A stretch of DNA of 64,000 bases, from positions 682,001 through 746,000 of the forward strand of contig NZ_CP053833.1 of NCBI RefSeq assembly GCF_013201935.1, read 5' to 3'. This DNA is from Arcobacter cloacae (GTDB taxonomy: Bacteria; Campylobacterota; Campylobacteria; Campylobacterales; Arcobacteraceae). A program made the translations under genes and the position numbers. Positions 1-64,000 of this stretch are shown one piece after another. Below the pieces are notes generated by a model. It ran no database searches. It had not been told where the DNA came from and was given only the letters and a program-made list of their open reading frames with translations. Positions within the stretch are counted from its first letter, which is position 1. Each line of letters opens with the position of its first letter.

Positions 1-718
1 CTATGAATTTACAACAAATCAAGGTGCTGTAAAAAATATGGCTCATACTTTAAAAACTGAAGATTGGAAAATAAAAATTGATGGTTTAGTTGAAAATCCT
101 ATGGAGATTGATTTAGATGATTTAACAAAAATGTTTCAATTAGAAGAGAGAATTTATAGATTTAGATGTGTTGAAGGTTGGTCTATGGTTGTTCCTTGGA
201 ATGGATTTTCTCTTTCTAGTTTAATAAAAAAAGTAAAACCACTTTCCAATGCAAAATATTTAAGGTTTGAAACTTTGGTTGACTCAAGCTCTTTTCCTGA
301 CCAAAAAAGTAAAATGTTTGCAGCTTTGGATTATCCTTATGTTGAAGGTTTAAGAATAGATGAAGCTATGAATGATTTGTCATTTTTGGCTATTGGATTA
401 TATGGTGAAAATTTACCAAAGCAAAACGGTGCGCCAATTAGATTAGTAGTTCCATGGAAATATGGTTTTAAATCTATAAAATCAATAGTAAAAATATCAT
501 TTGTTGAAAATGAACCTTTAAATACTTGGCAAAAAATGGCTTCAAATGAATATGGATTTTATGCAAATGTAAATCCAAATGTTGACCATCCAAGATGGTC
601 TCAAAAAAAAGAGAGAGTTTTAGGAAGTTTCTTAAAGCAAAACACTTTGATGTTTAATGGTTATGAAAATGAAGTAGCTTCTTTATATGCTGGTATGGAT
701 TTAAAAAAGAATTTTTAA
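1..718 (+). CDS. msrP: MsrP, periplasmic methionine sulfoxide reductase catalytic subunit (5' truncated)
   Basis: Molybdopterin-dependent subunit of the MsrPQ system, which reduces methionine sulfoxide in envelope proteins. The frame is open from base 2, so the gene began before the window. An ATG at 38 exists but is internal: upstream codons read [12 protein letters not shown], matching the family's N-terminal region, and the Tat signal must lie outside. Family signatures are [20 protein letters not shown], carrying the Cys that ligands molybdenum, then [29 protein letters not shown] and [15 protein letters not shown]. The C-terminus ([16 protein letters not shown]) is complete. Its stop overlaps the msrQ start by one base (TAATG), so the two genes form a translationally coupled pair. 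Assignment is from remembered family sequence and is firm. Confidence 0.95.
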
Positions 719-1278
719 TGAAAAGATTATTTATATATTTAGTTGCACTTTTACCTTTGGTTTATTTATCAATTAGACTATTTATATTTGAAAATGTTAA
801 TGACCCAATTAAATATATTTACACAATAACAGGAGCAACAGCAACTGTTATTTTGTTTTTTTCTATAATTATCTCTTTAATTAAAGAGAAAATAAATTTA
901 ATGAAATATCGAAAAGAAGTAGGTCTTTTAGGATTCTTTTATAGTTTTTTACATCTTTTAAATTTTATTATTTTTGATGCCTCTTTTGATTTGCTTTTTA
1001 TTTTAGAACAAACTTTAGAAAAGCCTTTTATTTATCTTGGAATGATTGCTTTTTTTATACTTTTATTTATGGCAATTACATCTACAAAACTATTATTTAA
1101 AAAATACAATAAATATCATAGATTTGTTTATTTATCATTGATTTTAATAACAATTCATTGGATAATGGCTCAAAAATCTTTAAATATTGAACAAATTATA
1201 TATATTATTATGATTTTAATTATTGGATATTATAAACTTTATCAATATATTTTAAGAAATAACAGACTCAATAATTAA
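718..1278 (+). CDS. msrQ: MsrQ, heme-binding membrane subunit of MsrPQ
   Basis: Inner-membrane b-type heme protein that passes quinone electrons to MsrP. The 186-residue product is almost wholly hydrophobic, with about five or six membrane segments. It carries the ferric-reductase-like order of the MsrQ family: GLLGFFYSFLHLLNF in the second half of the chain, then KYHRFVYLSLILITIHWIMA with two candidate heme His residues. The start overlaps the msrP stop (TAATG), which fixes the start and supports the pairing. Conservation is low, as usual for this subunit, so the call rests on topology, the His residues and the neighbour. Confidence 0.88.
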   Translation: MKRLFIYLVALLPLVYLSIRLFIFENVNDPIKYIYTITGATATVILFFSIIISLIKEKINLMKYRKEVGLLGFFYSFLHLLNFIIFDASFDLLFILEQTLEKPFIYLGMIAFFILLFMAITSTKLLFKKYNKYHRFVYLSLILITIHWIMAQKSLNIEQIIYIIMILIIGYYKLYQYILRNNRLNN

Positions 1279-1303
1279 ACTCCAAAAAAACACTTATATA
1301 AGG

Positions 1304-1309
1304 TATAAT
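1304..1309 (+). promoter_or_regulatory. -10 box of RND operon 1
   Basis: TATAAT preceded by AAGG, 28 bases before the adaptor ATG at 1337. This leaves a leader of about 20 bases containing the ribosome site AAAAAGGAAAG. No -35 hexamer is obvious, as is usual in Campylobacterota. No regulator gene or clear operator lies next to this operon. Confidence 0.55.
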
Positions 1310-1336
1310 ATTTCTAAAAGATAAAAAAGGAAAGTT

Positions 1337-2464
1337 ATGTCTTATAAAAATTTATCAAAACTGCCAATAGTTTTAATTTTATTGCTTGTTTTTTTGGGGT
1401 GTGAAAAAAAAGAAGAGAAAAAAGTTGAAACAAAAGAGATAAAAAAAATTGAAGTTGAAGTAAACAAAATAACAAAGAGTAATTATCCTATTTGGGTTAA
1501 TTTTTCAGGGAAAACTGAAGCTTTTAAAAATGTAGAAGTTACTTCAAGGGTTAGTGGAGAATTAAAAGAGATATATTTTAAAGCAGGAGATGAAGTAAAA
1601 AAAGATCAGCTTTTGTTTAAAATAGATGATAGTCAATATAAAGCAATTTTAGAGCAAAAAATAGCAGGGTTGCAAAAAGATGAAGCAAGTTTAAATCTTG
1701 CCATTTCAAATGTAAATAGATATAAACCTTTAGTAAAAGATGGTTTAGCTCCAAGAGAAAAATTAGATGAATTAGTTGCTACTCAAAAGCAACTTCAAGC
1801 TGTTGTAAATGCAAGTAAAGCAAGTATAAAACAAGCTAATTTAGATGTTGAATATACACAAATAAAAGCAACAATAGATGGAAAAGTTGGACAAAATCTT
1901 TTAGATGTTGGTAATTTAGTAAATGCAACTTCAACAGTTCTTACAAAAATTGTAGATTCTAAAAAATTATATGTTAATTTTAATCCAAGTGCAAATGAAG
2001 TCTCTTTGATTAAAAAATATAAATCACAAGATAATCCAACTGTAAAAGTAAAACTTGAAAATAATGACTCAATAGAATTAAAAGGAAGTATTGATTTTAT
2101 TGATAATACTACAAATCAATCAACAGGTACAGTTTTAATGAGAGCAATAATTGAAAATGAAGATAATATTATTTTCCCTGGAACTTTTGTTGAAATAAAA
2201 CTATTTATAACAGATGAAATCCCAGTTATTGCTGTTCATCCAAATACTTTAGGACAAAACCAACTGGGAACTTTTGTTTATGTTGTTAATACAGAAAATA
2301 AATTAGAAACAAGACAAGTAGAAATTCAATATAGTAATGAAGATATTGCAATAATAAAAAGTGGTTTAAATGAAGGTGATAATGTAGTTGTAAGTGATAT
2401 TACAAAACTTGGAAATGGAATATTAGTTAATGCTACTGTTGTAGAAAATAAAATTAAAAATTAG
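1337..2464 (+). CDS. RND efflux periplasmic adaptor (membrane fusion protein), lipoprotein
   Basis: Periplasmic adaptor of the AcrA/MexA type, linking an inner-membrane RND pump to an outer-membrane channel. The N-terminus is a lipoprotein signal with lipobox LVFLGC (Cys22), followed by a Lys/Glu-rich linker. The barrel-lipoyl portion has VEVTSRVSGELKEIYFKAGDEVKKDQLLF, quoted here only as a position near residues 66-94. A coiled-coil hairpin follows (about 100-170), then the second lipoyl half TQIKATIDGKVGQNLLDVG. Length (375 residues) is normal. It is the first gene of a three-gene operon, with 9 bases to the pump gene. Substrate cannot be read from sequence. Confidence 0.93.
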   Translation: MSYKNLSKLPIVLILLLVFLGCEKKEEKKVETKEIKKIEVEVNKITKSNYPIWVNFSGKTEAFKNVEVTSRVSGELKEIYFKAGDEVKKDQLLFKIDDSQYKAILEQKIAGLQKDEASLNLAISNVNRYKPLVKDGLAPREKLDELVATQKQLQAVVNASKASIKQANLDVEYTQIKATIDGKVGQNLLDVGNLVNATSTVLTKIVDSKKLYVNFNPSANEVSLIKKYKSQDNPTVKVKLENNDSIELKGSIDFIDNTTNQSTGTVLMRAIIENEDNIIFPGTFVEIKLFITDEIPVIAVHPNTLGQNQLGTFVYVVNTENKLETRQVEIQYSNEDIAIIKSGLNEGDNVVVSDITKLGNGILVNATVVENKIKN

Positions 2465-2473
2465 GATTATAAA

Positions 2474-5400
2474 ATGTTTTCAATATTTTTTATAAAACGT
2501 CCTATTTTTGCAAAAGTTATCTCAATTTTTATTGTAATAGTGGGATTAATAGCTCTTTATTCTTTACCCGTTGCTCAATTTCCTCAAATCACTCCACCAA
2601 CTATTCAAGTAAGTGCTAAATATATAGGTGGAAGTGCTGATGCTGTTGAAAATTCGGTTACAAGAGTTTTAGAAGAGCAGTTAAATGGTGTTGAAGGTAT
2701 GATTTATATGGATTCAACTTCTTCATCAGATGGAAGTTCTACAATAAATTTATATTTTCAAACGGGATATGATTTAAATACAGCTGCTATTGATGTACAA
2801 AATAGAGTAACTTTAGCAACACCTAGTTTACCTGATAGTGTAAAACAGCAAGGTGTAACAACAAAGAAAAAATCTACTTCTATGGTACAAATCTTGACTT
2901 TAAAATCAGATGACCCTTTACATGATGCTTTGTTTTTATCAAATTTTGCAAGTTTAAATATTGTTGAAGAGTTAAAAAGAATAGATGGAATAGGAGATGT
3001 TCAAAATCTAGGAGAGAGAAAATACTCTATGCGAATTTGGATTAATCCTGATAAATTATCAAATTTAGGACTTAATGTAAATCAAGTGGCAAATGCTATA
3101 AAAGAACAAAATCTTCAAGCAGCACTTGGAACTATAGGTGCTTCTCCTATTGATGCTTTAAATAAATTCCAATATACATTAACTTCAAAAACAAGATTAA
3201 GTTCTCAAAAAGAGTTTGAAGATATTATCGTAAAAGAGAATAGTGATGGAAGTAAAGTAAGAATAAAAGATATTGCAAGGGTTGAATTAGGAGCAGAAAA
3301 TTACGCTTGGAGTGCAACTTTAAACAATAATCCAACAGCACTATTAGGAATCTATCAACTTCCTGGAGCTAATGCTTTGGATGTTGCAAAAAAAGTTGAA
3401 GAAAAGATAGATGAACTATCAAAAAGATTCCCTCAAGGTTTAAAAGTTGAAGCAACTTATGATACAACAAAGTTTGTTGAGGTATCTATAAAAGAGGTTA
3501 TTATAACTCTTTTTGAAGCTTTAGCTTTAGTTTTATTTGTTGTATATTTCTTTTTGCAATCATTTAGAACAACTATTATTCCAGCTATTGCAATTCCTGT
3601 ATCTTTAATAGGAACTTTTGCTTTATTAATGGCTATGAATTTTTCTATTAATACCTTAACTCTTTTTGGTCTTATTTTAGCAATTGGTATTGTTGTTGAT
3701 GATGCAATTATAGTAGTTGAAAATGTTGAAAGTAACCTAGAAAGAAATCCTGATATTAGTTTAAAAGAGGCAACTACAAGTGCTATGAAAGAGGTTTTCG
3801 CACCAATTATTTCTACAACATTAGTACTATTAGCAGTATTTGTTCCTGTTACTTTTATTCCTGGAATTTCAGGTGCTTTATACCAACAATTTGCTCTTAC
3901 AATAGCCTTTGCTGTAATAATTTCATCGATAAATGCACTAACTTTATCACCTGCTTTATGTGCCACTATTTTGAGAAGAAAAAAAGAAAAGGATAAAAAG
4001 AATTTTATTTTTACAGCTTTTGATAATGCTTTAGATAGATTTAAAATAGTTTATGAAAGTTTTTTAAGAAAGTTAATCAAATTTTGGTATGTTGTTGTAC
4101 TTATATATATTTTATTATTAGGTGCTACATATTTTGTATTTAAAGTATTACCAACTGGATTTATTCCTGATGAAGACCAAGGAACACTTTTAGCTTCTGT
4201 ATCATTACAAGCTGGTACAACTTTAAGTGTTAGTGAGGAAGTTACTAAAAAAGTTACTGAAATTATCAAAAATACGCAAGGTGTAAAAGATGTTTTAACA
4301 ATTACTGGATTTAGTATAATAACAGGAGCAATTGACTCTTCAAATGCTACTATATTTATAGTTCTTGATGATTGGGAAGATAGACAAAGTGAGCAAACAT
4401 CAATAAAAGCAATTACAGATTCCATAAATCAAAAAGCAAATGAACAGATAAATAATGCAAGTGTTAGAGTATTTAATATGCCTTCAATTCCAGGACTTTC
4501 AGCAGTTGGTGGTTTTGAGTTAAAACTACAAAATTTATCAGCTATGCCAATAGCTGAATTTGAATCTTATGCAAATGATTTTATTGAAAAATTAAATGAA
4601 GATAAAGCAATTATGATGGCATATACTTCATTTAATAGTAGTTATCCTCAATATTATGTGGATATAAATAGAGATAAAGTTTCAGCTTTAAATATAAAAT
4701 TAAATGATGTTTTCTCTGTTTTACAAAGTTATTTGGGGTCTTTATATGTAAATGATTTTAATAAATATGGAAAAACATATAGAGTTTATATTCAAGCTGA
4801 TCAAAATTTTAGGTCGAATAAAAATTCAATTGAAAACTATTTTGTTCAAAATAAAGATGGAGAAAATGTTCCTTTAAGCACTATTGTAAATATAAAACAA
4901 GTAAGTGGAGTAAATACAATCACTCATTTTAATTCATATCAAAGTATTGCAATAAATGGTATTCATAATATCAAAGAGGGATATAGTTCAGGTGATGCTA
5001 TAAAAGCATTGGAAAAAATTGCTCAAACGCAGTTACCAAGCACTATTGGTTATGAATTATCAGGAATGAGTTTACAAGAAAAAGAAGCAGGAAATGCAGC
5101 TGTTTATATTTTTGCATTATCACTTTTAATGGTATTTTTATTCTTAGCTGCTCAATATGAATCTTGGATGATGCCTTTGATGATTATGTTACCAATTCCA
5201 GCTGTTATGTTTGGGGCATTAGGTGCTAATATGTTTGCTGGTTTATTAAATAATACATATACTCAAATAGGTCTTGTTTTATTAATAGGGATGTCCTCTA
5301 AAAATGCTATTTTGATTATAGAATTTGCAAAAGAGCTAAGAGAAAAAGGTGAAACTATAGTAGAGGCTGCAATAAAAGCTTCTATTTTGAGATTAAGAGC

Positions 5401-5617
5401 CATTTTAATGACAATTTTTTCTTTTTTATTAGGAATTTTACCTTTAGTATTTGCAAGTGGTGCGGGAGCTGTTTCAAGACAATCATTAGGTACAGCTGTT
5501 TTTGGTGGAATGATAATGTCTACAATATTAACTTTACTTTTAACACCAATTTTATTTGTAATTTTACAAAGATTAAGAGAAAGAAAAAATAATAGCGAGG
5601 AAATAAAAAATGTTTAA
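2474..5617 (+). CDS. RND multidrug efflux pump permease, AcrB/MexB (HAE1) type
   Basis: Proton-driven inner-membrane transporter of 1047 residues, the full HAE1 length. It opens with MFSIFFIKRPIFAKVI, a typical N-terminal helix, and then the porter-domain motif VAQFPQITPPTIQVSA. Transmembrane helix 4 carries the proton-relay pair in GIVVDDAIIVVENVE (Asp near residues 408-409). The partner Lys lies in GMSSKNAILIIEFAK, near residue 942. Both halves of the duplicated fold are present. The end overlaps the next gene (channel protein) by eight bases, so all three components are probably co-translated. By family this exports hydrophobic compounds such as drugs or bile salts. Confidence 0.95.
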   Translation: MFSIFFIKRPIFAKVISIFIVIVGLIALYSLPVAQFPQITPPTIQVSAKYIGGSADAVENSVTRVLEEQLNGVEGMIYMDSTSSSDGSSTINLYFQTGYDLNTAAIDVQNRVTLATPSLPDSVKQQGVTTKKKSTSMVQILTLKSDDPLHDALFLSNFASLNIVEELKRIDGIGDVQNLGERKYSMRIWINPDKLSNLGLNVNQVANAIKEQNLQAALGTIGASPIDALNKFQYTLTSKTRLSSQKEFEDIIVKENSDGSKVRIKDIARVELGAENYAWSATLNNNPTALLGIYQLPGANALDVAKKVEEKIDELSKRFPQGLKVEATYDTTKFVEVSIKEVIITLFEALALVLFVVYFFLQSFRTTIIPAIAIPVSLIGTFALLMAMNFSINTLTLFGLILAIGIVVDDAIIVVENVESNLERNPDISLKEATTSAMKEVFAPIISTTLVLLAVFVPVTFIPGISGALYQQFALTIAFAVIISSINALTLSPALCATILRRKKEKDKKNFIFTAFDNALDRFKIVYESFLRKLIKFWYVVVLIYILLLGATYFVFKVLPTGFIPDEDQGTLLASVSLQAGTTLSVSEEVTKKVTEIIKNTQGVKDVLTITGFSIITGAIDSSNATIFIVLDDWEDRQSEQTSIKAITDSINQKANEQINNASVRVFNMPSIPGLSAVGGFELKLQNLSAMPIAEFESYANDFIEKLNEDKAIMMAYTSFNSSYPQYYVDINRDKVSALNIKLNDVFSVLQSYLGSLYVNDFNKYGKTYRVYIQADQNFRSNKNSIENYFVQNKDGENVPLSTIVNIKQVSGVNTITHFNSYQSIAINGIHNIKEGYSSGDAIKALEKIAQTQLPSTIGYELSGMSLQEKEAGNAAVYIFALSLLMVFLFLAAQYESWMMPLMIMLPIPAVMFGALGANMFAGLLNNTYTQIGLVLLIGMSSKNAILIIEFAKELREKGETIVEAAIKASILRLRAILMTIFSFLLGILPLVFASGAGAVSRQSLGTAVFGGMIMSTILTLLLTPILFVILQRLRERKNNSEEIKNV

Positions 5618-6899
5618 GAAAAAAAGAGTAATTTCATCAATTTGTGCGATTTTTTTATTTTCAAATTTAAATGCTAAAGATATTTTACTTGAAGAGTTGA
5701 TAAATACAGCTATACAAAACAATAGCAATATAAAAATAAGTAAATATAAAGAAGAGATAAAAGATGCAAATTATGAAAGTAGCAAAGCAGGTTATTTACC
5801 AAGAGTATCTGCTGTAGGTGAGGTTACTAAATATGATATTAAAGGAAGTAATTCAAATCAAGTTGAAGATAATGTGACAGGTTTTAGTCTAAGTGCAAAT
5901 CAACTAATATATGATTTTGGTAAAACTTCAAATATTATTGATTCTGCTAAAGAGGATTATCTGGCTTCAAATTTTGAAACTGTAAAAAATATATCTTTTA
6001 CAGTTTTAAAAATAAAAGAGGCTTATTATAATATTTTGAGTAGTTTTCAACAAATAAATCTGGCAAAAGAATCAATTAAAATAGATGAATTACATTTAGT
6101 TCAAGCTGAAAAATATTATAAAGCAGGAGTTCGAACACTTATTGATGTTACAGATGCACAACTTAAATTATCAAATTCAAAACTTGAATTAATTCAAGCT
6201 CAATACAATCTAAAAAACGCCCAAACCAAACTAATTTCTATTTTAGGTATAGATGAAACTCAAAAAATTGATATTAAAAATGCTCAAGAAATTACATCTT
6301 TAGCAAAGAGTTTGGAAGTGACTAATTTACAATTAGAAAATCTTTTAAGTAAAGGATATGAAAACAGACCTGAACTTAAAATGTTTGAAAAACAAATAAA
6401 TGCACAAAAATTAAAACTAAAAAGTAATAGAGCTGAATACTATCCAAGAGTAGATTTTGATGCGACATATAGTGATAAAGATTCAGATAAAATTACAAGT
6501 GTGGATGTTAGACAAGCAACAGCAGGAGTTTATTTGAAATGGGATTTATATACAGGTGATTCAACTCAAGCAAATATAAAAAGTTCGCTTGCTAGTTTAA
6601 ATAGTTTAAAACAGCAATTAACTCAAGAAAAACTACAAATAAAAGAGGATATTACAAACGCTTATTTTAAATTAAAAGAGAGTGAAGAGAGTATAAATAT
6701 AGCTCTTTTAAGTGTAGATTTATCTACTGTTAAACTTGATTTGGCAAATAAAAGATATCAAGCTGGATTAAATGATTTAGTTGAATTAAATGAATCAAAG
6801 CTTCAATACACACAAGCTAAAAGTAATCTTATAAATACTTATTATAGTTACTTAAGTTCAAAAGCAAATTTAGATTATGCAATTGGAGTTATTTATTAA
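5610..6899 (+). CDS. TolC-family outer-membrane efflux channel
   Basis: Outer-membrane channel of the tripartite pump, 429 residues. It has a signal peptide ending near SNLNA, followed by the duplicated TolC repeat (LLEELINTAIQNNSNIKISKY in the first half; LLSKGYENRPELKMFEKQI in the second). Long Gln/Lys/Asn-rich coiled-coil stretches follow, and the repeat ends include YKAGVRTLIDVTDAQ and YQAGLNDLVELNESK, the paired turns seen in TolC proteins. No lipobox Cys is present. It overlaps the pump gene by eight bases. A sequence downstream of the stop looks like the promoter of a separate small RNA, not an operon terminator. Confidence 0.93.
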   Translation: MFKKKRVISSICAIFLFSNLNAKDILLEELINTAIQNNSNIKISKYKEEIKDANYESSKAGYLPRVSAVGEVTKYDIKGSNSNQVEDNVTGFSLSANQLIYDFGKTSNIIDSAKEDYLASNFETVKNISFTVLKIKEAYYNILSSFQQINLAKESIKIDELHLVQAEKYYKAGVRTLIDVTDAQLKLSNSKLELIQAQYNLKNAQTKLISILGIDETQKIDIKNAQEITSLAKSLEVTNLQLENLLSKGYENRPELKMFEKQINAQKLKLKSNRAEYYPRVDFDATYSDKDSDKITSVDVRQATAGVYLKWDLYTGDSTQANIKSSLASLNSLKQQLTQEKLQIKEDITNAYFKLKESEESINIALLSVDLSTVKLDLANKRYQAGLNDLVELNESKLQYTQAKSNLINTYYSYLSSKANLDYAIGVIY

Positions 6900-6960
6900 T
6901 AAAATTATCAAGTTAACCCTTTGTTAATTTTGTATTAGATTTTAGTTAATTATAAATTAT

Positions 6961-6966
6961 TATAAT
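6961..6966 (+). promoter_or_regulatory. -10 box of candidate small RNA
   Basis: TATAAT in a T-rich context, about seven bases before the first base of a three-hairpin non-coding stretch that ends in a strong terminator. No open frame of useful length starts downstream of it before the terminator. This makes it a promoter for an RNA rather than for the helicase gene at 7178. Confidence 0.5.
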
Positions 6967-6971
6967 TTCCT

Positions 6972-7098
6972 TATAGATAAGTTGACGCAGCGACTTATTT
7001 ATACCTAGTATTTTTAAGATAGATTTCTTAAATAGATAATTTTTTATGTTTCCTTGTGTGAAGAAGGATGCCTCTCCCCCAAATAGGCATCCTTTTTT
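6972..7098 (+). ncRNA. Candidate small RNA of about 125 nt with C-rich terminator loop
   Basis: The stretch between the channel gene and the helicase gene has no gene but is clearly structured. A first hairpin pairs ATAAGT with ACTTAT (6975-6980 with 6991-6996). A second pairs TTTAAGA (7013-7019) with TCTTAAA (7026-7032). The third is a GC-rich terminator, AAGGATGCCT (7064-7073) with AGGCATCCTT (7085-7094), followed by T residues. The terminator loop contains CTCCCCC, a run of C that could pair with G-rich ribosome sites. TCCTT just upstream (7051-7055) can also pair with AAGGA of the terminator arm, which would give an alternative fold. I cannot assign it to a known RNA family; 6S, SRP RNA and tmRNA motifs were looked for and not seen. 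Confidence 0.55.
7064..7098 (+). terminator. Strong intrinsic terminator of the candidate small RNA
   Basis: Ten-base-pair perfect stem AAGGATGCCT/AGGCATCCTT with loop CTCCCCCAAAT and a T tract. It is the most GC-rich non-coding element in the region. It lies 80 bases before the helicase start, so it is not that gene's own terminator. Confidence 0.85.
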
Positions 7099-7177
7099 AT
7101 TTTCAATCTCCCTTAATTCTATTATGATACTATTCTAAAATGATTAAACCTATAAAATACAAAACTAAATAAATCCC

Positions 7178-9226
7178 ATGCCTTTATCAAATTTAAATCA
7201 AGAACAGCTAGAAGCGGCAACTTGTCCTTATGGCTATAATCTAATAATAGCAAGTGCTGGAACAGGAAAAACATCAACGATTGTTGGAAGAATAGCAAGT
7301 TTAATAAACAAAGGTGTTAAACCAAATCAGATATTACTTTTAACTTTTACAAATAAAGCAGCAGCAGAAATGGTAGCAAGAGTTGCTAAATTTTTTGGAA
7401 AAGATATAGCAAAACAGATTATGGCAGGAACTTTTCATTCTGTTTCATACAAACTTCTTAAAGAATTAAATATAAACATTACTTTAAAACAGCCAAATGA
7501 GTTAAAGACACTTTTTAAATCTATATATGAAAAAAGAGTTTTTTTTGAAAGAGATGATGAAGCTTCTCCTTATGATGGTGGATATTTGTATGATATGTAC
7601 TCTTTATATCTAAACTCAAATGATGGAGAAGATTTTGCATCTTGGATAAAATCTAAAAATCCAAATCATGAAATTTATACTTTGATTTATGAAGATGTGG
7701 TTGCTGAATTTAATGAATTAAAAGCTAAGTACGGATATGTAAATTTTGATGATTTATTAACTACAATGCTCGAGATTTTAAGAGAAAAAGAGTTTGATTT
7801 TAAAGAAATCTTAGTAGATGAATATCAAGATACAAATCCACTTCAAGGAAGATTACTTGATGGATTTAAACCAAAATCACTTTTTTGTGTAGGTGATTAT
7901 GACCAAAGTATTTATGCTTTTAATGGTTCTGATATTGGAATTATCTCTACTTTTGTAAAAAGATATGAAAATGCAAGAGTTTTTACTTTAAGAAAAAACT
8001 ATCGTTCAACTAAACCAATATTAGATTTAGCAACAAAAGTTATCGAGTATAATGAAAGAGTTTACGAAAAAAAATTAGAAGTAGTAAGAAATGAGACAGA
8101 ACATAAGCCAAAATTGTTAGCTTTTAATGAACTTTTTTCACAATATGAATATATTTCTGAACTTATTTCAAAAAGTGAAACACCACATAGTGAAATAGCT
8201 ATTATTTATAGAAATAATTCAAGTGCTGATGGAATAGAAGCAAATTTAAGAGAGTTTTCAATTCCAGCACGTAGAAAAGGTGGAATGAGTTTTTTTGATT
8301 CGGTTGAAGTTAAATTCATACTTGATGTTTTAGTAATGCAATTATCACATAACGATATGATGGCATTTATTCATATAGTTGAACATGGAAAAGGAATAGG
8401 AAAAGCAATTGCAAAAGATATTTTTGATGCATTAATAAAGTTAGGAGATGGTGATTTGTTAAAAGGATTTTTTCATCCAAGAGATGATATTAAAAATCCA
8501 TACGAAAATGGAAAGATAAAAAATCAACAATTAGGACTATTTGATGATTTTGTTGAATTAGGTTCTATTTCAAAATTTAAAGATTGTAATTTTGAAGAGG
8601 CATTTTTAGGAAATCCAATTTTAAAACATCCAAAATTAAATGTTGATGGAGGAAAATATCTTTATGATATTTATCTATTGATGAAACATTTAAGAAGAAC
8701 AAAAAATCCAGAAACATTAGTCGGAAATATTATTTCATCTATGGCTTATTCAAAGTTAAAGGATTTTTTATCTACAAAACGAGCAACTCAAAAAGATGGA
8801 ACAATTAATCCAATGCAAAAAACAAAAGCCTTAGCAAAAATAAATAGAAAAGGTATGCTTTTAAAAAATTTATCAAGAAATTTTAATGACCTCTCAAAAT
8901 TTATAAACTCTATGATTTTAGGTGGAAGTGAAATGAGTGAAGGAGATGGTGTAAATCTTCTTTCAATTCATGCTAGTAAGGGATTAGAGTTTAAAGAGGT
9001 TTATGTTATTGATTTAATGGATGGAAGATTTCCAAATCGAAAACTTATGAGTAAAGGTGGAAGTATAGAAGAAGAGAGACGTCTTTTTTATGTAGCAGTT
9101 ACAAGAGCAAAAGATATTTTGTATCTATCTTACGCTAAATATGACAAAATAAAAAAGATGACTTTTGTTGCAAGTCCATTTTTAAAAGAGGCTGGAATGA
9201 TAATAAAAGATTCTGATGAATCTTAA
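7178..9226 (+). CDS. UvrD/Rep-type superfamily 1 DNA helicase
   Basis: ATP-dependent 3'-5' DNA helicase, 682 residues. The Q-motif region LNQEQLEAAT is followed by Walker A in IASAGTGKTSTI (about 24-35). Motif Ia is LLTFTNKAAAEM, motif II is LVDEYQDTNPLQ, motif III is VGDYDQSIYAFNGSD and motif IV is LRKNYRSTKPIL. Motifs V and VI near the C-terminus are LLSIHASKGLEF and EERRLFYVAVTRAKD. All motifs are intact. Short length and the Campylobacterota context fit the Rep/UvrD-like enzyme of that group, used in repair or replication restart. No clear ribosome site precedes the ATG (AATAAATCCC), so translation may be weak or the mRNA leader short. Confidence 0.93.
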   Translation: MPLSNLNQEQLEAATCPYGYNLIIASAGTGKTSTIVGRIASLINKGVKPNQILLLTFTNKAAAEMVARVAKFFGKDIAKQIMAGTFHSVSYKLLKELNINITLKQPNELKTLFKSIYEKRVFFERDDEASPYDGGYLYDMYSLYLNSNDGEDFASWIKSKNPNHEIYTLIYEDVVAEFNELKAKYGYVNFDDLLTTMLEILREKEFDFKEILVDEYQDTNPLQGRLLDGFKPKSLFCVGDYDQSIYAFNGSDIGIISTFVKRYENARVFTLRKNYRSTKPILDLATKVIEYNERVYEKKLEVVRNETEHKPKLLAFNELFSQYEYISELISKSETPHSEIAIIYRNNSSADGIEANLREFSIPARRKGGMSFFDSVEVKFILDVLVMQLSHNDMMAFIHIVEHGKGIGKAIAKDIFDALIKLGDGDLLKGFFHPRDDIKNPYENGKIKNQQLGLFDDFVELGSISKFKDCNFEEAFLGNPILKHPKLNVDGGKYLYDIYLLMKHLRRTKNPETLVGNIISSMAYSKLKDFLSTKRATQKDGTINPMQKTKALAKINRKGMLLKNLSRNFNDLSKFINSMILGGSEMSEGDGVNLLSIHASKGLEFKEVYVIDLMDGRFPNRKLMSKGGSIEEERRLFYVAVTRAKDILYLSYAKYDKIKKMTFVASPFLKEAGMIIKDSDES

Positions 9227-9238
9227 GTTTAAGACAAA

Positions 9239-9244
9239 TATAAT
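9239..9244 (+). promoter_or_regulatory. -10 box of Kef-type antiporter gene
   Basis: TATAAT 31 bases before the ATG at 9275, with a ribosome site TTAGGAAG in between. No -35 element is evident. Confidence 0.45.
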
Positions 9245-9274
9245 AGAATATAAATATTTTTTTTTAGGAAGAAA

Positions 9275-10441
9275 ATGGAAAAATTTTTTTTAATAATCAC
9301 AATTTGTACAATAATAATGATAGCACCGATAATTTCAAAAATTGTTAAAGCACCTATTGTTGTTGTAGAGATAGTATTAGGAGTAATTTGCGGATATTTA
9401 GGGCTTATTTATGATGATGAAACCTTAAAACTTGTAGCAAAATTTGGATTCGTTTATTTAATGTTTCTAGCTGGATTAGAGATAAATTTCAAATTAGTAA
9501 AAGTGATAAAAGCTACATTAGCTATAAATGTAATTTTATACTTTGTCCTACTTTATACAGTTTCAGGTATTGTTTGTTGGGTATTTGATTTAGGCTTAAC
9601 TTATTTTGTTGCACTTCCTATTTTCTCTTTGGGTATGTTAATGATGCTTATCAAAGAATATGGAAAAGAAGAACCTTGGTTAAATCTTGCTTTATCAATT
9701 GGTGTTGTTGGTGAGATTATTAGTATTTTAGCACTAACTTTATTTAGTGGTTGGACAGAACATGGATTAAGTATAAGTTTCTTTATTTCTATATTGACTA
9801 TTATTACAGTTGTAATTGCTACAATTTTGCTTCTTCGTTTATCATATATAATTTTTTGGTGGTTCCCAGAATTTAAAAAATTTCTAATTCCAGATACACA
9901 AAATGATAAACATGATCAAGATATAAGATTTTCTATCTCTTTATTGTTAATTTTAGTTTCAATAATGTTGATTTTAAAAATTGATGTTGTTCTTGGAGCA
10001 TTTACAGCAGGATTGTTCTTTAAGATGTTTTTTAATCAAAAACATGAGTTACTTGAAAAAATAGAATCTTTTGGATTTGGTTTTTTTGCACCAATATTTT
10101 TTATTTATACGGGTTCAACTGTAAAACTTGATATGATTACTTATGATATTTTAGAACATGCAGTATTTATTATGTGTGCAATAATTTTTATAAGACTTAT
10201 TAGTTCGTATTTAGTGTTTTATAACTATTTAAAATTTAAACAAACAACACTTTTTGCCTTAAGTGATTCTATGCCTTTAACATTTATGGTGGCTATTGCT
10301 ATGCTTTCATATAATTATGGACTAATTACTCAAGCTGAATATTTTTCATTTATTATAGCTAGTATGATAGATGGACTTTTCTTGATGATTTTAATACGAA
10401 AACTATATAAAACTTTTAACTTACAACCTCAAAAAATATAA
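9275..10441 (+). CDS. Kef-type cation:proton antiporter membrane domain (CPA2)
   Basis: Monovalent cation/proton antiporter of the CPA2 family, 388 residues and nearly all hydrophobic, with about 11-13 membrane helices. Family features are IVKAPIVVVEIVLGVICGYLG near the N-terminus, FVYLMFLAGLEINFKL (the LAGLE helix) and SIGVVGEIISILALTLFSGW in the middle. DVVLGAFTAGLFFKMFF follows in the second half. It stops after the membrane domain and lacks the RCK/TrkA-N nucleotide-binding domain of KefB/KefC, so it is closer to short transporters of this family. Ion specificity (K+ or Na+) cannot be told. It is a single gene with its own -10 box and terminator. Confidence 0.85.
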   Translation: MEKFFLIITICTIIMIAPIISKIVKAPIVVVEIVLGVICGYLGLIYDDETLKLVAKFGFVYLMFLAGLEINFKLVKVIKATLAINVILYFVLLYTVSGIVCWVFDLGLTYFVALPIFSLGMLMMLIKEYGKEEPWLNLALSIGVVGEIISILALTLFSGWTEHGLSISFFISILTIITVVIATILLLRLSYIIFWWFPEFKKFLIPDTQNDKHDQDIRFSISLLLILVSIMLILKIDVVLGAFTAGLFFKMFFNQKHELLEKIESFGFGFFAPIFFIYTGSTVKLDMITYDILEHAVFIMCAIIFIRLISSYLVFYNYLKFKQTTLFALSDSMPLTFMVAIAMLSYNYGLITQAEYFSFIIASMIDGLFLMILIRKLYKTFNLQPQKI

Positions 10442-10452
10442 AAATAATTTTT

Positions 10453-10482
10453 AAAAAAGATGAATACTCATTCATCTTTTTT
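10453..10482 (+). terminator. Terminator of the antiporter gene
   Basis: Perfect 13-base arms AAAAAAGATGAAT and ATTCATCTTTTTT with a four-base loop ACTC. The 3' arm ends in T6. The A-rich 5' arm means it could also work on the opposite strand. It separates the antiporter from the sox operon. Confidence 0.85.
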
Positions 10483-10528
10483 ACTATTATAACTAAATAA
10501 AATATCTTAGATAACTCCCAATTATAGG

Positions 10529-10546
10529 TGCTACTTAAATGCTACT
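10529..10546 (+). promoter_or_regulatory. Tandem TGCTACT repeat upstream of sox, possible activator site
   Basis: TGCTACT occurs at 10529-10535 and again at 10540-10546, an 11-base period. Direct repeats with that period are typical of OmpR/PhoB-type response regulators. They lie about 70 bases before the -10 box of the sox operon. A separate dyad ATGAT-TTAGT-ATCAT follows at 10555-10569. No other gene uses this 235-base gap. The link to a regulator is inference; no response-regulator gene lies nearby. Confidence 0.35.
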
Positions 10547-10617
10547 AATTTTGTATGATTTAGTATCATTGTATAAGAAAAATTAATATTTTAAGTTTTA
10601 TTTTACCTTTTAATATC

Positions 10618-10623
10618 TATAAT
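10618..10623 (+). promoter_or_regulatory. -10 box of the sox operon and strong ribosome site
   Basis: TATAAT at 10618-10623 is followed by a leader of about 45 bases. The leader contains a full consensus ribosome site AGGAGG at 10665-10670, six bases before the TTG start of soxC. The perfect ribosome site compensates for the weak start codon and decides the start. Confidence 0.55.
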
Positions 10624-10676
10624 TAAAATGATGAAGAATTTTTTTAAATGTTGTCAAAATTTTTAGGAGGTTAAAG

Positions 10677-12011
10677 TTGAAAAGCAGCGAAGTTTTACAA
10701 AAAGATACAAGCTCTAAAGCTGTTCAAGTAACAAGTAGAAGAGATTTTTTCAGAAAAACAGCTATTTATTCTGCTGGAGCCTTGAGTGCTGCGTCAGTTT
10801 TATCGCCAGTTTCTGCAAAAGCAGATGATCCTGCAATAATAAATGAAGCACCTTGGGGTACAAAATTAGGAGATCCTGTAGATAAAAATCTATATGGAAT
10901 GCCATCTCCATATGAACATAATAATATCAGAAGAACTCATGATTTATTATCATCAGGGGATGCTTACGCATCTATTTCTATGTGTCCAATACATGAATCT
11001 GAAGGTATTATTACACCAAATGGATTGTTTTTTACAAGAAATCATGGTGGAACAGCTCACGTTGATCCAAATGAATTCAGATTAATGATTCATGGTAAAG
11101 TTAAAAGAGAAGTGGTTTTAACTTTAGAAGACTTAAAAAGATATCCAAGTGAAACAAGAACTTATTTTATTGAATGTCCTGCAAATGGAAGTCCAGAGTG
11201 GAGAGGCCCTCAATTTAATAGTTTACAGTTTATGAAAGGTATGATGAGTGCTGCACAATGGACTGGAGTAATGTTAAAAACAATACTTGATGATATTGGA
11301 TTAGAAAAAGATGCCGTATGGATGCTAGCAGAAGGTAGTGATAATGCTTCAAACCCTAGAACTATTCCAGTTGAAAAAGCTTTGGAAGATGTTATGGTTG
11401 TTTGGGCTCAAAATGGTGAAGCATTAAGAGCTGAGCAAGGTTATCCTGTTAGACTAGTTGTTCCAGGATGGGAAGGTAACTTAAATACTAAGTGGTTAAA
11501 AAGATTAGAATTTTCTAATAAACCTTGGCATTCAAAAGAAGAGACTTCTAAATATACTATGCTTCAAAAATCAGGTAAGGCTATTCGATATTTCTGGGTA
11601 AATGAAGTAAATTCAGTTATTACATCACCATGTCCAGAAAAACCGTGGACACATTTGAAAAAAGGTGATATGGTTGAAATAGAGGGACTTGCATGGACTG
11701 GACATGGAACAATTAAGGGTGTTGATATTTCTTTTGATGGTGGAGATAACTGGGTAGAAGCTAAATTGAAAGGTTTAGTATTACCAAAATCTTGGACTAG
11801 ATTTAGTTATATTTATAAGTGGGATGGAAAACCTTTATTATTAGCAAGTAGAGCTTATGATGATTTTGGAAATGTACAACCTACGATTGATGAAGAAACT
11901 AAAGCAGTTGGTGTAGAATCAGTTTACCATAGAAATGCAATTGTAACTTGGGAAATTACAGAAAAAGGAGAGTGTAATAATGTTCAAATTAGAAAACACA
12001 AAAAAGCTTAA
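10677..12011 (+). CDS. soxC: SoxC, sulfane dehydrogenase molybdoenzyme subunit
   Basis: Molybdenum subunit of Sox(CD)2, which oxidises the sulfane sulfur bound to SoxY in the periplasm. TTG start, fixed by AGGAGG six bases upstream. A Tat signal sits at residues 19-50 (TSRRDFFRKTAIYSAGALSA). The sulfite-oxidase fold follows: the molybdenum-ligand Cys is in TYFIECPANGSPEW, and later motifs are GYPVRLVVPGWEGNLNTKWL and the Mo-co dimerisation domain (IKGVDISFDGGDNW). Length 444 is normal. First gene of the cluster; its last 32 bases overlap soxD. SoxC and SoxD together allow full oxidation of thiosulfate to sulfate without stored sulfur. Confidence 0.97.
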   Translation: MKSSEVLQKDTSSKAVQVTSRRDFFRKTAIYSAGALSAASVLSPVSAKADDPAIINEAPWGTKLGDPVDKNLYGMPSPYEHNNIRRTHDLLSSGDAYASISMCPIHESEGIITPNGLFFTRNHGGTAHVDPNEFRLMIHGKVKREVVLTLEDLKRYPSETRTYFIECPANGSPEWRGPQFNSLQFMKGMMSAAQWTGVMLKTILDDIGLEKDAVWMLAEGSDNASNPRTIPVEKALEDVMVVWAQNGEALRAEQGYPVRLVVPGWEGNLNTKWLKRLEFSNKPWHSKEETSKYTMLQKSGKAIRYFWVNEVNSVITSPCPEKPWTHLKKGDMVEIEGLAWTGHGTIKGVDISFDGGDNWVEAKLKGLVLPKSWTRFSYIYKWDGKPLLLASRAYDDFGNVQPTIDEETKAVGVESVYHRNAIVTWEITEKGECNNVQIRKHKKA

Positions 12012-13173
12012 AGCAACTCTTCTTAGTGTTGGATTATCAGCTTTATTAGCTATATCTGCAAATGCTTCAACGAAAAATGAAGTAGCAGTGGATGGTGCTG
12101 TTAAATATCCAATAAAAGATGGAAAATATGGACCTTATTATGTAAATACTCAAAGTATTAAAGGTTACAATATTGGTAGAGATGCTACGCAAACAGAGAT
12201 AACTGCATGGGATAAAGATGTTATGTACGATGGTACAGGTTTACCTGAATTTGATATGGAAAAAGGTAAAGTTGTATTAGATGAAGATGGAAAACCTAAG
12301 AAAGCTGAAGGTTCAGTTGAATGGGGAGAAGAACTTTATGATGCACAGTGTGCTATGTGTCACGGAGATTTTGGTTCAGGTGGAAAAGGTTATCCTACAT
12401 TAGCTGGTGGAACAAAAGAATCACTTAAACTTCAAAGATTAAATCCAGCAGATGAGCATCCAAATCCAGATTCACCAGTTAAAACAATTGGTTCATTTTG
12501 GCCTTATGCAAGTACTTTGTACTGGTATATTCAAGATTCAATGCCATTTAATCATCCAAAAAGTTTAACAAATAGTGAAACTTATGCTTTAACTGCTTAT
12601 TTATTATCTGTTAATGGTATTACTATTGATGGTGAAGAGTTAGGGGATGATTTTGTTCTTAATAAAGAGAATTTCGTAAAAATAAAAATGCCAAATGAAG
12701 ATGGATTCTATCCAGAAGTTAATACTCCTGAAAATCCTCAACAAGGTGTTAAAAATATGACAGCATTACTTTCTGATCCAAAAATATATGGAAAAGGAAC
12801 AAGATGTATGAAAGATTGTATAAAAGAAGATGTGAATAATCTTGTTTTAAAAATCAATGTTGATTTAACAGATAGTGCTGCACAGCCACTTTCAACAGAG
12901 AGAAGCTGGCCAAAAGCAGATACTAAAACACTTAAACCAGGACAAACTGAGTATGAAGCGAGTTGTGCATCTTGTCACGCAAATGCAGCAATTGGAGCTC
13001 CTGTTTTAGGAGATAAAGCAGCTTGGGCAAAAGTTATGGAAAAAGGTTTAGACAAGGTTTATGAAAATGGAATCAATGGAATAAATGCTATGCCTCCAAA
13101 AGGTGGAAATATGGATTTATCTGATGAAAAAATGAAAGAAATTATAGATTATATGATTGATTCAAGTAAATAA
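11980..13173 (+). CDS. soxD: SoxD, diheme cytochrome c partner of SoxC
   Basis: Periplasmic cytochrome c that accepts electrons from SoxC, 397 residues. A signal peptide ends at about residue 29 (LLAISANAST). Two heme-binding CXXCH motifs are seen: CAMCH near residue 124, and CASCH near residue 329 in the C-terminal domain. A candidate Met ligand is in GINAMPPKGGN. Between them lies an extra pair of Cys in GTRCMKDCIKED, which do not form CXXCH. The ATG is preceded by AAAGGAG at 11964-11970 and lies inside soxC, so the two are translationally coupled. The N-terminal part (KYPIKDGKYGPYYVNT) matches the region found in SoxD-type cytochromes. Confidence 0.95.
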   Translation: MFKLENTKKLKATLLSVGLSALLAISANASTKNEVAVDGAVKYPIKDGKYGPYYVNTQSIKGYNIGRDATQTEITAWDKDVMYDGTGLPEFDMEKGKVVLDEDGKPKKAEGSVEWGEELYDAQCAMCHGDFGSGGKGYPTLAGGTKESLKLQRLNPADEHPNPDSPVKTIGSFWPYASTLYWYIQDSMPFNHPKSLTNSETYALTAYLLSVNGITIDGEELGDDFVLNKENFVKIKMPNEDGFYPEVNTPENPQQGVKNMTALLSDPKIYGKGTRCMKDCIKEDVNNLVLKINVDLTDSAAQPLSTERSWPKADTKTLKPGQTEYEASCASCHANAAIGAPVLGDKAAWAKVMEKGLDKVYENGINGINAMPPKGGNMDLSDEKMKEIIDYMIDSSK

Positions 13174-13186
13174 CAAGGAGATAGTG

Positions 13187-13540
13187 ATGAGTTTAATTAA
13201 AAATTTACTAACTGCAACTGCTTTAAGTAGCTTTATTGCAGTTAGTGGTTTTGCCTCTGATGCTGAACTAATAAAAAAAGGTGAAAAAATATATACAACA
13301 AATACTTTAGGTAATTGTATAGCTTGTCACGCTGCAAATGGTAAAGAGTTAGATGGTCCTGGAAGTATGGGACCAGTTTTACAGTATTTATCAGCATGGC
13401 CTGATGAAGCGTTGTATGATAAGATTTATGATCCAAATACAGCAAATCCAATTTCAGTTATGCCTGCTTTTGGTAAAAATGGTTGGTTAAGTGATGATGA
13501 AATTAAAGCAGTTGTTGCTTATTTAAAAACAATAAATTAA
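13187..13540 (+). CDS. soxX: SoxX, monoheme cytochrome c subunit of SoxAX
   Basis: Small cytochrome c of the SoxAX complex that joins thiosulfate to the SoxY carrier Cys. The start is placed at ATG 13187, which has AAGGAG at 13175-13180; the longer frame from 13157 would overlap soxD and has no ribosome site. A signal peptide (SLIKNLLTATALSSFIAVSG) is cleaved near FASDA. One heme motif CIACH lies at about residues 43-47, with a Met ligand in SVMPAFGKNGWLSDDE. The SoxX signature DGPGSMGPVLQYLSAWPDE is present. About 117 residues, at the short end for the family. It lies between soxD and soxY, apart from soxA. Confidence 0.9.
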   Translation: MSLIKNLLTATALSSFIAVSGFASDAELIKKGEKIYTTNTLGNCIACHAANGKELDGPGSMGPVLQYLSAWPDEALYDKIYDPNTANPISVMPAFGKNGWLSDDEIKAVVAYLKTIN

Positions 13541-13555
13541 TAATAAGGATATAAA

Positions 13556-14008
13556 ATGATAAATAGAAGAAATTTTTTAGGTTTAGGTTTAGGAGCTATT
13601 GCAGTTGCTGCAATTCCAGGTAAATTAAGTGCTGTTGATTTTAGAGAGACAAAACCAAAAGCATGGACTGCAACAAAAGTTGATGAGGCTGTAAAAGAGA
13701 TTTTTGGAACTACAGCAACTACAGAGGGAAGTATTAATTTAAGTGCTCCAGATATTGCTGAAAATGGTGCTGTTATTCCAGTATCTTTTGATACTCAATT
13801 AAATGCAACAAAAGTAGCTGTATTCCAAGATGCAAATCCAGAAAGTGCAGTTGCAGTATTTACAATTCATCCAGATTCAATTATTGATTATGCAATTAGA
13901 ATTAAAATGCAAAAAACTGGAACAGTTACTGTAATTGCTGAAGCTGATGGAAAATTATATTCTGTATCTAAATTAGTAAAAGTAACTATTGGTGGATGTG
14001 GTGGTTGA
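13556..14008 (+). CDS. soxY: SoxY, sulfur carrier subunit of SoxYZ
   Basis: Carries sulfur intermediates covalently on its C-terminal Cys. The protein ends GGCGG, the invariant swinging-arm motif, with the carrier Cys at residue 148 of 150. The N-terminus is a Tat signal with twin Arg (MINRRNFLGLGLGAIAV), so it is exported folded, probably with SoxZ. The body shows the SoxY Ig-like domain (SINLSAPDIAENGAVIPVSF). A ribosome site TAAGGAT lies 6 bases before the ATG. The stop is followed by a 69-base A+T-rich spacer before soxZ with no terminator. Confidence 0.97.
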   Translation: MINRRNFLGLGLGAIAVAAIPGKLSAVDFRETKPKAWTATKVDEAVKEIFGTTATTEGSINLSAPDIAENGAVIPVSFDTQLNATKVAVFQDANPESAVAVFTIHPDSIIDYAIRIKMQKTGTVTVIAEADGKLYSVSKLVKVTIGGCGG

Positions 14009-14077
14009 TTTTATTCAACTAATAGTTTTTAAATAAAAATATAAAAAAATATACAAATAAAATTAAAAGGAAATAAT

Positions 14078-14383
14078 ATGTCAGGTACTACAAAAATTAA
14101 AGCAAAATTAAAAGACGGTGTTGTTGAAATCAAAGCATTAGCTACTCATCCAATGTTAAGTTATCAAGAAGCAGAAAGAGCAAAAAAAGAAGTTAATTTT
14201 ATTACTTATGTTATTGCTAAAATCGGAGATAAAGTTGTTTATGAAGCATCAACTTCTCAATTTTTATCAAAAGACCCTTACTTAAAGTTTAACTTTAAAG
14301 GTGCAAAATCAGGAGATGCTCTTGAATTAACTTGGAAAGATTTAAAAGGTAATACAGACGTAAGTACTACAACTATTAAGTAA
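14078..14383 (+). CDS. soxZ: SoxZ, partner subunit of SoxYZ
   Basis: 101-residue Ig-like protein that forms the SoxYZ carrier with SoxY. It has no signal peptide, as expected if it is exported bound to SoxY by the Tat route. Signatures are KIKAKLKDGVVEIKALATHPM at the N-terminus, FITYVIAKIGDKVVYEASTS in the middle and SGDALELTWKDLKGNTD near the end. AAAAGGAAAT precedes the ATG. It lies in the usual place after soxY and before soxA. Confidence 0.96.
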   Translation: MSGTTKIKAKLKDGVVEIKALATHPMLSYQEAERAKKEVNFITYVIAKIGDKVVYEASTSQFLSKDPYLKFNFKGAKSGDALELTWKDLKGNTDVSTTTIK

Positions 14384-14415
14384 TTGCTGATAGAAACAAA
14401 TTAAAAGGAGATACT

Positions 14416-15330
14416 ATGTTATCAAAATTAGTAAAATCAGCAGCTATTATTGCACTTACAATGTGTTCTTTAAATGCAAATGATTTTAATGCTGGAGCAG
14501 AAAAAGATAGATTAGCTATTATTAAATATCTTGAAGCTAAATTTGCTGATCCAGAAAAAAATAGAAATACATTTTTCCCATACTCTACGGATGAAGAGTT
14601 AAAAAATGATTATGATAAGAATTTAAAACATAATGATTTTGGAATAGGAAGTTATTCTTATTCAAAAGATGCTAGATCTCAATATGAAGCGATTAAAGAG
14701 ATGCCACCTTATGAAGATGGTATTGAAAAAGGTGAAGAGTTATACAATAAAAAGTTTGCTAATGGTAATTCATTAGCAACTTGTTTCCCTGATCCAACTG
14801 TTGGAGGGATTTATCCATATTTTGATGAGAAGAAAAAAGAACTTGTATCATTAACTTCAGCAATTAACGATTGTTTAAGAACAAATGGTGAAAAAGAGTG
14901 GAATACACAAAAAGGTGATATGGCTAATTTTCAAGCATTCATAGCTTATTCAACACAAGAAGCTGGTAAAAAATTTGATATTAAAATAGAGAGTGAAGAA
15001 GCTAAAAAAGCTTATGAAAATGGTAAAGAGTACTATTATACTCAAAGAGGTTATTTAAAACTTTCTTGTGCAGAGTGTCACATTCAAGGTGCTGGACAAA
15101 GAGTTAGAAATGAAAAACTTTCTCCTTTAACAGGACAAGTTACACATTTCCCAGTTTATAGATTAAGATGGGATGAACTTGGAACTTTAGAAAGAAGAAT
15201 GTCAGGTTGTGTAGTTGATCAAGGGCAAGTTCCTCCAAAAGATGAAAGTACTCAAATGAAAGAGTTGTTATACTTCTTAGCATACATGTCAAATGGTATG
15301 GCTATTGATGGTCCAGACGTAAGAAAGTAA
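14416..15330 (+). CDS. soxA: SoxA, cytochrome c subunit of SoxAX (monoheme type)
   Basis: Catalytic subunit of SoxAX, forming the SoxY-S-sulfonate bond. 304 residues with a signal peptide ending at LNAND. Only one CXXCH is present: CAECH near residue 217. The N-terminal heme site of diheme SoxA is missing; only a single Cys remains there (LATCFPDPTVGG). The active-site Cys that ligands the heme iron and carries persulfide is in LERRMSGCVVDQGQVP, near residue 264. This is the monoheme SoxA class known from several sulfur oxidisers. AAAAGGAGA precedes the ATG. Confidence 0.95.
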   Translation: MLSKLVKSAAIIALTMCSLNANDFNAGAEKDRLAIIKYLEAKFADPEKNRNTFFPYSTDEELKNDYDKNLKHNDFGIGSYSYSKDARSQYEAIKEMPPYEDGIEKGEELYNKKFANGNSLATCFPDPTVGGIYPYFDEKKKELVSLTSAINDCLRTNGEKEWNTQKGDMANFQAFIAYSTQEAGKKFDIKIESEEAKKAYENGKEYYYTQRGYLKLSCAECHIQGAGQRVRNEKLSPLTGQVTHFPVYRLRWDELGTLERRMSGCVVDQGQVPPKDESTQMKELLYFLAYMSNGMAIDGPDVRK

Positions 15331-15342
15331 AAGGTAAATACT

Positions 15343-15765
15343 ATGAAAAAAACAGTTTTAAAAATTGCAACTGCAACAGCATTATTAACTTTTGGTATCT
15401 CTTACTCAAGTGCATCTGATTTAGCTAATTTGGATGTAAAAAAAGAGTGTAATGTTCAAGCTAATGGAATAGAAAAAGTTTTAGAAACAGCAAAAAAATA
15501 TAATGAAATAGCAATTAAAAATAAAGTTGAATTTATGAGACTTGGAATGAAAGCTAGTCAATATATTGAAGCTGTTGATGGTGCTTTAAAATCAGGTGCT
15601 AAAAATATTGACATTATTGATGATAAAAAGAAAAAGACAGGTGAAGTAACTGTAGAATATGGCGCTTGGAGAGCTTGTTCTTTTGCTATTAGTGCTGTAA
15701 CTCAATATGAAGAGGGAAAAACTAATTGGAAACTAGCAAGTCCAAGTGATGGCTATAAATACTAG
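15343..15765 (+). CDS. Unassigned periplasmic protein between soxA and soxB
   Basis: 140 residues with a signal peptide (ATALLTFGISYSSASD). The mature part has two Cys (VKKECNVQANG and AWRACSFAISAV), which may form a disulfide, and is otherwise helical and Lys-rich. It is 12 bases after soxA in the same direction, with no promoter between, and is the last gene before the terminator at 15791. The position suggests a helper of SoxAX. I compared it with what I remember of the SoxAX-binding protein SoxK and saw no matching motif, so I give no symbol. The product is probably exported and soluble. Confidence 0.8.
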   Translation: MKKTVLKIATATALLTFGISYSSASDLANLDVKKECNVQANGIEKVLETAKKYNEIAIKNKVEFMRLGMKASQYIEAVDGALKSGAKNIDIIDDKKKKTGEVTVEYGAWRACSFAISAVTQYEEGKTNWKLASPSDGYKY

Positions 15766-15790
15766 GTTCTAGTTATGATAAATTTAAAAG

Positions 15791-15820
15791 AAGTCAAGAT
15801 TTAAACTCTTGACTTTTTTT
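15791..15820 (+). terminator. Terminator after the soxA-linked gene
   Basis: Perfect nine-base arms AAGTCAAGA (15791-15799) and TCTTGACTT (15807-15815), followed by T5 and more T-rich sequence. It splits the cluster into soxCDXYZA-x and soxB, unless transcription reads through. Confidence 0.85.
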
Positions 15821-15840
15821 ATTTTTAATAAAATCTATTT

Positions 15841-15880
15841 TATATAAATTTGAGTTTTTTGGAAAATTCAAATTTATATA
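15841..15880 (+). promoter_or_regulatory. Long A+T-rich hairpin in the soxB leader
   Basis: TATATAAATTTGAGTTTT (15841-15858) pairs with AAAATTCAAATTTATATA (15863-15880). That gives an 18-base-pair stem with one G-U pair and a four-base loop TTGG. It lies 25 bases before the soxB ATG and 21 bases after a terminator. No classical -10/-35 promoter fits between the terminator and this stem. It may be an RNA structure at the 5' end of a processed soxB mRNA, or a DNA dyad for a regulator. There is no T tract after it, so it is not a normal terminator. Confidence 0.6.
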
Positions 15881-15905
15881 TATTAATTAAAATAAGGTAA
15901 ATAAA

Positions 15906-17684
15906 ATGAGTAAATTAAGTAGAAGAGAATTTGTTTATATGATGGCTGTTCTAGGAGCAGCGCCTGTTTTTGCTAATTCGCATACAAGAATGACAGATAC
16001 ATCAAATAAACTTGAAGATTATTATAAATTAAAACCATTTGGAAATGCAAGAATTTTACATATGACAGATTGTCATGCACAGTTGTTACCTGTTTATTTT
16101 AGAGAACCAAGTGTAAATTTAGGATTACATACAAATTTTGGAAAAGTTCCACATATTGTAGGTGAAAAATTTCTTGATCATTATGGAATAAAAGGGAATA
16201 AAAGATTAGAGTATGCATATTCGTGTATAAATTTTGAAGAACATGCAAAAGCTATGGGAAGAACAGGTGGTTTTGCTCAGATTAAAACTGTAGCTAATTA
16301 TTTAAGAGAAAGTTTTGATAAAGAAAAAACTTTATTCTTAGATGGTGGAGATACTTGGCAAGGAAGCTGGACATCTTTACAAACAAGAGGTAAAGATATG
16401 GTTGGAGCTTTAAATGAATTAGGTATTGATGTATGTACAGGTCACTGGGAGTTTACATATAAAGATACTGAAGTTATGGAAAATTTAGAGTTATTAAATG
16501 CAGATTTTGTTGCTCAAAATATTAAAGTTAAAGAAGATGCATTTTTAAATGGTTCTGAAATTGCTGAAAAAGCTTATGATGAAGATGAAGCTAGAATGTT
16601 TAAACCTTATGTTATGAAAGAACTAAAAGGTGTAAGAGTTGCTGTTATAGGACAAGCTTTCCCATATAGTACAATTGCAAATCCAGCTTATAATATGCCT
16701 GATTGGACTTTCTCAATTGATCCTGAAAATATGCAATCAATTATCAATAAAGTTAAAGAAGTAGAGAAACCTGATGCTATTATAGTTCTTTCTCACAATG
16801 GTTTTGATGTTGATAAAAAAATGGCTGAAGTAGTATCTGGAATAGATTTTATTATGGGAGGACATACACACGATGGTGTTCCTGAAGCATATCCTGTTAA
16901 AAATGCAGCTGGAACTACTTATGTATGTAACGCAGGAAGTAATGGTAAATTCTTAAATGTTCTTGATTTAGATGTTCAAAATGGAAAAATTAAAGATTTT
17001 AAATTTACACTTTTACCAATATTCTCTGATTTAATTCCAGAAGACCCTTCAATGAAAAAATATATTGATGATGTGAGAAAACCTTTCTTATCTCAAATTA
17101 CTAGACAAATTGCAACTACTGATGTAACTTTATTTAGAAGAGGTAATTTTAATGGTTCTTGGGATCAAATAATTTGTGATGCACTTCTTGATGTAAAAGG
17201 AGCAGAAATTGCAATGTCACCAGGTGTTAGATGGGGAACTTCTGTAATGCCAGGTCAAGCAATTACTTTTGATGATTTAGCTACACAAACAGCATTAACA
17301 TATCCAGAAACATATTTAAGAGAAATAAGTGGTGCTGATATTCACATGATTTTAGAAGATGTTGCAGATAATTTATTTAATGCAGATCCATTCTATCAAC
17401 AAGGTGGAGATATGGTAAGAACAGGAGGAATCTCTTATACAATTGATCCAAACAAAACAATTGGAAAAAGAATTACAAATATTAGATTAACTAAAACAGG
17501 AAAACCTTTAGAAGCTAGTAAAATGTATAAAGTTGCAGGTTGGGCAACTGTTGGTTCTGTTTCTCCTGGTGAGCCAATTTGGGAAACTGTAGAAACTTAC
17601 TTAAAAAATGTAAAACATATTAGTAATGTAAAAGTTGATACTCCTGATATTATTGGAGTAAAAGGAAATCCTGGAATTATTTAA
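15906..17684 (+). CDS. soxB: SoxB, sulfate thiol hydrolase
   Basis: Di-manganese hydrolase that releases sulfate from SoxY-bound sulfonate in the periplasm. 592 residues. A Tat-like signal is at the N-terminus (SKLSRREFVYMMAVLGAAPV). Metal-binding motifs of the 5'-nucleotidase family appear in order: LHMTDCHAQLLP, FLDGGDTWQGS, VCTGHWEFTY, VLSHNGFDVD and MGGHTHDGVP. The C-terminal 5'-nucleotidase domain follows (WDQIICDALLDVKGAEIAMS). The GHWEF form, where nucleotidases have GNHEF, is diagnostic for SoxB. ATAAGGTAA precedes the ATG. Confidence 0.98.
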   Translation: MSKLSRREFVYMMAVLGAAPVFANSHTRMTDTSNKLEDYYKLKPFGNARILHMTDCHAQLLPVYFREPSVNLGLHTNFGKVPHIVGEKFLDHYGIKGNKRLEYAYSCINFEEHAKAMGRTGGFAQIKTVANYLRESFDKEKTLFLDGGDTWQGSWTSLQTRGKDMVGALNELGIDVCTGHWEFTYKDTEVMENLELLNADFVAQNIKVKEDAFLNGSEIAEKAYDEDEARMFKPYVMKELKGVRVAVIGQAFPYSTIANPAYNMPDWTFSIDPENMQSIINKVKEVEKPDAIIVLSHNGFDVDKKMAEVVSGIDFIMGGHTHDGVPEAYPVKNAAGTTYVCNAGSNGKFLNVLDLDVQNGKIKDFKFTLLPIFSDLIPEDPSMKKYIDDVRKPFLSQITRQIATTDVTLFRRGNFNGSWDQIICDALLDVKGAEIAMSPGVRWGTSVMPGQAITFDDLATQTALTYPETYLREISGADIHMILEDVADNLFNADPFYQQGGDMVRTGGISYTIDPNKTIGKRITNIRLTKTGKPLEASKMYKVAGWATVGSVSPGEPIWETVETYLKNVKHISNVKVDTPDIIGVKGNPGII

Positions 17685-17695
17685 TTTTAGGATTA

Positions 17696-17730
17696 AAAGT
17701 ATAAAGAGTTTTCTCTTTATACTTTTTTTA
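17696..17730 (+). terminator. Terminator of soxB
   Basis: Thirteen-base arms AAAGTATAAAGAG and CTCTTTATACTTT with a TTTT loop, followed by further T residues. It separates soxB from the accessory genes that start at 17780. Confidence 0.87.
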
Positions 17731-17779
17731 TTTCAATGAATATTTATATTTTATTTATTGAAGTGAAAAAGGATTTTAA

Positions 17780-18577
17780 GTGAAAATTTTTTTATTAGTA
17801 AGTTTGCTTTTGATTACAAACTTATTTGCTGATTTTAAAGAGGGTGAAAATATCTTTAAAAATAAGTGTTCATCATGTCATCAGGACTATATCTCTATTA
17901 ATACAATTAAAGAGAATTTTTTTGAAAAAGAGAATAAATTATTAAATTTAAAAGCACCCACTGTTAATATGCTTGTTTATGCGATTATGGATAGTCCTAA
18001 AAAAATAGGTGATTCAAATGATTCTGAAATGCAAAGTATAGAAATAGAGTCATATTTGAAATCTTATTTAGAAAATCCTGATAGATTTAATTCTATTTGT
18101 GATGATTATATTTTAGGATTTTATGATAATAAAAAAAGTATGGAAACACCACTGAATGATGAAGAATATAAGCATCTAACTACCTATTTTATGGAATATA
18201 AAGATAATTTTAAAGATGAGGATAAAATAGAGAAAGAGAAGTTTTCTAAAGACGAAAATAAAATCTTGGAAAAAGCAAAAAATGAAAATAAACAAATATT
18301 AGTTTATGCAACAGCAAAATCGTGTTTTTTTTGTAAAAAAATGGATAGAGAAGTTTTAGAATTAAATGAAGTAAAAGATAAAATAGAAAAAGATTATATT
18401 TTTGTAAAAGTAGATATGGATGAATCTTTATTACCTTTTGATTTACAAAAAGTTTATAAAAAAATAACTCCTAGTTTCTTTTTTGTTTCAAAAGAAGGTG
18501 AGTTTATAACACAATATCCAGGAAGTTGGACGAAAAGTGATTTTTTAGAAATTTTGAAAGAGAATAAAATAAAATGA
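17780..18577 (+). CDS. Cytochrome c-thioredoxin fusion protein
   Basis: Periplasmic protein of 265 residues joining two redox domains. GTG start with AAAAAGGA just upstream. Signal peptide KIFLLVSLLLITNLFAD. The N-terminal domain (about 18-140) has one heme motif CSSCH near residue 34 and a candidate Met ligand in KSMETPLNDEEYKHLTTYF. The C-terminal domain (about 155-265) is thioredoxin-like with active-site CFFC in TAKSCFFCKKMDREV, the cis-Pro in KITPSFFF and the ending EFITQYPGSW. Its place after soxB suggests a SoxW-like thiol-disulfide role that keeps Sox carrier Cys residues reduced, with electrons through the heme. That role is inferred. Confidence 0.82.
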   Translation: MKIFLLVSLLLITNLFADFKEGENIFKNKCSSCHQDYISINTIKENFFEKENKLLNLKAPTVNMLVYAIMDSPKKIGDSNDSEMQSIEIESYLKSYLENPDRFNSICDDYILGFYDNKKSMETPLNDEEYKHLTTYFMEYKDNFKDEDKIEKEKFSKDENKILEKAKNENKQILVYATAKSCFFCKKMDREVLELNEVKDKIEKDYIFVKVDMDESLLPFDLQKVYKKITPSFFFVSKEGEFITQYPGSWTKSDFLEILKENKIK

Positions 18578-19020
18578 TTAATATAGGAATAGTATTAGAT
18601 ACTTTTAGTGCTACAAAAGAATCAAGTGGACTTCCAAGACCAAAGGTTGAAAAGTTAAATCTTATAAAAGATTATGGAATCGAAAATGATAAATTTGCAG
18701 GAAAAAAACTAGACCAAACAGTTATGATAGTAGGGATTGAATCTTATAAAATAGCGAAAGAAAAAGGTATAGATTTAGAGTTTGGATGTTTGGGTGAAAA
18801 TATTTTATTAGATTTTGACCCACATACTTTAGAAGTAGGAACAAATTTGATAATAGGAGATTCTATTATACAAATAACTCAAGTTTGTACCGTTTGTAAT
18901 CATTTGTCTGTTTTTGATGAGAGTTTACCACTTTTATTAAAAGGACATAGAGGACTTTATTGTAGAATAATAAATGATGGAATTGTATCAAAAGATATGA
19001 TAGTAAAAATAAAAGGATAA
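18574..19020 (+). CDS. MOSC-domain protein
   Basis: 148-residue cytoplasmic protein with the MOSC fold (family known from molybdenum-cofactor sulfurases and related sulfur carriers). Signatures are the N-terminal GLPRPKVEKLNLIKDYGIENDK, here only referenced by position 19-44, then GCLGENILLDF and IIQITQVCTVCNHLSVF. The Cys in TQVCTVC is the usual MOSC sulfur-handling residue. The start overlaps the preceding stop (ATGA), giving translational coupling. Its position beside SoxC, a molybdoenzyme, is suggestive but the substrate is unknown. Confidence 0.82.
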   Translation: MINIGIVLDTFSATKESSGLPRPKVEKLNLIKDYGIENDKFAGKKLDQTVMIVGIESYKIAKEKGIDLEFGCLGENILLDFDPHTLEVGTNLIIGDSIIQITQVCTVCNHLSVFDESLPLLLKGHRGLYCRIINDGIVSKDMIVKIKG

Positions 19021-19024
19021 ATTT

Positions 19025-19462
19025 ATGAAAAAGATTATTTTAGTAGTTTTAATGGCAGTTTTTTCTTATGCTCAAACAAAATTTAGTGAACCACAACCAA
19101 CTTTTGATAACCCAAGAAAAGTTGTTTATTCTTTATATGTTGGTGATTTAGATACGGTTAGTCATACAATTGGTTCTATGTATAATATTTTAAAAGAGTA
19201 TCCAAGTGAGAGTTTAAAAATAGTAGTTGTCGCTTATGGTAAAGGTATGAGAGTTTTAAAAAAAGATTATGATGAAAATACATTAAATAGAATCAAATCT
19301 TTGATGGAATATGATGTTGAATTTATTGGTTGTAAAAATACGATGGAAACTATGAATTGGAAAGAAGAAGATTTTATCGACGGAATTAGTTTTACGCAAG
19401 CTGGGATAGTTGAAGTTATAGAGAAACAACAAGATGGGTATATAGGAATTACAGCTTATTAA
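19025..19462 (+). CDS. Exported DsrE-like protein
   Basis: 145 residues with a signal peptide (KKIILVVLMAVFSYAQ), then a DsrE/DsrF-like fold. Family-like features are RKVVYSLYVGDLDTVSHTIG, SESLKIVVVAYGKGMRVL and YDVEFIGCKNTME. The Cys in FIGCKNT is at the place of the DsrE carrier Cys. It lies 4 bases after the MOSC gene in the same operon. Likely a periplasmic sulfur-binding protein linked to thiosulfate oxidation; the linkage is inferred from context. No other dsr gene is present. Confidence 0.75.
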   Translation: MKKIILVVLMAVFSYAQTKFSEPQPTFDNPRKVVYSLYVGDLDTVSHTIGSMYNILKEYPSESLKIVVVAYGKGMRVLKKDYDENTLNRIKSLMEYDVEFIGCKNTMETMNWKEEDFIDGISFTQAGIVEVIEKQQDGYIGITAY

Positions 19463-19495
19463 TTTAAGTTTTTAATTTAAAAATAGGAGAGTAAA

Positions 19496-20287
19496 ATGTT
19501 TAAAAAAAGTTTATTATTATCAAGTTTTTTAATTGCTTCTAGTTTGTCTTTAAACGCAGCCAAAATTTCACAAGAAGAGTGTACTTCAAAAGGTGATAAT
19601 TTTATATTTGCTGGAAATGAGTGTATTGCTTATAAAAAATTTTCAGGTGATGATGAAAAATCATTAAATATTATAGTTCATGGAACTTGGAATGAAGGAA
19701 CTGATACCCTTGCAAGATATGCACCTTTTGCTGAAGATTTAGCAATGAGAACAGATATTACAACAATAGCTGTTGCACTTCCAGGATATTCAGGAAGTTC
19801 TACAAATAATTTTCCTTCTTTAGTTCATGATGGAGTAGAAAGCTTAGGTGCAAAAAAAGAGTATGTAGAATTTTTAGGTGAACTTATAAAAGCATTAAAA
19901 ACTAAATATGAAGTAAGTAAAGTTACATATATAGGACATAGTGCTGGGTGTATGATGGGTGCAACATTAACAGGGCTTAGACCAATGTTAATAGAGAATG
20001 TAGTTTGTGCAGGTGGAGTTTATGATATCAAAAAAGAGAAACCTCATTTAAAAGATGCAATTTCAATAGTTGATGTTTTAGATAAAGTGGATAAAGAGAC
20101 TAAATTTGTTTTAGTTTATGGAACTGCTGATGATATTTCAAAACCTCAAACTACAATTGATTTTTATAATTTAGCAAAAGAAAAAGGTTTTGATGTAAAA
20201 CTTGTAGAAGCAAAAGATGCACCACATATTGATTTAGATATGACAAGTGAATCTATTGAAGCTATAACTGAATTACTTGAAGAGTAA
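19496..20287 (+). CDS. Exported alpha/beta hydrolase
   Basis: 263 residues with signal peptide (LLLSSFLIASSLSLNAAK). The alpha/beta hydrolase core is clear: oxyanion region IIVHGTWNEGTDT, nucleophile elbow VTYIGHSAGCMMG (Ser near residue 149), the Asp in LVYGTADDIS and the His in DAPHIDLD. It is the last gene before the terminator at 20290. Two Cys near the mature N-terminus (EECTSKG and GNECIAY) may form a disulfide. Substrate unknown; a link to sulfur oxidation is only positional. Confidence 0.8.
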   Translation: MFKKSLLLSSFLIASSLSLNAAKISQEECTSKGDNFIFAGNECIAYKKFSGDDEKSLNIIVHGTWNEGTDTLARYAPFAEDLAMRTDITTIAVALPGYSGSSTNNFPSLVHDGVESLGAKKEYVEFLGELIKALKTKYEVSKVTYIGHSAGCMMGATLTGLRPMLIENVVCAGGVYDIKKEKPHLKDAISIVDVLDKVDKETKFVLVYGTADDISKPQTTIDFYNLAKEKGFDVKLVEAKDAPHIDLDMTSESIEAITELLEE

Positions 20288-20289
20288 AA

Positions 20290-20322
20290 AGGAGTAGATT
20301 TTTTATCTACTCTTTTTTTTAA
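20290..20322 (+). terminator. Terminator of the sox accessory operon
   Basis: GAGTAGAT (20292-20299) and ATCTACTC (20305-20312) with T8 after. It ends the operon from 17780 and lies one base from the end of the opposite-strand regulator gene, so it is at a convergent junction. Confidence 0.9.
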
Positions 20323-20577
20323 TTAAATTTCTCTAAAAAACTCACAAATATCTACTTCAAGGACATATGCAATTTTTAAAAGATGTTCAATGTTAAAATG
20401 ATTATTTTTATGATTTATTTCTGCACATGATATTATACTTACTGATTTGTGACCAATTCTATGGGCTAAATCCAGTTGACTTAATTTTTTTTCTTTTCTC
20501 AACCTTTTCACATTTAATCCAATAGTTTTATGAAAATCATTTATGTAATTATCACTCATATCGTCAATATATTTCAA
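20323..20577 (-). CDS. XRE-family helix-turn-helix regulator
   Basis: 84-residue DNA-binding protein made of a single Cro/CI-type HTH (GLNVKRLRKEKKLSQLDLAH, IGHKSVSIISCAE) plus the usual short C-terminal helix (LLKIAYVLEVDICEFF). The TTG at 20577 is chosen as start because AAAAGGGT lies six bases upstream; the first ATG (20559) has no ribosome site. Two related palindromes lie in the divergent spacer, one directly at its own ribosome site, so it probably represses itself and the lipoprotein operon. Confidence 0.85.
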   Translation of the reverse strand: MKYIDDMSDNYINDFHKTIGLNVKRLRKEKKLSQLDLAHRIGHKSVSIISCAEINHKNNHFNIEHLLKIAYVLEVDICEFFREI

Positions 20578-20592
20578 ATATTACCCTTTTAA

Positions 20593-20606
20593 CTTGTTAT
20601 TGCAAG
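20593..20606. promoter_or_regulatory. Operator 1 for the XRE regulator
   Basis: CTTGTTATTGCAAG, an imperfect palindrome with the same outer half-sites CTTG/CAAG as operator 2. It sits directly upstream of the regulator's ribosome site, a position suited to autorepression. Confidence 0.65.
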
Positions 20607-20641
20607 TTTTTAAGTTTAATAAGATAAAATCATTTCTACAA

Positions 20642-20655
20642 CTTGTTATAACAAG
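20642..20655. promoter_or_regulatory. Operator 2 for the XRE regulator
   Basis: CTTGTTATAACAAG, a perfect 14-base palindrome, 49 bases (start to start) from operator 1. It lies just before the leader peptide and lipoprotein operon. Shared half-sites in two palindromes flanking a divergent promoter region are the usual mark of an XRE-type repressor. Confidence 0.7.
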
Positions 20656-20678
20656 AGAAATTATAAAAAGGAAGAGAA

Positions 20679-20720
20679 ATGAACATAAATTTAATTAATC
20701 TAAAAAAGGAAATATCGTGA
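20679..20720 (+). CDS. Possible 13-residue leader peptide
   Basis: ATG at 20679 with AAAAAGGAAGAG upstream opens a frame of 13 codons (MNINLINLKKEIS). Its TGA overlaps the GTG start of the next gene as GTGA. This is the usual geometry of translational coupling. The ribosome site for the lipoprotein gene (AAAAAAGGAA) lies inside it. Too short to identify; it may be a real coupling peptide or chance. Confidence 0.4.
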   Translation: MNINLINLKKEIS

Positions 20721-21667
20721 AAAAGATTATTTTATTTTTATTTATTGTAGTGGGTTTTAGTGGTTGTCAACAAGCATTAAATGATTTTAATAAATCATTA
20801 GCTGAGTTTGAGCAAAATTTAAATTCTAATATGTCAAATTCAAATTTAAACCAAAATAGTTTATTTGAAGGAAATAATAATTCAAATATTCAAAGAGAAA
20901 AAGAAGAATTAAATAATCTATCTGCAAAAATGTTGTCAGAAGAAGAGTTCTATCAAGAATATGATCAATATTATAAAGATTGGGAAAATATTTTGGAAAA
21001 ATATGCTGTTAAACAAACTGAACAGTTATCTTCTATAAATAATAAATATAATAACAGTGATCAACTATTTAAAGAAAAATCTATAGATTTAAAAAAATTA
21101 AACTCAAAGATTTCATCACTTCAAGATTATAAATATAGTTCTTATAGAAATAGTAGTAGGTTTCTTAGTAATTATCCATTATCTAAAACTAAACAAATTG
21201 AAGAACCTTATTTAATGTATATTATGGGATTTGGGATTTTTGAGAATACTACGACACCTGAAAAATACAAATCTTATCTTAAAGGTGCATATGAAACATA
21301 TAATGATAGACAAGTAAATATTGCTAAAAAAATAGAAGAGAAAAAAGTAGAAAATGAAGAGAAAAACAAACTACTAGAACAAGAAAAGCAAATACAAAAA
21401 GATAGAGATAAAGTTAAGTTAGTTTGTGAAAAATGGTTGAAAAAGGCAAAACAAGATGTTTATTCTCTTGGAGTAGGAGAGAAAATTGTAATTATGAGAA
21501 ATGGAAAAGCTGTATCTACAATCGGTATAACTAAAGTAGAAAGAAATACTTTTTTAGTTGGAACTTATACACTATGGAACACATATGAAACATTTTATGT
21601 CCAAAAAAGTGATTCTATTCCTTATGAATCTTTAAAAACAGCACCAAGCCCATATTGTTATAAGTAG
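20717..21667 (+). CDS. Lipoprotein of unknown function
   Basis: 316 residues. Lipoprotein signal KKIILFLFIVVGFSGC with lipid-bearing Cys17. The following 60 residues are Asn/Ser/Gln-rich and probably disordered, then a charged, helical, coiled-coil-like region. The C-terminal 85 residues (KLVCEKWLKKAKQDVYSLGV, then GEKIVIMRNGKAVSTIGITK) are more globular and contain two Cys that could pair. GTG start with AAAAAAGGAA upstream. It is paired with the next gene and faces the XRE regulator. I do not recognise the family. Confidence 0.8.
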   Translation: MKKIILFLFIVVGFSGCQQALNDFNKSLAEFEQNLNSNMSNSNLNQNSLFEGNNNSNIQREKEELNNLSAKMLSEEEFYQEYDQYYKDWENILEKYAVKQTEQLSSINNKYNNSDQLFKEKSIDLKKLNSKISSLQDYKYSSYRNSSRFLSNYPLSKTKQIEEPYLMYIMGFGIFENTTTPEKYKSYLKGAYETYNDRQVNIAKKIEEKKVENEEKNKLLEQEKQIQKDRDKVKLVCEKWLKKAKQDVYSLGVGEKIVIMRNGKAVSTIGITKVERNTFLVGTYTLWNTYETFYVQKSDSIPYESLKTAPSPYCYK

Positions 21668-21674
21668 TTATAAA

Positions 21675-22085
21675 ATGAAGAAATTATTTAAAAATTTAGT
21701 TATTACATCTTTTTTATTTATGATTCCATTATATATAATATTTTCAGTTCCGAAATATCCAATTATTAATAGTTCTTTATCAAAAGAAGATATTTCTAAA
21801 AATATTGAAATTGTAATTAAAGAAAATACATCAAAATTTTCTTTAGAAAATTTGTATGATAAAGAAAAACTATTAGAATATGGGACTGGTATAAGAAAAT
21901 TAGCAAATAATCTTGATAATTGTGAATCAAAAGAATGTTTAATTAAAGAATATGATTATTTTATGAATAATTGGGTCTCGATTGAAATAAAAACCTCAGT
22001 AAGATATGTGGCTATATCCGATAAATATGGATTCATTGGTGACATTATAAATGAAAATTTTGATTGGTTATATCATTTATTATAA
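21675..22085 (+). CDS. Small membrane-anchored protein, unknown
   Basis: 136 residues with one N-terminal hydrophobic segment (NLVITSFLFMIPLYIIFSV) that could be a signal anchor, and a mostly polar remainder. Two close Cys (LDNCESKECLIKEY) suggest a disulfide, so the body is probably periplasmic. It is 8 bases after the lipoprotein gene and likely co-transcribed. No family recognised. A hairpin at 22095-22117 follows. Confidence 0.7.
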   Translation: MKKLFKNLVITSFLFMIPLYIIFSVPKYPIINSSLSKEDISKNIEIVIKENTSKFSLENLYDKEKLLEYGTGIRKLANNLDNCESKECLIKEYDYFMNNWVSIEIKTSVRYVAISDKYGFIGDIINENFDWLYHLL

Positions 22086-22110
22086 GATACTTGAAGAGTA
22101 GACTAAAAGT

Positions 22111-23028
22111 CTACTCTCCATCATAAAATTCCAACTCTCTAAAAGCATCAAAAACATTTTTGCTATTTAGTTCATCATAAAGTCCTTTCTCTTTAAACTC
22201 TTCCATAGTTACAATTTGAGTTATTTCATCAGCTCCAATATCATTTTCAATAGCTTCCATTACTCTTTGTTTTAAAAGTGTAAAATATTTTGTTGTTTCA
22301 TCAATAGCTGTTTTTGAAGTATCTGTTCCATGACCTGCAACTAAAATTTCCCAATCTTTAGAGTTTATCATATCAAGAGCTTTTAATGTTCCTAGAACAG
22401 ACCCATCTCTATTTGATGTAACTCTTCCATTCATTACAATATCACCAGAAAATAGAACTTTATCTTTTGGTAAATAAACAAATAAATCATCAGCTGTATG
22501 AGCTTTTACTTTTGTTGGAGTGATTATTATCTCTTTGTTTCCAATTTTTAGAGTTGTTTCTTCACTAATTATCTCATCAGCGGGAATAAATTTTGTTCCT
22601 TTTTTCTCTTCATCTGAAAGTACACCTAATCCTCTAATCTCAGAGTTTTCATTATATTCTTTATTTAAAAGTGCAGGAGCATAGATTTTTGAATTGAATT
22701 TTTCTTTATAAAAATTATTTCCAAGCCAGTGGTCATCATGAATATGAGTTGTAATTATAGTATTAACAGGTAATTTTTCTATTTTTTCCATAGCTTCATA
22801 AGCTTGTTTTGCAAATCCATAACTAGCTCCTGTATCAATTAATACATAACTATCAGTTGTTTTTATATAACAGCTATTTGACATAAATCCTGCATTTTCT
22901 TTTGTTGGTGGTTCAAGTTTTCCAAAAAAACACCATACATCTTCAGATACTTTTTGTGGTTTTAAATCATAATTAAAAGCAAAGGCACAAGCCGTTGTTA
23001 GTGATAATATTGCAATTTTTTTTAACAT
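22111..23028 (-). CDS. Exported MBL-fold metallo-hydrolase
   Basis: 305 residues with a signal peptide (KKIAILSLTTACAFA). The metallo-beta-lactamase fold is shown by the zinc motif THIHDDHWLGN (HXHXDH), the loop VLFSGDIVMNG (Asp) and the His in LVAGHGTDTS. An earlier KVKAHTADDLFVYLP supplies the usual His. It is a single gene, divergent from the tandem-HD gene, with candidate -10 sites for both in the 80-base gap. A relation to sulfur or quinone metabolism is possible but not shown. An active di-zinc hydrolase is expected; substrate unknown. Confidence 0.85.
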   Translation of the reverse strand: MLKKIAILSLTTACAFAFNYDLKPQKVSEDVWCFFGKLEPPTKENAGFMSNSCYIKTTDSYVLIDTGASYGFAKQAYEAMEKIEKLPVNTIITTHIHDDHWLGNNFYKEKFNSKIYAPALLNKEYNENSEIRGLGVLSDEEKKGTKFIPADEIISEETTLKIGNKEIIITPTKVKAHTADDLFVYLPKDKVLFSGDIVMNGRVTSNRDGSVLGTLKALDMINSKDWEILVAGHGTDTSKTAIDETTKYFTLLKQRVMEAIENDIGADEITQIVTMEEFKEKGLYDELNSKNVFDAFRELEFYDGE

Positions 23029-23057
23029 ATTTCTCCTTTTTTATTTCATAATTAAAG

Positions 23058-23086
23058 ATTATATTGTAATATCACTTTTATATAAT
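23058..23086. promoter_or_regulatory. Divergent -10 boxes for MBL and tandem-HD genes
   Basis: On the minus strand TATAAT reads from 23063 to 23058, 30 bases before the MBL start. On the plus strand TATAAT lies at 23081-23086, 23 bases before the HD gene start. No palindrome or regulator site is visible between them. Confidence 0.45.
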
Positions 23087-23108
23087 TAATAGTAATAGGA
23101 TATTTCAT

Positions 23109-24269
23109 ATGGATAAGAAAAAACAGATGCAATTTAATTTAAATAATTTTTTACTCTCAACAAGTATAGCTTTAGATTTTGTTTCAATGAATAGATATAA
23201 AATAAGTTTAGGACATGCAAAAAGAGTAGCTTTTATAGCTTTAAATATTGGAATAAAATTTGATTTAAGCCCTGAGGAATTAAGTGATTTATGCTCATAC
23301 TCACTTCTTAGTTCAATTGGATTAAACCAAAGTAGTGATGATAAAACTTTTTGTGAAATTTCAAATGAGTGTGCAAAAGAGTTTACTTTTTTAAATCAAA
23401 GTGAAAATATACTTCTTTATCAAAAAGAAAAAGTAGATGGAAGTGGTATTTTGGGATTAAAAGATAAAGAGATTCCTCTTTTTTCTCAGATAATATTTTT
23501 AGCTAGAACTTTAGATATTATGTATGACTTTGGAAAAGAAAATATAAAAAATAGGTTTGATGCAATAGAATTTGTAAAAGAGAATTTAGATATATACTTT
23601 TCAAGACAAATTATTGAGAAGTTTTTTGAGTGTGTAAAAGATGTGAGTTTTTGGCAAGATATGTTAAATGAGCAAGATACTATGATGTTTATTTATGCCT
23701 CTTTACATGATTTTACTAAAGCTTTAGATTTTGAAGATATTTTAAAAATGACAACAATTTTTCACAAAATTGAAAATCCTCAATCAAAATTGATTGAATT
23801 ATCTCAAATTATGTGTGATTTTTATGAGTTTGAACACAAAGATAAACAAACATTTTTAATAGCTTCAAGTTTATGTAATATTGGAAAACTAACTTTAGGA
23901 AAAGATTTATTAGAAAAAGTTGATGAGTTAAATATTTATGAAATTGAAAAAATAAGAACTTATCCATACTATACAAAAAAGATTTTACAAAATATTATAG
24001 GTTTTTCAGATATTACTTCTTGGGCTATAAAAGTTCAAGAACGACTTGATGGAAGGGGATATATTTTAGGTTTAAGTGCAAAAGATTTAAATTTTAAAGA
24101 TAGATTATTACAAACACTATATGCATATAATGCCTTAAGAGAAGATAGAGTCTACAGAGAATTTTTTAGTCATGATGAAGCAATAGAAATTTTAAAGTTT
24201 GAAGCAAGTGAAAATAGATTTGATATTACAATAATTGAAGATTTGGATAAGATTTTAAAAGAGAGTTAA
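23109..24269 (+). CDS. Tandem HD-domain protein, degenerate HD-GYP type
   Basis: 386 residues containing two successive HD-GYP-like halves. In the first (about 25-165) the HDIG site is replaced by LLSSIGL, and a trace of the GYP region remains (EKVDGSGI). In the second (about 215-375) the site reads SLCNIGKL, and the GYP region reads QERLDGRGYILGLS. The metal-binding His-Asp pair is lost in both, so the protein probably does not hydrolyse c-di-GMP and may act as a binding or scaffold protein. No membrane segment or receiver domain. Single gene; shares a bidirectional terminator with the rhodanese gene. Confidence 0.75.
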   Translation: MDKKKQMQFNLNNFLLSTSIALDFVSMNRYKISLGHAKRVAFIALNIGIKFDLSPEELSDLCSYSLLSSIGLNQSSDDKTFCEISNECAKEFTFLNQSENILLYQKEKVDGSGILGLKDKEIPLFSQIIFLARTLDIMYDFGKENIKNRFDAIEFVKENLDIYFSRQIIEKFFECVKDVSFWQDMLNEQDTMMFIYASLHDFTKALDFEDILKMTTIFHKIENPQSKLIELSQIMCDFYEFEHKDKQTFLIASSLCNIGKLTLGKDLLEKVDELNIYEIEKIRTYPYYTKKILQNIIGFSDITSWAIKVQERLDGRGYILGLSAKDLNFKDRLLQTLYAYNALREDRVYREFFSHDEAIEILKFEASENRFDITIIEDLDKILKES

Positions 24270-24284
24270 AAAACTCTCTTTTTT
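24257..24284. terminator. Bidirectional terminator
   Basis: AAAAGAGAGTT (24257-24267) and AACTCTCTTTT (24272-24282) with T after on the plus strand and A-rich sequence before it. It sits between two convergent genes and can serve both. Confidence 0.8.
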
Positions 24285-24957
24285 ATGGTTTTACAGTAGT
24301 TAATCCTAAACTTAACCACGATTGCATTCCACCTCTATACCATTTTAGTTTTTCTTCAGGGTATCCAATAGCGATTAGTTCTTTCATAGATTCAGGTGAT
24401 TGTCCACACCACGCTCCATTACAAAACATCAAAACTGTTTTTGCATTTGCAAAATTATATTTTCCATCTACTTTTGTAACACCTAAAATTTCCATATATT
24501 CCTCAAATTCATCAGGATATTGAGATTTTTTTGTATAAATATATGGAATATTTACAGCTGTTGGAATAGTTTCATGATAAAACCAATTTTCAGTTCTTGA
24601 ATCAACTAAAAGCATATTTTTATCTGTTTTTGATTTTTCAATAAAGTCTAAAACTTCAACTTCTCCAAAAGTTTCAACTTTATCAGAGTATTTTATAGGT
24701 GAGATTTTTCCCATATAAGTTACAAATGCTCTTTTACAATTAGCACTTACAGAATCAGAAACTTGATGCTCTCCTCCGTATACAACTTTGGGATCAAATG
24801 CTACATCTTTACACTCTTCTTTTTTTTCTCTTTTTATAACAACTGTTTTTTGTTCATCTTTTGAATTTTTAAATTTAACTTCAACACCACTTGTTTGTAA
24901 ATCAACTGCAAAAATTGAAGATGCTAAAACTAAACTTCCTAAAATTATTTTAATCAT
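24283..24957 (-). CDS. Exported rhodanese-domain protein
   Basis: About 224 residues from the ATG at 24957, chosen because AAGGAGAG lies eight bases upstream; the longer frame from 25008 has no ribosome site. A signal peptide (IKIILGSLVLASSIFAVD) precedes a Lys-rich stretch and a single rhodanese domain. The candidate active-site loop is LMFCNGAWCGQS, with a Cys at the start of the loop and a second Cys four residues later. Other rhodanese marks are LLVDSRTENWFYHETIP and YRGGMQSWLSLGL. It probably transfers sulfur, or acts on thiols, in the periplasm. Convergent with the tandem-HD gene. Confidence 0.83.
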   Translation of the reverse strand: MIKIILGSLVLASSIFAVDLQTSGVEVKFKNSKDEQKTVVIKREKKEECKDVAFDPKVVYGGEHQVSDSVSANCKRAFVTYMGKISPIKYSDKVETFGEVEVLDFIEKSKTDKNMLLVDSRTENWFYHETIPTAVNIPYIYTKKSQYPDEFEEYMEILGVTKVDGKYNFANAKTVLMFCNGAWCGQSPESMKELIAIGYPEEKLKWYRGGMQSWLSLGLTTVKP

Positions 24958-25064
24958 TTTTCTCTCCTTAATTTTTAAAATAAATAACGAAATATTATAA
25001 CATAGCATAATAATAATTAGCTTTTATTAGATTTTTTAAAATATCATCATAAGAAAAAACTAGA

Positions 25065-25070
25065 TATAAT
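25065..25070 (+). promoter_or_regulatory. -10 box of valS
   Basis: TATAAT 34 bases before the valS ATG, with GATAGGAT as ribosome site in the leader. The leader is too short for a T-box, which is in any case not expected in this group. Confidence 0.5.
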
Positions 25071-25103
25071 CGCGTATATTTATAGAAAAAGATAGGATTT
25101 TTA

Positions 25104-27767
25104 ATGAGCGAAAAATACGAACCGTCACAAGTAGAAGATAAATTTTATAAAATATGGGAAGAAAGAGGTTATTTTGAAATAGATGGAAATAAGTCTATTT
25201 GGAAAACAGATTCAAATGGGAAACAAAAAACATTTTCTATCATGATGCCACCTCCAAATGTAACAGGAAGCTTACATATAGGTCATGCCTTGACATTTAC
25301 ATTACAAGATATTATTACTAGATATAAAAGAATGGATGGTTTTAAAACTCTTTGGCAACCAGGAACTGACCATGCAGGAATAGCAACTCAAAATGTTGTT
25401 GAAAAACAATTACTAGCAGAAGGTACAACAAAAGAAGAAATAGGAAGAGAAAAATTTCTTGAAAGAGCATGGAAGCAAAAAGAAACATCTGGTGGAAACA
25501 TAGTTCACCAAATGAGAAAACTTGGAGTTACTCCTGCTTGGAAAAGAGAGCGATTTACGATGGATGAGGGATTAAAAGAGGCTGTAAAAGAAGCTTTTAT
25601 CTCTTTATACAACGAAGGTCATATCACTCAAAATAACTACATGGTAAATTGGTGTACACACGATGGTGCATTATCAGATATCGAAGTTGAACACGAAGAG
25701 GTAAATGGTAAGTTTTACCACATGATTTATAAGTTTGCAGATGGAAGTGGTGAACTTCAAGTGGCAACTACTAGACCTGAAACATATTTTGGGGATACAG
25801 CTATTATGGTTCATCCAGAAGATGAAAGATATAAATCAATTGTTGGAAAAGAAGTATTATTACCATTAACAAATAGAACTATCAAAGTTATCACAGATTC
25901 TCATGTTGATATGGAATTTGGAACAGGTGTTGTAAAAGTTACTCCTGCTCATGACCAAAATGACTATGAGGTTGGAAAAAGACACGATTTAGAGTTTATA
26001 AAGGTATTCGATGAAAAAGGTATTTTAAATGAATACTGTGGAGAATTTGCTGGACTTGAAAGACTAGAAGCACGACCAATTATCGTAAAAGCTTTAGAAG
26101 AAGCTGGATATATCGTAAAAATTGAAGAACATACTCACCAAGTAGGGCATTGTTATAGATGTAAAAATATTGTTGAGCCATTTATCTCTCAACAATGGTT
26201 TTTAAGCTCTGAAATGGCTCAAGAATCAATCAGAAAAACAAAAGAGACTACAAAAGAAAGAGCTGTATCAGGTGAGCATAATGGAACACTTTTTCACCCT
26301 GCACATTGGATAAATTCATATACAGCTTGGATGGATGAATTAAGACCTTGGTGTATTTCAAGACAACTTTGGTGGGGACATAGAATTCCTGTATTTACTT
26401 GTGACGATTGTGGACATCAATGGGCTGATAAAGCGGATGAGCCTGAAATTTGTCCAAAATGTGGAAGTAAACATTATACTCAAGACCCAGATGTTTTAGA
26501 TACTTGGTTCTCATCTGCACTTTGGGCTATGTCGCCGTTAGGTTGGGGAAATAATGGAAAATTAGAAGAGTTATATAACTCAACTGATGAAGAAGATTTT
26601 TATCCAAATTCACTGTTAATTACTGGTTTTGATATTATGTTCTTTTGGGTAGCAAGAATGATGATGATGGGTGAACATTTCAAAAAACAATTACCATTTG
26701 AAGATATTTATATGCACGCATTAGTTAGAGATGAACATGGTGCAAAAATGTCAAAATCAAAAGGAAATGTTATTGATCCACTTGATATGGTAAATGAACA
26801 TTCTGCTGATATTATCAGATTTACTTTAGCATATCTTTGTGTTCAAGGTAGAGACATAAAACTGGGAGCTAAAAACCTAGAGCAATTTAGAAACTTTACA
26901 AATAAACTTTATAATGCAAGTAATTTCTTACAGTTAAATGTAGAAACTTTCCCTGATTTAAAAGATATTGAAATTAAAACACCACTTGGTCTTTATATGC
27001 AAAGTAAATTAAGTGATGCAGTTGATGAGTTAAGAAATGCACTTGAAACTTATAAATTCAACGAATCAGCATCTATTTTATATAAATTCGTATGGAATGA
27101 ATTCTGCGACTGGGGAATTGAATATGCAAAAGCTTCTAAAGATTCAGTTGTAGAACTTGGAGCAATTTTCAAAGAGACGCTTAAGATGGTTTCTCCATTT
27201 ATGCCATTTATTTCTGATTATTTATATCATAAATTAAGTGGAACAACACTTGAAGATGGTGATTCATTAATGATTATGAATTTCCCAAAAGAAATAGCAA
27301 AAAATCAAGAAATCGAAGATATGTTTGCAATCATAGAAGAAGCAATTACAGCTATACGAAGAGCAAAAGTTATCATAGATATGGGTAATTCAAAAATTGC
27401 GAAAGCGTATTTAAAAATCAATAAAAATATTGATGAGAAAACAGCAAAACCATTTATAGAAAAACTTGCAAAAGTTGAGAATTTAGAGTTTGTATCTGCA
27501 AAAGTAGAAAATTCAATCACAGATGTAAGTGATAACTTAGAAGTTTATATCCCAACTGGTGAAATTGATATGACACCAATTATTTCTAAACTTACAAAAC
27601 AACAAGAAAAATTAGAAAAAGAGATAGCAAAATTATCTGGAATGCTAAATAATGAAAGATTCGTAGCAAATGCACCAGCAAATGTTTTAGAAGAAAATAG
27701 AGCAGGGTTAGCATCGGCTGAAAATAAACTAGCTAAGGTTGTGGCTGAACTTAAATCTTTGAGTTAA
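25104..27767 (+). CDS. valS: Valyl-tRNA synthetase
   Basis: Class I aminoacyl-tRNA synthetase, 887 residues. The HIGH motif appears as PPPNVTGSLHIGHAL (near 50) and KMSKS as GAKMSKSKGNVIDP (near 550). The editing domain has TTRPETYFGDTAIMVHP and GTGVVKVTPAHDQND. A four-Cys zinc site is present in the middle (CDDCGHQ and CPKCGSK). The C-terminal arm is a coiled coil (about 820-885) typical of ValRS. Single-gene operon with a strong terminator. Confidence 0.98.
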   Translation: MSEKYEPSQVEDKFYKIWEERGYFEIDGNKSIWKTDSNGKQKTFSIMMPPPNVTGSLHIGHALTFTLQDIITRYKRMDGFKTLWQPGTDHAGIATQNVVEKQLLAEGTTKEEIGREKFLERAWKQKETSGGNIVHQMRKLGVTPAWKRERFTMDEGLKEAVKEAFISLYNEGHITQNNYMVNWCTHDGALSDIEVEHEEVNGKFYHMIYKFADGSGELQVATTRPETYFGDTAIMVHPEDERYKSIVGKEVLLPLTNRTIKVITDSHVDMEFGTGVVKVTPAHDQNDYEVGKRHDLEFIKVFDEKGILNEYCGEFAGLERLEARPIIVKALEEAGYIVKIEEHTHQVGHCYRCKNIVEPFISQQWFLSSEMAQESIRKTKETTKERAVSGEHNGTLFHPAHWINSYTAWMDELRPWCISRQLWWGHRIPVFTCDDCGHQWADKADEPEICPKCGSKHYTQDPDVLDTWFSSALWAMSPLGWGNNGKLEELYNSTDEEDFYPNSLLITGFDIMFFWVARMMMMGEHFKKQLPFEDIYMHALVRDEHGAKMSKSKGNVIDPLDMVNEHSADIIRFTLAYLCVQGRDIKLGAKNLEQFRNFTNKLYNASNFLQLNVETFPDLKDIEIKTPLGLYMQSKLSDAVDELRNALETYKFNESASILYKFVWNEFCDWGIEYAKASKDSVVELGAIFKETLKMVSPFMPFISDYLYHKLSGTTLEDGDSLMIMNFPKEIAKNQEIEDMFAIIEEAITAIRRAKVIIDMGNSKIAKAYLKINKNIDEKTAKPFIEKLAKVENLEFVSAKVENSITDVSDNLEVYIPTGEIDMTPIISKLTKQQEKLEKEIAKLSGMLNNERFVANAPANVLEENRAGLASAENKLAKVVAELKSLS

Positions 27768-27795
27768 TAAAAAAGATTTTTAGTTTGATTTTTAA

Positions 27796-27828
27796 AAAGC
27801 CCCATCAAGTTTTGATGGGGTTTTTTTT
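27796..27828 (+). terminator. Terminator of valS
   Basis: CCCCATCAA (27800-27808) and TTGATGGGG (27812-27820), extended by A/T pairs, with T8 after. It is the strongest GC stem in this part of the window. Confidence 0.93.
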
Positions 27829-27854
27829 ATGTTGAAAAAACTACTTCCTAAAAT

Positions 27855-27877
27855 TAAATAAACTGCTAGTTTATTTA
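27855..27877. promoter_or_regulatory. Operator 1 of the MATE pump gene
   Basis: TAAATAAAC-TGCTA-GTTTATTTA, nine-base perfect arms with a five-base centre, about 76 bases before the MATE start. It shares ATAAAC-N5-GTTTAT with operator 2. The likely ligand is the TetR-family product encoded at 29839-30435, two genes downstream. Confidence 0.6.
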
Positions 27878-27900
27878 GAATTAAACTACTCTCTTGTAAA

Positions 27901-27917
27901 ATAAACCATCAGTTTAT
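27901..27917. promoter_or_regulatory. Operator 2 of the MATE pump gene
   Basis: ATAAAC-CATCA-GTTTAT, the same half-sites and spacing as operator 1, 46 bases downstream (start of ATAAAC to start of TAAATAAAC). It overlaps the A+T-rich core-promoter zone 36 bases before the ATG, so binding here would block transcription. Confidence 0.6.
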
Positions 27918-27952
27918 AAAATATTTTAACAAAATAATAAAAAAGAAATTAC

Positions 27953-29275
27953 ATGAACGTAACAAAAGATAAAATCTCATCTGTTTTTTTTCAATACTCA
28001 ATTCCATCTGTTTTAGGTATGTTGGCTATTTCATCAGCAAGTATTGTTGATGGATTTTTTATAGGAAATTATGTAGGCGATTTTGGACTTGCAGCAATTA
28101 ATATAACTTTTCCTATTTTCTCTTTACTTTTTGGATTTGCTTTAATGTTAGCTATTGGTAGTAGTGTTACTTCTGGAAAGCTAATAGGAGAAGGAGATAT
28201 TAAAAGTGCTTCTATGATTTTTAGTAAAACTATAATTTGTATTACTTTATTTAGTTTTATAACTTCTACTATTTTATTTTTAAATATTGAAACAATTCTA
28301 TATCTTTTTGGTGCAAATGAGAACTTAACAAAAATTGCAATAGAGTATTTATCTATTATGTTGATTTTTATTCCTTTTTTAATGATAGGAATTGTTTTAG
28401 ATTATTTTGTAAGAGTTGATAATAGACCAAATCTTGCCTTTATAGCTTTACTTTTAAGTGCATTTATAAATGTGGTATTAGATTGGTTTATGATTGTGTA
28501 TTTACAAAAGGGTATTTTTGGAGCAGCCTTGGCAACTGGTATTTCTCAACTAGCTTTAATATTTATTTTATTACCTCATTTTTTTTCAAAAAAAGCAACA
28601 CTTAAATTTGTAAAACCTATTGGAAATTATATACAAATAATAAAAGCCTCTTACAATGGAGCTTCAGAGTTTGTAAATGAAATTTCAGTAGGAATAACAA
28701 CTTTGATTTTTAATTATGTGATGATAAAAAATTTAGGTGTAGAGGGAATTGCTGCATTTGCTGTTATAAATTATCTTTTATTGATTGGAATAATGATAAG
28801 TTTTGGAATAAGTGACTCTTTACAACCAATTATTAGTAAAAATTTTGGAGCAAAAGAGAATAAAAGAATAGAGGAGTTTTTGAAATTTGCTTTTATAACT
28901 GTTGGTTTGGTGGGTTTTATAATGATATTTTTAATTATATTTACGCCTAATAGTCTTGCAAATGTTTTTTTAGAAGATACTAATTATAAAACAAAAGAAA
29001 TTGTTTTAAATTTTGCGATGTTTATTTGGATAGCTTTTCTTTTTAATGGTGTTAATTTGGTGATTTCAGCTTATTTAACTGCTATTCATAAACCTTTATA
29101 TTCAATGATTATTGCAATATCACGAAGTTTTGTTTTCCCTGTAATTTTCATATTTGTATTACCATTTTTATTTGAAACTCAAGGGATATTTTTAGCTATA
29201 CCTATGGCTGAATTTATTACTTTTATAATTGCGATTGTTTTATATAAAAGATTTAGCCCAGATAAAATTATATAA
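27953..29275 (+). CDS. MATE-family efflux transporter
   Basis: Na+- or H+-coupled multidrug exporter with 12 membrane helices, 440 residues. Signatures are FFQYSIPSVLGMLAISSASIV and the GNYVGDFGLAAINI stretch in helix 1-2. The second half repeats the pattern (YNGASEFVNEISVGITTLIF), which marks the internal duplication. The start has only a weak ribosome site (AAAAAAGAAA). Two related palindromes lie upstream. The acetyltransferase gene follows after 14 bases, and the TetR gene is convergent with it, so the three probably form a regulated resistance unit. Confidence 0.9.
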   Translation: MNVTKDKISSVFFQYSIPSVLGMLAISSASIVDGFFIGNYVGDFGLAAINITFPIFSLLFGFALMLAIGSSVTSGKLIGEGDIKSASMIFSKTIICITLFSFITSTILFLNIETILYLFGANENLTKIAIEYLSIMLIFIPFLMIGIVLDYFVRVDNRPNLAFIALLLSAFINVVLDWFMIVYLQKGIFGAALATGISQLALIFILLPHFFSKKATLKFVKPIGNYIQIIKASYNGASEFVNEISVGITTLIFNYVMIKNLGVEGIAAFAVINYLLLIGIMISFGISDSLQPIISKNFGAKENKRIEEFLKFAFITVGLVGFIMIFLIIFTPNSLANVFLEDTNYKTKEIVLNFAMFIWIAFLFNGVNLVISAYLTAIHKPLYSMIIAISRSFVFPVIFIFVLPFLFETQGIFLAIPMAEFITFIIAIVLYKRFSPDKII

Positions 29276-29289
29276 ATAGGAAATAAATT

Positions 29290-29826
29290 ATGAAAAATAG
29301 TCTGAATAAATCAAATATAACTCTTAGAATTGCTCAAGAAATTGAGCTTGATAAATTTAAAACAGATTTACAAGAAGCATTTAGAATATCAGCAGAAAAG
29401 GAATTTGGACATGCTTTAGATGAACCAATTCCTTCTGATTTGGATTTTGAAGATACTGTTAATTATGCTGGTGCTATTGTGTATCAAGTACTTTTAGATG
29501 AAAATATCGTTGGTGGAGCTATTGTAGCTATAGATAAAGTAACTCAACACAATAAACTACTACTATTTTTTATAGCAACCAATTGTCATAGTAAAGGTGT
29601 TGGATATGAAGCTTGGAAAGCAATAGAAAAAAAGCATCCAAAAACAAAGGTATGGGAAACAACTACTCCTTATTTTGAAAAAAGAAATATTCATTTTTAT
29701 GTGAATAAATGTGGTTTTAAAATTGTGGAATATTTTAGTAAATATCATCCTGACCCAAATCAAAAATCAGATTCTAATTTTGATGAGCAAGATGATGAGA
29801 TGTTTAAGTTTGAAAAACAAATGTAA
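29290..29826 (+). CDS. GNAT-like N-acetyltransferase
   Basis: 178 residues with the GNAT outline. A central hydrophobic beta region (LLDENIVGGAIVAIDKV and LLLFFIATNCHSKGVGYEAW) includes the acetyl-CoA turn, with SKGVGYEAWKAIE in place of the usual QxxGxG/A. Near the C-terminus VWETTTPYFEKRNIHFYVNKCGFKI, cited as residues about 130-154, fits the last strands of the fold, followed by an acidic tail. It is 14 bases after the MATE gene, with AAATAGGAAA as ribosome site. An antibiotic- or metabolite-acetylating role is possible; the substrate is unknown. Confidence 0.75.
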   Translation: MKNSLNKSNITLRIAQEIELDKFKTDLQEAFRISAEKEFGHALDEPIPSDLDFEDTVNYAGAIVYQVLLDENIVGGAIVAIDKVTQHNKLLLFFIATNCHSKGVGYEAWKAIEKKHPKTKVWETTTPYFEKRNIHFYVNKCGFKIVEYFSKYHPDPNQKSDSNFDEQDDEMFKFEKQM

Positions 29827-29838
29827 AAAATATAAAAT

Positions 29839-30435
29839 TTATCTTTTTAATAAATCTTCTAACATTTTAATATAATCAATTAGATTTTCTTTTAGATTGT
29901 AGTTTTCTAAAGTGATAGATTGTAAATACATACCATCAGCAGTTGCGATAAGGCTTGGAATGAATTTTTTAGCATTTTCATTTAAAGTTTTTTTCGCAAT
30001 CATTTCGTTAAATATTTCATTTGTCGAACTAAATAAATAATCGTAACACTCGGCATTTTTTTGTTTTATAAATTCATTTTCAATATTTAAATACATATAA
30101 AATGTATCTTTCATTAATTTATCAAAAGATTTGTTTTCAGGGTCTGATAAAACTAAATAAAAAGAAAAAAGAGCTAAAAGTTTTTGCGAAAATGTTTGAG
30201 CTTCATTTATCTTTTTTTCTGTATCAATAAAAAATTTTTCACTTTTTTTATCAATTACTTCAAAAATCAACTCTTCTTTTGTTTTGAAATAATGATAAAA
30301 CTGCCCTTTTGACATATTTAAAGATTCAATAAATTTATTTAAAGAAAAATTGTTTACTCCATTTTTTATAAATTCTTCATAGGCTTTTTCACATATAAAA
30401 TCAATTTTTTCACTAGAATTAACTATTTTTGGCAT
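29839..30435 (-). CDS. TetR-family transcriptional regulator
   Basis: 198 residues. The N-terminal HTH (about 27-45) reads NFSLNKFIESLNMSKGQFYHYFKTKEEL, cited by position, with the TetR mark KGQFYHYFKTKEELI. The C-terminal ligand domain is helical and unremarkable. It is convergent with the MATE/GNAT pair, so the obvious regulon is that pair. A separate palindrome (AAATATC-TTAG-GATATTT, 30460-30477) lies 25 bases before its own start and could be for autoregulation. It differs from the half-sites before the MATE gene. Confidence 0.88.
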   Translation of the reverse strand: MPKIVNSSEKIDFICEKAYEEFIKNGVNNFSLNKFIESLNMSKGQFYHYFKTKEELIFEVIDKKSEKFFIDTEKKINEAQTFSQKLLALFSFYLVLSDPENKSFDKLMKDTFYMYLNIENEFIKQKNAECYDYLFSSTNEIFNEMIAKKTLNENAKKFIPSLIATADGMYLQSITLENYNLKENLIDYIKMLEDLLKR

Positions 30436-30459
30436 TTATTATCCCATATTATATTTTGG

Positions 30460-30477
30460 AAATATCTTAGGATATTT
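30460..30477. promoter_or_regulatory. Palindrome in the TetR gene promoter
   Basis: AAATATC-TTAG-GATATTT, seven-base arms, 25 bases upstream of the TetR start. It has the size of a TetR operator but not the ATAAAC half-site seen before the MATE gene, so it may bind another protein or be incidental. Confidence 0.4.
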
Positions 30478-30566
30478 TGACTAAAAAACTTGTTATTTTA
30501 ATCTATATTTCCTTGTTTATATGTTCTAAATCCAGTACAATAAATAATATTTTACTAAGGAAAAAA

Positions 30567-30764
30567 ATGAATGATGGCAAAAAAAGAATAAATATAAAAG
30601 CTGGTTTAAAAGTTAATATTATTCTAAAAGAAGACCAAAGAACTGGAAAACTTACAAGTGGAATTGTAAAAAATATACTTACAAATTCACCTATTCATCC
30701 ACACGGAATAAAAGTGCGACTTCAAGATGGGCAAGTTGGAAGAGTTCAAGAGATATTACATTAA
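30567..30764 (+). CDS. ywbE: YwbE-family small protein
   Basis: 65 residues from the ATG at 30567 (AAGG at 30557-30560). A longer frame from a TTG at 30477 would add 30 hydrophobic residues that are not part of the family. Family sequence: RINIKAGLKVNIILKEDQRTGKL (cited by position), GIVKNILTNSPIHPHGIKVRL and DGQVGRVQEI. This is the DUF2196/YwbE family, widespread and without known function; the fold is a small beta barrel and nucleic-acid binding has been suggested by others. Followed by a bidirectional terminator. Confidence 0.85.
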   Translation: MNDGKKRINIKAGLKVNIILKEDQRTGKLTSGIVKNILTNSPIHPHGIKVRLQDGQVGRVQEILH

Positions 30765-30770
30765 AGTAAT

Positions 30771-30797
30771 AAAATAAAGAGATTTTCTCTTTATTTT
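30771..30797. terminator. Bidirectional terminator
   Basis: AAAATAAAGAG (30771-30781) and CTCTTTATTTT (30787-30797), loop ATTTT. It lies between convergent ywbE and the FKBP gene and its 3' arm touches the FKBP stop. Confidence 0.75.
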
Positions 30798-31218
30798 ATA
30801 AAAGTGAATCAATTTTTACTTTATATTCTAAATCTTTTCCAGCTAATGGATGGTTAAAATCAACTGTTACTTCTTTTTCACCTATCTGTTTTATTATAAA
30901 TTGAATTGGTTGGTCATTTTCATCCTCAGCTTGAATTTGCATACCAACTTTTAAATCTTTAATTCCTTCAAATTGTTCGATAGGTAGAGTTTGAACACCT
31001 GCTGGGTCATATTCGCCATAAGCTTCTGAAGCTGGAACTATAAATTGAGTTGCTTCTCCTGCTTTCATATTCATTATTCTTTTTTCAAGTCCAGCGATTA
31101 CCTGTCCAACACCAAATTGAAATTCAAAAGGTTTATTACTTCTACTTCCATCTACAACTATTCCATCAACTTTTACTTCAAACATTATTTTTACTGTTTG
31201 ATTAATTTGTATTGACAT
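30796..31218 (-). CDS. FKBP-type peptidyl-prolyl isomerase, SlyD-like
   Basis: 140 residues. The N-terminal FKBP part has the motif VDGSRSNKPFEFQFGVGQVIAGLE, cited as residues about 22-45, with the active-site stretch FGVGQVIAGLEKRI. The flap insert typical of SlyD-type chaperone-isomerases follows (about 65-125). It includes PASEAYGEYDPAGVQTLPI and the return strand VDFNHPLAGKDLEY. There is no His-rich metal-binding tail. No signal peptide, so cytoplasmic. It is 20 bases after the RND gene in the same direction with AAGGAAA as ribosome site, so it may share its transcript. Confidence 0.92.
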   Translation of the reverse strand: MSIQINQTVKIMFEVKVDGIVVDGSRSNKPFEFQFGVGQVIAGLEKRIMNMKAGEATQFIVPASEAYGEYDPAGVQTLPIEQFEGIKDLKVGMQIQAEDENDQPIQFIIKQIGEKEVTVDFNHPLAGKDLEYKVKIDSLL

Positions 31219-31238
31219 ATTTTTCCTTATTTAAGTAC

Positions 31239-34200
31239 CTAATTTTCTTTAGGTACTTTTCTTAATTTATGAGTTAGGGTATATAAAACAGGTAGATAAA
31301 TCAGATTTAAAACTGTTCCCCACGCAAGTCCAAATCCAAGAGCGATAGCAATAGGTTGAAATATTACAGCTTCTCCACTTGGGAATAAAATCAAAGATAA
31401 CATTCCAACAACAGTTGTTACTGTTGTAATGATAATAGGTCTAAATCTTTTAGTTGCTCTTTGGAATATTTCGTCCATTGTTTTTGCTTTTTTAAGGTAA
31501 GTCATCATGATAATTCCATCATTTATAACAACCCCTGCGAGTCCTAAAGCTCCAATCATAGAAGGCATAGATAGATTCATCCCCATAACTTGATGACCTA
31601 TTAAAACACCCAATATTGAAAAAGGTATTACACTCATAACAATGAAAGTTTCTCTAAATGAGTTGAATAAATAAAGCATAGAAAGCATGATTAAAACCAA
31701 TGCAAGAGCTGTTGCTAAAAGCATATCTCTTCTTAAATCAGCATTTTTTTCAGCTTCACCTTTTAAAACTACTTTTACTCCACTTTCTTTAATCTCATCT
31801 AATAAAGGTTCTAATTTTTTTAAAACTTCACTTGCTGTGATAATTTCAGGATTAACATTTGCAAAAACATAGAAGTTTTTTATTCCATTATCTTTTATTA
31901 ATTGTTCAAAGGCTTTTATTGTATTTAATTCCACAACTTCATATAAGTTCACAAAAGTTCCATCATTTAAAGGAATTTTGGTACTTTTAAAAGCTTCAAA
32001 ATCATCTTTTTGCAAAGATTTTATTTTTATATCAAGCATCTCTTCTTCATCAAAAGATACAGCTTTCTTTTTTAATAAATATAAATTTGAAAGATAATTT
32101 CCTATAAATGATTCAGTAAGTCCTAATTGTTCACCATAAGGATTTATTTTTATTTTTATCTCTTCAATTCCAAATTTTAAAGAGTTTGAAGAGGATTTTA
32201 TCCCTTCTATTTTTCTTATCTCTTCATCTAATCTTTCTATTGAATTTATAGCTTTTTGGTTATCTGCTGTTATTATTCCTATTTGAATATCAGATTTTAC
32301 AGGTCCTACTCTTCTTTCTAAAACTTCAATTTCATCAAGATTAAATTTTGACTTATAATCTTTATTATTTATATAATCTTTCAATTTTTTTGAGATATCT
32401 TTTGAAGCTTCTTCTCTTGTTCTTCCTTCTTTATCATAATAAAAACTTAAATTTGGAGTTATATATTTATCTAATATATTCATCTCTTTTAGTTTTTGAA
32501 GTTCAACAGTCATATACATAGCATAAGGGAAATTCTCTGTATTATTTCCAACATCTCTTCTAAAACCAGCAACTGAATTAACATTTCTAATAAAAAATTC
32601 ATCACTTTTTTCTAATAAATCAGCTTCGATAGAACTTACTATTTTAAAGGCTTCTTCTAAAGTTGTATTTGCATTCGCTTTTAAAGTTATTTTTACATCA
32701 GTTGAATCAAATTGTGGAAACATTTGAAATCTTGAATCGCTTATAAATTTAAAAGTTAAAATAGGAACTGCAATTAGGAAAATAGTAATAAAAGTTTTTT
32801 TCCAATTCATGAAAAAATGAATAATCTTGTTATAAACTTTGTTTGCTTTTTCCCATGAAGTAACCTTTGAACCTGTTTTTAATACATGAGCTGCATGAAT
32901 TGGAAGAAAAATAAATGATTCTATCAAAGAAGCCACAACCAAAGCACTTAGGGCTATTGGAATTAGTTTCATAACTTCTCCCATTGTTCCACTAATCATT
33001 AAAATTGGTAAAAAAGAAAATAGTGTTGTAAGTGAAGCTATAGTTACGGGTTTTACCATCTCTTTAGCACCCATAATAGCTGCTTCTTTTGGAGAATAAC
33101 CCTCTTCGATGTGTTGTTGGATATTTTCACTAACAACAATAGCATCATCAACAACAATACCAATAGCTATTAAAACACCAACTAAAGAAATCATATTTAT
33201 TGTATAGCCAGATAGATACATATAAACAGCTGCAATTACAAATGAAGTTGGAATACCAACTGCTATAATAAATGACATTCTAGCATTTATTAAAAGAGCC
33301 ACTAAAATAGTAATTAATATAATTCCTAATAGGATATTTGACGTTACAACATTTAATCTATCAATTATTCTTTCACTATTATCATCTGCTATTGAAACAT
33401 TTATATCAGGATTATTTTTTTGAATTTCTGGAAGCATTTTTTTGATATTTTCAACTATTTTAATAGCATCTGCATTATCTGCTTGTATAATCTCTAAAGA
33501 TAAAGCATTTTGTCCATTAAAAGAGTAAAGAGTTGATGACTCTTCATATGTTTTTGAAATCAAAGCTATATCTTTTAGATATATTGATTTTCCTGATATT
33601 TTTACTAAAGTATTTGCAAAATCTTCAGCATTTTTTGCTCCATTATAAGTGGAGATATAGTAGTGTTTTTTGGGGTCTTCAATTTTTCCAATTGGAAAAA
33701 TATATGATAGATTTGAAATTACTGAAAAAACATCATTTTTATTTAATTTTAAAGCATTTATCTTTTTTTCATCTAGTAAAACTTCAAAATATTTATCAGA
33801 ATCACCAAAAACTGTAATCTCATTTATTCCATTTATTGTTAAAAATTTACTTTTTAAATCATCAGCAAAAGGTTTTAATTCATTGATTGAATATTTTTTT
33901 GAAGTAACTGAAACATCGACTAAAGACCTACTTCTATCTAGGGTATTAACGGAAGGTTCATCCATATCAGAAGGTAGATTTGATTTTATTAAAGTTATTG
34001 CATCTTTTATTTTGTCAGATTCTACATATTTATTAAACCCTTTTTTTAACTCTATTACAATAGTAAATCTTCCTGGACTAATAATCGTAGACATAGTATC
34101 AATAGAGTCAAAATTTTTGATTTTATCTTCTATTTGAGAAACAGCCATTTTGTCTAAAATATCAACACTAGCTCCACTATAAGAACCTCTTATTGAAATC

Positions 34201-34337
34201 ATATCTAAATCAAAATTTGGAAAAATCTCTTTGGGTGTTTTTGTATAAGACCATATTCCAATAGCAAAAACTAAAATAAATAGAGTGTAGTTCATACGAG
34301 AGTTTTCAACGAAAAATCTTAAAAGCTTTTCAAACAT
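31239..34337 (-). CDS. Orphan RND-family transporter
   Basis: 1032 residues, full RND size with 12 membrane helices and two large porter loops. The first half has the TM4 proton pair in LIAIGIVVDDAIVVSENIQ; the second half has LGLAGVVINDGIIMMTYLKK, with Asn-Asp instead of the usual Ser-Lys/Asn of AcrB. The N-terminus SYTKTPKEIFPNFDLDMISI is the porter entry. Unlike the other two RND pumps here it has no adaptor or outer channel gene next to it. It may use a shared channel or move substrates such as lipids. It is followed by the FKBP gene. Confidence 0.87.
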   Translation of the reverse strand: MFEKLLRFFVENSRMNYTLFILVFAIGIWSYTKTPKEIFPNFDLDMISIRGSYSGASVDILDKMAVSQIEDKIKNFDSIDTMSTIISPGRFTIVIELKKGFNKYVESDKIKDAITLIKSNLPSDMDEPSVNTLDRSRSLVDVSVTSKKYSINELKPFADDLKSKFLTINGINEITVFGDSDKYFEVLLDEKKINALKLNKNDVFSVISNLSYIFPIGKIEDPKKHYYISTYNGAKNAEDFANTLVKISGKSIYLKDIALISKTYEESSTLYSFNGQNALSLEIIQADNADAIKIVENIKKMLPEIQKNNPDINVSIADDNSERIIDRLNVVTSNILLGIILITILVALLINARMSFIIAVGIPTSFVIAAVYMYLSGYTINMISLVGVLIAIGIVVDDAIVVSENIQQHIEEGYSPKEAAIMGAKEMVKPVTIASLTTLFSFLPILMISGTMGEVMKLIPIALSALVVASLIESFIFLPIHAAHVLKTGSKVTSWEKANKVYNKIIHFFMNWKKTFITIFLIAVPILTFKFISDSRFQMFPQFDSTDVKITLKANANTTLEEAFKIVSSIEADLLEKSDEFFIRNVNSVAGFRRDVGNNTENFPYAMYMTVELQKLKEMNILDKYITPNLSFYYDKEGRTREEASKDISKKLKDYINNKDYKSKFNLDEIEVLERRVGPVKSDIQIGIITADNQKAINSIERLDEEIRKIEGIKSSSNSLKFGIEEIKIKINPYGEQLGLTESFIGNYLSNLYLLKKKAVSFDEEEMLDIKIKSLQKDDFEAFKSTKIPLNDGTFVNLYEVVELNTIKAFEQLIKDNGIKNFYVFANVNPEIITASEVLKKLEPLLDEIKESGVKVVLKGEAEKNADLRRDMLLATALALVLIMLSMLYLFNSFRETFIVMSVIPFSILGVLIGHQVMGMNLSMPSMIGALGLAGVVINDGIIMMTYLKKAKTMDEIFQRATKRFRPIIITTVTTVVGMLSLILFPSGEAVIFQPIAIALGFGLAWGTVLNLIYLPVLYTLTHKLRKVPKEN

Positions 34338-34453
34338 TAAATTCCTTTATAAAATTAAAAAGGCATTATAGTTTACAAATATTAATAACTTGTTAATATT
34401 TATTTAGAAAAAAATCAGATAAACCCAAAAAAGAGTACAAAAAGAGTAAAGTG

Positions 34454-34474
34454 GTTAGTTATAATTTTACTAAC
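34454..34474. promoter_or_regulatory. -10 box inside an inverted repeat, small-ORF promoter
   Basis: GTTAGT (34454-34459) and ACTAAC (34469-34474) flank TATAATTTT, so the -10 hexamer 34460-34465 sits in the spacer of a dyad. A short frame starts 29 bases downstream. The toxin-antitoxin promoter at 34587 shares TTAGTTATAAT with it. The gap 34338-34622 holds only these elements and the small frame. Confidence 0.45.
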
Positions 34475-34493
34475 TCAATAAGGGATTAATAAA

Positions 34494-34550
34494 ATGGCTG
34501 ATGATAAATCTCACAACTTTGAGTTATTTTATCTTAAAGAGTTTGAATAA
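34494..34550 (+). CDS. Possible 18-residue small protein
   Basis: ATG at 34494 with TAAGGG upstream (34480-34485) reads MADDKSHNFELFYLKEFE and stops at TAA 34550. A -10 box lies before it. Its composition (acidic start, aromatic end) is not random-looking for this A+T level, but it is too short to identify. It could be a remnant of a larger gene cut off when the toxin-antitoxin module arrived. Confidence 0.35.
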   Translation: MADDKSHNFELFYLKEFE

Positions 34551-34586
34551 TGAAACATTTAATTGTATTTGATTTTAATATTTAGT

Positions 34587-34592
34587 TATAAT
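34587..34592 (+). promoter_or_regulatory. -10 box of the toxin-antitoxin operon
   Basis: TATAAT 30 bases before the antitoxin ATG; AAAGGTTAG serves as ribosome site. The preceding TTTAGT matches the context of the small-ORF promoter at 34460. Confidence 0.45.
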
Positions 34593-34622
34593 ATTTCCAT
34601 AAAATAGATAAAAGGTTAGCCT

Positions 34623-34823
34623 ATGAGTATAAATGAATTATTAGAACAAGCCTTAACATTGAATGTAAATGATAGAACAAAACTTATTGATGAGCTTTTT
34701 AAAAGTATAGATAAGCCTGATGAAGAGATAGACCAAATCTGGGCAGATGAAGCTGATAAAAGATTGGAAGCTTATCGAAAAGGTGAACTTAAAGCTGTTC
34801 CTATGGAAGATATATTTAAATAA
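34623..34823 (+). CDS. Antitoxin of a RelE/ParE-type module (addiction module component)
   Basis: 66 residues. The sequence MSINELLEQALTLNVNDRTK, then LIDELFKSIDKPDEEIDQIW and RLEAYRKGELKAVPMEDIF, matches the short 'unstable antitoxin' family paired with RelE/ParE toxins. The C-terminal KGELKAVP is the typical toxin-binding tail. The TAA overlaps the toxin ATG (TAATG). Type II module; the antitoxin normally binds its own promoter with the toxin. Confidence 0.88.
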   Translation: MSINELLEQALTLNVNDRTKLIDELFKSIDKPDEEIDQIWADEADKRLEAYRKGELKAVPMEDIFK

Positions 34824-35113
34824 TGAAAATTTTATTTTTAGAAATTGCCGAACAAGAGTTTTATGATTCACAAGAATATTATGAAGAACAGCAAACTAAC
34901 TTAGGTAATAAGTTTAAAAATGAAGTATATAACACCTTAAAAAGAATTCAAAAATTTCCTAATATGTTTATTAAAGTAAAAAAAGATGTTAGAAAATGTA
35001 TTGTAAATAAATTTCCTTTTAATATTTTATATTCTGTGGAAAATGATTATATTTTAGTTATTGCAATATCTCATCATCATAGAAGTCCTGATTATTGGGT
35101 TGATAGAATATAG
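34823..35113 (+). CDS. RelE/ParE-family toxin
   Basis: 96 residues, basic. N-terminal FLEIAEQEFYDSQEYYEEQ is the helix pair of this family; the core is FKNEVYNTLKRIQKFPNMF, then VKKDVRKCIVNKFPFNILYSV and the C-terminal VIAISHHHRSPDYWVDRI. The end HHHRSPDYW is characteristic of the ParE/RelE group paired with this antitoxin. The start overlaps the antitoxin stop by one base. Whether it targets ribosome-bound mRNA (RelE) or gyrase (ParE) cannot be told. Confidence 0.9.
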   Translation: MKILFLEIAEQEFYDSQEYYEEQQTNLGNKFKNEVYNTLKRIQKFPNMFIKVKKDVRKCIVNKFPFNILYSVENDYILVIAISHHHRSPDYWVDRI

Positions 35114-35135
35114 TAATATTTAGCTACAACATCAA

Positions 35136-35141
35136 TATAAT
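35136..35141 (+). promoter_or_regulatory. -10 box of the HEPN-motif gene
   Basis: TATAAT 29 bases before the ATG at 35170. The gene therefore seems to be transcribed separately from the toxin-antitoxin pair. Confidence 0.4.
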
Positions 35142-35169
35142 TTAAAAAAATAGTCAATAAAGAATCAAA

Positions 35170-36255
35170 ATGAAAAACCTAATAATCCTATACAACCCAT
35201 ACTACCAAAATGATGTAATAGAACAACATCTAAAAGTCTTGATTGAAAATCAAAAAGTAGCTTTTGGAAAAGTAAAATCAAAACTAAAAAATACAGAACA
35301 TAGTTTTCAAGATGAATTAGAAAAAATATATAAAAATGTAGATGAGTCAAATCATCTACAACTATTTTTGACCGATTATTCAAGTATCTATGTTGCAAAA
35401 GTTGTAGCTGTTTCAAATGATGATTTGTATGATTTAGCACCAACTTACTATAAAGAAAAAAATCTTGAAGTTGAAACTTGGTATGTTATAACTGATATTT
35501 GTGAAATAGTAAAAAATGATTTTGAAAAAACAAGAGATGAAATCCTAGCAAACTTCACCACTACTAACTTTGGAAATCACACTTATGCAGTTTATGGGAA
35601 TAGTTATGTTTATCCTTTAATTGTAGATATGAAATATGAGATAAATTATTTTGATTGTGAAGATGAAGAATTTAGATTTTATCCTGATATTTTTAAATCT
35701 CAAAAGTTTTTGAATATTAAACAAAATCTTATAGATTATAGCTTTGGCTCAAAATATATCTATAATCTTCACCCAAATAGTTTAAGTAATATCATATCTT
35801 CTGAAATTGAATTACAAGAACATAAACTTGATAATACCTATGATTTTAGTAGTATTGTTATTAAATATAGTAAAACTTTAGAGCAAGAAATTTACCTTTT
35901 TGTAAAAACTCTTTTCAAATTTCTAATAGATAAAAATCCAAATATTCAAAATATTCCTTATAGTGTTCAAGGAAGAGATTATGTAGTTCAAGATATATTT
36001 AACCATAAACCAAATTTTGGAACTTACAAATTTCTTCTAAAAGATGAAAAGCTAAAAGAAACAATAGAACTAAACCTAGAAAAAATAGAAAGTTTTTTTG
36101 TGCAAAAGAAACTAATAAATTATATTTATTATATTCAAGAAATTAGAAATGAAACAGTTCATGATAAACCAGCAACTTTAAATGATGCAAAAAGTTTAAG
36201 AGATAAGATTTTAGGCATTGCACAAGAGAGTATTTTAATAGAACTTGTTAAGTAA
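35170..36255 (+). CDS. Unknown protein with a C-terminal HEPN-like RNETVH motif
   Basis: 361 residues, soluble, no signal. The N-terminus (MKNLIILYNPYYQNDVIEQH) resembles proteins I recall as the HP0729 family of Campylobacterota, without known function. Near the C-terminus the stretch YYIQEIRNETVHDKPATLND holds R326-N-E-T-V-H331, the Rx4H pattern of HEPN domains. It is preceded and followed by helices, as in a four-helix bundle. HEPN proteins are often ribonucleases in toxin-antitoxin or phage-defence systems, and this gene follows a toxin-antitoxin pair. The combination is suggestive, but the function is not established. Ends at a clear hairpin. Confidence 0.7.
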   Translation: MKNLIILYNPYYQNDVIEQHLKVLIENQKVAFGKVKSKLKNTEHSFQDELEKIYKNVDESNHLQLFLTDYSSIYVAKVVAVSNDDLYDLAPTYYKEKNLEVETWYVITDICEIVKNDFEKTRDEILANFTTTNFGNHTYAVYGNSYVYPLIVDMKYEINYFDCEDEEFRFYPDIFKSQKFLNIKQNLIDYSFGSKYIYNLHPNSLSNIISSEIELQEHKLDNTYDFSSIVIKYSKTLEQEIYLFVKTLFKFLIDKNPNIQNIPYSVQGRDYVVQDIFNHKPNFGTYKFLLKDEKLKETIELNLEKIESFFVQKKLINYIYYIQEIRNETVHDKPATLNDAKSLRDKILGIAQESILIELVK

Positions 36256-36280
36256 AAAGATGATTTTAGAAAGAATATAG

Positions 36281-36308
36281 AGTTCAGAAGAAATCTTCTG
36301 AACTTTTA
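36281..36308 (+). terminator. Terminator of the HEPN-motif gene
   Basis: AGTTCAGAAGA (36281-36291) and TCTTCTGAACT (36294-36304), followed by TTTT. It also covers the end of the convergent lapD gene. Confidence 0.75.
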
Positions 36309-38543
36309 TCTACTTGCTGCGTATAGGTTATGTTTTTTTATAAATTCAAAATCTTCATCTTTTTGAACATTTTCTGCAAAAACTTTAATATTTAAAAGAG
36401 TTGCTAATTCACAAATAGATTCAACAAAACTTTGTTTAGAAGGGTCATTGCTTATTTCACAAGTATAATCTCTTGCAAGCCTTATATAATCTAAATTGAA
36501 ATCTTTTATATTATTAAGTGGTATAAATTTAGTTTCAAATCGTTTTATAATAACTTTTGCTCCATATTTGTGCATTTCATCAACAAAGAATTTAAATTTA
36601 TCAACATCTTTTGCAACAGCATAAGCAGTAGCACTAAATACAAGTTGAGAAGCAATAGTTTTATGTTCAATAAGTTTTTTCTCTAACCATGCAATAAATG
36701 CAGTATTATTTATAGATTCTAAAGATAAATTTATAGAAATATCATGTTTTATGTTATCCATCAAAATATGTTCTATTACTTTTTCAATAACTTTTTTATC
36801 AAAATCAACAATTTTTTCATATTTTTCAGCAATAGAAACAAATGTTCCAATAGCTACATTTCTACCATCTTTATCTTTAATACTTGTAAATGCCTCTTCC
36901 ATAACAACATTTTGATTTGATTCATCTAGTTTTTTGCATTCACCTATATATTTTACATCAAATTTAGCATTATCAATAATATCAAAAATAAACTCTCTCC
37001 AGCTTTGCATATCTTTTACAAGTTCATTTGTATCTGTTATAAAGAACTCATTTTGCCCTATTAAAGTTGCTTTTTCATAAGCTTGATTTGCACTTTGTAA
37101 AATTTCAGGTGTTGTTCCTATTGGATTAAATGGAGTTGCTCCAATATGAACTAAATCTTTTTTATTAAACTCTAAAGATAAACTTTCAAAGTTCTTTTGT
37201 AATAATTTTGTAAATTCAACAGCATTTTCATAAGTAAAGTTTTGTGCAATCAAAGCAAACTCTGAACCAAAAAATCTATAAGCAGTTATTTTAGAGTTAT
37301 TATTTAATTTTGTAGTCTCTAGGATATTTGCAAACTTTTTGATAAATTGATTTACTTCAGTATTTGTATGAGATTTTGCAAAAGATGCTAAATCAAAAAT
37401 CTTAATAACAAAGATATAACCAGTTGATTTATGGATAAACATCTGTTTCATATCAGTTTCAAAAGTTTGTTTTAGATTTAATCCAGTTACTTCATCTAAA
37501 GAGAGTTTTCTTGTTAGATTTTCTAAAGTATTATTTAGTCTATTTATAATAGCTTCAATTTTACTTGACATATCATTAAATGCAATTGCAACAGCTTTTA
37601 TTTCAGTTGTCCAAGGAAGTTTTTCTATTTTTCCAAACTTTCCAATTGCTATATCATTTGCAAGTTTTTCTAGTTTTTTAAGTGGTTTTAAAAGATATTG
37701 AACAAATATAAATAGAATAATCATTGATATAATAAAAGCAATAATTGCATAAATAATTGCACTTTTTACTTGTTCATAAAGTTTATCATAAGCTTCCCCT
37801 GGATTTGCACTTACAAATATAATAGCACTTGTTTTCCATCCATCATTTATTTCACTTGATTGTTCTTCTAAATTAATAGGAATTAAATCAATAAACCATT
37901 GAGGAACTGAATCAAACTTTATATCCCTTGATACTTGCACTAAAACTTTATTTAAAGTAAGTGTAGATGATGTTTCGATAGTTTTGTCTTTGTTAGATGC
38001 TGTGAAATTAAAAGTAACTTTTGTATCACCATGAGAATCTATATTTGGGATAAAATGATATATATTTTCACTAGGATTTTTTTTAATTTTTATCTCTTCA
38101 GTTTCTAAACTAGAATCTACAGTTGGATTCATCAAAGCTAATAACTCTTTTTCGAAATCATCACTTAAAGTATTTATCTCTATTCTTCCTATTTTTTCAT
38201 CAACTTTTAAATTTGTGATTTTCCAAATAGAGTTATCTAAATCTTTTGAAGCTTTGATTATTTCGCTCTCTTTTACTGTAAATAAAACATCTTCTAATCT
38301 TATCTCTTTATAAAATCCACTATTTGAAATGGCATTTATAACTGATTCTATTTCAGGATTTGTTTTATCTTTTAAAAGATTTTTTAGACTCATTCCCAAT
38401 GAAGTTGCAGTATCTTGAGCTTTTGTTATTGATTCAACTTCTAAATACTCTTTTGTATTTTTTACACTAATTAAAAAATTACCCGTAAAAATCATAAAAA
38501 ATATTATCGCTATGATTATATATAGTTGTTTAGACAAAGACAT
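36306..38543 (-). CDS. lapD: LapD, inside-out c-di-GMP receptor
   Basis: 745-residue inner-membrane receptor that holds the LapG protease when c-di-GMP is high. Order: N-terminal membrane helix (QLYIIIAIIFFMIFTGNFLI), periplasmic LapD/MoxY-type domain (about 30-255), second helix (AIIYAIIAFIISMIILFIFV), HAMP (about 280-335), degenerate GGDEF and degenerate EAL. The GGDEF site reads RFFGSEFALI and the EAL position reads MEEAFTSIKDKDG, so neither cyclase nor phosphodiesterase activity is expected. This is the known LapD pattern: binding without catalysis. lapG follows its start on the same strand, 14 bases upstream, and is probably transcribed first. Confidence 0.92.
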   Translation of the reverse strand: MSLSKQLYIIIAIIFFMIFTGNFLISVKNTKEYLEVESITKAQDTATSLGMSLKNLLKDKTNPEIESVINAISNSGFYKEIRLEDVLFTVKESEIIKASKDLDNSIWKITNLKVDEKIGRIEINTLSDDFEKELLALMNPTVDSSLETEEIKIKKNPSENIYHFIPNIDSHGDTKVTFNFTASNKDKTIETSSTLTLNKVLVQVSRDIKFDSVPQWFIDLIPINLEEQSSEINDGWKTSAIIFVSANPGEAYDKLYEQVKSAIIYAIIAFIISMIILFIFVQYLLKPLKKLEKLANDIAIGKFGKIEKLPWTTEIKAVAIAFNDMSSKIEAIINRLNNTLENLTRKLSLDEVTGLNLKQTFETDMKQMFIHKSTGYIFVIKIFDLASFAKSHTNTEVNQFIKKFANILETTKLNNNSKITAYRFFGSEFALIAQNFTYENAVEFTKLLQKNFESLSLEFNKKDLVHIGATPFNPIGTTPEILQSANQAYEKATLIGQNEFFITDTNELVKDMQSWREFIFDIIDNAKFDVKYIGECKKLDESNQNVVMEEAFTSIKDKDGRNVAIGTFVSIAEKYEKIVDFDKKVIEKVIEHILMDNIKHDISINLSLESINNTAFIAWLEKKLIEHKTIASQLVFSATAYAVAKDVDKFKFFVDEMHKYGAKVIIKRFETKFIPLNNIKDFNLDYIRLARDYTCEISNDPSKQSFVESICELATLLNIKVFAENVQKDEDFEFIKKHNLYAASR

Positions 38544-38556
38544 TTTAGTTCCTTTT

Positions 38557-39198
38557 TTAAAATCTACTCATTAAATCTTTCCAAGATTTAAGATTATTGT
38601 TTCCTACTCTTGATTCACCTTTTGTTTTTGCTTGCCATAAACCTGAAGCATTAAAACTGTAAACAGGTTTTAAATCAGGTCTTTTTGAAGCAGGTTGTAA
38701 ACTTTTGTTTATATTATCTAAAACAATAGGTTCAGCACCAACTTTATGATAATAAGTTAAAACCATATGAGCCTCTTCATATTTACTATTTAATTTTCTA
38801 TATGTAACATAGGTAATTCTTAGTTTATCTTCGGGGATTCCTAGTTTTATCAGTGAAAAATATTTCGCAATAGCATAATCTTCACAATCTCCTGCACCTG
38901 TTCCCATAAATTCTATAGGAGTTGCCCAATAATCTTTTTGTTTCCAATGAGCTAAATCTGTTTTATATGGGATTTTATTGAAAAAATCATTTACATTTTT
39001 CAATTTATTTAATGTTGATTCATTTTTTGAGGATTCTATCATTAAATCCCATTGTTCAACTCTTTGTTTAGCACTTTGACCATATTTTTTTTCTATTTGG
39101 GTAAGTTGTGCAGGAGAAATATGAAAATTTTTTGATGCAGTTACAAATAAAGATAATAAAGGGATAAGAAAAAATGATACTAAAAACATTTTTTTCAT
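38557..39198 (-). CDS. lapG: LapG, periplasmic transglutaminase-like Cys protease
   Basis: 213 residues with a signal peptide or anchor (FLVSFFLIPLLSLFVTAS). The bacterial transglutaminase-like Cys peptidase core is plain: catalytic Cys in GTGAGDCEDYAIAKYF, His in YEEAHMVLTYYH and Asp in PIVLDNINKS. The GDCEDYA motif is the LapG signature. It cleaves a LapA-type surface adhesin near its N-terminus and releases it when LapD lets go. Its gene precedes lapD by 14 bases in the same direction. No LapA-like adhesin gene is in the window, so the substrate lies elsewhere. Confidence 0.93.
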   Translation of the reverse strand: MKKMFLVSFFLIPLLSLFVTASKNFHISPAQLTQIEKKYGQSAKQRVEQWDLMIESSKNESTLNKLKNVNDFFNKIPYKTDLAHWKQKDYWATPIEFMGTGAGDCEDYAIAKYFSLIKLGIPEDKLRITYVTYRKLNSKYEEAHMVLTYYHKVGAEPIVLDNINKSLQPASKRPDLKPVYSFNASGLWQAKTKGESRVGNNNLKSWKDLMSRF

Positions 39199-39253
39199 CT
39201 TATCTCCTTTTTTTATTACTATATTATCTAATCTTGGATTAAAATAAAAGAGA

Positions 39254-40564
39254 TTATTTTAAGAGATTTTTTATCTCTTCTTCATTTATTTTTTGATTAT
39301 CATATTTTATAGCAATAATATTTTCTGTGTTATTAATATACCACTCATCAATTGCATCATGATTTAATCTTGAACTATTCTCTAAATGATATTCATTTAA
39401 TGATAAATAAACAAACTTTTTCTTTGCAGGATTTGGCATTTTAAAAATTAAAATAGCCCATAAAACACAAACTATTGCAATTACAATACTTAAAGTTTCC
39501 ATAGAACTATTTTGATATACAAGACCACCAATTATTCCACCTAAAAATGTTCCTATGTATCCAGCAGAGGTGAAAATTCCTAAAACTAATCCTCTTTGAT
39601 GAACTTTTGCAAATTTTGTTGCTAAAGATTGCATAATTGGTTCGTGCATGTTGAATCCAACAAAAAATATCACAACACCAATAATGAAAATGGTAGCATT
39701 TGGACTAAATCCAATAACTAAATATGAGATTGTAAAAAATACAATTCCTATAAATAGAATCTCTTTGAATTTACCTTTTTTTTCAGCTAATACAGCAGCA
39801 GGTCCCATAGCAAGAATTCCCAAAATCATAGCAGGAAGGTAAACTTGCCATAAATCATTCATTTCCCATTTAAAATTGTTTATCAAAGTTATAGGAATAA
39901 TCATAAAAGCAAATGTCATTAAACCTTTTTGTAAAAAGTTTGTAATGTTCATTTTTATAAGATTTGGATTTCCTAATATTTCACCTAAATCTGCTTTTTT
40001 ATTATATGTATGTGTTATATGAGGTGGATTTGGAACTTTTTTAATTAACACGAAAATTGATAAAAGAGCTAAAGCTAGAGTTATATAAAATAGAGTTTCA
40101 ACACCAAAAGCAGCACCCATTGTAGGACCTGCTATCATAGAAATAGCAAAAGCTAAAGCAATAGAAGAACCCATTAATGCCATTGCTTTTGGTCTTTGTT
40201 CTTCTTTTACTAAATCACTTATCATAGCCGTTACAACAGCACCAATAGAACCAGCACCTTGTAAAAATCTTCCAAATATTAAAGTATAAATATCAGTAGA
40301 AACAGCACAAATTAAAGAACCAATTGCAAAAATAACTAGTCCAAAAACAATAGTCCCTTTTCTACTAAATTTATCACTTATTACTCCAAATGGAATCTGA
40401 AAAAGCATTTGAGTTAGGGCGTACCCACCTATTACAATACCAACTAAAGTTGGAGTTGCACCTTCTAAATTTATAGCATATACTGATATTACTGGTAAAA
40501 CTAAAAATAGACCGAAAAATCTTAGCGCGATAATCAAGCTAAGAGGCAAAACTGATTTAATCAT
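39254..40564 (-). CDS. MFS transporter, YajR-like, with C-terminal small domain
   Basis: 436 residues: 12 membrane helices followed by a cytoplasmic tail. The first half strongly resembles YajR: FLVLPVISVYAINLEGATPT, TQMLFQIPFGVISDKFSRKG (MFS motif A) and GRFLQGAGSIGAVVTAMISD (motif B region). The tail (about 370-436) ends with ENIIAIKYDNQKINEEEIKN, which fits the beta-alpha start of the ferredoxin-like YAM domain of YajR but is shorter than in E. coli YajR. Substrate unknown. No operon partner. The neighbouring rdgB is divergent. Confidence 0.87.
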   Translation of the reverse strand: MIKSVLPLSLIIALRFFGLFLVLPVISVYAINLEGATPTLVGIVIGGYALTQMLFQIPFGVISDKFSRKGTIVFGLVIFAIGSLICAVSTDIYTLIFGRFLQGAGSIGAVVTAMISDLVKEEQRPKAMALMGSSIALAFAISMIAGPTMGAAFGVETLFYITLALALLSIFVLIKKVPNPPHITHTYNKKADLGEILGNPNLIKMNITNFLQKGLMTFAFMIIPITLINNFKWEMNDLWQVYLPAMILGILAMGPAAVLAEKKGKFKEILFIGIVFFTISYLVIGFSPNATIFIIGVVIFFVGFNMHEPIMQSLATKFAKVHQRGLVLGIFTSAGYIGTFLGGIIGGLVYQNSSMETLSIVIAIVCVLWAILIFKMPNPAKKKFVYLSLNEYHLENSSRLNHDAIDEWYINNTENIIAIKYDNQKINEEEIKNLLK

Positions 40565-40639
40565 ATATAATCCTAAACATATTATAATTTGTGGGGATTA
40601 TAGTTAAATATAGTTAATAATAGGTTGAAAAGGATAATA

Positions 40640-41248
40640 GTGAAAATTGTATTAGCTTCAGCAAATAAAGGAAAAATAGTAGAGTTTGAAAAACTTATGC
40701 CAAATGATGAGGTTATAGCTTTTAGCCAGATTTTAGGGAGTGTTGACATAGATGAAGACCAAGATAGCTTCAAAGGAAATGCAATAAAAAAAGCTAAAAC
40801 TATTTATGATTTATTAATAAGTAAAGATTATGAAACTTACAAAAATGTTGTTGTAATATCTGATGATTCAGGTATTAGTGTTCCAATATTAAATAATGAA
40901 CCTGGAATTTATAGTGCAAGATATGCAGGTATTAATGCAAGTGATAAACAGAACAATAGTAAATTAATAGAGAATTTAAATAAATTAAATATTGAAAAAA
41001 CACCAGCTTTTTACACAGCTTGTATAGCAATTGTTTATCAAAATGAAGTTTATAGTGTTCATGGTTGGATGCATGGAAATGTTATAAATAAAGAATTAGG
41101 TGAGGGTGGATTTGGATATGACCCTATGTTTATTCCAAATGGTTTTGATAAAACTTTGGGAGAGTTAGGATATGAAGCAAAAAAAGAGTTTTCACATAGA
41201 ACTAAAGCTTTGAATTTGGCTAAAAAAGTTTTAGATGTTATTCTTTGA
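40640..41248 (+). CDS. rdgB: RdgB/HAM1 non-canonical purine NTP pyrophosphatase
   Basis: About 202 residues. Hydrolyses ITP, dITP and XTP to keep them out of nucleic acids. The start is set at GTG 40640 with AAAAGGAT (40628-40635) upstream; a TTG at 40625 would overlap that ribosome site. Signatures are [40 protein letters not shown] with YSARYAG, and the C-terminal [13 protein letters not shown] plus FSHRTKALN. All catalytic positions ([21 protein letters not shown]) are present. The 3' end overlaps a convergent gene by 11 bases. Confidence 0.95.
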
Positions 41249-41564
41249 TTATTTTTTCATAAATTGAAATATCATAATCTTTTGCTTTAACGTATAAATT
41301 TACAAAATATTTTGAATCTTCAAAAGTGATATTTGCATAAATATCAAAAAAACCATCTTCTATTTGAAGATGGTTTAAGCCTTTTAAATCATAATCTTTT
41401 ATGAACTCCTTAAAAAAACTCATATGATTTTTTGCTTGAATATATAAATACTGATTTGTTAAATTCTCACTTCTTAAAGCTTTTGTCTCTAAAATAGAGA
41501 TACTAAAATATGAAAAAAAAGAGATTAAAACTATAGTTATTAGAAGTGTATATGATTTTTTCAT
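41238..41564 (-). CDS. Pseudopilin-cluster small membrane protein
   Basis: 108 residues from the ATG at 41564, chosen because it overlaps the upstream stop as ATGA. A longer version from 41579 lacks a ribosome site. It has one N-terminal hydrophobic segment ([20 protein letters not shown]) after a short basic start, the shape of a type IV pilin-like or minor pseudopilin protein. It has no clear prepilin cleavage site (xFTLLE is replaced by SYTLLIT). It is the last of three overlapping genes downstream of proC. The end overlaps rdgB on the other strand. Confidence 0.65.
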
Positions 41565-41902
41565 AATGGAATCTTCCAAGTTTGAATAATTTTATCTTTT
41601 AGATTTATATAAATAGTGATATTAGTAGAAGTTTTATTTAAATTAAACTCTTTTACCTCTTTTAGAAGTAAAGAATTATCAAAATATAGATTATTATTTG
41701 AATAGCTTAGTTTTTCTATACGGTTTTTATTTTTTTCAATAAATATTTTTGTTGCTAAAAAATCGATTTTATCAATTTGTAGTTGTTGATTTTGTTTATT
41801 TTCTGATATTAATTCTTTTGTATAAAGAGTTGAATAAATTATTACAATTGATGAGATTATCAAAGTTAAAATTATTTCTAAAAGTGAAAAACTATTTTTC
41901 AT
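41561..41902 (-). CDS. Pseudopilin-like protein with prepilin-type N-terminus
   Basis: 113 residues. The start MKNSFSLLEIILTLIISSIV is a class III prepilin-like signal: short basic leader, cleavage before Phe, Glu at position +5, then a hydrophobic helix. The remainder is a small polar domain with little conservation. It overlaps the upstream pseudopilin gene by 11 bases and the next gene by 4, so the three are probably co-translated. It may belong to a type II secretion or transformation-type pseudopilus whose main genes are elsewhere. Confidence 0.75.
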   Translation of the reverse strand: MKNSFSLLEIILTLIISSIVIIYSTLYTKELISENKQNQQLQIDKIDFLATKIFIEKNKNRIEKLSYSNNNLYFDNSLLLKEVKEFNLNKTSTNITIYINLKDKIIQTWKIPL

Positions 41903-42179
41903 ATTTGAAAAGCTTTATATTTTCATTTTCAAACTGATATTTAAATAGAGTTAAGTTTTCACTTTCAACTCTATTTTTTATAATTTGAACATTTTGTGAA
42001 GATTTAGAAAAGTTTTGATAATTTTTATTATCAAAACTATTTTCTAAATCATTTAAAAGCATAAAATTTAAATCCTCTTTTTCATCATAATAAGTAGAAT
42101 ATTTAAATCCAGTTATTACAATTAGTAAAAAAGTTATGCTAATTAGAGTTTCAAGTAGCGTAAAACTATTTTTTTCCAA
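41892..42179 (-). CDS. Pseudopilin-like protein with prepilin-type N-terminus
   Basis: 95 residues. MEKNSFTLLETLISITFLLI is a prepilin-type signal (cleavage before Phe, Glu at +5). A short helical and polar tail follows. It overlaps the proC end by 14 bases upstream and the next pseudopilin gene by 11. With only 95 residues it lacks a full globular pilin domain and may be a minor subunit. Family cannot be assigned more closely. Confidence 0.75.
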   Translation of the reverse strand: MEKNSFTLLETLISITFLLIVITGFKYSTYYDEKEDLNFMLLNDLENSFDNKNYQNFSKSSQNVQIIKNRVESENLTLFKYQFENENIKLFKYEK

Positions 42180-42930
42180 GCTCTAGTGCTTTATTGTAAG
42201 CTTCTTCAACCGCTTTAATCATAGCATTTCTAACTCCATGCTCTTCAAGTTTTCCATATCCAGCAGCTGTTGTTCCTCCAGGACTCATAACAGAATCTTT
42301 GATAATTGCAGGATGTGAATGTTTTAAAAGTGATGCTGTTCCTGAAAATAAACCTTGAACTAATTGAGTGCTCAAATGTCTTTCAAGTCCAGCTTTTACA
42401 GCACCATCTGCTAAAGCTTCAGCAACTAAAGCTAAAAAAGCAGGTCCACTTCCAGCAACTGCTGTTGCTATATCTAGTTGATTTTCAGTATTAACCCAAA
42501 TGGCTTGACCTATGCTATTAAAAATCTCCATAGCTAGAGTTTTTGCCTCATTATCTCCTGTGATTGTAGTCATTGAGTTTTGAACTGAAGCTGCAATATT
42601 TGGCATAGTTCTTATATAATATTTTGATTTTATCTGTTTTCTTAGAGTTTCAAGTTTTGTTCCTGCTAATATTGATAATAAAACATTTGCATTTCCTGTA
42701 AGTCTTGCTGAAACGCTTTGTAGTGCATAAGGTTTTACACAAAAGATAACATTTTTACCTGTAATATCTTCATGGTCATCTAATACTTTTATTTTTATTT
42801 GTGGCATTTTTTCTTGGATATTTCTCAATTTATCTAAATCTCTTCCAATAATCTCTACTTCATGATTTTTTACAAGTCCTCTCGCTAAAGATTGAGCCAT
42901 AATTCCATTGCCTATTAATGTTAGTTTCAT
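42166..42930 (-). CDS. proC: Pyrroline-5-carboxylate reductase
   Basis: Last step of proline synthesis, NADPH-dependent, 254 residues. The N-terminal Rossmann fold is MKLTLIGNGIMAQSLARGLV; the loop NVIFCVKPYALQSV and the C-terminal signature AGSGPAFLALVAEALADGAV, with SPGGTTAAGYGKLEEHGVR, identify the family. Full length. Its 3' end overlaps the first pseudopilin-like gene by 14 bases, an arrangement that makes the pseudopilin genes part of the proC transcript. Confidence 0.96.
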   Translation of the reverse strand: MKLTLIGNGIMAQSLARGLVKNHEVEIIGRDLDKLRNIQEKMPQIKIKVLDDHEDITGKNVIFCVKPYALQSVSARLTGNANVLLSILAGTKLETLRKQIKSKYYIRTMPNIAASVQNSMTTITGDNEAKTLAMEIFNSIGQAIWVNTENQLDIATAVAGSGPAFLALVAEALADGAVKAGLERHLSTQLVQGLFSGTASLLKHSHPAIIKDSVMSPGGTTAAGYGKLEEHGVRNAMIKAVEEAYNKALELGKK

Positions 42931-43025
42931 AATTATTACCTTCTAAATTCTTTTTAAAAATTATAGCAGATAATTCCTAAGCAACTATTGGATAGAATAT
43001 CGCTTTCATGAGAAAGGATATTAAA

Positions 43026-43679
43026 ATGATAAAAAGTTTGAAGTTAAAAAATCTATTATTAATAGCTTGTGCAGCCTTTGTATTTACGGCTTGTTCTTCA
43101 AAAGAGGAGCAAGAATATAATAAACCAGCTCTTTATTGGTATAACAAAATGATGAAGCAAATATCTTCAGGTGATTTAGACCAAGCAGATGATACTTACA
43201 CATCTTTAGAGAGTGAACATAGAAATTCACCATTTATTCCAAGTGCAATGTTAATACTTGTAAATGCTCATATTGATGAAGAACAATATGCTTTAGCAAA
43301 CTTCTATTTAGATGAGTACATTAAAAGATTTGGATTAAGTAAAGATATTGATTACGCTAGATACTTAAAAATTAAAGCAAACTTTTTAGGATTTAGATAT
43401 CAATTCAGAGATCAACAATTAGTAGAAGATACAATTGCACAAATTCAAGATTTTAAAACTAAATATAAAAATTCACCTTATATGCCTTTAGTTGATACAA
43501 TAAATTCAAGATTATATATGGCTAAGGCTTCTATGGACAAAGAGATTGCTGAACTTTATATTAGAAGAGACAAAGAAAAAGCAGCAACTTTTTATGAACA
43601 AAAAGTTCAAAATTCTTGGGTAAATCCAGCAGAAATTGAACCTGTGAAAGTACCATTTTATAGATCAATATTTGAATAA
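43026..43679 (+). CDS. bamD: BamD, outer-membrane assembly lipoprotein
   Basis: Lipoprotein of the BAM complex for insertion of outer-membrane proteins. The start at ATG 43026 has GAAAGGAT upstream; the frame from 43008 adds six residues without a ribosome site. Lipobox FVFTAC gives lipid Cys23. The rest is TPR-like helices (about 35-200): YWYNKMMKQISSGDLDQADD, then HRNSPFIPSAMLILVNAHID and LANFYLDEYIKRFGLSKDID, as in BamD. 217 residues, short for BamD but normal for Campylobacterota. Followed closely by lon. Confidence 0.92.
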   Translation: MIKSLKLKNLLLIACAAFVFTACSSKEEQEYNKPALYWYNKMMKQISSGDLDQADDTYTSLESEHRNSPFIPSAMLILVNAHIDEEQYALANFYLDEYIKRFGLSKDIDYARYLKIKANFLGFRYQFRDQQLVEDTIAQIQDFKTKYKNSPYMPLVDTINSRLYMAKASMDKEIAELYIRRDKEKAATFYEQKVQNSWVNPAEIEPVKVPFYRSIFE

Positions 43680-43717
43680 TTTTAATAAATTATAATATTT
43701 TTAGGAGTTAAGTAAAA

Positions 43718-46141
43718 ATGGAATTAGAAAATTATGATGAATTTCCACAAACTATACCATTAATTATTGAAGATGATATATTTTTATACCCTTTTATGAT
43801 TGCTCCTTTATTTTTAGGTAATGAGCAAAATATTAAAGCAGTTGAATATGCAATTGAACATAACAAACTTGTAGTTGTTACAGTTTCAAAGCATGGAAAA
43901 GAAGGGAAAAGAGAAACAGATTCTTTTTATGATGTTGGAGTTGTTGGAAATATAATGAGAAAAGTATCTTTACCTGATGGAAAGATAAAAGTTCTTTTTC
44001 AAGGATTAACAAAAGGTAAAATTACAAACTTTAATCCAGAAGAACCTTTATTTGCAGGAATTGATGTTTTAAAAAGCGAAGAACCAAATGAGCAAAGTAT
44101 AAAATCAGTAATTGAAGTTTTAATTGACAATGTAAAAAAATTATCAAGATTAAATTCAAAATTTCCAGCTGATTTAGTAAAAACTATTGAAGAAAATGAT
44201 GATGCTACAAGAATTGCTGATTTAATCTCTTCAGTTTTAAAAGTAAAAAAAGATGAAGCTTATAAACTTTTTTCTCAAACAAATATAGAACAAAGATTAC
44301 TTGATATTATTGAAGTTATCAAAAAAGAGATAGAGTCATTTAAAATTCAAAAAGAGATTACACAAAAAGTAAACTCAAAAATAGAAAAAACTCATAAAGA
44401 TTATTTTTTAAAAGAACAAATCAAAGCTATTCAAAAAGAGCTTGGAACTGATAATCAAAAAGATCAAGAAATAAAATCGTATAAAAAGAGATTAAAAGCT
44501 AAAAAAGAGTTTATGCCAAAAGAGGCTTATAAAGAGACAAAAAAACAAATAGAAAAATTAGGTAGAATGAATCCTGATTCTCCTGATTCTTCACTTTTAC
44601 AAACTTATGTTGAACAAGTTTTAGATATTCCTTTTGGAGAATATGCAAATGAAAAAATCTCTGTAAAAAGTGTAGAAGAACAGTTAAATAAAGACCATTA
44701 TTCTTTAGTAAAAGCAAAAGAGAGAATTTCTGAATATTTTGCAGTTAAGCAACTACTTGAACAAAGAAATATTGAAGATTTAAAATCTAAAGGTACTGTT
44801 TTATGTTTTGTAGGACCTCCAGGTGTTGGTAAAACTTCACTTGCAAACTCTATATCAAAAGCACTACAAAGACCACTTATTAGAGTAGCTCTTGGTGGAA
44901 TGGAAGATGTAAATGAGCTTCGAGGACATAGAAGAACTTACGTTGGAGCAATGCCAGGAAGATTAATCAAAGGATTAATTGATGCCAAAAAGATGAATCC
45001 AGTTATGGTTTTAGATGAAATTGATAAATTAGGAGCAAATCACAGAGGTGATCCAACTGCTGTTATGCTTGAGATTTTAGACCCAGAACAAAACCATGAA
45101 TTTAGAGATTTGTATTTAAATTTTCCAGTTGATTTATCGCAAGTGATTTTTGTTTCAACTGCAAATGATGCTAGAAGAATTCCAGCACCTTTAAGAGATA
45201 GAATGGAATTTATAGAGATTTCATCTTATACTCCAAATGAAAAATATCATATTGCAAAAGATTATTTAATTCCTCAAGAGTTAGAAAAACATGGACTTAA
45301 AAAAACTGAAGTTAGTCTAAATAAAGCAACAATTGAGATGATAATAGGAAAATATACAAGAGAAGCAGGGGTTAGAAACCTAAGAAGAGTTTTCTCTAAA
45401 CTATTTAGAAAAGTTGTAAAACAAATTTTAAATGATGAAACAATTGAAAAAGTAACAATTGGTACAAAAGATTTAAAAACATATTTAGATAATCCAATCT
45501 TTGAAATTGATCCAGCTGATAAGAAAAATTCTGTTGGAATTGCAAATGGATTAGCTTGGACAGCAGTTGGTGGAGATGTTTTAAAAATTGAAGCAATTAA
45601 ACTAAAAGGAAAAGGAACTTTAGCAGTTACTGGAAATTTAGGTGAAGTTATGAAAGAGTCTTCAAGAATCTCTTACTCTGTTGTAAAAGTTCTAATTGAT
45701 GAAGGTTCTTTAAAAATTGATGAAGCTATTATTCCAAAAACTGTAAAAGAGGAAGAAGAAAAACAAAAAATAGAAGCAAGTGAAGTTTATAAAAGATATG
45801 ACATACACTTACATATCCCAGAGGGTGCAACTCCAAAAGATGGACCAAGTGCTGGAATTACAATGGCATTAGCAATGGCTTCTGTTTTAAGTAATAAACC
45901 AATCAAAGCAGATGTTGCAATGACTGGTGAACTTACACTTTCTGGAAAAGTTTTACCTATTGGTGGATTAAAAGAGAAGTTAATTGCTGCATATAAAGCA
46001 AAAATGAAAAAAGCTTTAATTCCTAGAAAAAATTTCGATAGAGATTTAGATGAAATACCAGAAGAAGTAAAAGCTTCAATGGAAATAAAAGCTGTTGATA
46101 CAATAGAAGATGTTTTAAAAGAGGCATTGGTTAATCAATGA
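43718..46141 (+). CDS. lon: Lon ATP-dependent protease
   Basis: 807 residues. N-terminal LAN domain (about 10-200), a coiled-coil region, then the AAA+ module: Walker A FVGPPGVGKTSLANS near residue 368, Walker B MVLDEIDKLGAN, and sensor arginines. The protease domain has the catalytic Ser in GATPKDGPSAGITMALA (near 711) and the Lys in PIGGLKEKLIAAYKAKMKKA (near 754). Complete and intact. AGGAG precedes the ATG. Its stop overlaps the next gene's start (ATGA). Confidence 0.98.
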   Translation: MELENYDEFPQTIPLIIEDDIFLYPFMIAPLFLGNEQNIKAVEYAIEHNKLVVVTVSKHGKEGKRETDSFYDVGVVGNIMRKVSLPDGKIKVLFQGLTKGKITNFNPEEPLFAGIDVLKSEEPNEQSIKSVIEVLIDNVKKLSRLNSKFPADLVKTIEENDDATRIADLISSVLKVKKDEAYKLFSQTNIEQRLLDIIEVIKKEIESFKIQKEITQKVNSKIEKTHKDYFLKEQIKAIQKELGTDNQKDQEIKSYKKRLKAKKEFMPKEAYKETKKQIEKLGRMNPDSPDSSLLQTYVEQVLDIPFGEYANEKISVKSVEEQLNKDHYSLVKAKERISEYFAVKQLLEQRNIEDLKSKGTVLCFVGPPGVGKTSLANSISKALQRPLIRVALGGMEDVNELRGHRRTYVGAMPGRLIKGLIDAKKMNPVMVLDEIDKLGANHRGDPTAVMLEILDPEQNHEFRDLYLNFPVDLSQVIFVSTANDARRIPAPLRDRMEFIEISSYTPNEKYHIAKDYLIPQELEKHGLKKTEVSLNKATIEMIIGKYTREAGVRNLRRVFSKLFRKVVKQILNDETIEKVTIGTKDLKTYLDNPIFEIDPADKKNSVGIANGLAWTAVGGDVLKIEAIKLKGKGTLAVTGNLGEVMKESSRISYSVVKVLIDEGSLKIDEAIIPKTVKEEEEKQKIEASEVYKRYDIHLHIPEGATPKDGPSAGITMALAMASVLSNKPIKADVAMTGELTLSGKVLPIGGLKEKLIAAYKAKMKKALIPRKNFDRDLDEIPEEVKASMEIKAVDTIEDVLKEALVNQ

Positions 46142-46734
46142 GCAAATCAAGACGACAGAGTCTAATAGTAAATAACTTTTTTACTTTAGCCTCTATCGTA
46201 ATCATATCTATTACTTTAGTTTTATATTCAAAATATATTTTAAATGATGGTTATGAAGAACCTACAAAAGAGATTGTAACTCCACTTTCTTGTGAAAAAG
46301 AGATTTTTTCTGTTTCAAAAGTTTATAATCAAGAACTTCTAAACGAATCTATGAAGGCTTTATATAGAGGTTTTTATAAATTAGAAGGAAGTTATAAAAA
46401 ATCCCAACAAACTCATACTATTATTGAAGATTTTATTACTTTAGAGGAATTAGATAGTTATTATATAAAAGCTATTGAAAAAACTCCTAAAGAGAATAAA
46501 AACAAATATTTAACCATAAAATATGAGATTTTAGAATATGATAAAAATGATGCAAATAAAAAACTAAGTAATTGTAAGTTTTGTTCAGGAGCTATTTTGA
46601 CCTCTTTTTTAGCAGGTGAAAAAGAGATATTTAAATTTTATATAGATTTTAGATTATATGATAAAAATGAGATAGCTTCAAAAATAGATTGCACTATAAA
46701 GGTATATGAAAACAATGTTAAAAAGATTCAGTAA
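46138..46734 (+). CDS. Membrane-anchored protein downstream of lon, unknown
   Basis: 198 residues with one N-terminal membrane segment (NNFFTLASIVIISITLVLYS) after a basic start, so the rest is probably periplasmic. The body has three Cys (PLSCEKE, and the close pair NCKFC) and is mostly polar, with IKYEILEYDKNDANKKLSNC in the middle and FYIDFRLYDKNEIASKIDCT near the end. The start overlaps the lon stop (ATGA). The end overlaps the rhomboid gene by 29 bases. No family recognised. Possible substrate or partner of rhomboid is speculation. Confidence 0.75.
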   Translation: MSKSRRQSLIVNNFFTLASIVIISITLVLYSKYILNDGYEEPTKEIVTPLSCEKEIFSVSKVYNQELLNESMKALYRGFYKLEGSYKKSQQTHTIIEDFITLEELDSYYIKAIEKTPKENKNKYLTIKYEILEYDKNDANKKLSNCKFCSGAILTSFLAGEKEIFKFYIDFRLYDKNEIASKIDCTIKVYENNVKKIQ

Positions 46735-47254
46735 AAAAGATTTTACAGCTACAAATATATTGATAATTATTACAGTTTTAATGTATATAATTCAAATAAA
46801 TATCTCTCAAGGTGGTCTATTTTTAGGCTTAAATCTCTATTTTTTAGTTTATGACTTTTGGTGGCAACCACTAAGCACAATGTTTGCCCATGGAGGAATA
46901 GCTCACCTTGGTATGAATATGTTTGTTTTATGGCAATTTGGAAATCTAATAGAGAGATTTAGAGGTGCAAAAGAGTTAGTGGCTCTTTATTTTATAACAG
47001 GAATTGCTACTTCTTTACTCTCTTTTTTATACATATTTTATTTAGACCCACAAGTAAATCTTGTAGGAGCTTCGGGTGCTATTTGTGCTTTACTTGGATA
47101 TGTGGCATATTTTGATAAAACACAAAGAAATGGGATAATAACTTGGGTTTTATTAATCTCTGTGGTACCGTTGATTATTGGACTTCCAATAGCTTGGTAT
47201 GCTCATTTTATTGGTTTGGCTGTTGGATTTTTATATGGGATTATTAGAAGATAA
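46706..47254 (+). CDS. Rhomboid-family intramembrane serine protease
   Basis: 182 residues, six membrane helices. Catalytic Ser is in VNLVGASGAICALLG; the catalytic His is in AWYAHFIGLAVGFLYG; the third signature HGGIAHLGMNMFVLWQFGN contains the conserved Asn/His helix. Either ATG 46706 or 46715 may be used: the ribosome site AAAGG is 3 bases before the first and 12 before the second, neither ideal. The last 33 residues are repeated, with changes, at 51080-51178, so this gene marks the left side of an inserted block. Confidence 0.9.
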   Translation: MKTMLKRFSKKDFTATNILIIITVLMYIIQINISQGGLFLGLNLYFLVYDFWWQPLSTMFAHGGIAHLGMNMFVLWQFGNLIERFRGAKELVALYFITGIATSLLSFLYIFYLDPQVNLVGASGAICALLGYVAYFDKTQRNGIITWVLLISVVPLIIGLPIAWYAHFIGLAVGFLYGIIRR

Positions 47255-47385
47255 ATCACACAAAAAGTTCTCTTAATTTTGTGGAAGTTAAATTTTTTAT
47301 ACTATTTATAATAAAAAATAAGTTTTTTTGCTTAACAATTAATTATTTGAACTGTATAAAAATCTTTTATTTAAAATTATATTTG

Positions 47386-47391
47386 TATAAT
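47386..47391 (+). promoter_or_regulatory. -10 box just before the IS-split gene
   Basis: TATAAT ends six bases before the ATG at 47397, so transcription would begin at or near the start codon and the mRNA would be leaderless. Otherwise the gap 47255-47396 shows no strong structure. Confidence 0.35.
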
Positions 47392-47396
47392 AACAA

Positions 47397-49182
47397 ATGA
47401 TAATCTTTTCAAATATTTTTAAAACATTAAAATCATTTTACTACAATTTGACACAAATGATATATATAATTTTAGGCTTTAGTCAATTAGGTTTTTTATG
47501 TGTTTATTTAGAACAAAATAATTTATTCTTAATTTTAATACATTTAACTCTTATAGAAACACTTTTTATCTCATATAAGACTATTCATTCAAAAAAGTTT
47601 TTATCTATCTATGGTTTTTATTTATTACTTAAATATATCTTTTCATCTTTCATATTTTTGTATAATTCAAATTATATAGACTACTATTTTTTAGTTACCT
47701 TCCAGCTTTTATTTTTCTTTTTTAATATTGATACAGTAAATATTTATAGAAATAAACAAATTAAAGTTTTATCTTTTCTATTTTTAGTAACTTTATCAAC
47801 AACTATATCTATGTTAAGTAGTAATAATTTTTCATTTTTATTTGTAATTTATTTAATATCTGTGTATTATATTCTTAAAAGTAAAGTGCTTCCAGAAGAA
47901 AACAGATTTTGCCACAATAATCAATTTATTCCTAATATGATACTAAGAAAAATAAAACAGTTACCCATATCTTTTGCAAGTCTTACAATATTAACCTTTA
48001 TTCCTTTTATATATTATTTACAATTAGAATTGACTTTAAAAATCACATTATCTTGTATATTATTTCTTACAATCTTTTATGAATACAGACAATTTTATGG
48101 AGGTTGGTCTTTAAGTTTTGATATTTCAAAAATATTAAAATACTATAAATTGATTATGGTGTTTTCTATATTTTATATTTTATTATTTTGGTTAACTAAT
48201 ATTCAAATAGAGGTAGAAATCTTTAAAGATTATTCAACAAATATATTTAATAATATTTCTAATATTGCAATTCTAAATATCGCAAGTCTTTTTGTGATTC
48301 TTCAATTAAATTATAGTAAGTATGGTTCTTCTTATTTATTATATAAAATATTAAAGTCACCAATTTTATTAATAATCACATTTTTACCAAGTTTAATTTA
48401 TATTTGTAGTTTTTATTTTCTTAAATTGGAACAAGAGCAATATAACATTCTACCTTCATTATTGATTTTATCTTATTTATCAACCTTAAGTTTGTTTTTT
48501 TATACCTATGTTTTTATGGAGACTCAAAATTTGATGAAAAAACTTTTTGAAGATGTTAAGTATGAAGACTTTAATACTTATAAGAATAATATTATTCAGA
48601 CAAAAGAAAGAAATATTGACAGTATTTTAACTATTATTAATAAGATTATTAATAATAATGATACTCCAACTAGTCATTCCTTGTTTTTTTATTTATTTTG
48701 TTGGGTAAATATTAATATTTTACATATAAAGGATCAAGATAGATTTTATCAAACAAAAGAGAATAATAGATTTTATGATTTTTTTATGCTAATCATTCAG
48801 AATATAGTTACTTCAAATAATTTAATACAAAAAAACTTTCTTACAGCAATTAAAGAAATGATAATGTACAAGATAAATTCAGATAACTACATGAATTATG
48901 GTTTAATTTATAGAGTATTATTTTCATATTTAAAGTTGTCATTAGAAAATAAAAATGAAGAAATCTCTAAATTTATTTATGATGTGATTTATTTAAAAAC
49001 ATCAACAATTCTTTTAAATTTAAAAAGATTTGAATTATCAGATTATGAAATGCTTAATTATGATAATGATTATACAACAATGAGTGATTTTGAAAGTGTT
49101 TTTATTGAAAGTTTGAATAGCATTCAAAAAATAGCGATTAAAAATGAACAGAAAGAATTTTTAAGTCATTGTAGATTTATTA
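47397..49182 (+). pseudogene. 5' part of a large membrane-protein gene split by an IS element
   Basis: The open frame from 47397 runs to 49223, but its last 14 codons come from the insertion sequence that begins at 49183. The native part is about 595 codons. It is very A+T-rich, with roughly ten hydrophobic helices in the first 380 residues (LGFLCVYLEQNN region, FLFLVTLSTTISML, IFYILLFWLTNIQ, LLIITFLPSLIYICSF) and a polar cytoplasmic-like second part. No ribosome site precedes the ATG. I do not recognise the family. Joined to 50292-50959 it makes one frame; see the findings. Confidence 0.8.
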
Positions 49183-49206
49183 CTCTCCTAATAAATAATC
49201 TGAATT
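49183..49206. repeat. Left terminal inverted repeat of the IS
   Basis: CTCTCC followed by TAATAAATAATCTGAATT. It matches the reverse complement of the right end except for one or two positions near the outer tip. It carries the last codons of the disrupted host frame. Confidence 0.85.
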
Positions 49207-50250
49207 TTAAGCTGCATACTTAACTTTCGGATGTTTAAAAAAATTAGCTACTTTGTGTGGATTATTTTGTAAAGATAACATATACTTTTCTGTATTTCTT
49301 TTTAAATGTTCTTTATCTTTTGGAACATCATTTCTATTTGCACTTTGTTTATAATCTTGATTCAAATATTCATCAGGATTATAGTCTGGTGAATAAGCAG
49401 GCAGATAAAATAATTTAATTTTATCTTTATGTTCTTCTTCCCATGCTTTTACTAGTTTTGCATGATGTACTCTTAGGTTATCAACTATTAAATATACTTT
49501 TTTACCATTATTAGAATCAATAATTTTTTGACAAAAATCTATGAATCTATCAATATTGATAGATTCATCATACAAGCTAAACATTGATTTACCAGTATTT
49601 GTAATAGCACTAATCATATTTATTTTAAACTTTTTAGCAGTATGCTCAAGAATTGGTTTATTATGAGTTCCTATTGGTGCATATCCTGTTAGATTATTTG
49701 GCATTGATTGACAAGCTGTTTCATCAGCCCACCAAATATCAGCATTATCTTTTTTAGCTTCTTTTTTAATTTTTGGATACTCTTCATTTAACCATTTTTG
49801 AGTATTTACATCTTTTCTCTCATAAGCCCTTTTGATTGGTTTTTTACTTGTAAATTGCCATTTTGAAAGATAATATCCTACTGTTGAGATTGGCATATCA
49901 ATATCAAATTCATATTTTATTAATGTTTGTACAGCCTCTCTTGTCCAAAGTGCAAATTTGAATTTTAACTGTTGTGGATTTGTATCTATTAGCATTTTGA
50001 TGATTTCTGATTCTTGTTGATCTGATAATGTTTTACCTACATTTTTTGGTCGTCCTGCATTTTTAACTTTAAAAATTTTTGTACCATCTTTTTTATATTG
50101 TGTATAGTATGTTGAAATTGTTTGAGCAGATATACCAACTATTTGGGCAACTTCTTTATTTGATATACCTTTCTCTCTTAGTTTCATAGCTATCTTTCTT
50201 TTTTCAGACAACTCTCTTGGTGATAATTTTCTTGCATCTATTTTTTCCAT
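49207..50250 (-). CDS. IS630-family transposase
   Basis: 347 residues, DDE-type. The N-terminal part holds two HTH-like regions (RELSEKRKIAMKLREKGISN with VAQIVGISAQTISTYY). The DDE catalytic domain has its first Asp in ADIWWADETACQSM, second in VYLIVDNLRVHHAKLV and the Glu in LPAYSPDYNPDEYLNQDY. The spacing between the last two is about 34-36 residues, as usual for IS630. No frameshift or stop. The gene fills the element and starts near the right end. Confidence 0.93.
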   Translation of the reverse strand: MEKIDARKLSPRELSEKRKIAMKLREKGISNKEVAQIVGISAQTISTYYTQYKKDGTKIFKVKNAGRPKNVGKTLSDQQESEIIKMLIDTNPQQLKFKFALWTREAVQTLIKYEFDIDMPISTVGYYLSKWQFTSKKPIKRAYERKDVNTQKWLNEEYPKIKKEAKKDNADIWWADETACQSMPNNLTGYAPIGTHNKPILEHTAKKFKINMISAITNTGKSMFSLYDESINIDRFIDFCQKIIDSNNGKKVYLIVDNLRVHHAKLVKAWEEEHKDKIKLFYLPAYSPDYNPDEYLNQDYKQSANRNDVPKDKEHLKRNTEKYMLSLQNNPHKVANFFKHPKVKYAA

Positions 50251-50264
50251 TCAACATTATACTA

Positions 50265-50289
50265 TAATTCAGATTATTTATTAGTGGAG
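50265..50289. repeat. Right terminal inverted repeat of the IS
   Basis: AATTCAGATTATTTAT followed by the outer tip TTAGTGGAG region, the near reverse complement of the left end. The next two bases are the duplicated TA. Confidence 0.82.
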
Positions 50290-50291
50290 TA

Positions 50292-50959
50292 ATAATCATA
50301 GTTTTTTCGTAGAGTTTTCAACTGAAACTGGTGATTATACTTATGAAAAGTGGGATGGTAAAGTTATAGAAGTTTATACACAGTTAAGAAGTTTAAGAAC
50401 TGATATTGATAAATATGTATTAAAGAATGCACAGTTTTCTAGTATTTATATGAAAGATTATAATATCTTTTTTACAGGTGAATCTACTTTACATTTTAAA
50501 TATAATAATTTGATACAAAAGTATGTACTAAATGATTTAGTTCATTTATTAATATACTCTATTGAAAATGATTTAGTAAAATCAGATTCTGATTTTAGTA
50601 TATTTTGGTCAACAATAATTGATATAACTTTCAGAAATAAAGATGAGGATACAATTATGAATTTAATATCAGTTTTTATTTTTTTATTCGATAAGTTAGC
50701 AAAAAAATATATTGATGATAAGGAAAAGAACTCTGTTTTATATTGGGTGTTTCAAAGAGTTCTTCAACTTAAAACATATAAAGAATTAAGTAAAGAAACA
50801 AAAAAACTTATAAACCTCAGAATTGATACTTTATTACAAAAATATCCAAAACTAAATGATTTTGTAGATATTGATATAAATAATGGTTTTGTTAGAATCA
50901 AAGATATTAATTTAATTAAGGACTATGATATTAAAATAGTAAATGATTATCAGATATAA
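50292..50959 (+). pseudogene. 3' part of the IS-split membrane-protein gene
   Basis: The frame is open from 50285 and reads NNHSFFVEFSTETGDYTYEK after the IS, continuing through the ATG at 50450 to the stop at 50957-50959. About 222 codons of native sequence. It is polar with helical stretches (LIYSIENDLVKSDSDFSIFW, IDDKEKNSVLYWVFQRVLQL) and no signal or membrane segment, consistent with a cytoplasmic C-terminal domain. It shares the same composition as the 5' part. It could be translated from the internal ATG 50450, but no ribosome site precedes it. Confidence 0.8.
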
Positions 50960-51070
50960 ATGTTAATAATAGATATAAAAGTAATTTTCTAGTTATATAA
51001 TAAATAAAAATCAAGAGTTTAAGTTGTATAAAAATATAAATATTTAAAATAAGTATTTGTTTGATAGTGG

Positions 51071-51178
51071 TATTTAGTGATTTCTGTTGCACCACTACTT
51101 ATAGGTCTTCCAATTGCTTGGTATGCTCACTTTATAGGTTTTGGAATAGGGTTTTTATATGCAATTATAAGAAGATAG
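51071..51178 (+). pseudogene. Diverged remnant of a rhomboid gene 3' end
   Basis: The sequence ISVAPLLIGLPIAWYAHFIG, then FGIGFLYAIIRR and TAG at 51176-51178, closely repeats the end of the intact rhomboid gene (ISVVPLIIGLPIAWYAHFIG, LAVGFLYGIIRR). The nucleotide match is clearly lower than the protein match. No frame continues upstream: an in-frame TAG lies at 51065. It is a leftover C-terminus with the catalytic His but no Ser, so it is not functional. It marks the right side of the block 47255-51070. Confidence 0.85.
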
Positions 51179-51340
51179 TTAGTTATTTACAAAATAAGTA
51201 ACTACGCTCATAACAGATAAAACAATTGCCATAGCTATAAAAATATCTTTAAGTGTAACAGTTGGATTTAAAATGCCACAATATGGGCATTGTCTTTTTT
51301 TAGGTTCGATTTCATTTTTACAGTTTTTACAAGTAGCGAT
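51179..51340 (-). CDS. Small zinc-ribbon membrane protein with apparent AUC start
   Basis: 53 residues, reading on the minus strand from 51340: IATCKNCKNEIEPKKRQCPYCG, cited in part, then ILNPTVTLKDIFIAMAIVLS and VMSVVTYFVNN. It has a four-Cys zinc ribbon (CKNC and CPYC) followed by one membrane helix. There is no ATG, GTG or TTG at the right place: the codon in the start position is ATC, five to six bases after AAAGGAT. The next ATG is far inside. A real start mutation (ATG to ATC), use of the rare AUC start, or a sequence error are all possible. It ends one base after the rhomboid remnant. Confidence 0.6.
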   Translation of the reverse strand: MATCKNCKNEIEPKKRQCPYCGILNPTVTLKDIFIAMAIVLSVMSVVTYFVNN

Positions 51341-51408
51341 GGAATATCCTTTGAAATTTTTGAAATAGTAGCATATTTATAATTTAAATAAATAATAAAA
51401 GGAAATAG

Positions 51409-51603
51409 ATGCAAAAGATACATATTCAATGTCCTTACTGTTTACAAGCAATCTCTATTTTATTGGATTGTGGAGTGTTTGAACATACAACAGTTATTGA
51501 AGATTGTGAGGTTTGTTGTAGACCTATAGAAGTTTCATACATAGTTGAAAATGGTGAAATAAAAACATATTCATACAATAGCATAGAAGGAAATGAGTTT
51601 TAA
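51409..51603 (+). CDS. CPXCG-motif Cys-rich small protein
   Basis: 64 residues. The family is recognised by CPYCLQAISILLDCGVFEHT with a second Cys pair (EDCEVCCRPIEVSY). It is a small zinc-binding protein of unknown role. ATAAAAGGAAAT precedes the ATG. Twelve bases separate it from the phosphatase gene, with which it forms an operon. Confidence 0.85.
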   Translation: MQKIHIQCPYCLQAISILLDCGVFEHTTVIEDCEVCCRPIEVSYIVENGEIKTYSYNSIEGNEF

Positions 51604-51615
51604 AATGGAGTTAAA

Positions 51616-52077
51616 ATGGAAGTAAAATCGATTTTATTTGTGTGTTTAGGAAATATCTGTAGGTCGCCAATTGCTCAAGGGGTTGCACAAAATTATATAA
51701 AAGAGAAAAATTTAGATTTACAAATAGATAGTGCAGGAACAGGAAGTTGGCATATAGGTGAAGCTCCTTGCGAAAACTCTATAAAAGTAGCACTTTCAAA
51801 TGGTGTTGATATTTCAAAACAAAAAGCAAGACAAGTAAAAAAAGAGGATTTCAAAAAATTTGATTTGATAGTTGGACTTGATAATAGCAATATACAAAAT
51901 CTAAAAAATCTAGGATGTAAAAATTCATTAAAATTAGGAGATTTTGGTTTTGATGGAAAGTGTGTTCCTGATCCATACTTTTTTGAAGGTTTTGAAGGCT
52001 TTGATAAAGTTTATGAAATGATAGATATTTGTGTTAGAAATTTGATTGATGAGTCAATTAATAATCATATATCTTAA
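51616..52077 (+). CDS. Low-molecular-weight protein tyrosine phosphatase
   Basis: 153 residues. The catalytic P-loop is near the start: ILFVCLGNICRSPIAQGVAQ (CX5R, with Cys at about residue 10). The general acid Asp lies in KCVPDPYFFEGFEGFDKVYE. Also typical is IDSAGTGSWHIGEAPCENSI. All catalytic residues are present. Could act on tyrosine-phosphorylated proteins or on arsenate, but no arsenic genes are near. Follows the CPXCG gene by 12 bases. Confidence 0.93.
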   Translation: MEVKSILFVCLGNICRSPIAQGVAQNYIKEKNLDLQIDSAGTGSWHIGEAPCENSIKVALSNGVDISKQKARQVKKEDFKKFDLIVGLDNSNIQNLKNLGCKNSLKLGDFGFDGKCVPDPYFFEGFEGFDKVYEMIDICVRNLIDESINNHIS

Positions 52078-52116
52078 TATTAGCTACAATTGTGAAAAAA
52101 AGTTATAGGGAAAAAT

Positions 52117-53406
52117 ATGAATAAAGCAAATACTTTTTATGAAATACAAGATGCAGTAGCATTTAATAATCCAATTGATGAAAAAAATGAGTTTTATACA
52201 GATTTCTCAGGATTTAGAAAAGGCTTTAATGAAAAAAAGATTTTTAAATATCTAAATATCAACCCTACAACAAAAGAGTGTAATAAAATATCTCAGCCTT
52301 TAAAACTTTTTTTAAGTGGACATAGAGGTACTGGAAAAACTACAGAATTATTAAAATTAAGAAATGAGATAGATGAAACAACTTGTTTTTTTACAGTATT
52401 TTGTGATTTAAGTGATGAAGAATTAGATGTAAATAATATTGATTTTATTGATATTGTTATTTTGATTTTGGAAAAATTAATAGAAACTTTAAAAGAAAGA
52501 AAAATTGATATTCCAAAGGCAAATATAAAATCTTTTTATGAATGGTATGACCAAAGAATTACTGAAATAAATAGTCAAACTGATGAATCAGCTTCTATTG
52601 AAATTGAGGGAAAAGTTGGAATAGATTTATTTTCTTTATTTTCATTAGTGAGTAAAACAAAAGGAAAGTTATCTGGTTCAAATAGTACAAAAGAGAGTAT
52701 TAGAACGGTATTTAAAAATAAATTTTCAGATTTTAGTTTAAAATTTAATGAGTTTATTTTAGATATTAAAGATTATTTACTAAGAAATGAAATTTCAAAA
52801 GATTTACTTTTCATAGTAGATGGTTTTGAAAAAATTGGAAGTTTTGAAGATAGAAAAAAAATACTTATTGATAATTCAAACAAATTTGTTGAGATTAAAG
52901 CAAATATGATTATTACCTTACCCATAGAACTTTTTTCAGAGGTTGGAAGATTAAAAGAATTTGCAAAACATATATCTTTTCCTCTTATATCTTTAGATGA
53001 TAAATCAAAAGAAAGATTTAAAGAGTTTATATATAAAAGAATAAATAAAGATTTATTTGAAAATGAAGATACAGTTGAAAGAATTATTTCTTATGGAGCA
53101 GGTTCTCCAAGAGAAACATTAAAAATAATATCAGATGCATATATTGAGGCAGAAAATGAAAAAATTGATTTAAAAAGTATTGAAGATGTTCAAAAAGCAA
53201 ATAGTAAAATTATGATGAAATATCTTAATGAAAAAGAGATTTTACTATTAAAAGAGATTAAAAGAAATGAACCAATATCATTTAGTCCTGAACTTGCATC
53301 ACTTTTAGTTAAAAAAATAGTTTTAGAATATGATGATGGAATAGAAAGAAAAATAAACCCAATTTTATTGGATAATGAAGATTTTATTAATCTAATAAAG
53401 GATTAA
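52117..53406 (+). CDS. P-loop ATPase (AAA/STAND-like), partner of the TPR protein
   Basis: 429 residues, soluble. Walker A is FLSGHRGTGKTTELLKL (about 67-83); Walker B is LLFIVDGFEKIG (about 230-241); a sensor-2-like stretch YGAGSPRETLKIISDAY lies at about 328-344. The C-terminal 90 residues look like a winged helix (LLLKEIKRNEPISFSPELAS). The middle part 130-205 is helical and may be an insert. This is the core of a STAND or Orc/Cdc6-like ATPase without its own sensor repeats. The next gene follows after two bases and supplies TPR repeats. Probably a two-gene unit. GTTATAGGG is a weak ribosome site. Confidence 0.8.
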   Translation: MNKANTFYEIQDAVAFNNPIDEKNEFYTDFSGFRKGFNEKKIFKYLNINPTTKECNKISQPLKLFLSGHRGTGKTTELLKLRNEIDETTCFFTVFCDLSDEELDVNNIDFIDIVILILEKLIETLKERKIDIPKANIKSFYEWYDQRITEINSQTDESASIEIEGKVGIDLFSLFSLVSKTKGKLSGSNSTKESIRTVFKNKFSDFSLKFNEFILDIKDYLLRNEISKDLLFIVDGFEKIGSFEDRKKILIDNSNKFVEIKANMIITLPIELFSEVGRLKEFAKHISFPLISLDDKSKERFKEFIYKRINKDLFENEDTVERIISYGAGSPRETLKIISDAYIEAENEKIDLKSIEDVQKANSKIMMKYLNEKEILLLKEIKRNEPISFSPELASLLVKKIVLEYDDGIERKINPILLDNEDFINLIKD

Positions 53407-53408
53407 TT

Positions 53409-54821
53409 TTGACTGCGGAGTTAAAATTTGAGGAACTACAAAAGAAATTAAAAAAAGTTTTAGATACGAATCGATTTAGATTTATTTTTATCTTTTATCC
53501 ACACATAAACTTAAGAGAAAATATAAAAAATTACATTTGTGAAAACTTTATTCATTCAAATAGTCTAACTCTTGATTTGAAAAATAATACTTATCAAGAT
53601 ATTGCACCAATACTTTATGAAAATGATAAAAGTTTTATTTTTATAGATGATTTTTTTGATGTGTTATATAATGCTGATTTGTATAATGGCTTTAATCAAC
53701 GAAGAGATAAAATAGCTTCTAAAAACATAAATCTTATTTGTTTTGTAAACTCAAATTTTAAAGAGAAATTTTTTCATACATCAATAGAATATATTCCAGA
53801 TTTATTTGAGTTTAAAAATGCTATTTTTGAGATAGAAATACCAAATAATGATGAAAATAAATTAAAATTAAATGAAATTTCAAGTAGTTCATATAGTTCT
53901 TTAGGTGGATTAACTACTGAAAGTAAAAAAGATGAACTAGATAGGTTGATTTTAAAACTTGAAAATACTAGTTCTGATGATGAAAAAATAAACTTATATG
54001 ATCAAATTTCAACGATTTTTAAAGATATTGGAAAATATGAAAAAGCATTAGAATACTTAGAAAAAACTCTAAAAATTGAGGAAGATGATTTATCTCTTGC
54101 TGTTACATATAATAATATTTCTATTATTTATCAAAATATAAAAAATTTCCAAAAAGCGTTAGAATATCAAAAGAAATCGATTGAAATAAAAGAAAAATTT
54201 TTAGATAAAAATGATTCAGAATTAGCTTCTAGTTATAATAATCTAGCAACAATATACATGGATATATATAATTATGAAAAAGCGTTAGAGTATTCAAAAA
54301 TAGCTATAAATATATTAGAAAATATTCAAAATAGTAATTACGATTTGGCTATGGCTTATAATAATATTTCTATACTTTACAGAAGAATTAATAGTTTTCA
54401 AAAATCATTAGAATATGCAAAAAAAGCTATTCAAATACAAGAAGAAATATGGGAAGATAAACATCCTGATTTAGCTACAAGTTATAATAATATTTCTGTG
54501 CTGTATCAAGATATTGGTGAAATTCCAAAAGCATTAGAATATGTAAAAAAAGCTATTAAAATACAAGAAGAAATGTTTGGGGACAAACATCCTGATTTAG
54601 CAACAAGTTATAGTAATATTTCAATAATTTATATTAATTTAAAAGAATGCATAAATGCCAAAGAGTATATGCAAAAAGCAATAGATATTTGGCAACAATA
54701 TGAGTACCATAATAAAGAGTTATCTAATTCAAGAAAAATTATAAAAGATATTGAGCATAATATAAAACAAGAAAAGAAACTTCCGTACAACAAAAAAGGA
54801 AGATTCTGTAAAGATGTTTAA
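53409..54821 (+). CDS. TPR-repeat protein with a degenerate ATPase-like N-terminus
   Basis: 470 residues. TTG start with AAAGGAT upstream. The first 150 residues show an ATPase-like layout without a P-loop: RFIFIFYPHINLRENIKNYI at the usual Walker A place and SFIFIDDFFDVL in Walker B style. From about 190 to 440 there are six or so tetratricopeptide repeats of the kinesin-light-chain kind, for example YEKALEYLEKTLKIEEDDLS and LATSYNNISVLYQDIGEIPK. The last two are near-copies (HPDLATSYNNIS and HPDLATSYSNIS). A basic tail follows. It appears to be the sensor half of the pair with the preceding ATPase. Function unknown; see findings. Confidence 0.8.
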   Translation: MTAELKFEELQKKLKKVLDTNRFRFIFIFYPHINLRENIKNYICENFIHSNSLTLDLKNNTYQDIAPILYENDKSFIFIDDFFDVLYNADLYNGFNQRRDKIASKNINLICFVNSNFKEKFFHTSIEYIPDLFEFKNAIFEIEIPNNDENKLKLNEISSSSYSSLGGLTTESKKDELDRLILKLENTSSDDEKINLYDQISTIFKDIGKYEKALEYLEKTLKIEEDDLSLAVTYNNISIIYQNIKNFQKALEYQKKSIEIKEKFLDKNDSELASSYNNLATIYMDIYNYEKALEYSKIAINILENIQNSNYDLAMAYNNISILYRRINSFQKSLEYAKKAIQIQEEIWEDKHPDLATSYNNISVLYQDIGEIPKALEYVKKAIKIQEEMFGDKHPDLATSYSNISIIYINLKECINAKEYMQKAIDIWQQYEYHNKELSNSRKIIKDIEHNIKQEKKLPYNKKGRFCKDV

Positions 54822-54844
54822 ATAGGATAATATTTATCCTATTT
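54820..54844 (+). terminator. Terminator of the ATPase/TPR pair
   Basis: AAATAGGATAA (54820-54830) and TTATCCTATTT (54834-54844), loop TAT, followed by T-rich sequence. It begins at the TPR stop codon, so the pair ends here and selO is separate. Confidence 0.75.
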
Positions 54845-54907
54845 TATATTTTCTTTTGATATAGTTCAATCAGATTTGAATATATTATTAAAAAAAGAGA
54901 ATAAATT

Positions 54908-56362
54908 ATGAAATTAAATGAACTAAAACTAGAAGTTGATTACTTTGAATTTGATGAAAACTTATATCAAAAAGTAAAACCAACACCACTAAAAAATCCA
55001 AAACTTGTATCTTTTAATCCCCTTGCTTGTGATTTAATCAATTTAGAGTATAAAGAGTGTGAAACACAAGATTTCTTAGAGTTTATGAATGGAACAAAAG
55101 TATTAAATGGAAGTATTCCATATAGTATGGTTTATGCAGGTCATCAGTTTGGTTATTTTGTACCACAACTAGGAGATGGTAGAGCCATAAATCTTGGTAG
55201 TGTAAATGGTTGGCATTTACAAACAAAAGGTTCAGGACTTACACGTTATTCAAGAAGAGGAGATGGAAGAGCGGTTTTACGTTCATCAATTAGAGAGTAT
55301 CTAATAAGTGAACATATGCATGCTTTAAATATTCCAACAACAAGAGCTTTAGCTATCATTGATTCACAAACTTTTGCCCATAGAGATTGGGAAGAAGAAT
55401 CATGTGCTATTGTTCTTAGAATGTCTCCTTCTTGGATAAGAATAGGAACTTTTGAGTTTTTTGCAAGAACAAAAAATGCAAAAGAGAATCTTAGTTTATT
55501 AGCTAATTATGTGATAAATCAATCATATCCTCATCTAAAAGATGAAAAAAATAAATATGAAAAGATGTTCTATTCTTTGGTAGATAAAAGTGCTGAACTT
55601 TTGGCTTTATGGCAGGTTTATGGTTTTCAACATGGGGTTATGAATACAGATAATTTTTCTGTTGCAGCTCTTAGTATTGATTATGGTCCATTTGCTTTTA
55701 TGGATTATTTTGAAAAAAATTCTATTTGCAATCATACAGATGAAGAGGGAAGATACTCATATAATAATCAACCATACATAGCAAGATGGAATCTGTTTGT
55801 TTTAGCAAATGCTCTAGCTGGAATTTGTGATGAAAACAGACTAAAAGAGTATATGAGAACTTTTTTACCACAACATGAAAAAGTCTATTTAGAGCTTATG
55901 AATAAAAGATTAGGTTTAGATGCTTCAAAAAGTGGAAATGGAAATCTTCATTTGATTTTGGAACTTTTAGGAAGTTTGGAAAGTTCAAAGATGGATTATA
56001 ATGTTTTCTTTTATAGACTTACAAATCTAAAATCTTTTGATGATTTGAGTTCTATTTTGGATATTGCAGTTTTTCAAGAGCCACTTAAAAAATGGTTTGA
56101 GAGTTATGAAAAAGTATGTAACGAACAAAATACAACTTTTGAAGGAAGATTTGAACTCATGAAAAAAGTAAATCCAAAATATATTTTAAAAAACTATATC
56201 ATTCAAGAAGCTATAGAAAAAGCCCATGAAGGTGACTATACTTTGGTAAATGACTTACTAAAAATCGCTCAAAATCCTTTTGATGAACATCCAAAATTTG
56301 AAAGATATGCCCAACCAACACCTATGAAATATGCAAATATAAAACTTAGTTGTTCTTCATAA
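54908..56362 (+). CDS. selO: SelO/YdiU pseudokinase, protein AMPylator
   Basis: 484 residues, the bacterial SelO family, which transfers AMP to proteins. Signatures are GHQFGYFVPQLGDGRAINLG (nucleotide-binding Gly-rich part), LQTKGSGLTRYSRRGDGRAV, then VLRSSIREYLISEHMHALNI and GFQHGVMNTDNFSVAALSID, which provides the metal-binding Asn and Asp. In the E. coli protein a Cys and selenocysteine-equivalent end occurs; here the chain ends IKLSCSS, so a Cys sits three residues from the end, as in many bacterial forms. Its own transcript, ended by a hairpin at 56361. Confidence 0.95.
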   Translation: MKLNELKLEVDYFEFDENLYQKVKPTPLKNPKLVSFNPLACDLINLEYKECETQDFLEFMNGTKVLNGSIPYSMVYAGHQFGYFVPQLGDGRAINLGSVNGWHLQTKGSGLTRYSRRGDGRAVLRSSIREYLISEHMHALNIPTTRALAIIDSQTFAHRDWEEESCAIVLRMSPSWIRIGTFEFFARTKNAKENLSLLANYVINQSYPHLKDEKNKYEKMFYSLVDKSAELLALWQVYGFQHGVMNTDNFSVAALSIDYGPFAFMDYFEKNSICNHTDEEGRYSYNNQPYIARWNLFVLANALAGICDENRLKEYMRTFLPQHEKVYLELMNKRLGLDASKSGNGNLHLILELLGSLESSKMDYNVFFYRLTNLKSFDDLSSILDIAVFQEPLKKWFESYEKVCNEQNTTFEGRFELMKKVNPKYILKNYIIQEAIEKAHEGDYTLVNDLLKIAQNPFDEHPKFERYAQPTPMKYANIKLSCSS

Positions 56363-56383
56363 ATAAGAGTTTTACTCTTATTT
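56361..56383 (+). terminator. Terminator of selO
   Basis: AAATAAGAGT (56361-56370) and ACTCTTATTT (56374-56383), loop TTT, with T after. Its last base is the first base of the operator at 56383. Confidence 0.75.
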
Positions 56384-56397
56384 TGACCAATGGTCAA
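56383..56397. promoter_or_regulatory. TetR operator 1 of the efflux operon
   Basis: TTGACCAATGGTCAA, a perfect palindrome of 15 bases. It shares the TTGACC half-site with operator 2, 57 bases downstream. The spacer holds the likely promoter (TATACT near 56427-56432). Confidence 0.7.
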
Positions 56398-56439
56398 TAA
56401 TTTAAAAGAGATTAAGGTTTAAATTGTATACTTCCATTC

Positions 56440-56458
56440 TTGACCGACCGTCAGTCAA
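56440..56458. promoter_or_regulatory. TetR operator 2 of the efflux operon
   Basis: TTGACCGAC-C-GTCAGTCAA, one mismatch between arms. It is of the size and style of classic AcrR/TetR operators and lies 30 bases before the regulator ATG, downstream of the -10 box, so binding would block its own operon. Confidence 0.75.
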
Positions 56459-56487
56459 TAAATAATCTATATTTTTTAGAGGTAAAA

Positions 56488-57096
56488 ATGGCACCAAAAG
56501 TTGTAGATAAAGAGCAAAAAAGAAGAGAAATCGCTATTTCGTGTAAAGATTTGATTTTTGAAGTTGGAATAAAAAAATTAACAGTTGCACAAGCTGCAAA
56601 AACTGCACAAATAGGGAAAGGTACTATTTATGAATATTTTGAAAATAAATATGACATTGTTTTTGAAATAATAAATATTAGTATTGAAGAGTATCATCAA
56701 GAATTTTTAAAAGTAATTAAAAATGTAAAAAGTACAAAAGAGAAAGTTTACTATTTTTTCAAATTTGTTTTAGATGATAGTGATGAAAATATGAAACAAT
56801 TTAATGCTTATAAAGATTATTTATCAATTGTTTTAAGTGATGATAATCAACTAATGAAAAAATACAACGATACTTGTCATATATTTTTTAAAGAACAGTT
56901 AGAAAATGTTATTAATGAGGGTATAAAAAGTAATGAGTTAATACCACAAGCTAAAAATTTTATAGATGGATTATTGGTTTTTGAAAAAGGTTTGGTTTTA
57001 CAAAAAATGACACAAGAGAATTTCGATGTGTCAGATGTTTGTAAAAGATTTATAGATAACTTATTTGATTTAATAGAGGTAAGAGATGATAAATAA
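56488..57096 (+). CDS. TetR-family repressor of the efflux operon
   Basis: About 202 residues from ATG 56488, which has AGAGG upstream. The longer frame from a TTG at 56440 runs through the operator and is not real. HTH: VGIKKLTVAQAAKTAQIGKG then TIYEYFENKYDIVFEIINIS, the TetR mark. A helical ligand domain follows. Its end overlaps the next gene by 11 bases, so it is the first gene of an operon TetR-DUF2798-adaptor-RND-OMF-SMR and probably regulates all of it. Confidence 0.92.
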   Translation: MAPKVVDKEQKRREIAISCKDLIFEVGIKKLTVAQAAKTAQIGKGTIYEYFENKYDIVFEIINISIEEYHQEFLKVIKNVKSTKEKVYYFFKFVLDDSDENMKQFNAYKDYLSIVLSDDNQLMKKYNDTCHIFFKEQLENVINEGIKSNELIPQAKNFIDGLLVFEKGLVLQKMTQENFDVSDVCKRFIDNLFDLIEVRDDK

Positions 57097-57313
57097 AAAG
57101 TATGAAAGAGTAGTTTTCGCATTTTTTATGGGAATGTTTATGAGTTTTATCATGAGTTTTATAATTACATATATAAATGTGGGCTTTGTAGAGAATTTTA
57201 TATCAATATGGATAAAAGCATTTTTTATAGCTTTTGCTTGTGCATTTCCTATAATAACAATTGTAGCTCCGATTGTTCATAAAATTGTTCATAAATTAGT
57301 AATAAAAATATAA
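57086..57313 (+). CDS. DUF2798-type small membrane protein
   Basis: 75 residues with two membrane helices. KYERVVFAFFMGMFMSFIMS and IWIKAFFIAFACAFPIITIV are the paired helices typical of DUF2798, ending in the APIVHKIVHKL motif. It overlaps the TetR gene by 11 bases and precedes the adaptor by 9. DUF2798 proteins often sit beside regulators and pumps; their role is unknown. AGAGGTAAGAG is a likely ribosome site. Confidence 0.82.
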   Translation: MINKKYERVVFAFFMGMFMSFIMSFIITYINVGFVENFISIWIKAFFIAFACAFPIITIVAPIVHKIVHKLVIKI

Positions 57314-57322
57314 AGGTAAAGA

Positions 57323-58366
57323 ATGTTAAAAAAAATAATATTAAGTACGGTTTTTGCTTTATGCGTTTTAAACGCACAAGAAGCACCAAAAGCTTCATTA
57401 GTTGAAGTTGAAACTTTAAAAAAGCAAGAGATAAATGACTTACAAGAGTTTGTAGGAACTGTAAATTTTGATAAAAAATCAAAAATTGCAAGTGAAAGTT
57501 CAGGGCTTATCAAAAAAATAAATTTTGAAGTTGGGCAAAAAGTAAAAAAAGATGAGGTTTTAGTAAATATTGATTCTGATATTTTAGATGCACAAATAAA
57601 AGCTTTACAAGCAGAAGTTAATATGTATGAAGTTCAGCTAAAAAATGCAAAAAAGAATTATGAAAGATATATGGCATTAGTTGAAAAAAAATCTATTGCT
57701 CAAAAAGTTTTTGATGATTCTAAAACAGATTTTGATGTGGCAAATCAAAATTTCATTTCTGCTAAAGCAAAATTAAATGAACTAAATATTCAAAAATCTA
57801 AGAAGCTTATAAAAGCACCATTTTCAGGTGTTATTGTTGAAAAAAGTATAAATTTAAATGAGTGGTTAAATCAAGGAACACAAGTAGCAACAATAGTAAA
57901 TACACAAGAATTAGAGATAGTATTTAATCTTCCTATTTCATTTATAAATGGTTTAAAAAGTGGTGATATTTATGATGTGGAAGTTGCTAATAAAACTTTA
58001 AAAGCTACTTTATTTGCAGCTATTCCAAGTGGAGATAAATTAACTAGAACTTTTCCCGTTAGATTTAAAGCAGAGAGTTTTGATGGTTTTATTTTTGATG
58101 GAGCAAGTGCAAAAATAAAGTTTGCTAAAGAGTCAAAAAGTGAAGCTTTAGTAATAAACAGAGATGCTGTTATAAAAAGATTTGATATGGATGTTGTTTT
58201 TGCGGTTGTTGAAAATAAAGCTGTGATGATACCTGTTAAAATAATCACTTATTCAGGAATGGATGTAGCTATTGCTGCAAATGGTTTAGTTGATGGAATG
58301 CAATTGGTTACAAAAGGTAATGAGAGAATTTTCCCTGATATGCCAGTTCAAATTTTGAATAAATAG
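57323..58366 (+). CDS. RND efflux periplasmic adaptor (operon 2)
   Basis: 347 residues with a cleavable signal peptide (KKIILSTVFALCVLNAQ) and no lipobox, unlike the adaptor at 1337. It has the barrel-lipoyl fold: KIASESSGLIKKINFEVGQK at about 52-71, a coiled-coil hairpin (about 90-160), and KLIKAPFSGVIVEKSINLNE in the second lipoyl half, then the membrane-proximal domain. AAAGGTAAAG precedes the ATG. 8 bases to the pump gene. Sequence is clearly different from the first adaptor, so this is a separate pump, not a recent copy. Confidence 0.93.
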   Translation: MLKKIILSTVFALCVLNAQEAPKASLVEVETLKKQEINDLQEFVGTVNFDKKSKIASESSGLIKKINFEVGQKVKKDEVLVNIDSDILDAQIKALQAEVNMYEVQLKNAKKNYERYMALVEKKSIAQKVFDDSKTDFDVANQNFISAKAKLNELNIQKSKKLIKAPFSGVIVEKSINLNEWLNQGTQVATIVNTQELEIVFNLPISFINGLKSGDIYDVEVANKTLKATLFAAIPSGDKLTRTFPVRFKAESFDGFIFDGASAKIKFAKESKSEALVINRDAVIKRFDMDVVFAVVENKAVMIPVKIITYSGMDVAIAANGLVDGMQLVTKGNERIFPDMPVQILNK

Positions 58367-58374
58367 GAATAAAT

Positions 58375-61300
58375 ATGGATTTAATAAAATTTTCAATTAA
58401 AAATCCTGTAACTATAATCGTTGCTGTTTTAATTGTTGTTTTATTTGGATTAATTTCATTGGGTAATTTACCTTATCAATTAACTCCAAATGTTACAAAA
58501 CCAGAGATTAAAATCACAACAGTATGGCCAGGTGCAACTCCTTATGAAATAGAAAGAGAGATTATAGAAGAGCAAGAAGATGCTTTAAAAAGTTTGAATA
58601 ATTTAGTTGAATATGAATCATCATCTTCTGATAATTCAGGGGAAATAACCCTTACTTTTAAACTTGGAACTGATATTCGAGTTGCACTTCAAGATGTTTC
58701 AAATAAATTAAATGAAGTTAGTTCATATCCTGCAAATGTTGATGAGCCTATTATTGAAACAGCAACAGCAAGTCCTGTTATTTGGATGATGTTACAAACT
58801 TTAGAAGAGAATAATAGACATATTGATGAATATAAAACTTTCTTTGAAAACGAAATAAAACCTATTATCAAAAGAGTTGATGGTGTTGCTGGAACTATGG
58901 GAGGCGGTGGAAGAGAACAAGAGATGCAAATAAATCTTGATGTAAACAAATTAGCTGCGTTCAATCTTACAATTCCACAAGTTATAAATACTTTACAAAG
59001 TGAAAATATTGATGTTTCAGCTGGAACTTTAAATATGGGAAGACGTGCATATAGAATCAGAACGGTTCATAAATTTGCAACGCCACAAGATATAAAAGAT
59101 ATTATTTTAGTCTCTAATCAAGAACAAAGAGTAAGAGTTGGAGATATTGCACAAGTTGATTTTGGGTATGAAACTCCAAGTACAGTAGCTATGTTTTTAG
59201 GAAAAGATGGAATATTTTTAGGAGTTCAACCAAGTGCTGATGCAAATATTGTTCAATTAACAAATGATGTTGAAAAAGTAGTAAATGAACTAAATGAAAA
59301 TATCTTAAAAAAAGAGGGCTTAAATATAAAATGGTTGTATGACCAAAGACCTTATATTGTTGGTTCTGTTGATTTAGTTAAACAAAATATTATTATTGGT
59401 GGAGTTTTAGCTGTATTTATCTTGATTTTATTTTTAAGAGCAGTTTCTCCAACGGCTGTTGTTGCTGTTGCTATTCCTATTTCTGTTATTGGAACATTTA
59501 TTATACTTGAATCAATGGGAAGAAGTTTAAATACAATTTCACTTGCTGGAATCTCCTTTGCTGTTGGTATGCTTGTTGATAGTGCTATTGTTGTTCTTGA
59601 AAATATTGATAGGCATAGAAAAGAGGGAATGAGTATTTCCGAAGCCGCTTACAAGGGTACAAAAGAAGTTTGGGGAGCATTAATTGCAAGTGCATCTACA
59701 ACTATGGCTGTTTTTTTACCTATTGTTTTTTTACAAGACGAAGCAGGGCAGTTATTTAAAGATATTGCAATTGCAGTTGTTGCTGCTGTAACTTTCTCTT
59801 TATTTGTATCTATTTCTGTTATTCCAATGCTTTGGAAAAAGTTTGCAAGTATTAGTGGAAAAGAGCCAAGAGGAGAGAGTAATCTTACAAATTTTGGAAA
59901 TAAAATTGTAAAAACTTTTATGAGATTTGTTAATTGGTCATTGAAATCTGTAATGACAAAAGTTATAACAATTTCAAGTTTGGCACTTTTTTCTGTTTTA
60001 ACTATTTGGGCACTATTTCCAAAAATGGACTATTTACCTCAAGGAAATAAAAACTTGATTTTTAATATTCTAATAACACCTCCTGGGCTTTCTTATGAAG
60101 AAAGATACAACATGGGAGCTTATTTGATGAAAAGCGTTGAGCCAAATATTGGAAAAGATGTAGATGGAGTTCCTGGAATAAATAGAGCATTTTTTGTTTC
60201 GTTTGGAGATTTTAATCTTTTTGGTGGAACATCAATGCATGAAAGTAGAGCAAGGGAGTTAATACCATTTTTTAGACCTATTATAAATTCTATGCCTTCT
60301 GTTTTTGGAGTTTCACTTCAATCAGGAGTTTTTGAAAGTGGAATAGGTGAAGGAAAAACTGTAAATATAGATATTAGTGGTGAAAAAATAGAAGAGATAG
60401 CAAATGTTGGAGCAACTTTATTTATGGCTAGTTCTCAAGCTATACAAGGAGCACAAGTAAGACCTGTTCCATCTATTGAGTTACTTTATCCAGAAGTTAG
60501 AATTAAACCAAATCAAGATTCATTAAAAGCATTGGATTTAAGTTCTAATGATTTAGGAATTATGGCTGATGTTTTGATGAGTGGTAGAAAAATATCTGAT
60601 TTTGAACAAGATGGTAAGAAAAAAATAGATTTAGTTTTAAAAGCAAATGATGAGCAAATTAAAACACCTGAAGATATATTATCTTCTTTAGTTGTTGTTC
60701 CAAATGGTTCTTTAGTTCCATTTTCTTCTTTGGCAAGTGCTCAAGCAACAACGGGAATTAGTGAGATTAGACACTTAGATGGAAAAAGAACAATTACTTT
60801 GCAAATTACACCACCTAATAATATGACTATTCAAGAGACAATGGGTATTTTAGATGTGATGATTGAAAAACTAAAAAGTGAAGGAAAAATTCCAGATAAT
60901 TTAACTATAGGTATTAGTGGAACGGCTGATAAATTAACTGAAACAATAGGAATGTTAAGTCTTAATTTTTTACTTGCATTAGTTATTGTTTATTTATTAA
61001 TGTCAGCGTTATTTGGGAACTTTTTATATCCAATAGTTATTATGTTCACAGTTCCACTTGCAACTGCTGGTGGATTTATAGGACTTGCTTTAACAAATAA
61101 GTTTTTAGAGCCACAGCCACTTGATGTTTTAACAATGCTTGGATTTATTATTTTAGTAGGAATTGTTGTAAATAATGCAATTTTGATTGTTCATCAAAGT
61201 TTAAATCTAATAAGAGAAGAAGGATATGAACACAAAAGAGCAGTTGTAGAAGCTACAAGAACAAGAATAAGACCTATTTATATGAGTTCTTTAACTTCTA

Positions 61301-61506
61301 TTTTTGGAATGCTTCCTTTAGTTTTAATTCCAGGTCCAGGAAGTGAGTTTTATAGAGGATTAGGTTCTGTTATTACAGGTGGTTTAGCTTTTTCTACTAT
61401 TTTTACAATTTTTGTAACACCTGCTTTATTGATGTTTTTCATCAAATTAGAACAAAGAGTTTCAAAGGGTAAAAAAGTTGAAACTATAGATTTAAGTAAG
61501 GCATAA
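58375..61506 (+). CDS. RND efflux pump permease (operon 2)
   Basis: 1043 residues. It begins MDLIKFSIKNPVTIIVAVLI and has the porter motif LPYQLTPNVTKPEIKITTVW. The TM4 proton site reads SFAVGMLVDSAIVVLENIDR: one Asp and a Ser, instead of the Asp-Asp pair seen in the pump at 2474. This Asp-Ser form is found in other RND groups. The second half has LGFIILVGIVVNNAILIVHQ. It thus belongs to a different RND branch. Operon regulated by the TetR at 56488. Substrate unknown. Confidence 0.93.
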   Translation: MDLIKFSIKNPVTIIVAVLIVVLFGLISLGNLPYQLTPNVTKPEIKITTVWPGATPYEIEREIIEEQEDALKSLNNLVEYESSSSDNSGEITLTFKLGTDIRVALQDVSNKLNEVSSYPANVDEPIIETATASPVIWMMLQTLEENNRHIDEYKTFFENEIKPIIKRVDGVAGTMGGGGREQEMQINLDVNKLAAFNLTIPQVINTLQSENIDVSAGTLNMGRRAYRIRTVHKFATPQDIKDIILVSNQEQRVRVGDIAQVDFGYETPSTVAMFLGKDGIFLGVQPSADANIVQLTNDVEKVVNELNENILKKEGLNIKWLYDQRPYIVGSVDLVKQNIIIGGVLAVFILILFLRAVSPTAVVAVAIPISVIGTFIILESMGRSLNTISLAGISFAVGMLVDSAIVVLENIDRHRKEGMSISEAAYKGTKEVWGALIASASTTMAVFLPIVFLQDEAGQLFKDIAIAVVAAVTFSLFVSISVIPMLWKKFASISGKEPRGESNLTNFGNKIVKTFMRFVNWSLKSVMTKVITISSLALFSVLTIWALFPKMDYLPQGNKNLIFNILITPPGLSYEERYNMGAYLMKSVEPNIGKDVDGVPGINRAFFVSFGDFNLFGGTSMHESRARELIPFFRPIINSMPSVFGVSLQSGVFESGIGEGKTVNIDISGEKIEEIANVGATLFMASSQAIQGAQVRPVPSIELLYPEVRIKPNQDSLKALDLSSNDLGIMADVLMSGRKISDFEQDGKKKIDLVLKANDEQIKTPEDILSSLVVVPNGSLVPFSSLASAQATTGISEIRHLDGKRTITLQITPPNNMTIQETMGILDVMIEKLKSEGKIPDNLTIGISGTADKLTETIGMLSLNFLLALVIVYLLMSALFGNFLYPIVIMFTVPLATAGGFIGLALTNKFLEPQPLDVLTMLGFIILVGIVVNNAILIVHQSLNLIREEGYEHKRAVVEATRTRIRPIYMSSLTSIFGMLPLVLIPGPGSEFYRGLGSVITGGLAFSTIFTIFVTPALLMFFIKLEQRVSKGKKVETIDLSKA

Positions 61507-61518
61507 AAGGAAAAGATT

Positions 61519-62775
61519 ATGAAAAAAATAAAACTAATAACTTTATCATTAACAGCTTTTTTAGCTGTTAATTTAAATGCTTTAACTCTTGATGAAGCTG
61601 TTCAAACAGCTTTGAAAAATAACTTTGATATTCAAAGTAAAAGTTATGATTATTATGAAAGTTTAGAAAACGTAAATTTGAATAAGTCAAATTATTTGCC
61701 AAAATTGGACGCTTCTTACTCTTATACTGATATAGATAGACCAAATATGACAGTTGAAGCACAAAGTGCAACAGCTTCAATAGCATTATCATATAACTTA
61801 TTTAATGGATTTAAAGATTTAGCTTTAAAAGAGTCTTCACAGTATTTAGCAAAAGCCTCTTCATATAGTTTAAATGCAACAAAACAAGATATTGTTTTAA
61901 ATACAAAAAGTGCATATTTAAACTATTTGGATAAACAAAATGCAAAAGAAACGTATGAAAGTGCATATAAATTGTTCAAGCAACAGTATGAAGATTCTAA
62001 AAATAGATATGAACAAGGAATAATTGCAAAAAATGATTTATTACAAGTTCAAGTAAATATGTCAAATGCAAAACAAAATGTTGTAAAAGCACAAGGTGAT
62101 TTAAATGTTGCAAGATTTGAGTTATCAAATATTTTAGGTGGAATTGATTTAACAAATGAAACAATTGAAAAATTAGATGAAGAATCAATACAAATTTCAA
62201 ATTATGATGAATCATTACTTGAGAATAGAAGTGAAATACAAGCTTTATTGTTTAATCTAAAATCTATAAAAGAGTTAGAAAAATCAGCAAAAGCAGGATT
62301 TTATCCAAAAGTAGATGCTTTGGTTTCTCACAATAAATATTATGATGGTTTTTCAACAAATAGTATCAAAACAGGTGAAGATAATCAAAATATTGCAAAA
62401 GTAAATGCTACTTGGAATTTGTTTAATGGTGGTTATGATGACTCAATGGTAACTATTTATAAAACTAAATATTTAAGTGCTAACTCTTTGTTGAATAAAA
62501 CAAAATTAGAGATAAAACTACAATATGAAAATGCAAAATCAAATTTAGAAGTGGCATTACAAAACCTTGAAACTTCAAAATTAGCACTTCTACAAGCCCA
62601 AGAAAATTATGAAATTGTAAAAAATAGATTTGATGAGGGTATTTCAACAACTACTGATTTAACAGATGCAAACTATTTATTAACACAAGCAAAACAAGGT
62701 TTTAACAAAGCATATTTTGATAAATATTTAGCAATTTCAACTCTTGATAGAATTTTTGAAAAAGAGGTAAATTAA
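61519..62775 (+). CDS. TolC-family outer-membrane channel (operon 2)
   Basis: 418 residues with signal peptide (IKLITLSLTAFLAVNLNA). The TolC-type duplicated structure is clear: LTLDEAVQTALKNNFDIQSK, the loop-end YEQGIIAKNDLLQVQVNMSN and, in the second half, VKNRFDEGISTTTDLTDANY. Long Asn/Lys-rich coiled coils fill the rest. AAAAGGAAAAG precedes the ATG. One base separates its stop from the SMR gene. It is the outer channel for the RND pump here. Confidence 0.93.
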   Translation: MKKIKLITLSLTAFLAVNLNALTLDEAVQTALKNNFDIQSKSYDYYESLENVNLNKSNYLPKLDASYSYTDIDRPNMTVEAQSATASIALSYNLFNGFKDLALKESSQYLAKASSYSLNATKQDIVLNTKSAYLNYLDKQNAKETYESAYKLFKQQYEDSKNRYEQGIIAKNDLLQVQVNMSNAKQNVVKAQGDLNVARFELSNILGGIDLTNETIEKLDEESIQISNYDESLLENRSEIQALLFNLKSIKELEKSAKAGFYPKVDALVSHNKYYDGFSTNSIKTGEDNQNIAKVNATWNLFNGGYDDSMVTIYKTKYLSANSLLNKTKLEIKLQYENAKSNLEVALQNLETSKLALLQAQENYEIVKNRFDEGISTTTDLTDANYLLTQAKQGFNKAYFDKYLAISTLDRIFEKEVN

Positions 62776-62776
62776 T

Positions 62777-63097
62777 ATGTCAGCTTGGAGTTATTTGATT
62801 TTAGCAGGAGTTTTAGAAATAGGTTTTGCTTCTACTATGAAATTAACTCAAGGGTTTACAAAACCAATACCAACTATAATATTTATAACTTGTATGGTTT
62901 TAAGTTTTTATTGCTTAACTAAAGCTATAAATACTATTCCAGTTGGAACAGCCTATGCTGTTTGGACGGGAATAGGTGCTGTTGGAACTATAATAATAGG
63001 AATATTTTTTTACAATGAACCAGCGGGATTTTTAAGACTATTTTTCTTATTTACATTGGTTGCTTCAATTGTTGGATTAAAACTTGTATCAAACTAA
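62777..63097 (+). CDS. SMR-family transporter, SugE/Gdx-like
   Basis: 106 residues, four membrane helices. The N-terminal Glu of the family is in LILAGVLEIGFASTMKLTQG (Glu near residue 14). TIPVGTAYAVWTGIGAVGTI is the signature of the SugE/Gdx branch, whose known members export guanidinium or quaternary ammonium. It acts as a small dimer in the inner membrane. AAAGAGG precedes the ATG. No guanidine riboswitch is seen, and it is read from the TetR operon instead. Confidence 0.87.
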   Translation: MSAWSYLILAGVLEIGFASTMKLTQGFTKPIPTIIFITCMVLSFYCLTKAINTIPVGTAYAVWTGIGAVGTIIIGIFFYNEPAGFLRLFFLFTLVASIVGLKLVSN

Positions 63098-63104
63098 AAA
63101 ATAG

Positions 63105-63326
63105 TTACTCTTTAGGAGTTGGTTTAGAAGGAAGATTCTCAACTCCTTTAAAAGGGTCATGCCATTTGAGTTTTTGTGGCATTGGGGGTTCATTTGAATC
63201 CTCTTTTTTAAAAATGGTTATATTAAATGTTGGCGTGTCAGGTTTTTTTTCAAGATATTTAAAAGCTATTAATAAAATAATAGCACTAATAATGGTTTTT
63301 ATAATTGTACTTTTTAAATCTTTCAT
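63105..63326 (-). CDS. Small membrane-anchored protein, unknown
   Basis: 73 residues with a single N-terminal helix (STIIKTIISAIILLIAFKYL) and a Pro- and Lys-rich tail (PPMPQKLKWHDPFKGVENLP). It has no ribosome site of note and no homologue I can name. It is convergent with the SMR gene at a distance of 7 bases without a hairpin. The 135 bases before it (63327-63461) hold no gene; a plausible promoter for the next gene lies there. Confidence 0.6.
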   Translation of the reverse strand: MKDLKSTIIKTIISAIILLIAFKYLEKKPDTPTFNITIFKKEDSNEPPMPQKLKWHDPFKGVENLPSKPTPKE

Positions 63327-63461
63327 GAGTTTATTTTGACATTATTTCTATTAGAGTAAACTATATTCACATAAAAAGCTTAGAATATTTATTTAATATG
63401 TAATTAAACTATTATAAAATACAATCCCATCCAAAATAAAGATAAATAGGGCTCTTCAAAT

Positions 63462-64000
63462 TTGAATAATCTTTTCTTCAATAAAATCTTTAACATAAAA
63501 AATTTGACTTATGGTTGGTTTTTATTTTCTATTATTGTTATCGTTATTATTACTTTACTTCAAGGTTATTTTGAATATAAAAAATCTATTAAAGATGCAA
63601 TAATAAAAACAAATAATTTGACAATTTTACTTACCAAAAAACTTGAAAATGATTTTGACCAAGCTAATAATATTTTAAAATTTGTTGAAAATATAATAAA
63701 AACTTTGCCAAAAGAGAATAAAATTTTCCAAGAAGCTAATTTTGAAGAAAAACAAAAATTAGTAGCTTCAAGATTTAATTTTTTAATAAATAATTTTAAA
63801 AATATTAGTGTTATAAATTATTTAGATGCCAATGGAAATATTATTTATTCATCTAATACTTTACAAGATAAAATAAATTTATCTGATAGAAAACATTTCT
63901 TAGAACTTAAAAATAATAAAGATTTGATGATTAGTTTTTCAGATGTTATAGTTTCAAGAACAACCAATAAAACCTCTTTAGCTCAACTTTTAGCTATAAG
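63462..64000 (+). CDS. Membrane sensor protein, N-terminal part (runs off the window)
   Basis: TTG start at 63462, with AGGG about ten bases upstream. The frame stays open to the end of the window (179 codons). One membrane helix (YGWFLFSIIVIVIITLLQGY) follows a short cytoplasmic start. The periplasmic part is helical, then shows the PDC/dCache sensor pattern: SVINYLDANGNIIYSSNTLQ, DRKHFLELKNNKDLMISFSD and VSRTTNKTSLAQLLAI. Such domains precede GGDEF, kinase or chemoreceptor output domains. The output lies beyond the window, so the exact class is open. Confidence 0.75.
   Translation, partial: MNNLFFNKIFNIKNLTYGWFLFSIIVIVIITLLQGYFEYKKSIKDAIIKTNNLTILLTKKLENDFDQANNILKFVENIIKTLPKENKIFQEANFEEKQKLVASRFNFLINNFKNISVINYLDANGNIIYSSNTLQDKINLSDRKHFLELKNNKDLMISFSDVIVSRTTNKTSLAQLLAI

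What the first reader, a model, noticed from the sequence alone, without database searches (positions are those of the whole stretch)
47397..50959. IS630 element splits an 817-codon membrane-protein gene, and excision would restore the frame
Seen: element 49183-50289 with TA on each side. Joining 49182 to 50292 (one TA kept) makes the codon AAT, and the downstream frame continues in phase to the stop at 50957. Total is about 595 + 1 + 221 codons. The 608-codon frame that ends at 49223 is therefore not a real gene end: its last 14 codons come from the IS. This is direct evidence for a recent insertion, because neither half has accumulated stops.
Basis: seen in the sequence. Interest (0 to 1): 0.72.

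Follow-up and report, generated by a model that had tools for sequence, protein, structure and literature searches.

The report
Jumping gene inside an imported orphan
A small jumping gene (IS630 type) has split an otherwise unknown membrane-protein gene, and that gene itself sits on a small foreign insert that entered at the end of a rhomboid protease gene and replaced its tail; the jumping gene is ordinary, the entry site is the more useful find.

Summary
Comparison with 15 other complete copies moves its ends 3 bp outwards: the IS is 49180-50292 (1113 bp), with TA at 49178-49179 and 50293-50294. The uninterrupted frame is therefore 815 codons, not 817; it is still in phase. "Excision would restore the frame" is arithmetic only.

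The wider finding: the split gene lies on a 3.92 kb, A+T-rich insertion (about 47153-51072). It swapped the last 33 codons of the neighbouring rhomboid gene for its own version and pushed the native tail downstream (51073-51178). None of the 28 other congeneric genomes with that rhomboid gene has a second tail. In another Arcobacteraceae genus an 18.4 kb island with a tyrosine integrase and a relaxase ends in a displaced rhomboid tail whose start lies within about 5 bases of the window's; a third genome has the same integrase lineage right behind rhomboid. So rhomboid's 3' end looks like an integration site, and the window holds an integrase-less insertion there, hit by an IS. Ordinary IS; modestly interesting site.

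The parts
49180..50292 (-). IS630-family insertion sequence, 1113 bp, one full copy in this genome
   Evidence: Ends fixed by 15 other complete copies sharing TA-TTACT...GGAGTAA-TA with varied flanks; one full copy in own genome; length and ends
49178..49179 (.). TA target duplication, left copy
50293..50294 (.). TA target duplication, right copy
49180..49213 (.). left terminal inverted repeat (28 of 34 positions match the right one)
   Evidence: also (I1)
50259..50292 (.). right terminal inverted repeat
   Evidence: also (I1)
49207..50250 (-). IS630 transposase, 347 aa, intact frame
47397..49179 (+). 5' part of split orphan gene (594 whole codons + 1 base); 10 to 12 hydrophobic spans by a simple hydropathy scan, then a soluble part
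   Evidence: no family match in Pfam, NCBIfam, PADLOC, PHROGs
50295..50959 (+). 3' part of split orphan gene (2 bases of the split codon, 220 codons, stop); no hydrophobic span found
46706..47254 (+). rhomboid protease gene; first 447 nt native, last 102 nt from the insertion
   Evidence: PF01694 4.7e-26; best split at nt 447 against closest relative, 12 mismatches in 447 then 20 in 102
47153..51072 (+). whole insertion, about 3.92 kb (edges uncertain by a few bases)
47153..47254 (+). replacement rhomboid 3' end carried by the insertion
51073..51178 (+). displaced native rhomboid 3' end, continuous with native downstream DNA
   Evidence: 11 mismatches in 106 nt against closest relative, alignment continuing to 51616
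51616..52077 (+). low-molecular-weight phosphatase gene, close rhomboid neighbour in 17 of 28 congeneric loci
   Evidence: PF01451 1.2e-33; synteny

Best explanation
Two nested insertions. First, a foreign segment of about 3.92 kb carrying one 815-codon membrane-protein gene entered at the 3' end of the rhomboid gene. It supplied a replacement for the last 33 rhomboid codons and stop, so the protease stayed whole, and displaced the native tail downstream. This is the signature of integrase-driven integration into a gene end; the integrase is no longer present, or acted from elsewhere. Second, an IS630-family element jumped into a TA in codons 594-595 of the cargo gene, leaving a 608-codon truncated frame that keeps the predicted membrane spans and loses the last 220 codons. 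Shown: the IS, its ends, the single frame, the tail swap, the empty site in relatives, and an integrase-bearing island at nearly the same point in another genus. Inferred: that an integrase made the window's insertion, that the IS came after it, and that the cargo gene was functional before the IS.
For: IS. Tail swap: against the closest relative (G020) the rhomboid gene has 12 mismatches in its first 447 nt and 20 in its last 102 (Fisher 1.5e-8; 0 of 1000 permutations reach that split), while the downstream copy has 11 in 106 and runs on into native DNA. Empty site: none of the 28 other congeneric genomes with a rhomboid hit (of 30 others searched) has a second tail; 17 of 28 loci have the phosphatase within about 460 bp of rhomboid, against 4361 bp in the window. 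Foreign composition: gene parts 19.2% and 21.4% G+C, spacers 14-15%, window 26.8%. Similar event elsewhere: G107 has a tyrosine integrase 121 bp after rhomboid, an HsdM gene, a Rep3 protein and a MobA-type relaxase, then a displaced tail; against sister G104 its rhomboid 5' part is 91.3%, new tail 74.5%, displaced tail 88.6%, following DNA 90.2% identical. Homology at the right junction begins 2 bases before the conserved Ile codon of ISV in G107 and 7 bases before it in the window. G098 has an integrase fragment 66% identical over 99 residues directly after rhomboid.
Against: The window's insertion has no integrase, and the best match to the G107 integrase among 12 of 13 recombinase loci of its genome is weak (22% identity, 6e-9). 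Its ends do not clearly resemble those of the G107 and G098 elements (right end against G107: 17 of 500 shuffles as good; the other three comparisons 186 to 305 of 500), although those two resemble each other. The left breakpoint in G107 is not sharp: over the first 480 nt the best split of mismatches against G104 falls at nt 279 with weak support. In the window, mismatches are dense over the first ~212 nt after the right junction (20 of 26; 1 of 1000 permutations), so the history is not one clean event. Homologous exchange with a donor already carrying the insertion would look the same. No uninterrupted homologue of the cargo gene is known to prove it was ever one protein.
Confidence: 0.7

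Rival explanations
1. The 3.9 kb segment came by DNA uptake and homologous recombination from a donor that already had this arrangement; no integrase acted in this lineage.
For: No integrase in the insert; a mismatch-rich first ~212 nt on the displaced side, with mostly synonymous changes in the tail (9 of 11), suggests exchange of flanking DNA.
Against: Both junctions fall at the same part of the rhomboid gene, and in another genus an island with its own integrase has its right junction within about 5 bases of it. This rival still needs the insertion to have formed in the donor.
Confidence: 0.22
2. The two frames are separate genes that only happen to line up across the IS, so nothing was split.
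For: No uninterrupted homologue is known; the 3' frame has an internal ATG at 50450.
Against: The 3' frame is open right up to the IS, upstream of that ATG; 0 of 5000 shuffles were open; clean TA duplication.
Confidence: 0.05
3. The displaced rhomboid tail is a plain tandem duplication made inside this genome rather than a trace of incoming DNA.
For: Two copies in the same orientation.
Against: The copies are only 77% alike, the outer one is the native one, and the gene between them was not found in relatives and is poor in G+C.
Confidence: 0.03

Closest known systems
IS630 family insertion sequences (IS630-Tc1-mariner superfamily)
   Same: One transposase frame with DDE_3 domain, inverted ends, TA duplication
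   Different: Nothing of note; relatives of its transposase were seen at 79% in a MAG labelled Aliarcobacter butzleri and, as fragments of 78-89%, in Arcobacter vandammei
Integrase-borne genomic islands that regenerate their target gene and leave a displaced fragment (principle in Islander, PMC4383910, abstract and passages)
   Same: Regenerated gene plus displaced 3' fragment in the same orientation marking the ends; empty site in relatives
   Different: The target is a protein gene (rhomboid), not a tRNA; the window copy has no integrase
Arcobacter butzleri RM4018 islands ABGI1-3 (PMC2147049, passages)
   Same: Small Arcobacter islands (4.9-26.9 kb) with terminal integrases and short direct repeats; ABGI2 carries HsdS- and HsdM-like proteins and is not in a tRNA, somewhat like the G107 island here
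   Different: The passages seen do not say which gene ABGI2 or ABGI3 targets; no sequence comparison was made

Membership tests
IS630 family | Transposase of the IS630 type | tested here: met
   NF033545 214.9 bits against cut-off 100
IS630 family | TA target duplication with inverted ends | tested here: met
   TA at both edges in the window and in 15 of 15 other complete copies; 28 of 34 end positions match
IS630 family | Active transposition | not testable with these tools
   Frame and ends are intact; activity needs an assay
Integrase-borne island in a target gene | Target gene regenerated, displaced fragment at the far end, same orientation | tested here: met
Integrase-borne island in a target gene | Empty site in relatives | tested here: met
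   No second tail in 28 of 28 other congeneric genomes with a hit, 30 searched; rhomboid and phosphatase close together in 17 of 28 loci
Integrase-borne island in a target gene | Integrase gene inside the island | tested here: not met
   None in 47153-51072; present in G107 and, as a fragment at a contig end, in G098. The window insert is therefore not filed as an autonomous island
Integrative mobilizable element | Relaxase or mobilization genes | tested here: not met
   None among the frames of the window insert; MobA-type relaxase and NikA/MobC-type protein in G107

The most novel reading that the evidence does not exclude
The 3' end of the rhomboid gene is an attachment site for mobilizable islands in Arcobacteraceae that I found in no listed paper, and the window holds a one-gene, integrase-less passenger that uses the same site and swaps the tail of a protease gene, moved in trans by integrases of other islands.
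Probability: 0.25. Interest if true: 0.45.

Novelty: new member of a known kind. Interest (0 to 1): 0.3.

Why it matters
The IS insertion alone is everyday genome wear. The surrounding structure points to an integration site in a conserved protein gene of Arcobacteraceae, with an integrase (G107) that can be tested directly, and shows how an insertion can rewrite the C-terminus of a rhomboid protease (8 of the 20 tail differences from the closest relative lie in codons that change the protein). It also shows an orphan membrane-protein gene, without a convincing relative in the collections searched, delivered and then broken.

Tried and rejected
Homologues of the split gene. At E 1e-3 none in 59 other relatives (5' part) or 103 other family genomes (3' part); none in one scan of genome contigs (5' part), two of viral contigs, plasmids or phages. 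The class searches (396 other genomes each) gave matches up to E 0.01 in 3 other genomes for the 5' part (all three hold stops) and 14 for the 3' part. Two of the 14 are just under 1e-3 and hold 6 and 3 stops. I opened four others: by recall one is TolC-like, one NIF3-like, and two share a MutS2-like N-terminus that aligns to overlapping parts of the query. I treat all as chance, but a weak shared motif with the last two is not excluded; ten of the 14 were not opened. These searches reach close to moderate relatives only.

Structure: single-sequence AlphaFold2 models of both halves were poor (mean pLDDT 42.9 and 50.6), so no fold search was run. Search of solved-structure sequences gave nothing below E 0.4.

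Shared end sequences between the window insert and the G107 and G098 islands: tested against shuffles and not convincing. Sharp left breakpoint in G107: tested and not found.

tRNA as target: no tRNA in 42000-57000.

Integrases of the own genome: 13 PF00589 hits, 12 fetched; one of the 12 loci aligned to the G107 integrase (6e-9), the others not at 1e-3. No resident helper is identified.

Other G107-type integrases: six of the eight family genomes with a match at 1e-20 show no rhomboid within the fetched flanks, some of which are cut short by contig ends.

IS copies left out of the end comparison: 9 of the 25 transposase matches are partial and were not printed. Of six named loci printed, three fit the ends at both sides (L064, L065, L067), two differ by a base or two (L066, L072), and one shows a single end (L069).

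Papers: searches were seen as listings only (8 to 20 papers each). Passages were read in PMC2147049, PMC4383910 and PMC7827188. I opened the rhomboid passage of four papers listed (PMC5133609, PMC12824646, PMC4226512, PMC8891609); none speaks of rhomboid as an integration target. Published target lists of island-mapping programs were not read, so 'unreported' is not claimed beyond these searches.

Full report
Observation. The window is G000:C1:682001-746000 of a 2,810,923 bp genome in two contigs. Its genus also holds G013, three of whose contig lengths (92,055, 149,801, 21,830) equal those of Arcobacter vandammei R-73987 contigs, so the organism is taken to be an Arcobacteraceae close to that species (inference).

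IS ends. Two TA pairs fit the sequence, because the inverted repeat extends over TTATTA on both sides (I1). Of 25 transposase matches in five family genomes, the window included, I printed the flanks of the 16 complete ones, the window plus 15; the 9 partial ones were left out. All 15 share TATTACT at one end and GGAGTAATA at the other. In seven alike copies of genome G010 the base before that is T, C or A and the base after is T, C, G or A. The element therefore ends in TTACT...AGTAA with TA outside: 49180-50292, 1113 bp. Of six named loci printed earlier, three fit both ends, two differ by a base or two, and one shows one end only. The frame joined at one TA is 2448 bases, 815 codons and a stop. 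Any clean insertion with its target duplication restores the frame on paper; that is not evidence that excision does so in life. Sleeping Beauty leaves a footprint on excision (PMC7827188, passages).

The split gene. The first 594 codons hold 10 to 12 hydrophobic spans up to residue 369, depending on the threshold, then a soluble part; the last 220 codons have none. No family matched in Pfam, NCBIfam, PADLOC or PHROGs beyond chance scores, and no convincing homologue of either half was found (chance-level matches, four opened). The evidence for a split gene is internal: the TA duplication, and one frame free of stops in A+T-rich DNA, where 0 of 5000 base shuffles of the 3' part stay open.

The larger insertion. 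The last 110 nt of the rhomboid gene recur at 51068-51177 at 77% identity. In the closest relative, G020, 437 bp separate the rhomboid stop from the phosphatase start; in the window the gap is 4361 bp. Against G020, the window rhomboid gene has 12 mismatches in 447 nt and then 20 in 102; the best split is at window 47153 and 0 of 1000 permutations reach it. The downstream copy starts at 51073, at the same part of the gene, has 11 mismatches in 106 nt, and runs on into native sequence. So the tail now on the rhomboid gene came with the insert and the native tail was displaced. Of 31 genomes of the genus, 29 had a rhomboid hit, and only the window's had a second tail. The 5' part of the orphan gene was found in none of the other 30 genomes of the genus. 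The insert is poor in G+C (19-21% in the gene, 14-15% in the spacers, against 26.8% for the window); the IS is at 27.0%. The spacers match nothing in the congeneric loci apart from one hit of 58 nt at 74%.

The same site elsewhere. Of 397 genomes of the class, 141 had a hit to the rhomboid tail and two had a second, partial one: the window's genome and G107, of another genus. In G107 the order is rhomboid, tyrosine integrase (PF00589, 3.9e-8), three frames that I read as a type I restriction set (HsdM shown by Pfam, HsdR and HsdS by eye), Rep3 protein, relaxase and NikA/MobC-type protein, then a rhomboid tail. Sister genomes G104, G105 and G106 have rhomboid running straight into the DNA that follows the displaced tail in G107. 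Against G104 the rhomboid 5' part is 91.3% identical, the new tail 74.5%, the displaced tail 88.6%, the following 234 nt 90.2%. Homology at the right junction starts 2 bases before the conserved Ile codon of ISV in G107 and 7 bases before it in the window. The left breakpoint of G107 is not sharp: the best split of mismatches against G104 in the first 480 nt is at nt 279, with weak support. The island is about 18.4 kb. In G098 a fragment 66% identical to the same integrase lies directly after rhomboid at a contig end; no displaced tail was found in that fragmented assembly. The spacers behind rhomboid in G107 and G098 resemble each other (0 of 500 shuffles), but the window's do not clearly resemble either.

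Mechanism. Tyrosine integrases that target tRNA gene ends carry a copy of that end, so the gene is regenerated and the old end is displaced (PMC4383910, abstract and passages). G107 shows the like for the rhomboid gene, with its integrase in place. The window shows the same kind of scar within about 5 bases of the same point, without an integrase. The best reading is a decayed or non-autonomous insertion at that site, or DNA received by recombination from a lineage that had one. Mismatches are dense in the first ~212 nt beyond the right junction (20 of 26), which a single clean event does not explain; exchange with related DNA or an earlier insertion could. The IS came in later, or arrived with the insert; a single full copy in the genome does not tell which.

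Verdict. The more informative object is the insertion around it. Since the integrase is missing, the window's segment is not filed as an autonomous island. It is built like one and most likely derives from one.

Noticed in passing
52117-54821: An AAA-type ATPase gene followed by a TPR gene lies between the phosphatase and selO; weak NCBIfam match of the first to DS41_1_antiphage (1.3e-8, 34 bits against a cut-off of 370). Relatives of both (84-85%) sit right after the phosphatase in G006, the only one of 28 congeneric loci with a match, and not in G020: possibly a mobile defence pair.
   Followed up: partly
L134:3396-18001 and L135:1-4466 (G107): 18.4 kb island with integrase, HsdM-type methylase, relaxase and Rep3 protein in the rhomboid 3' end, with a Y-family polymerase gene just beyond it.
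   Followed up: partly
window 51073-51284: Mismatches against G020 are dense over the first ~212 nt after the right junction, including DNA beyond the rhomboid stop.
   Followed up: partly
L043 8549-9823 (G030): selO matches in four pieces, suggesting a decaying copy or sequence errors in that genome.
   Followed up: no
L082, L085, L087, L090, L093, L095, L097 (G010): Seven alike copies of a related IS630 element in one genome: probably a recent burst.
   Followed up: no
G000:C1 and C2: Thirteen tyrosine-recombinase hits in the window's genome; some may be xer-type, others mark integrative elements.
   Followed up: partly
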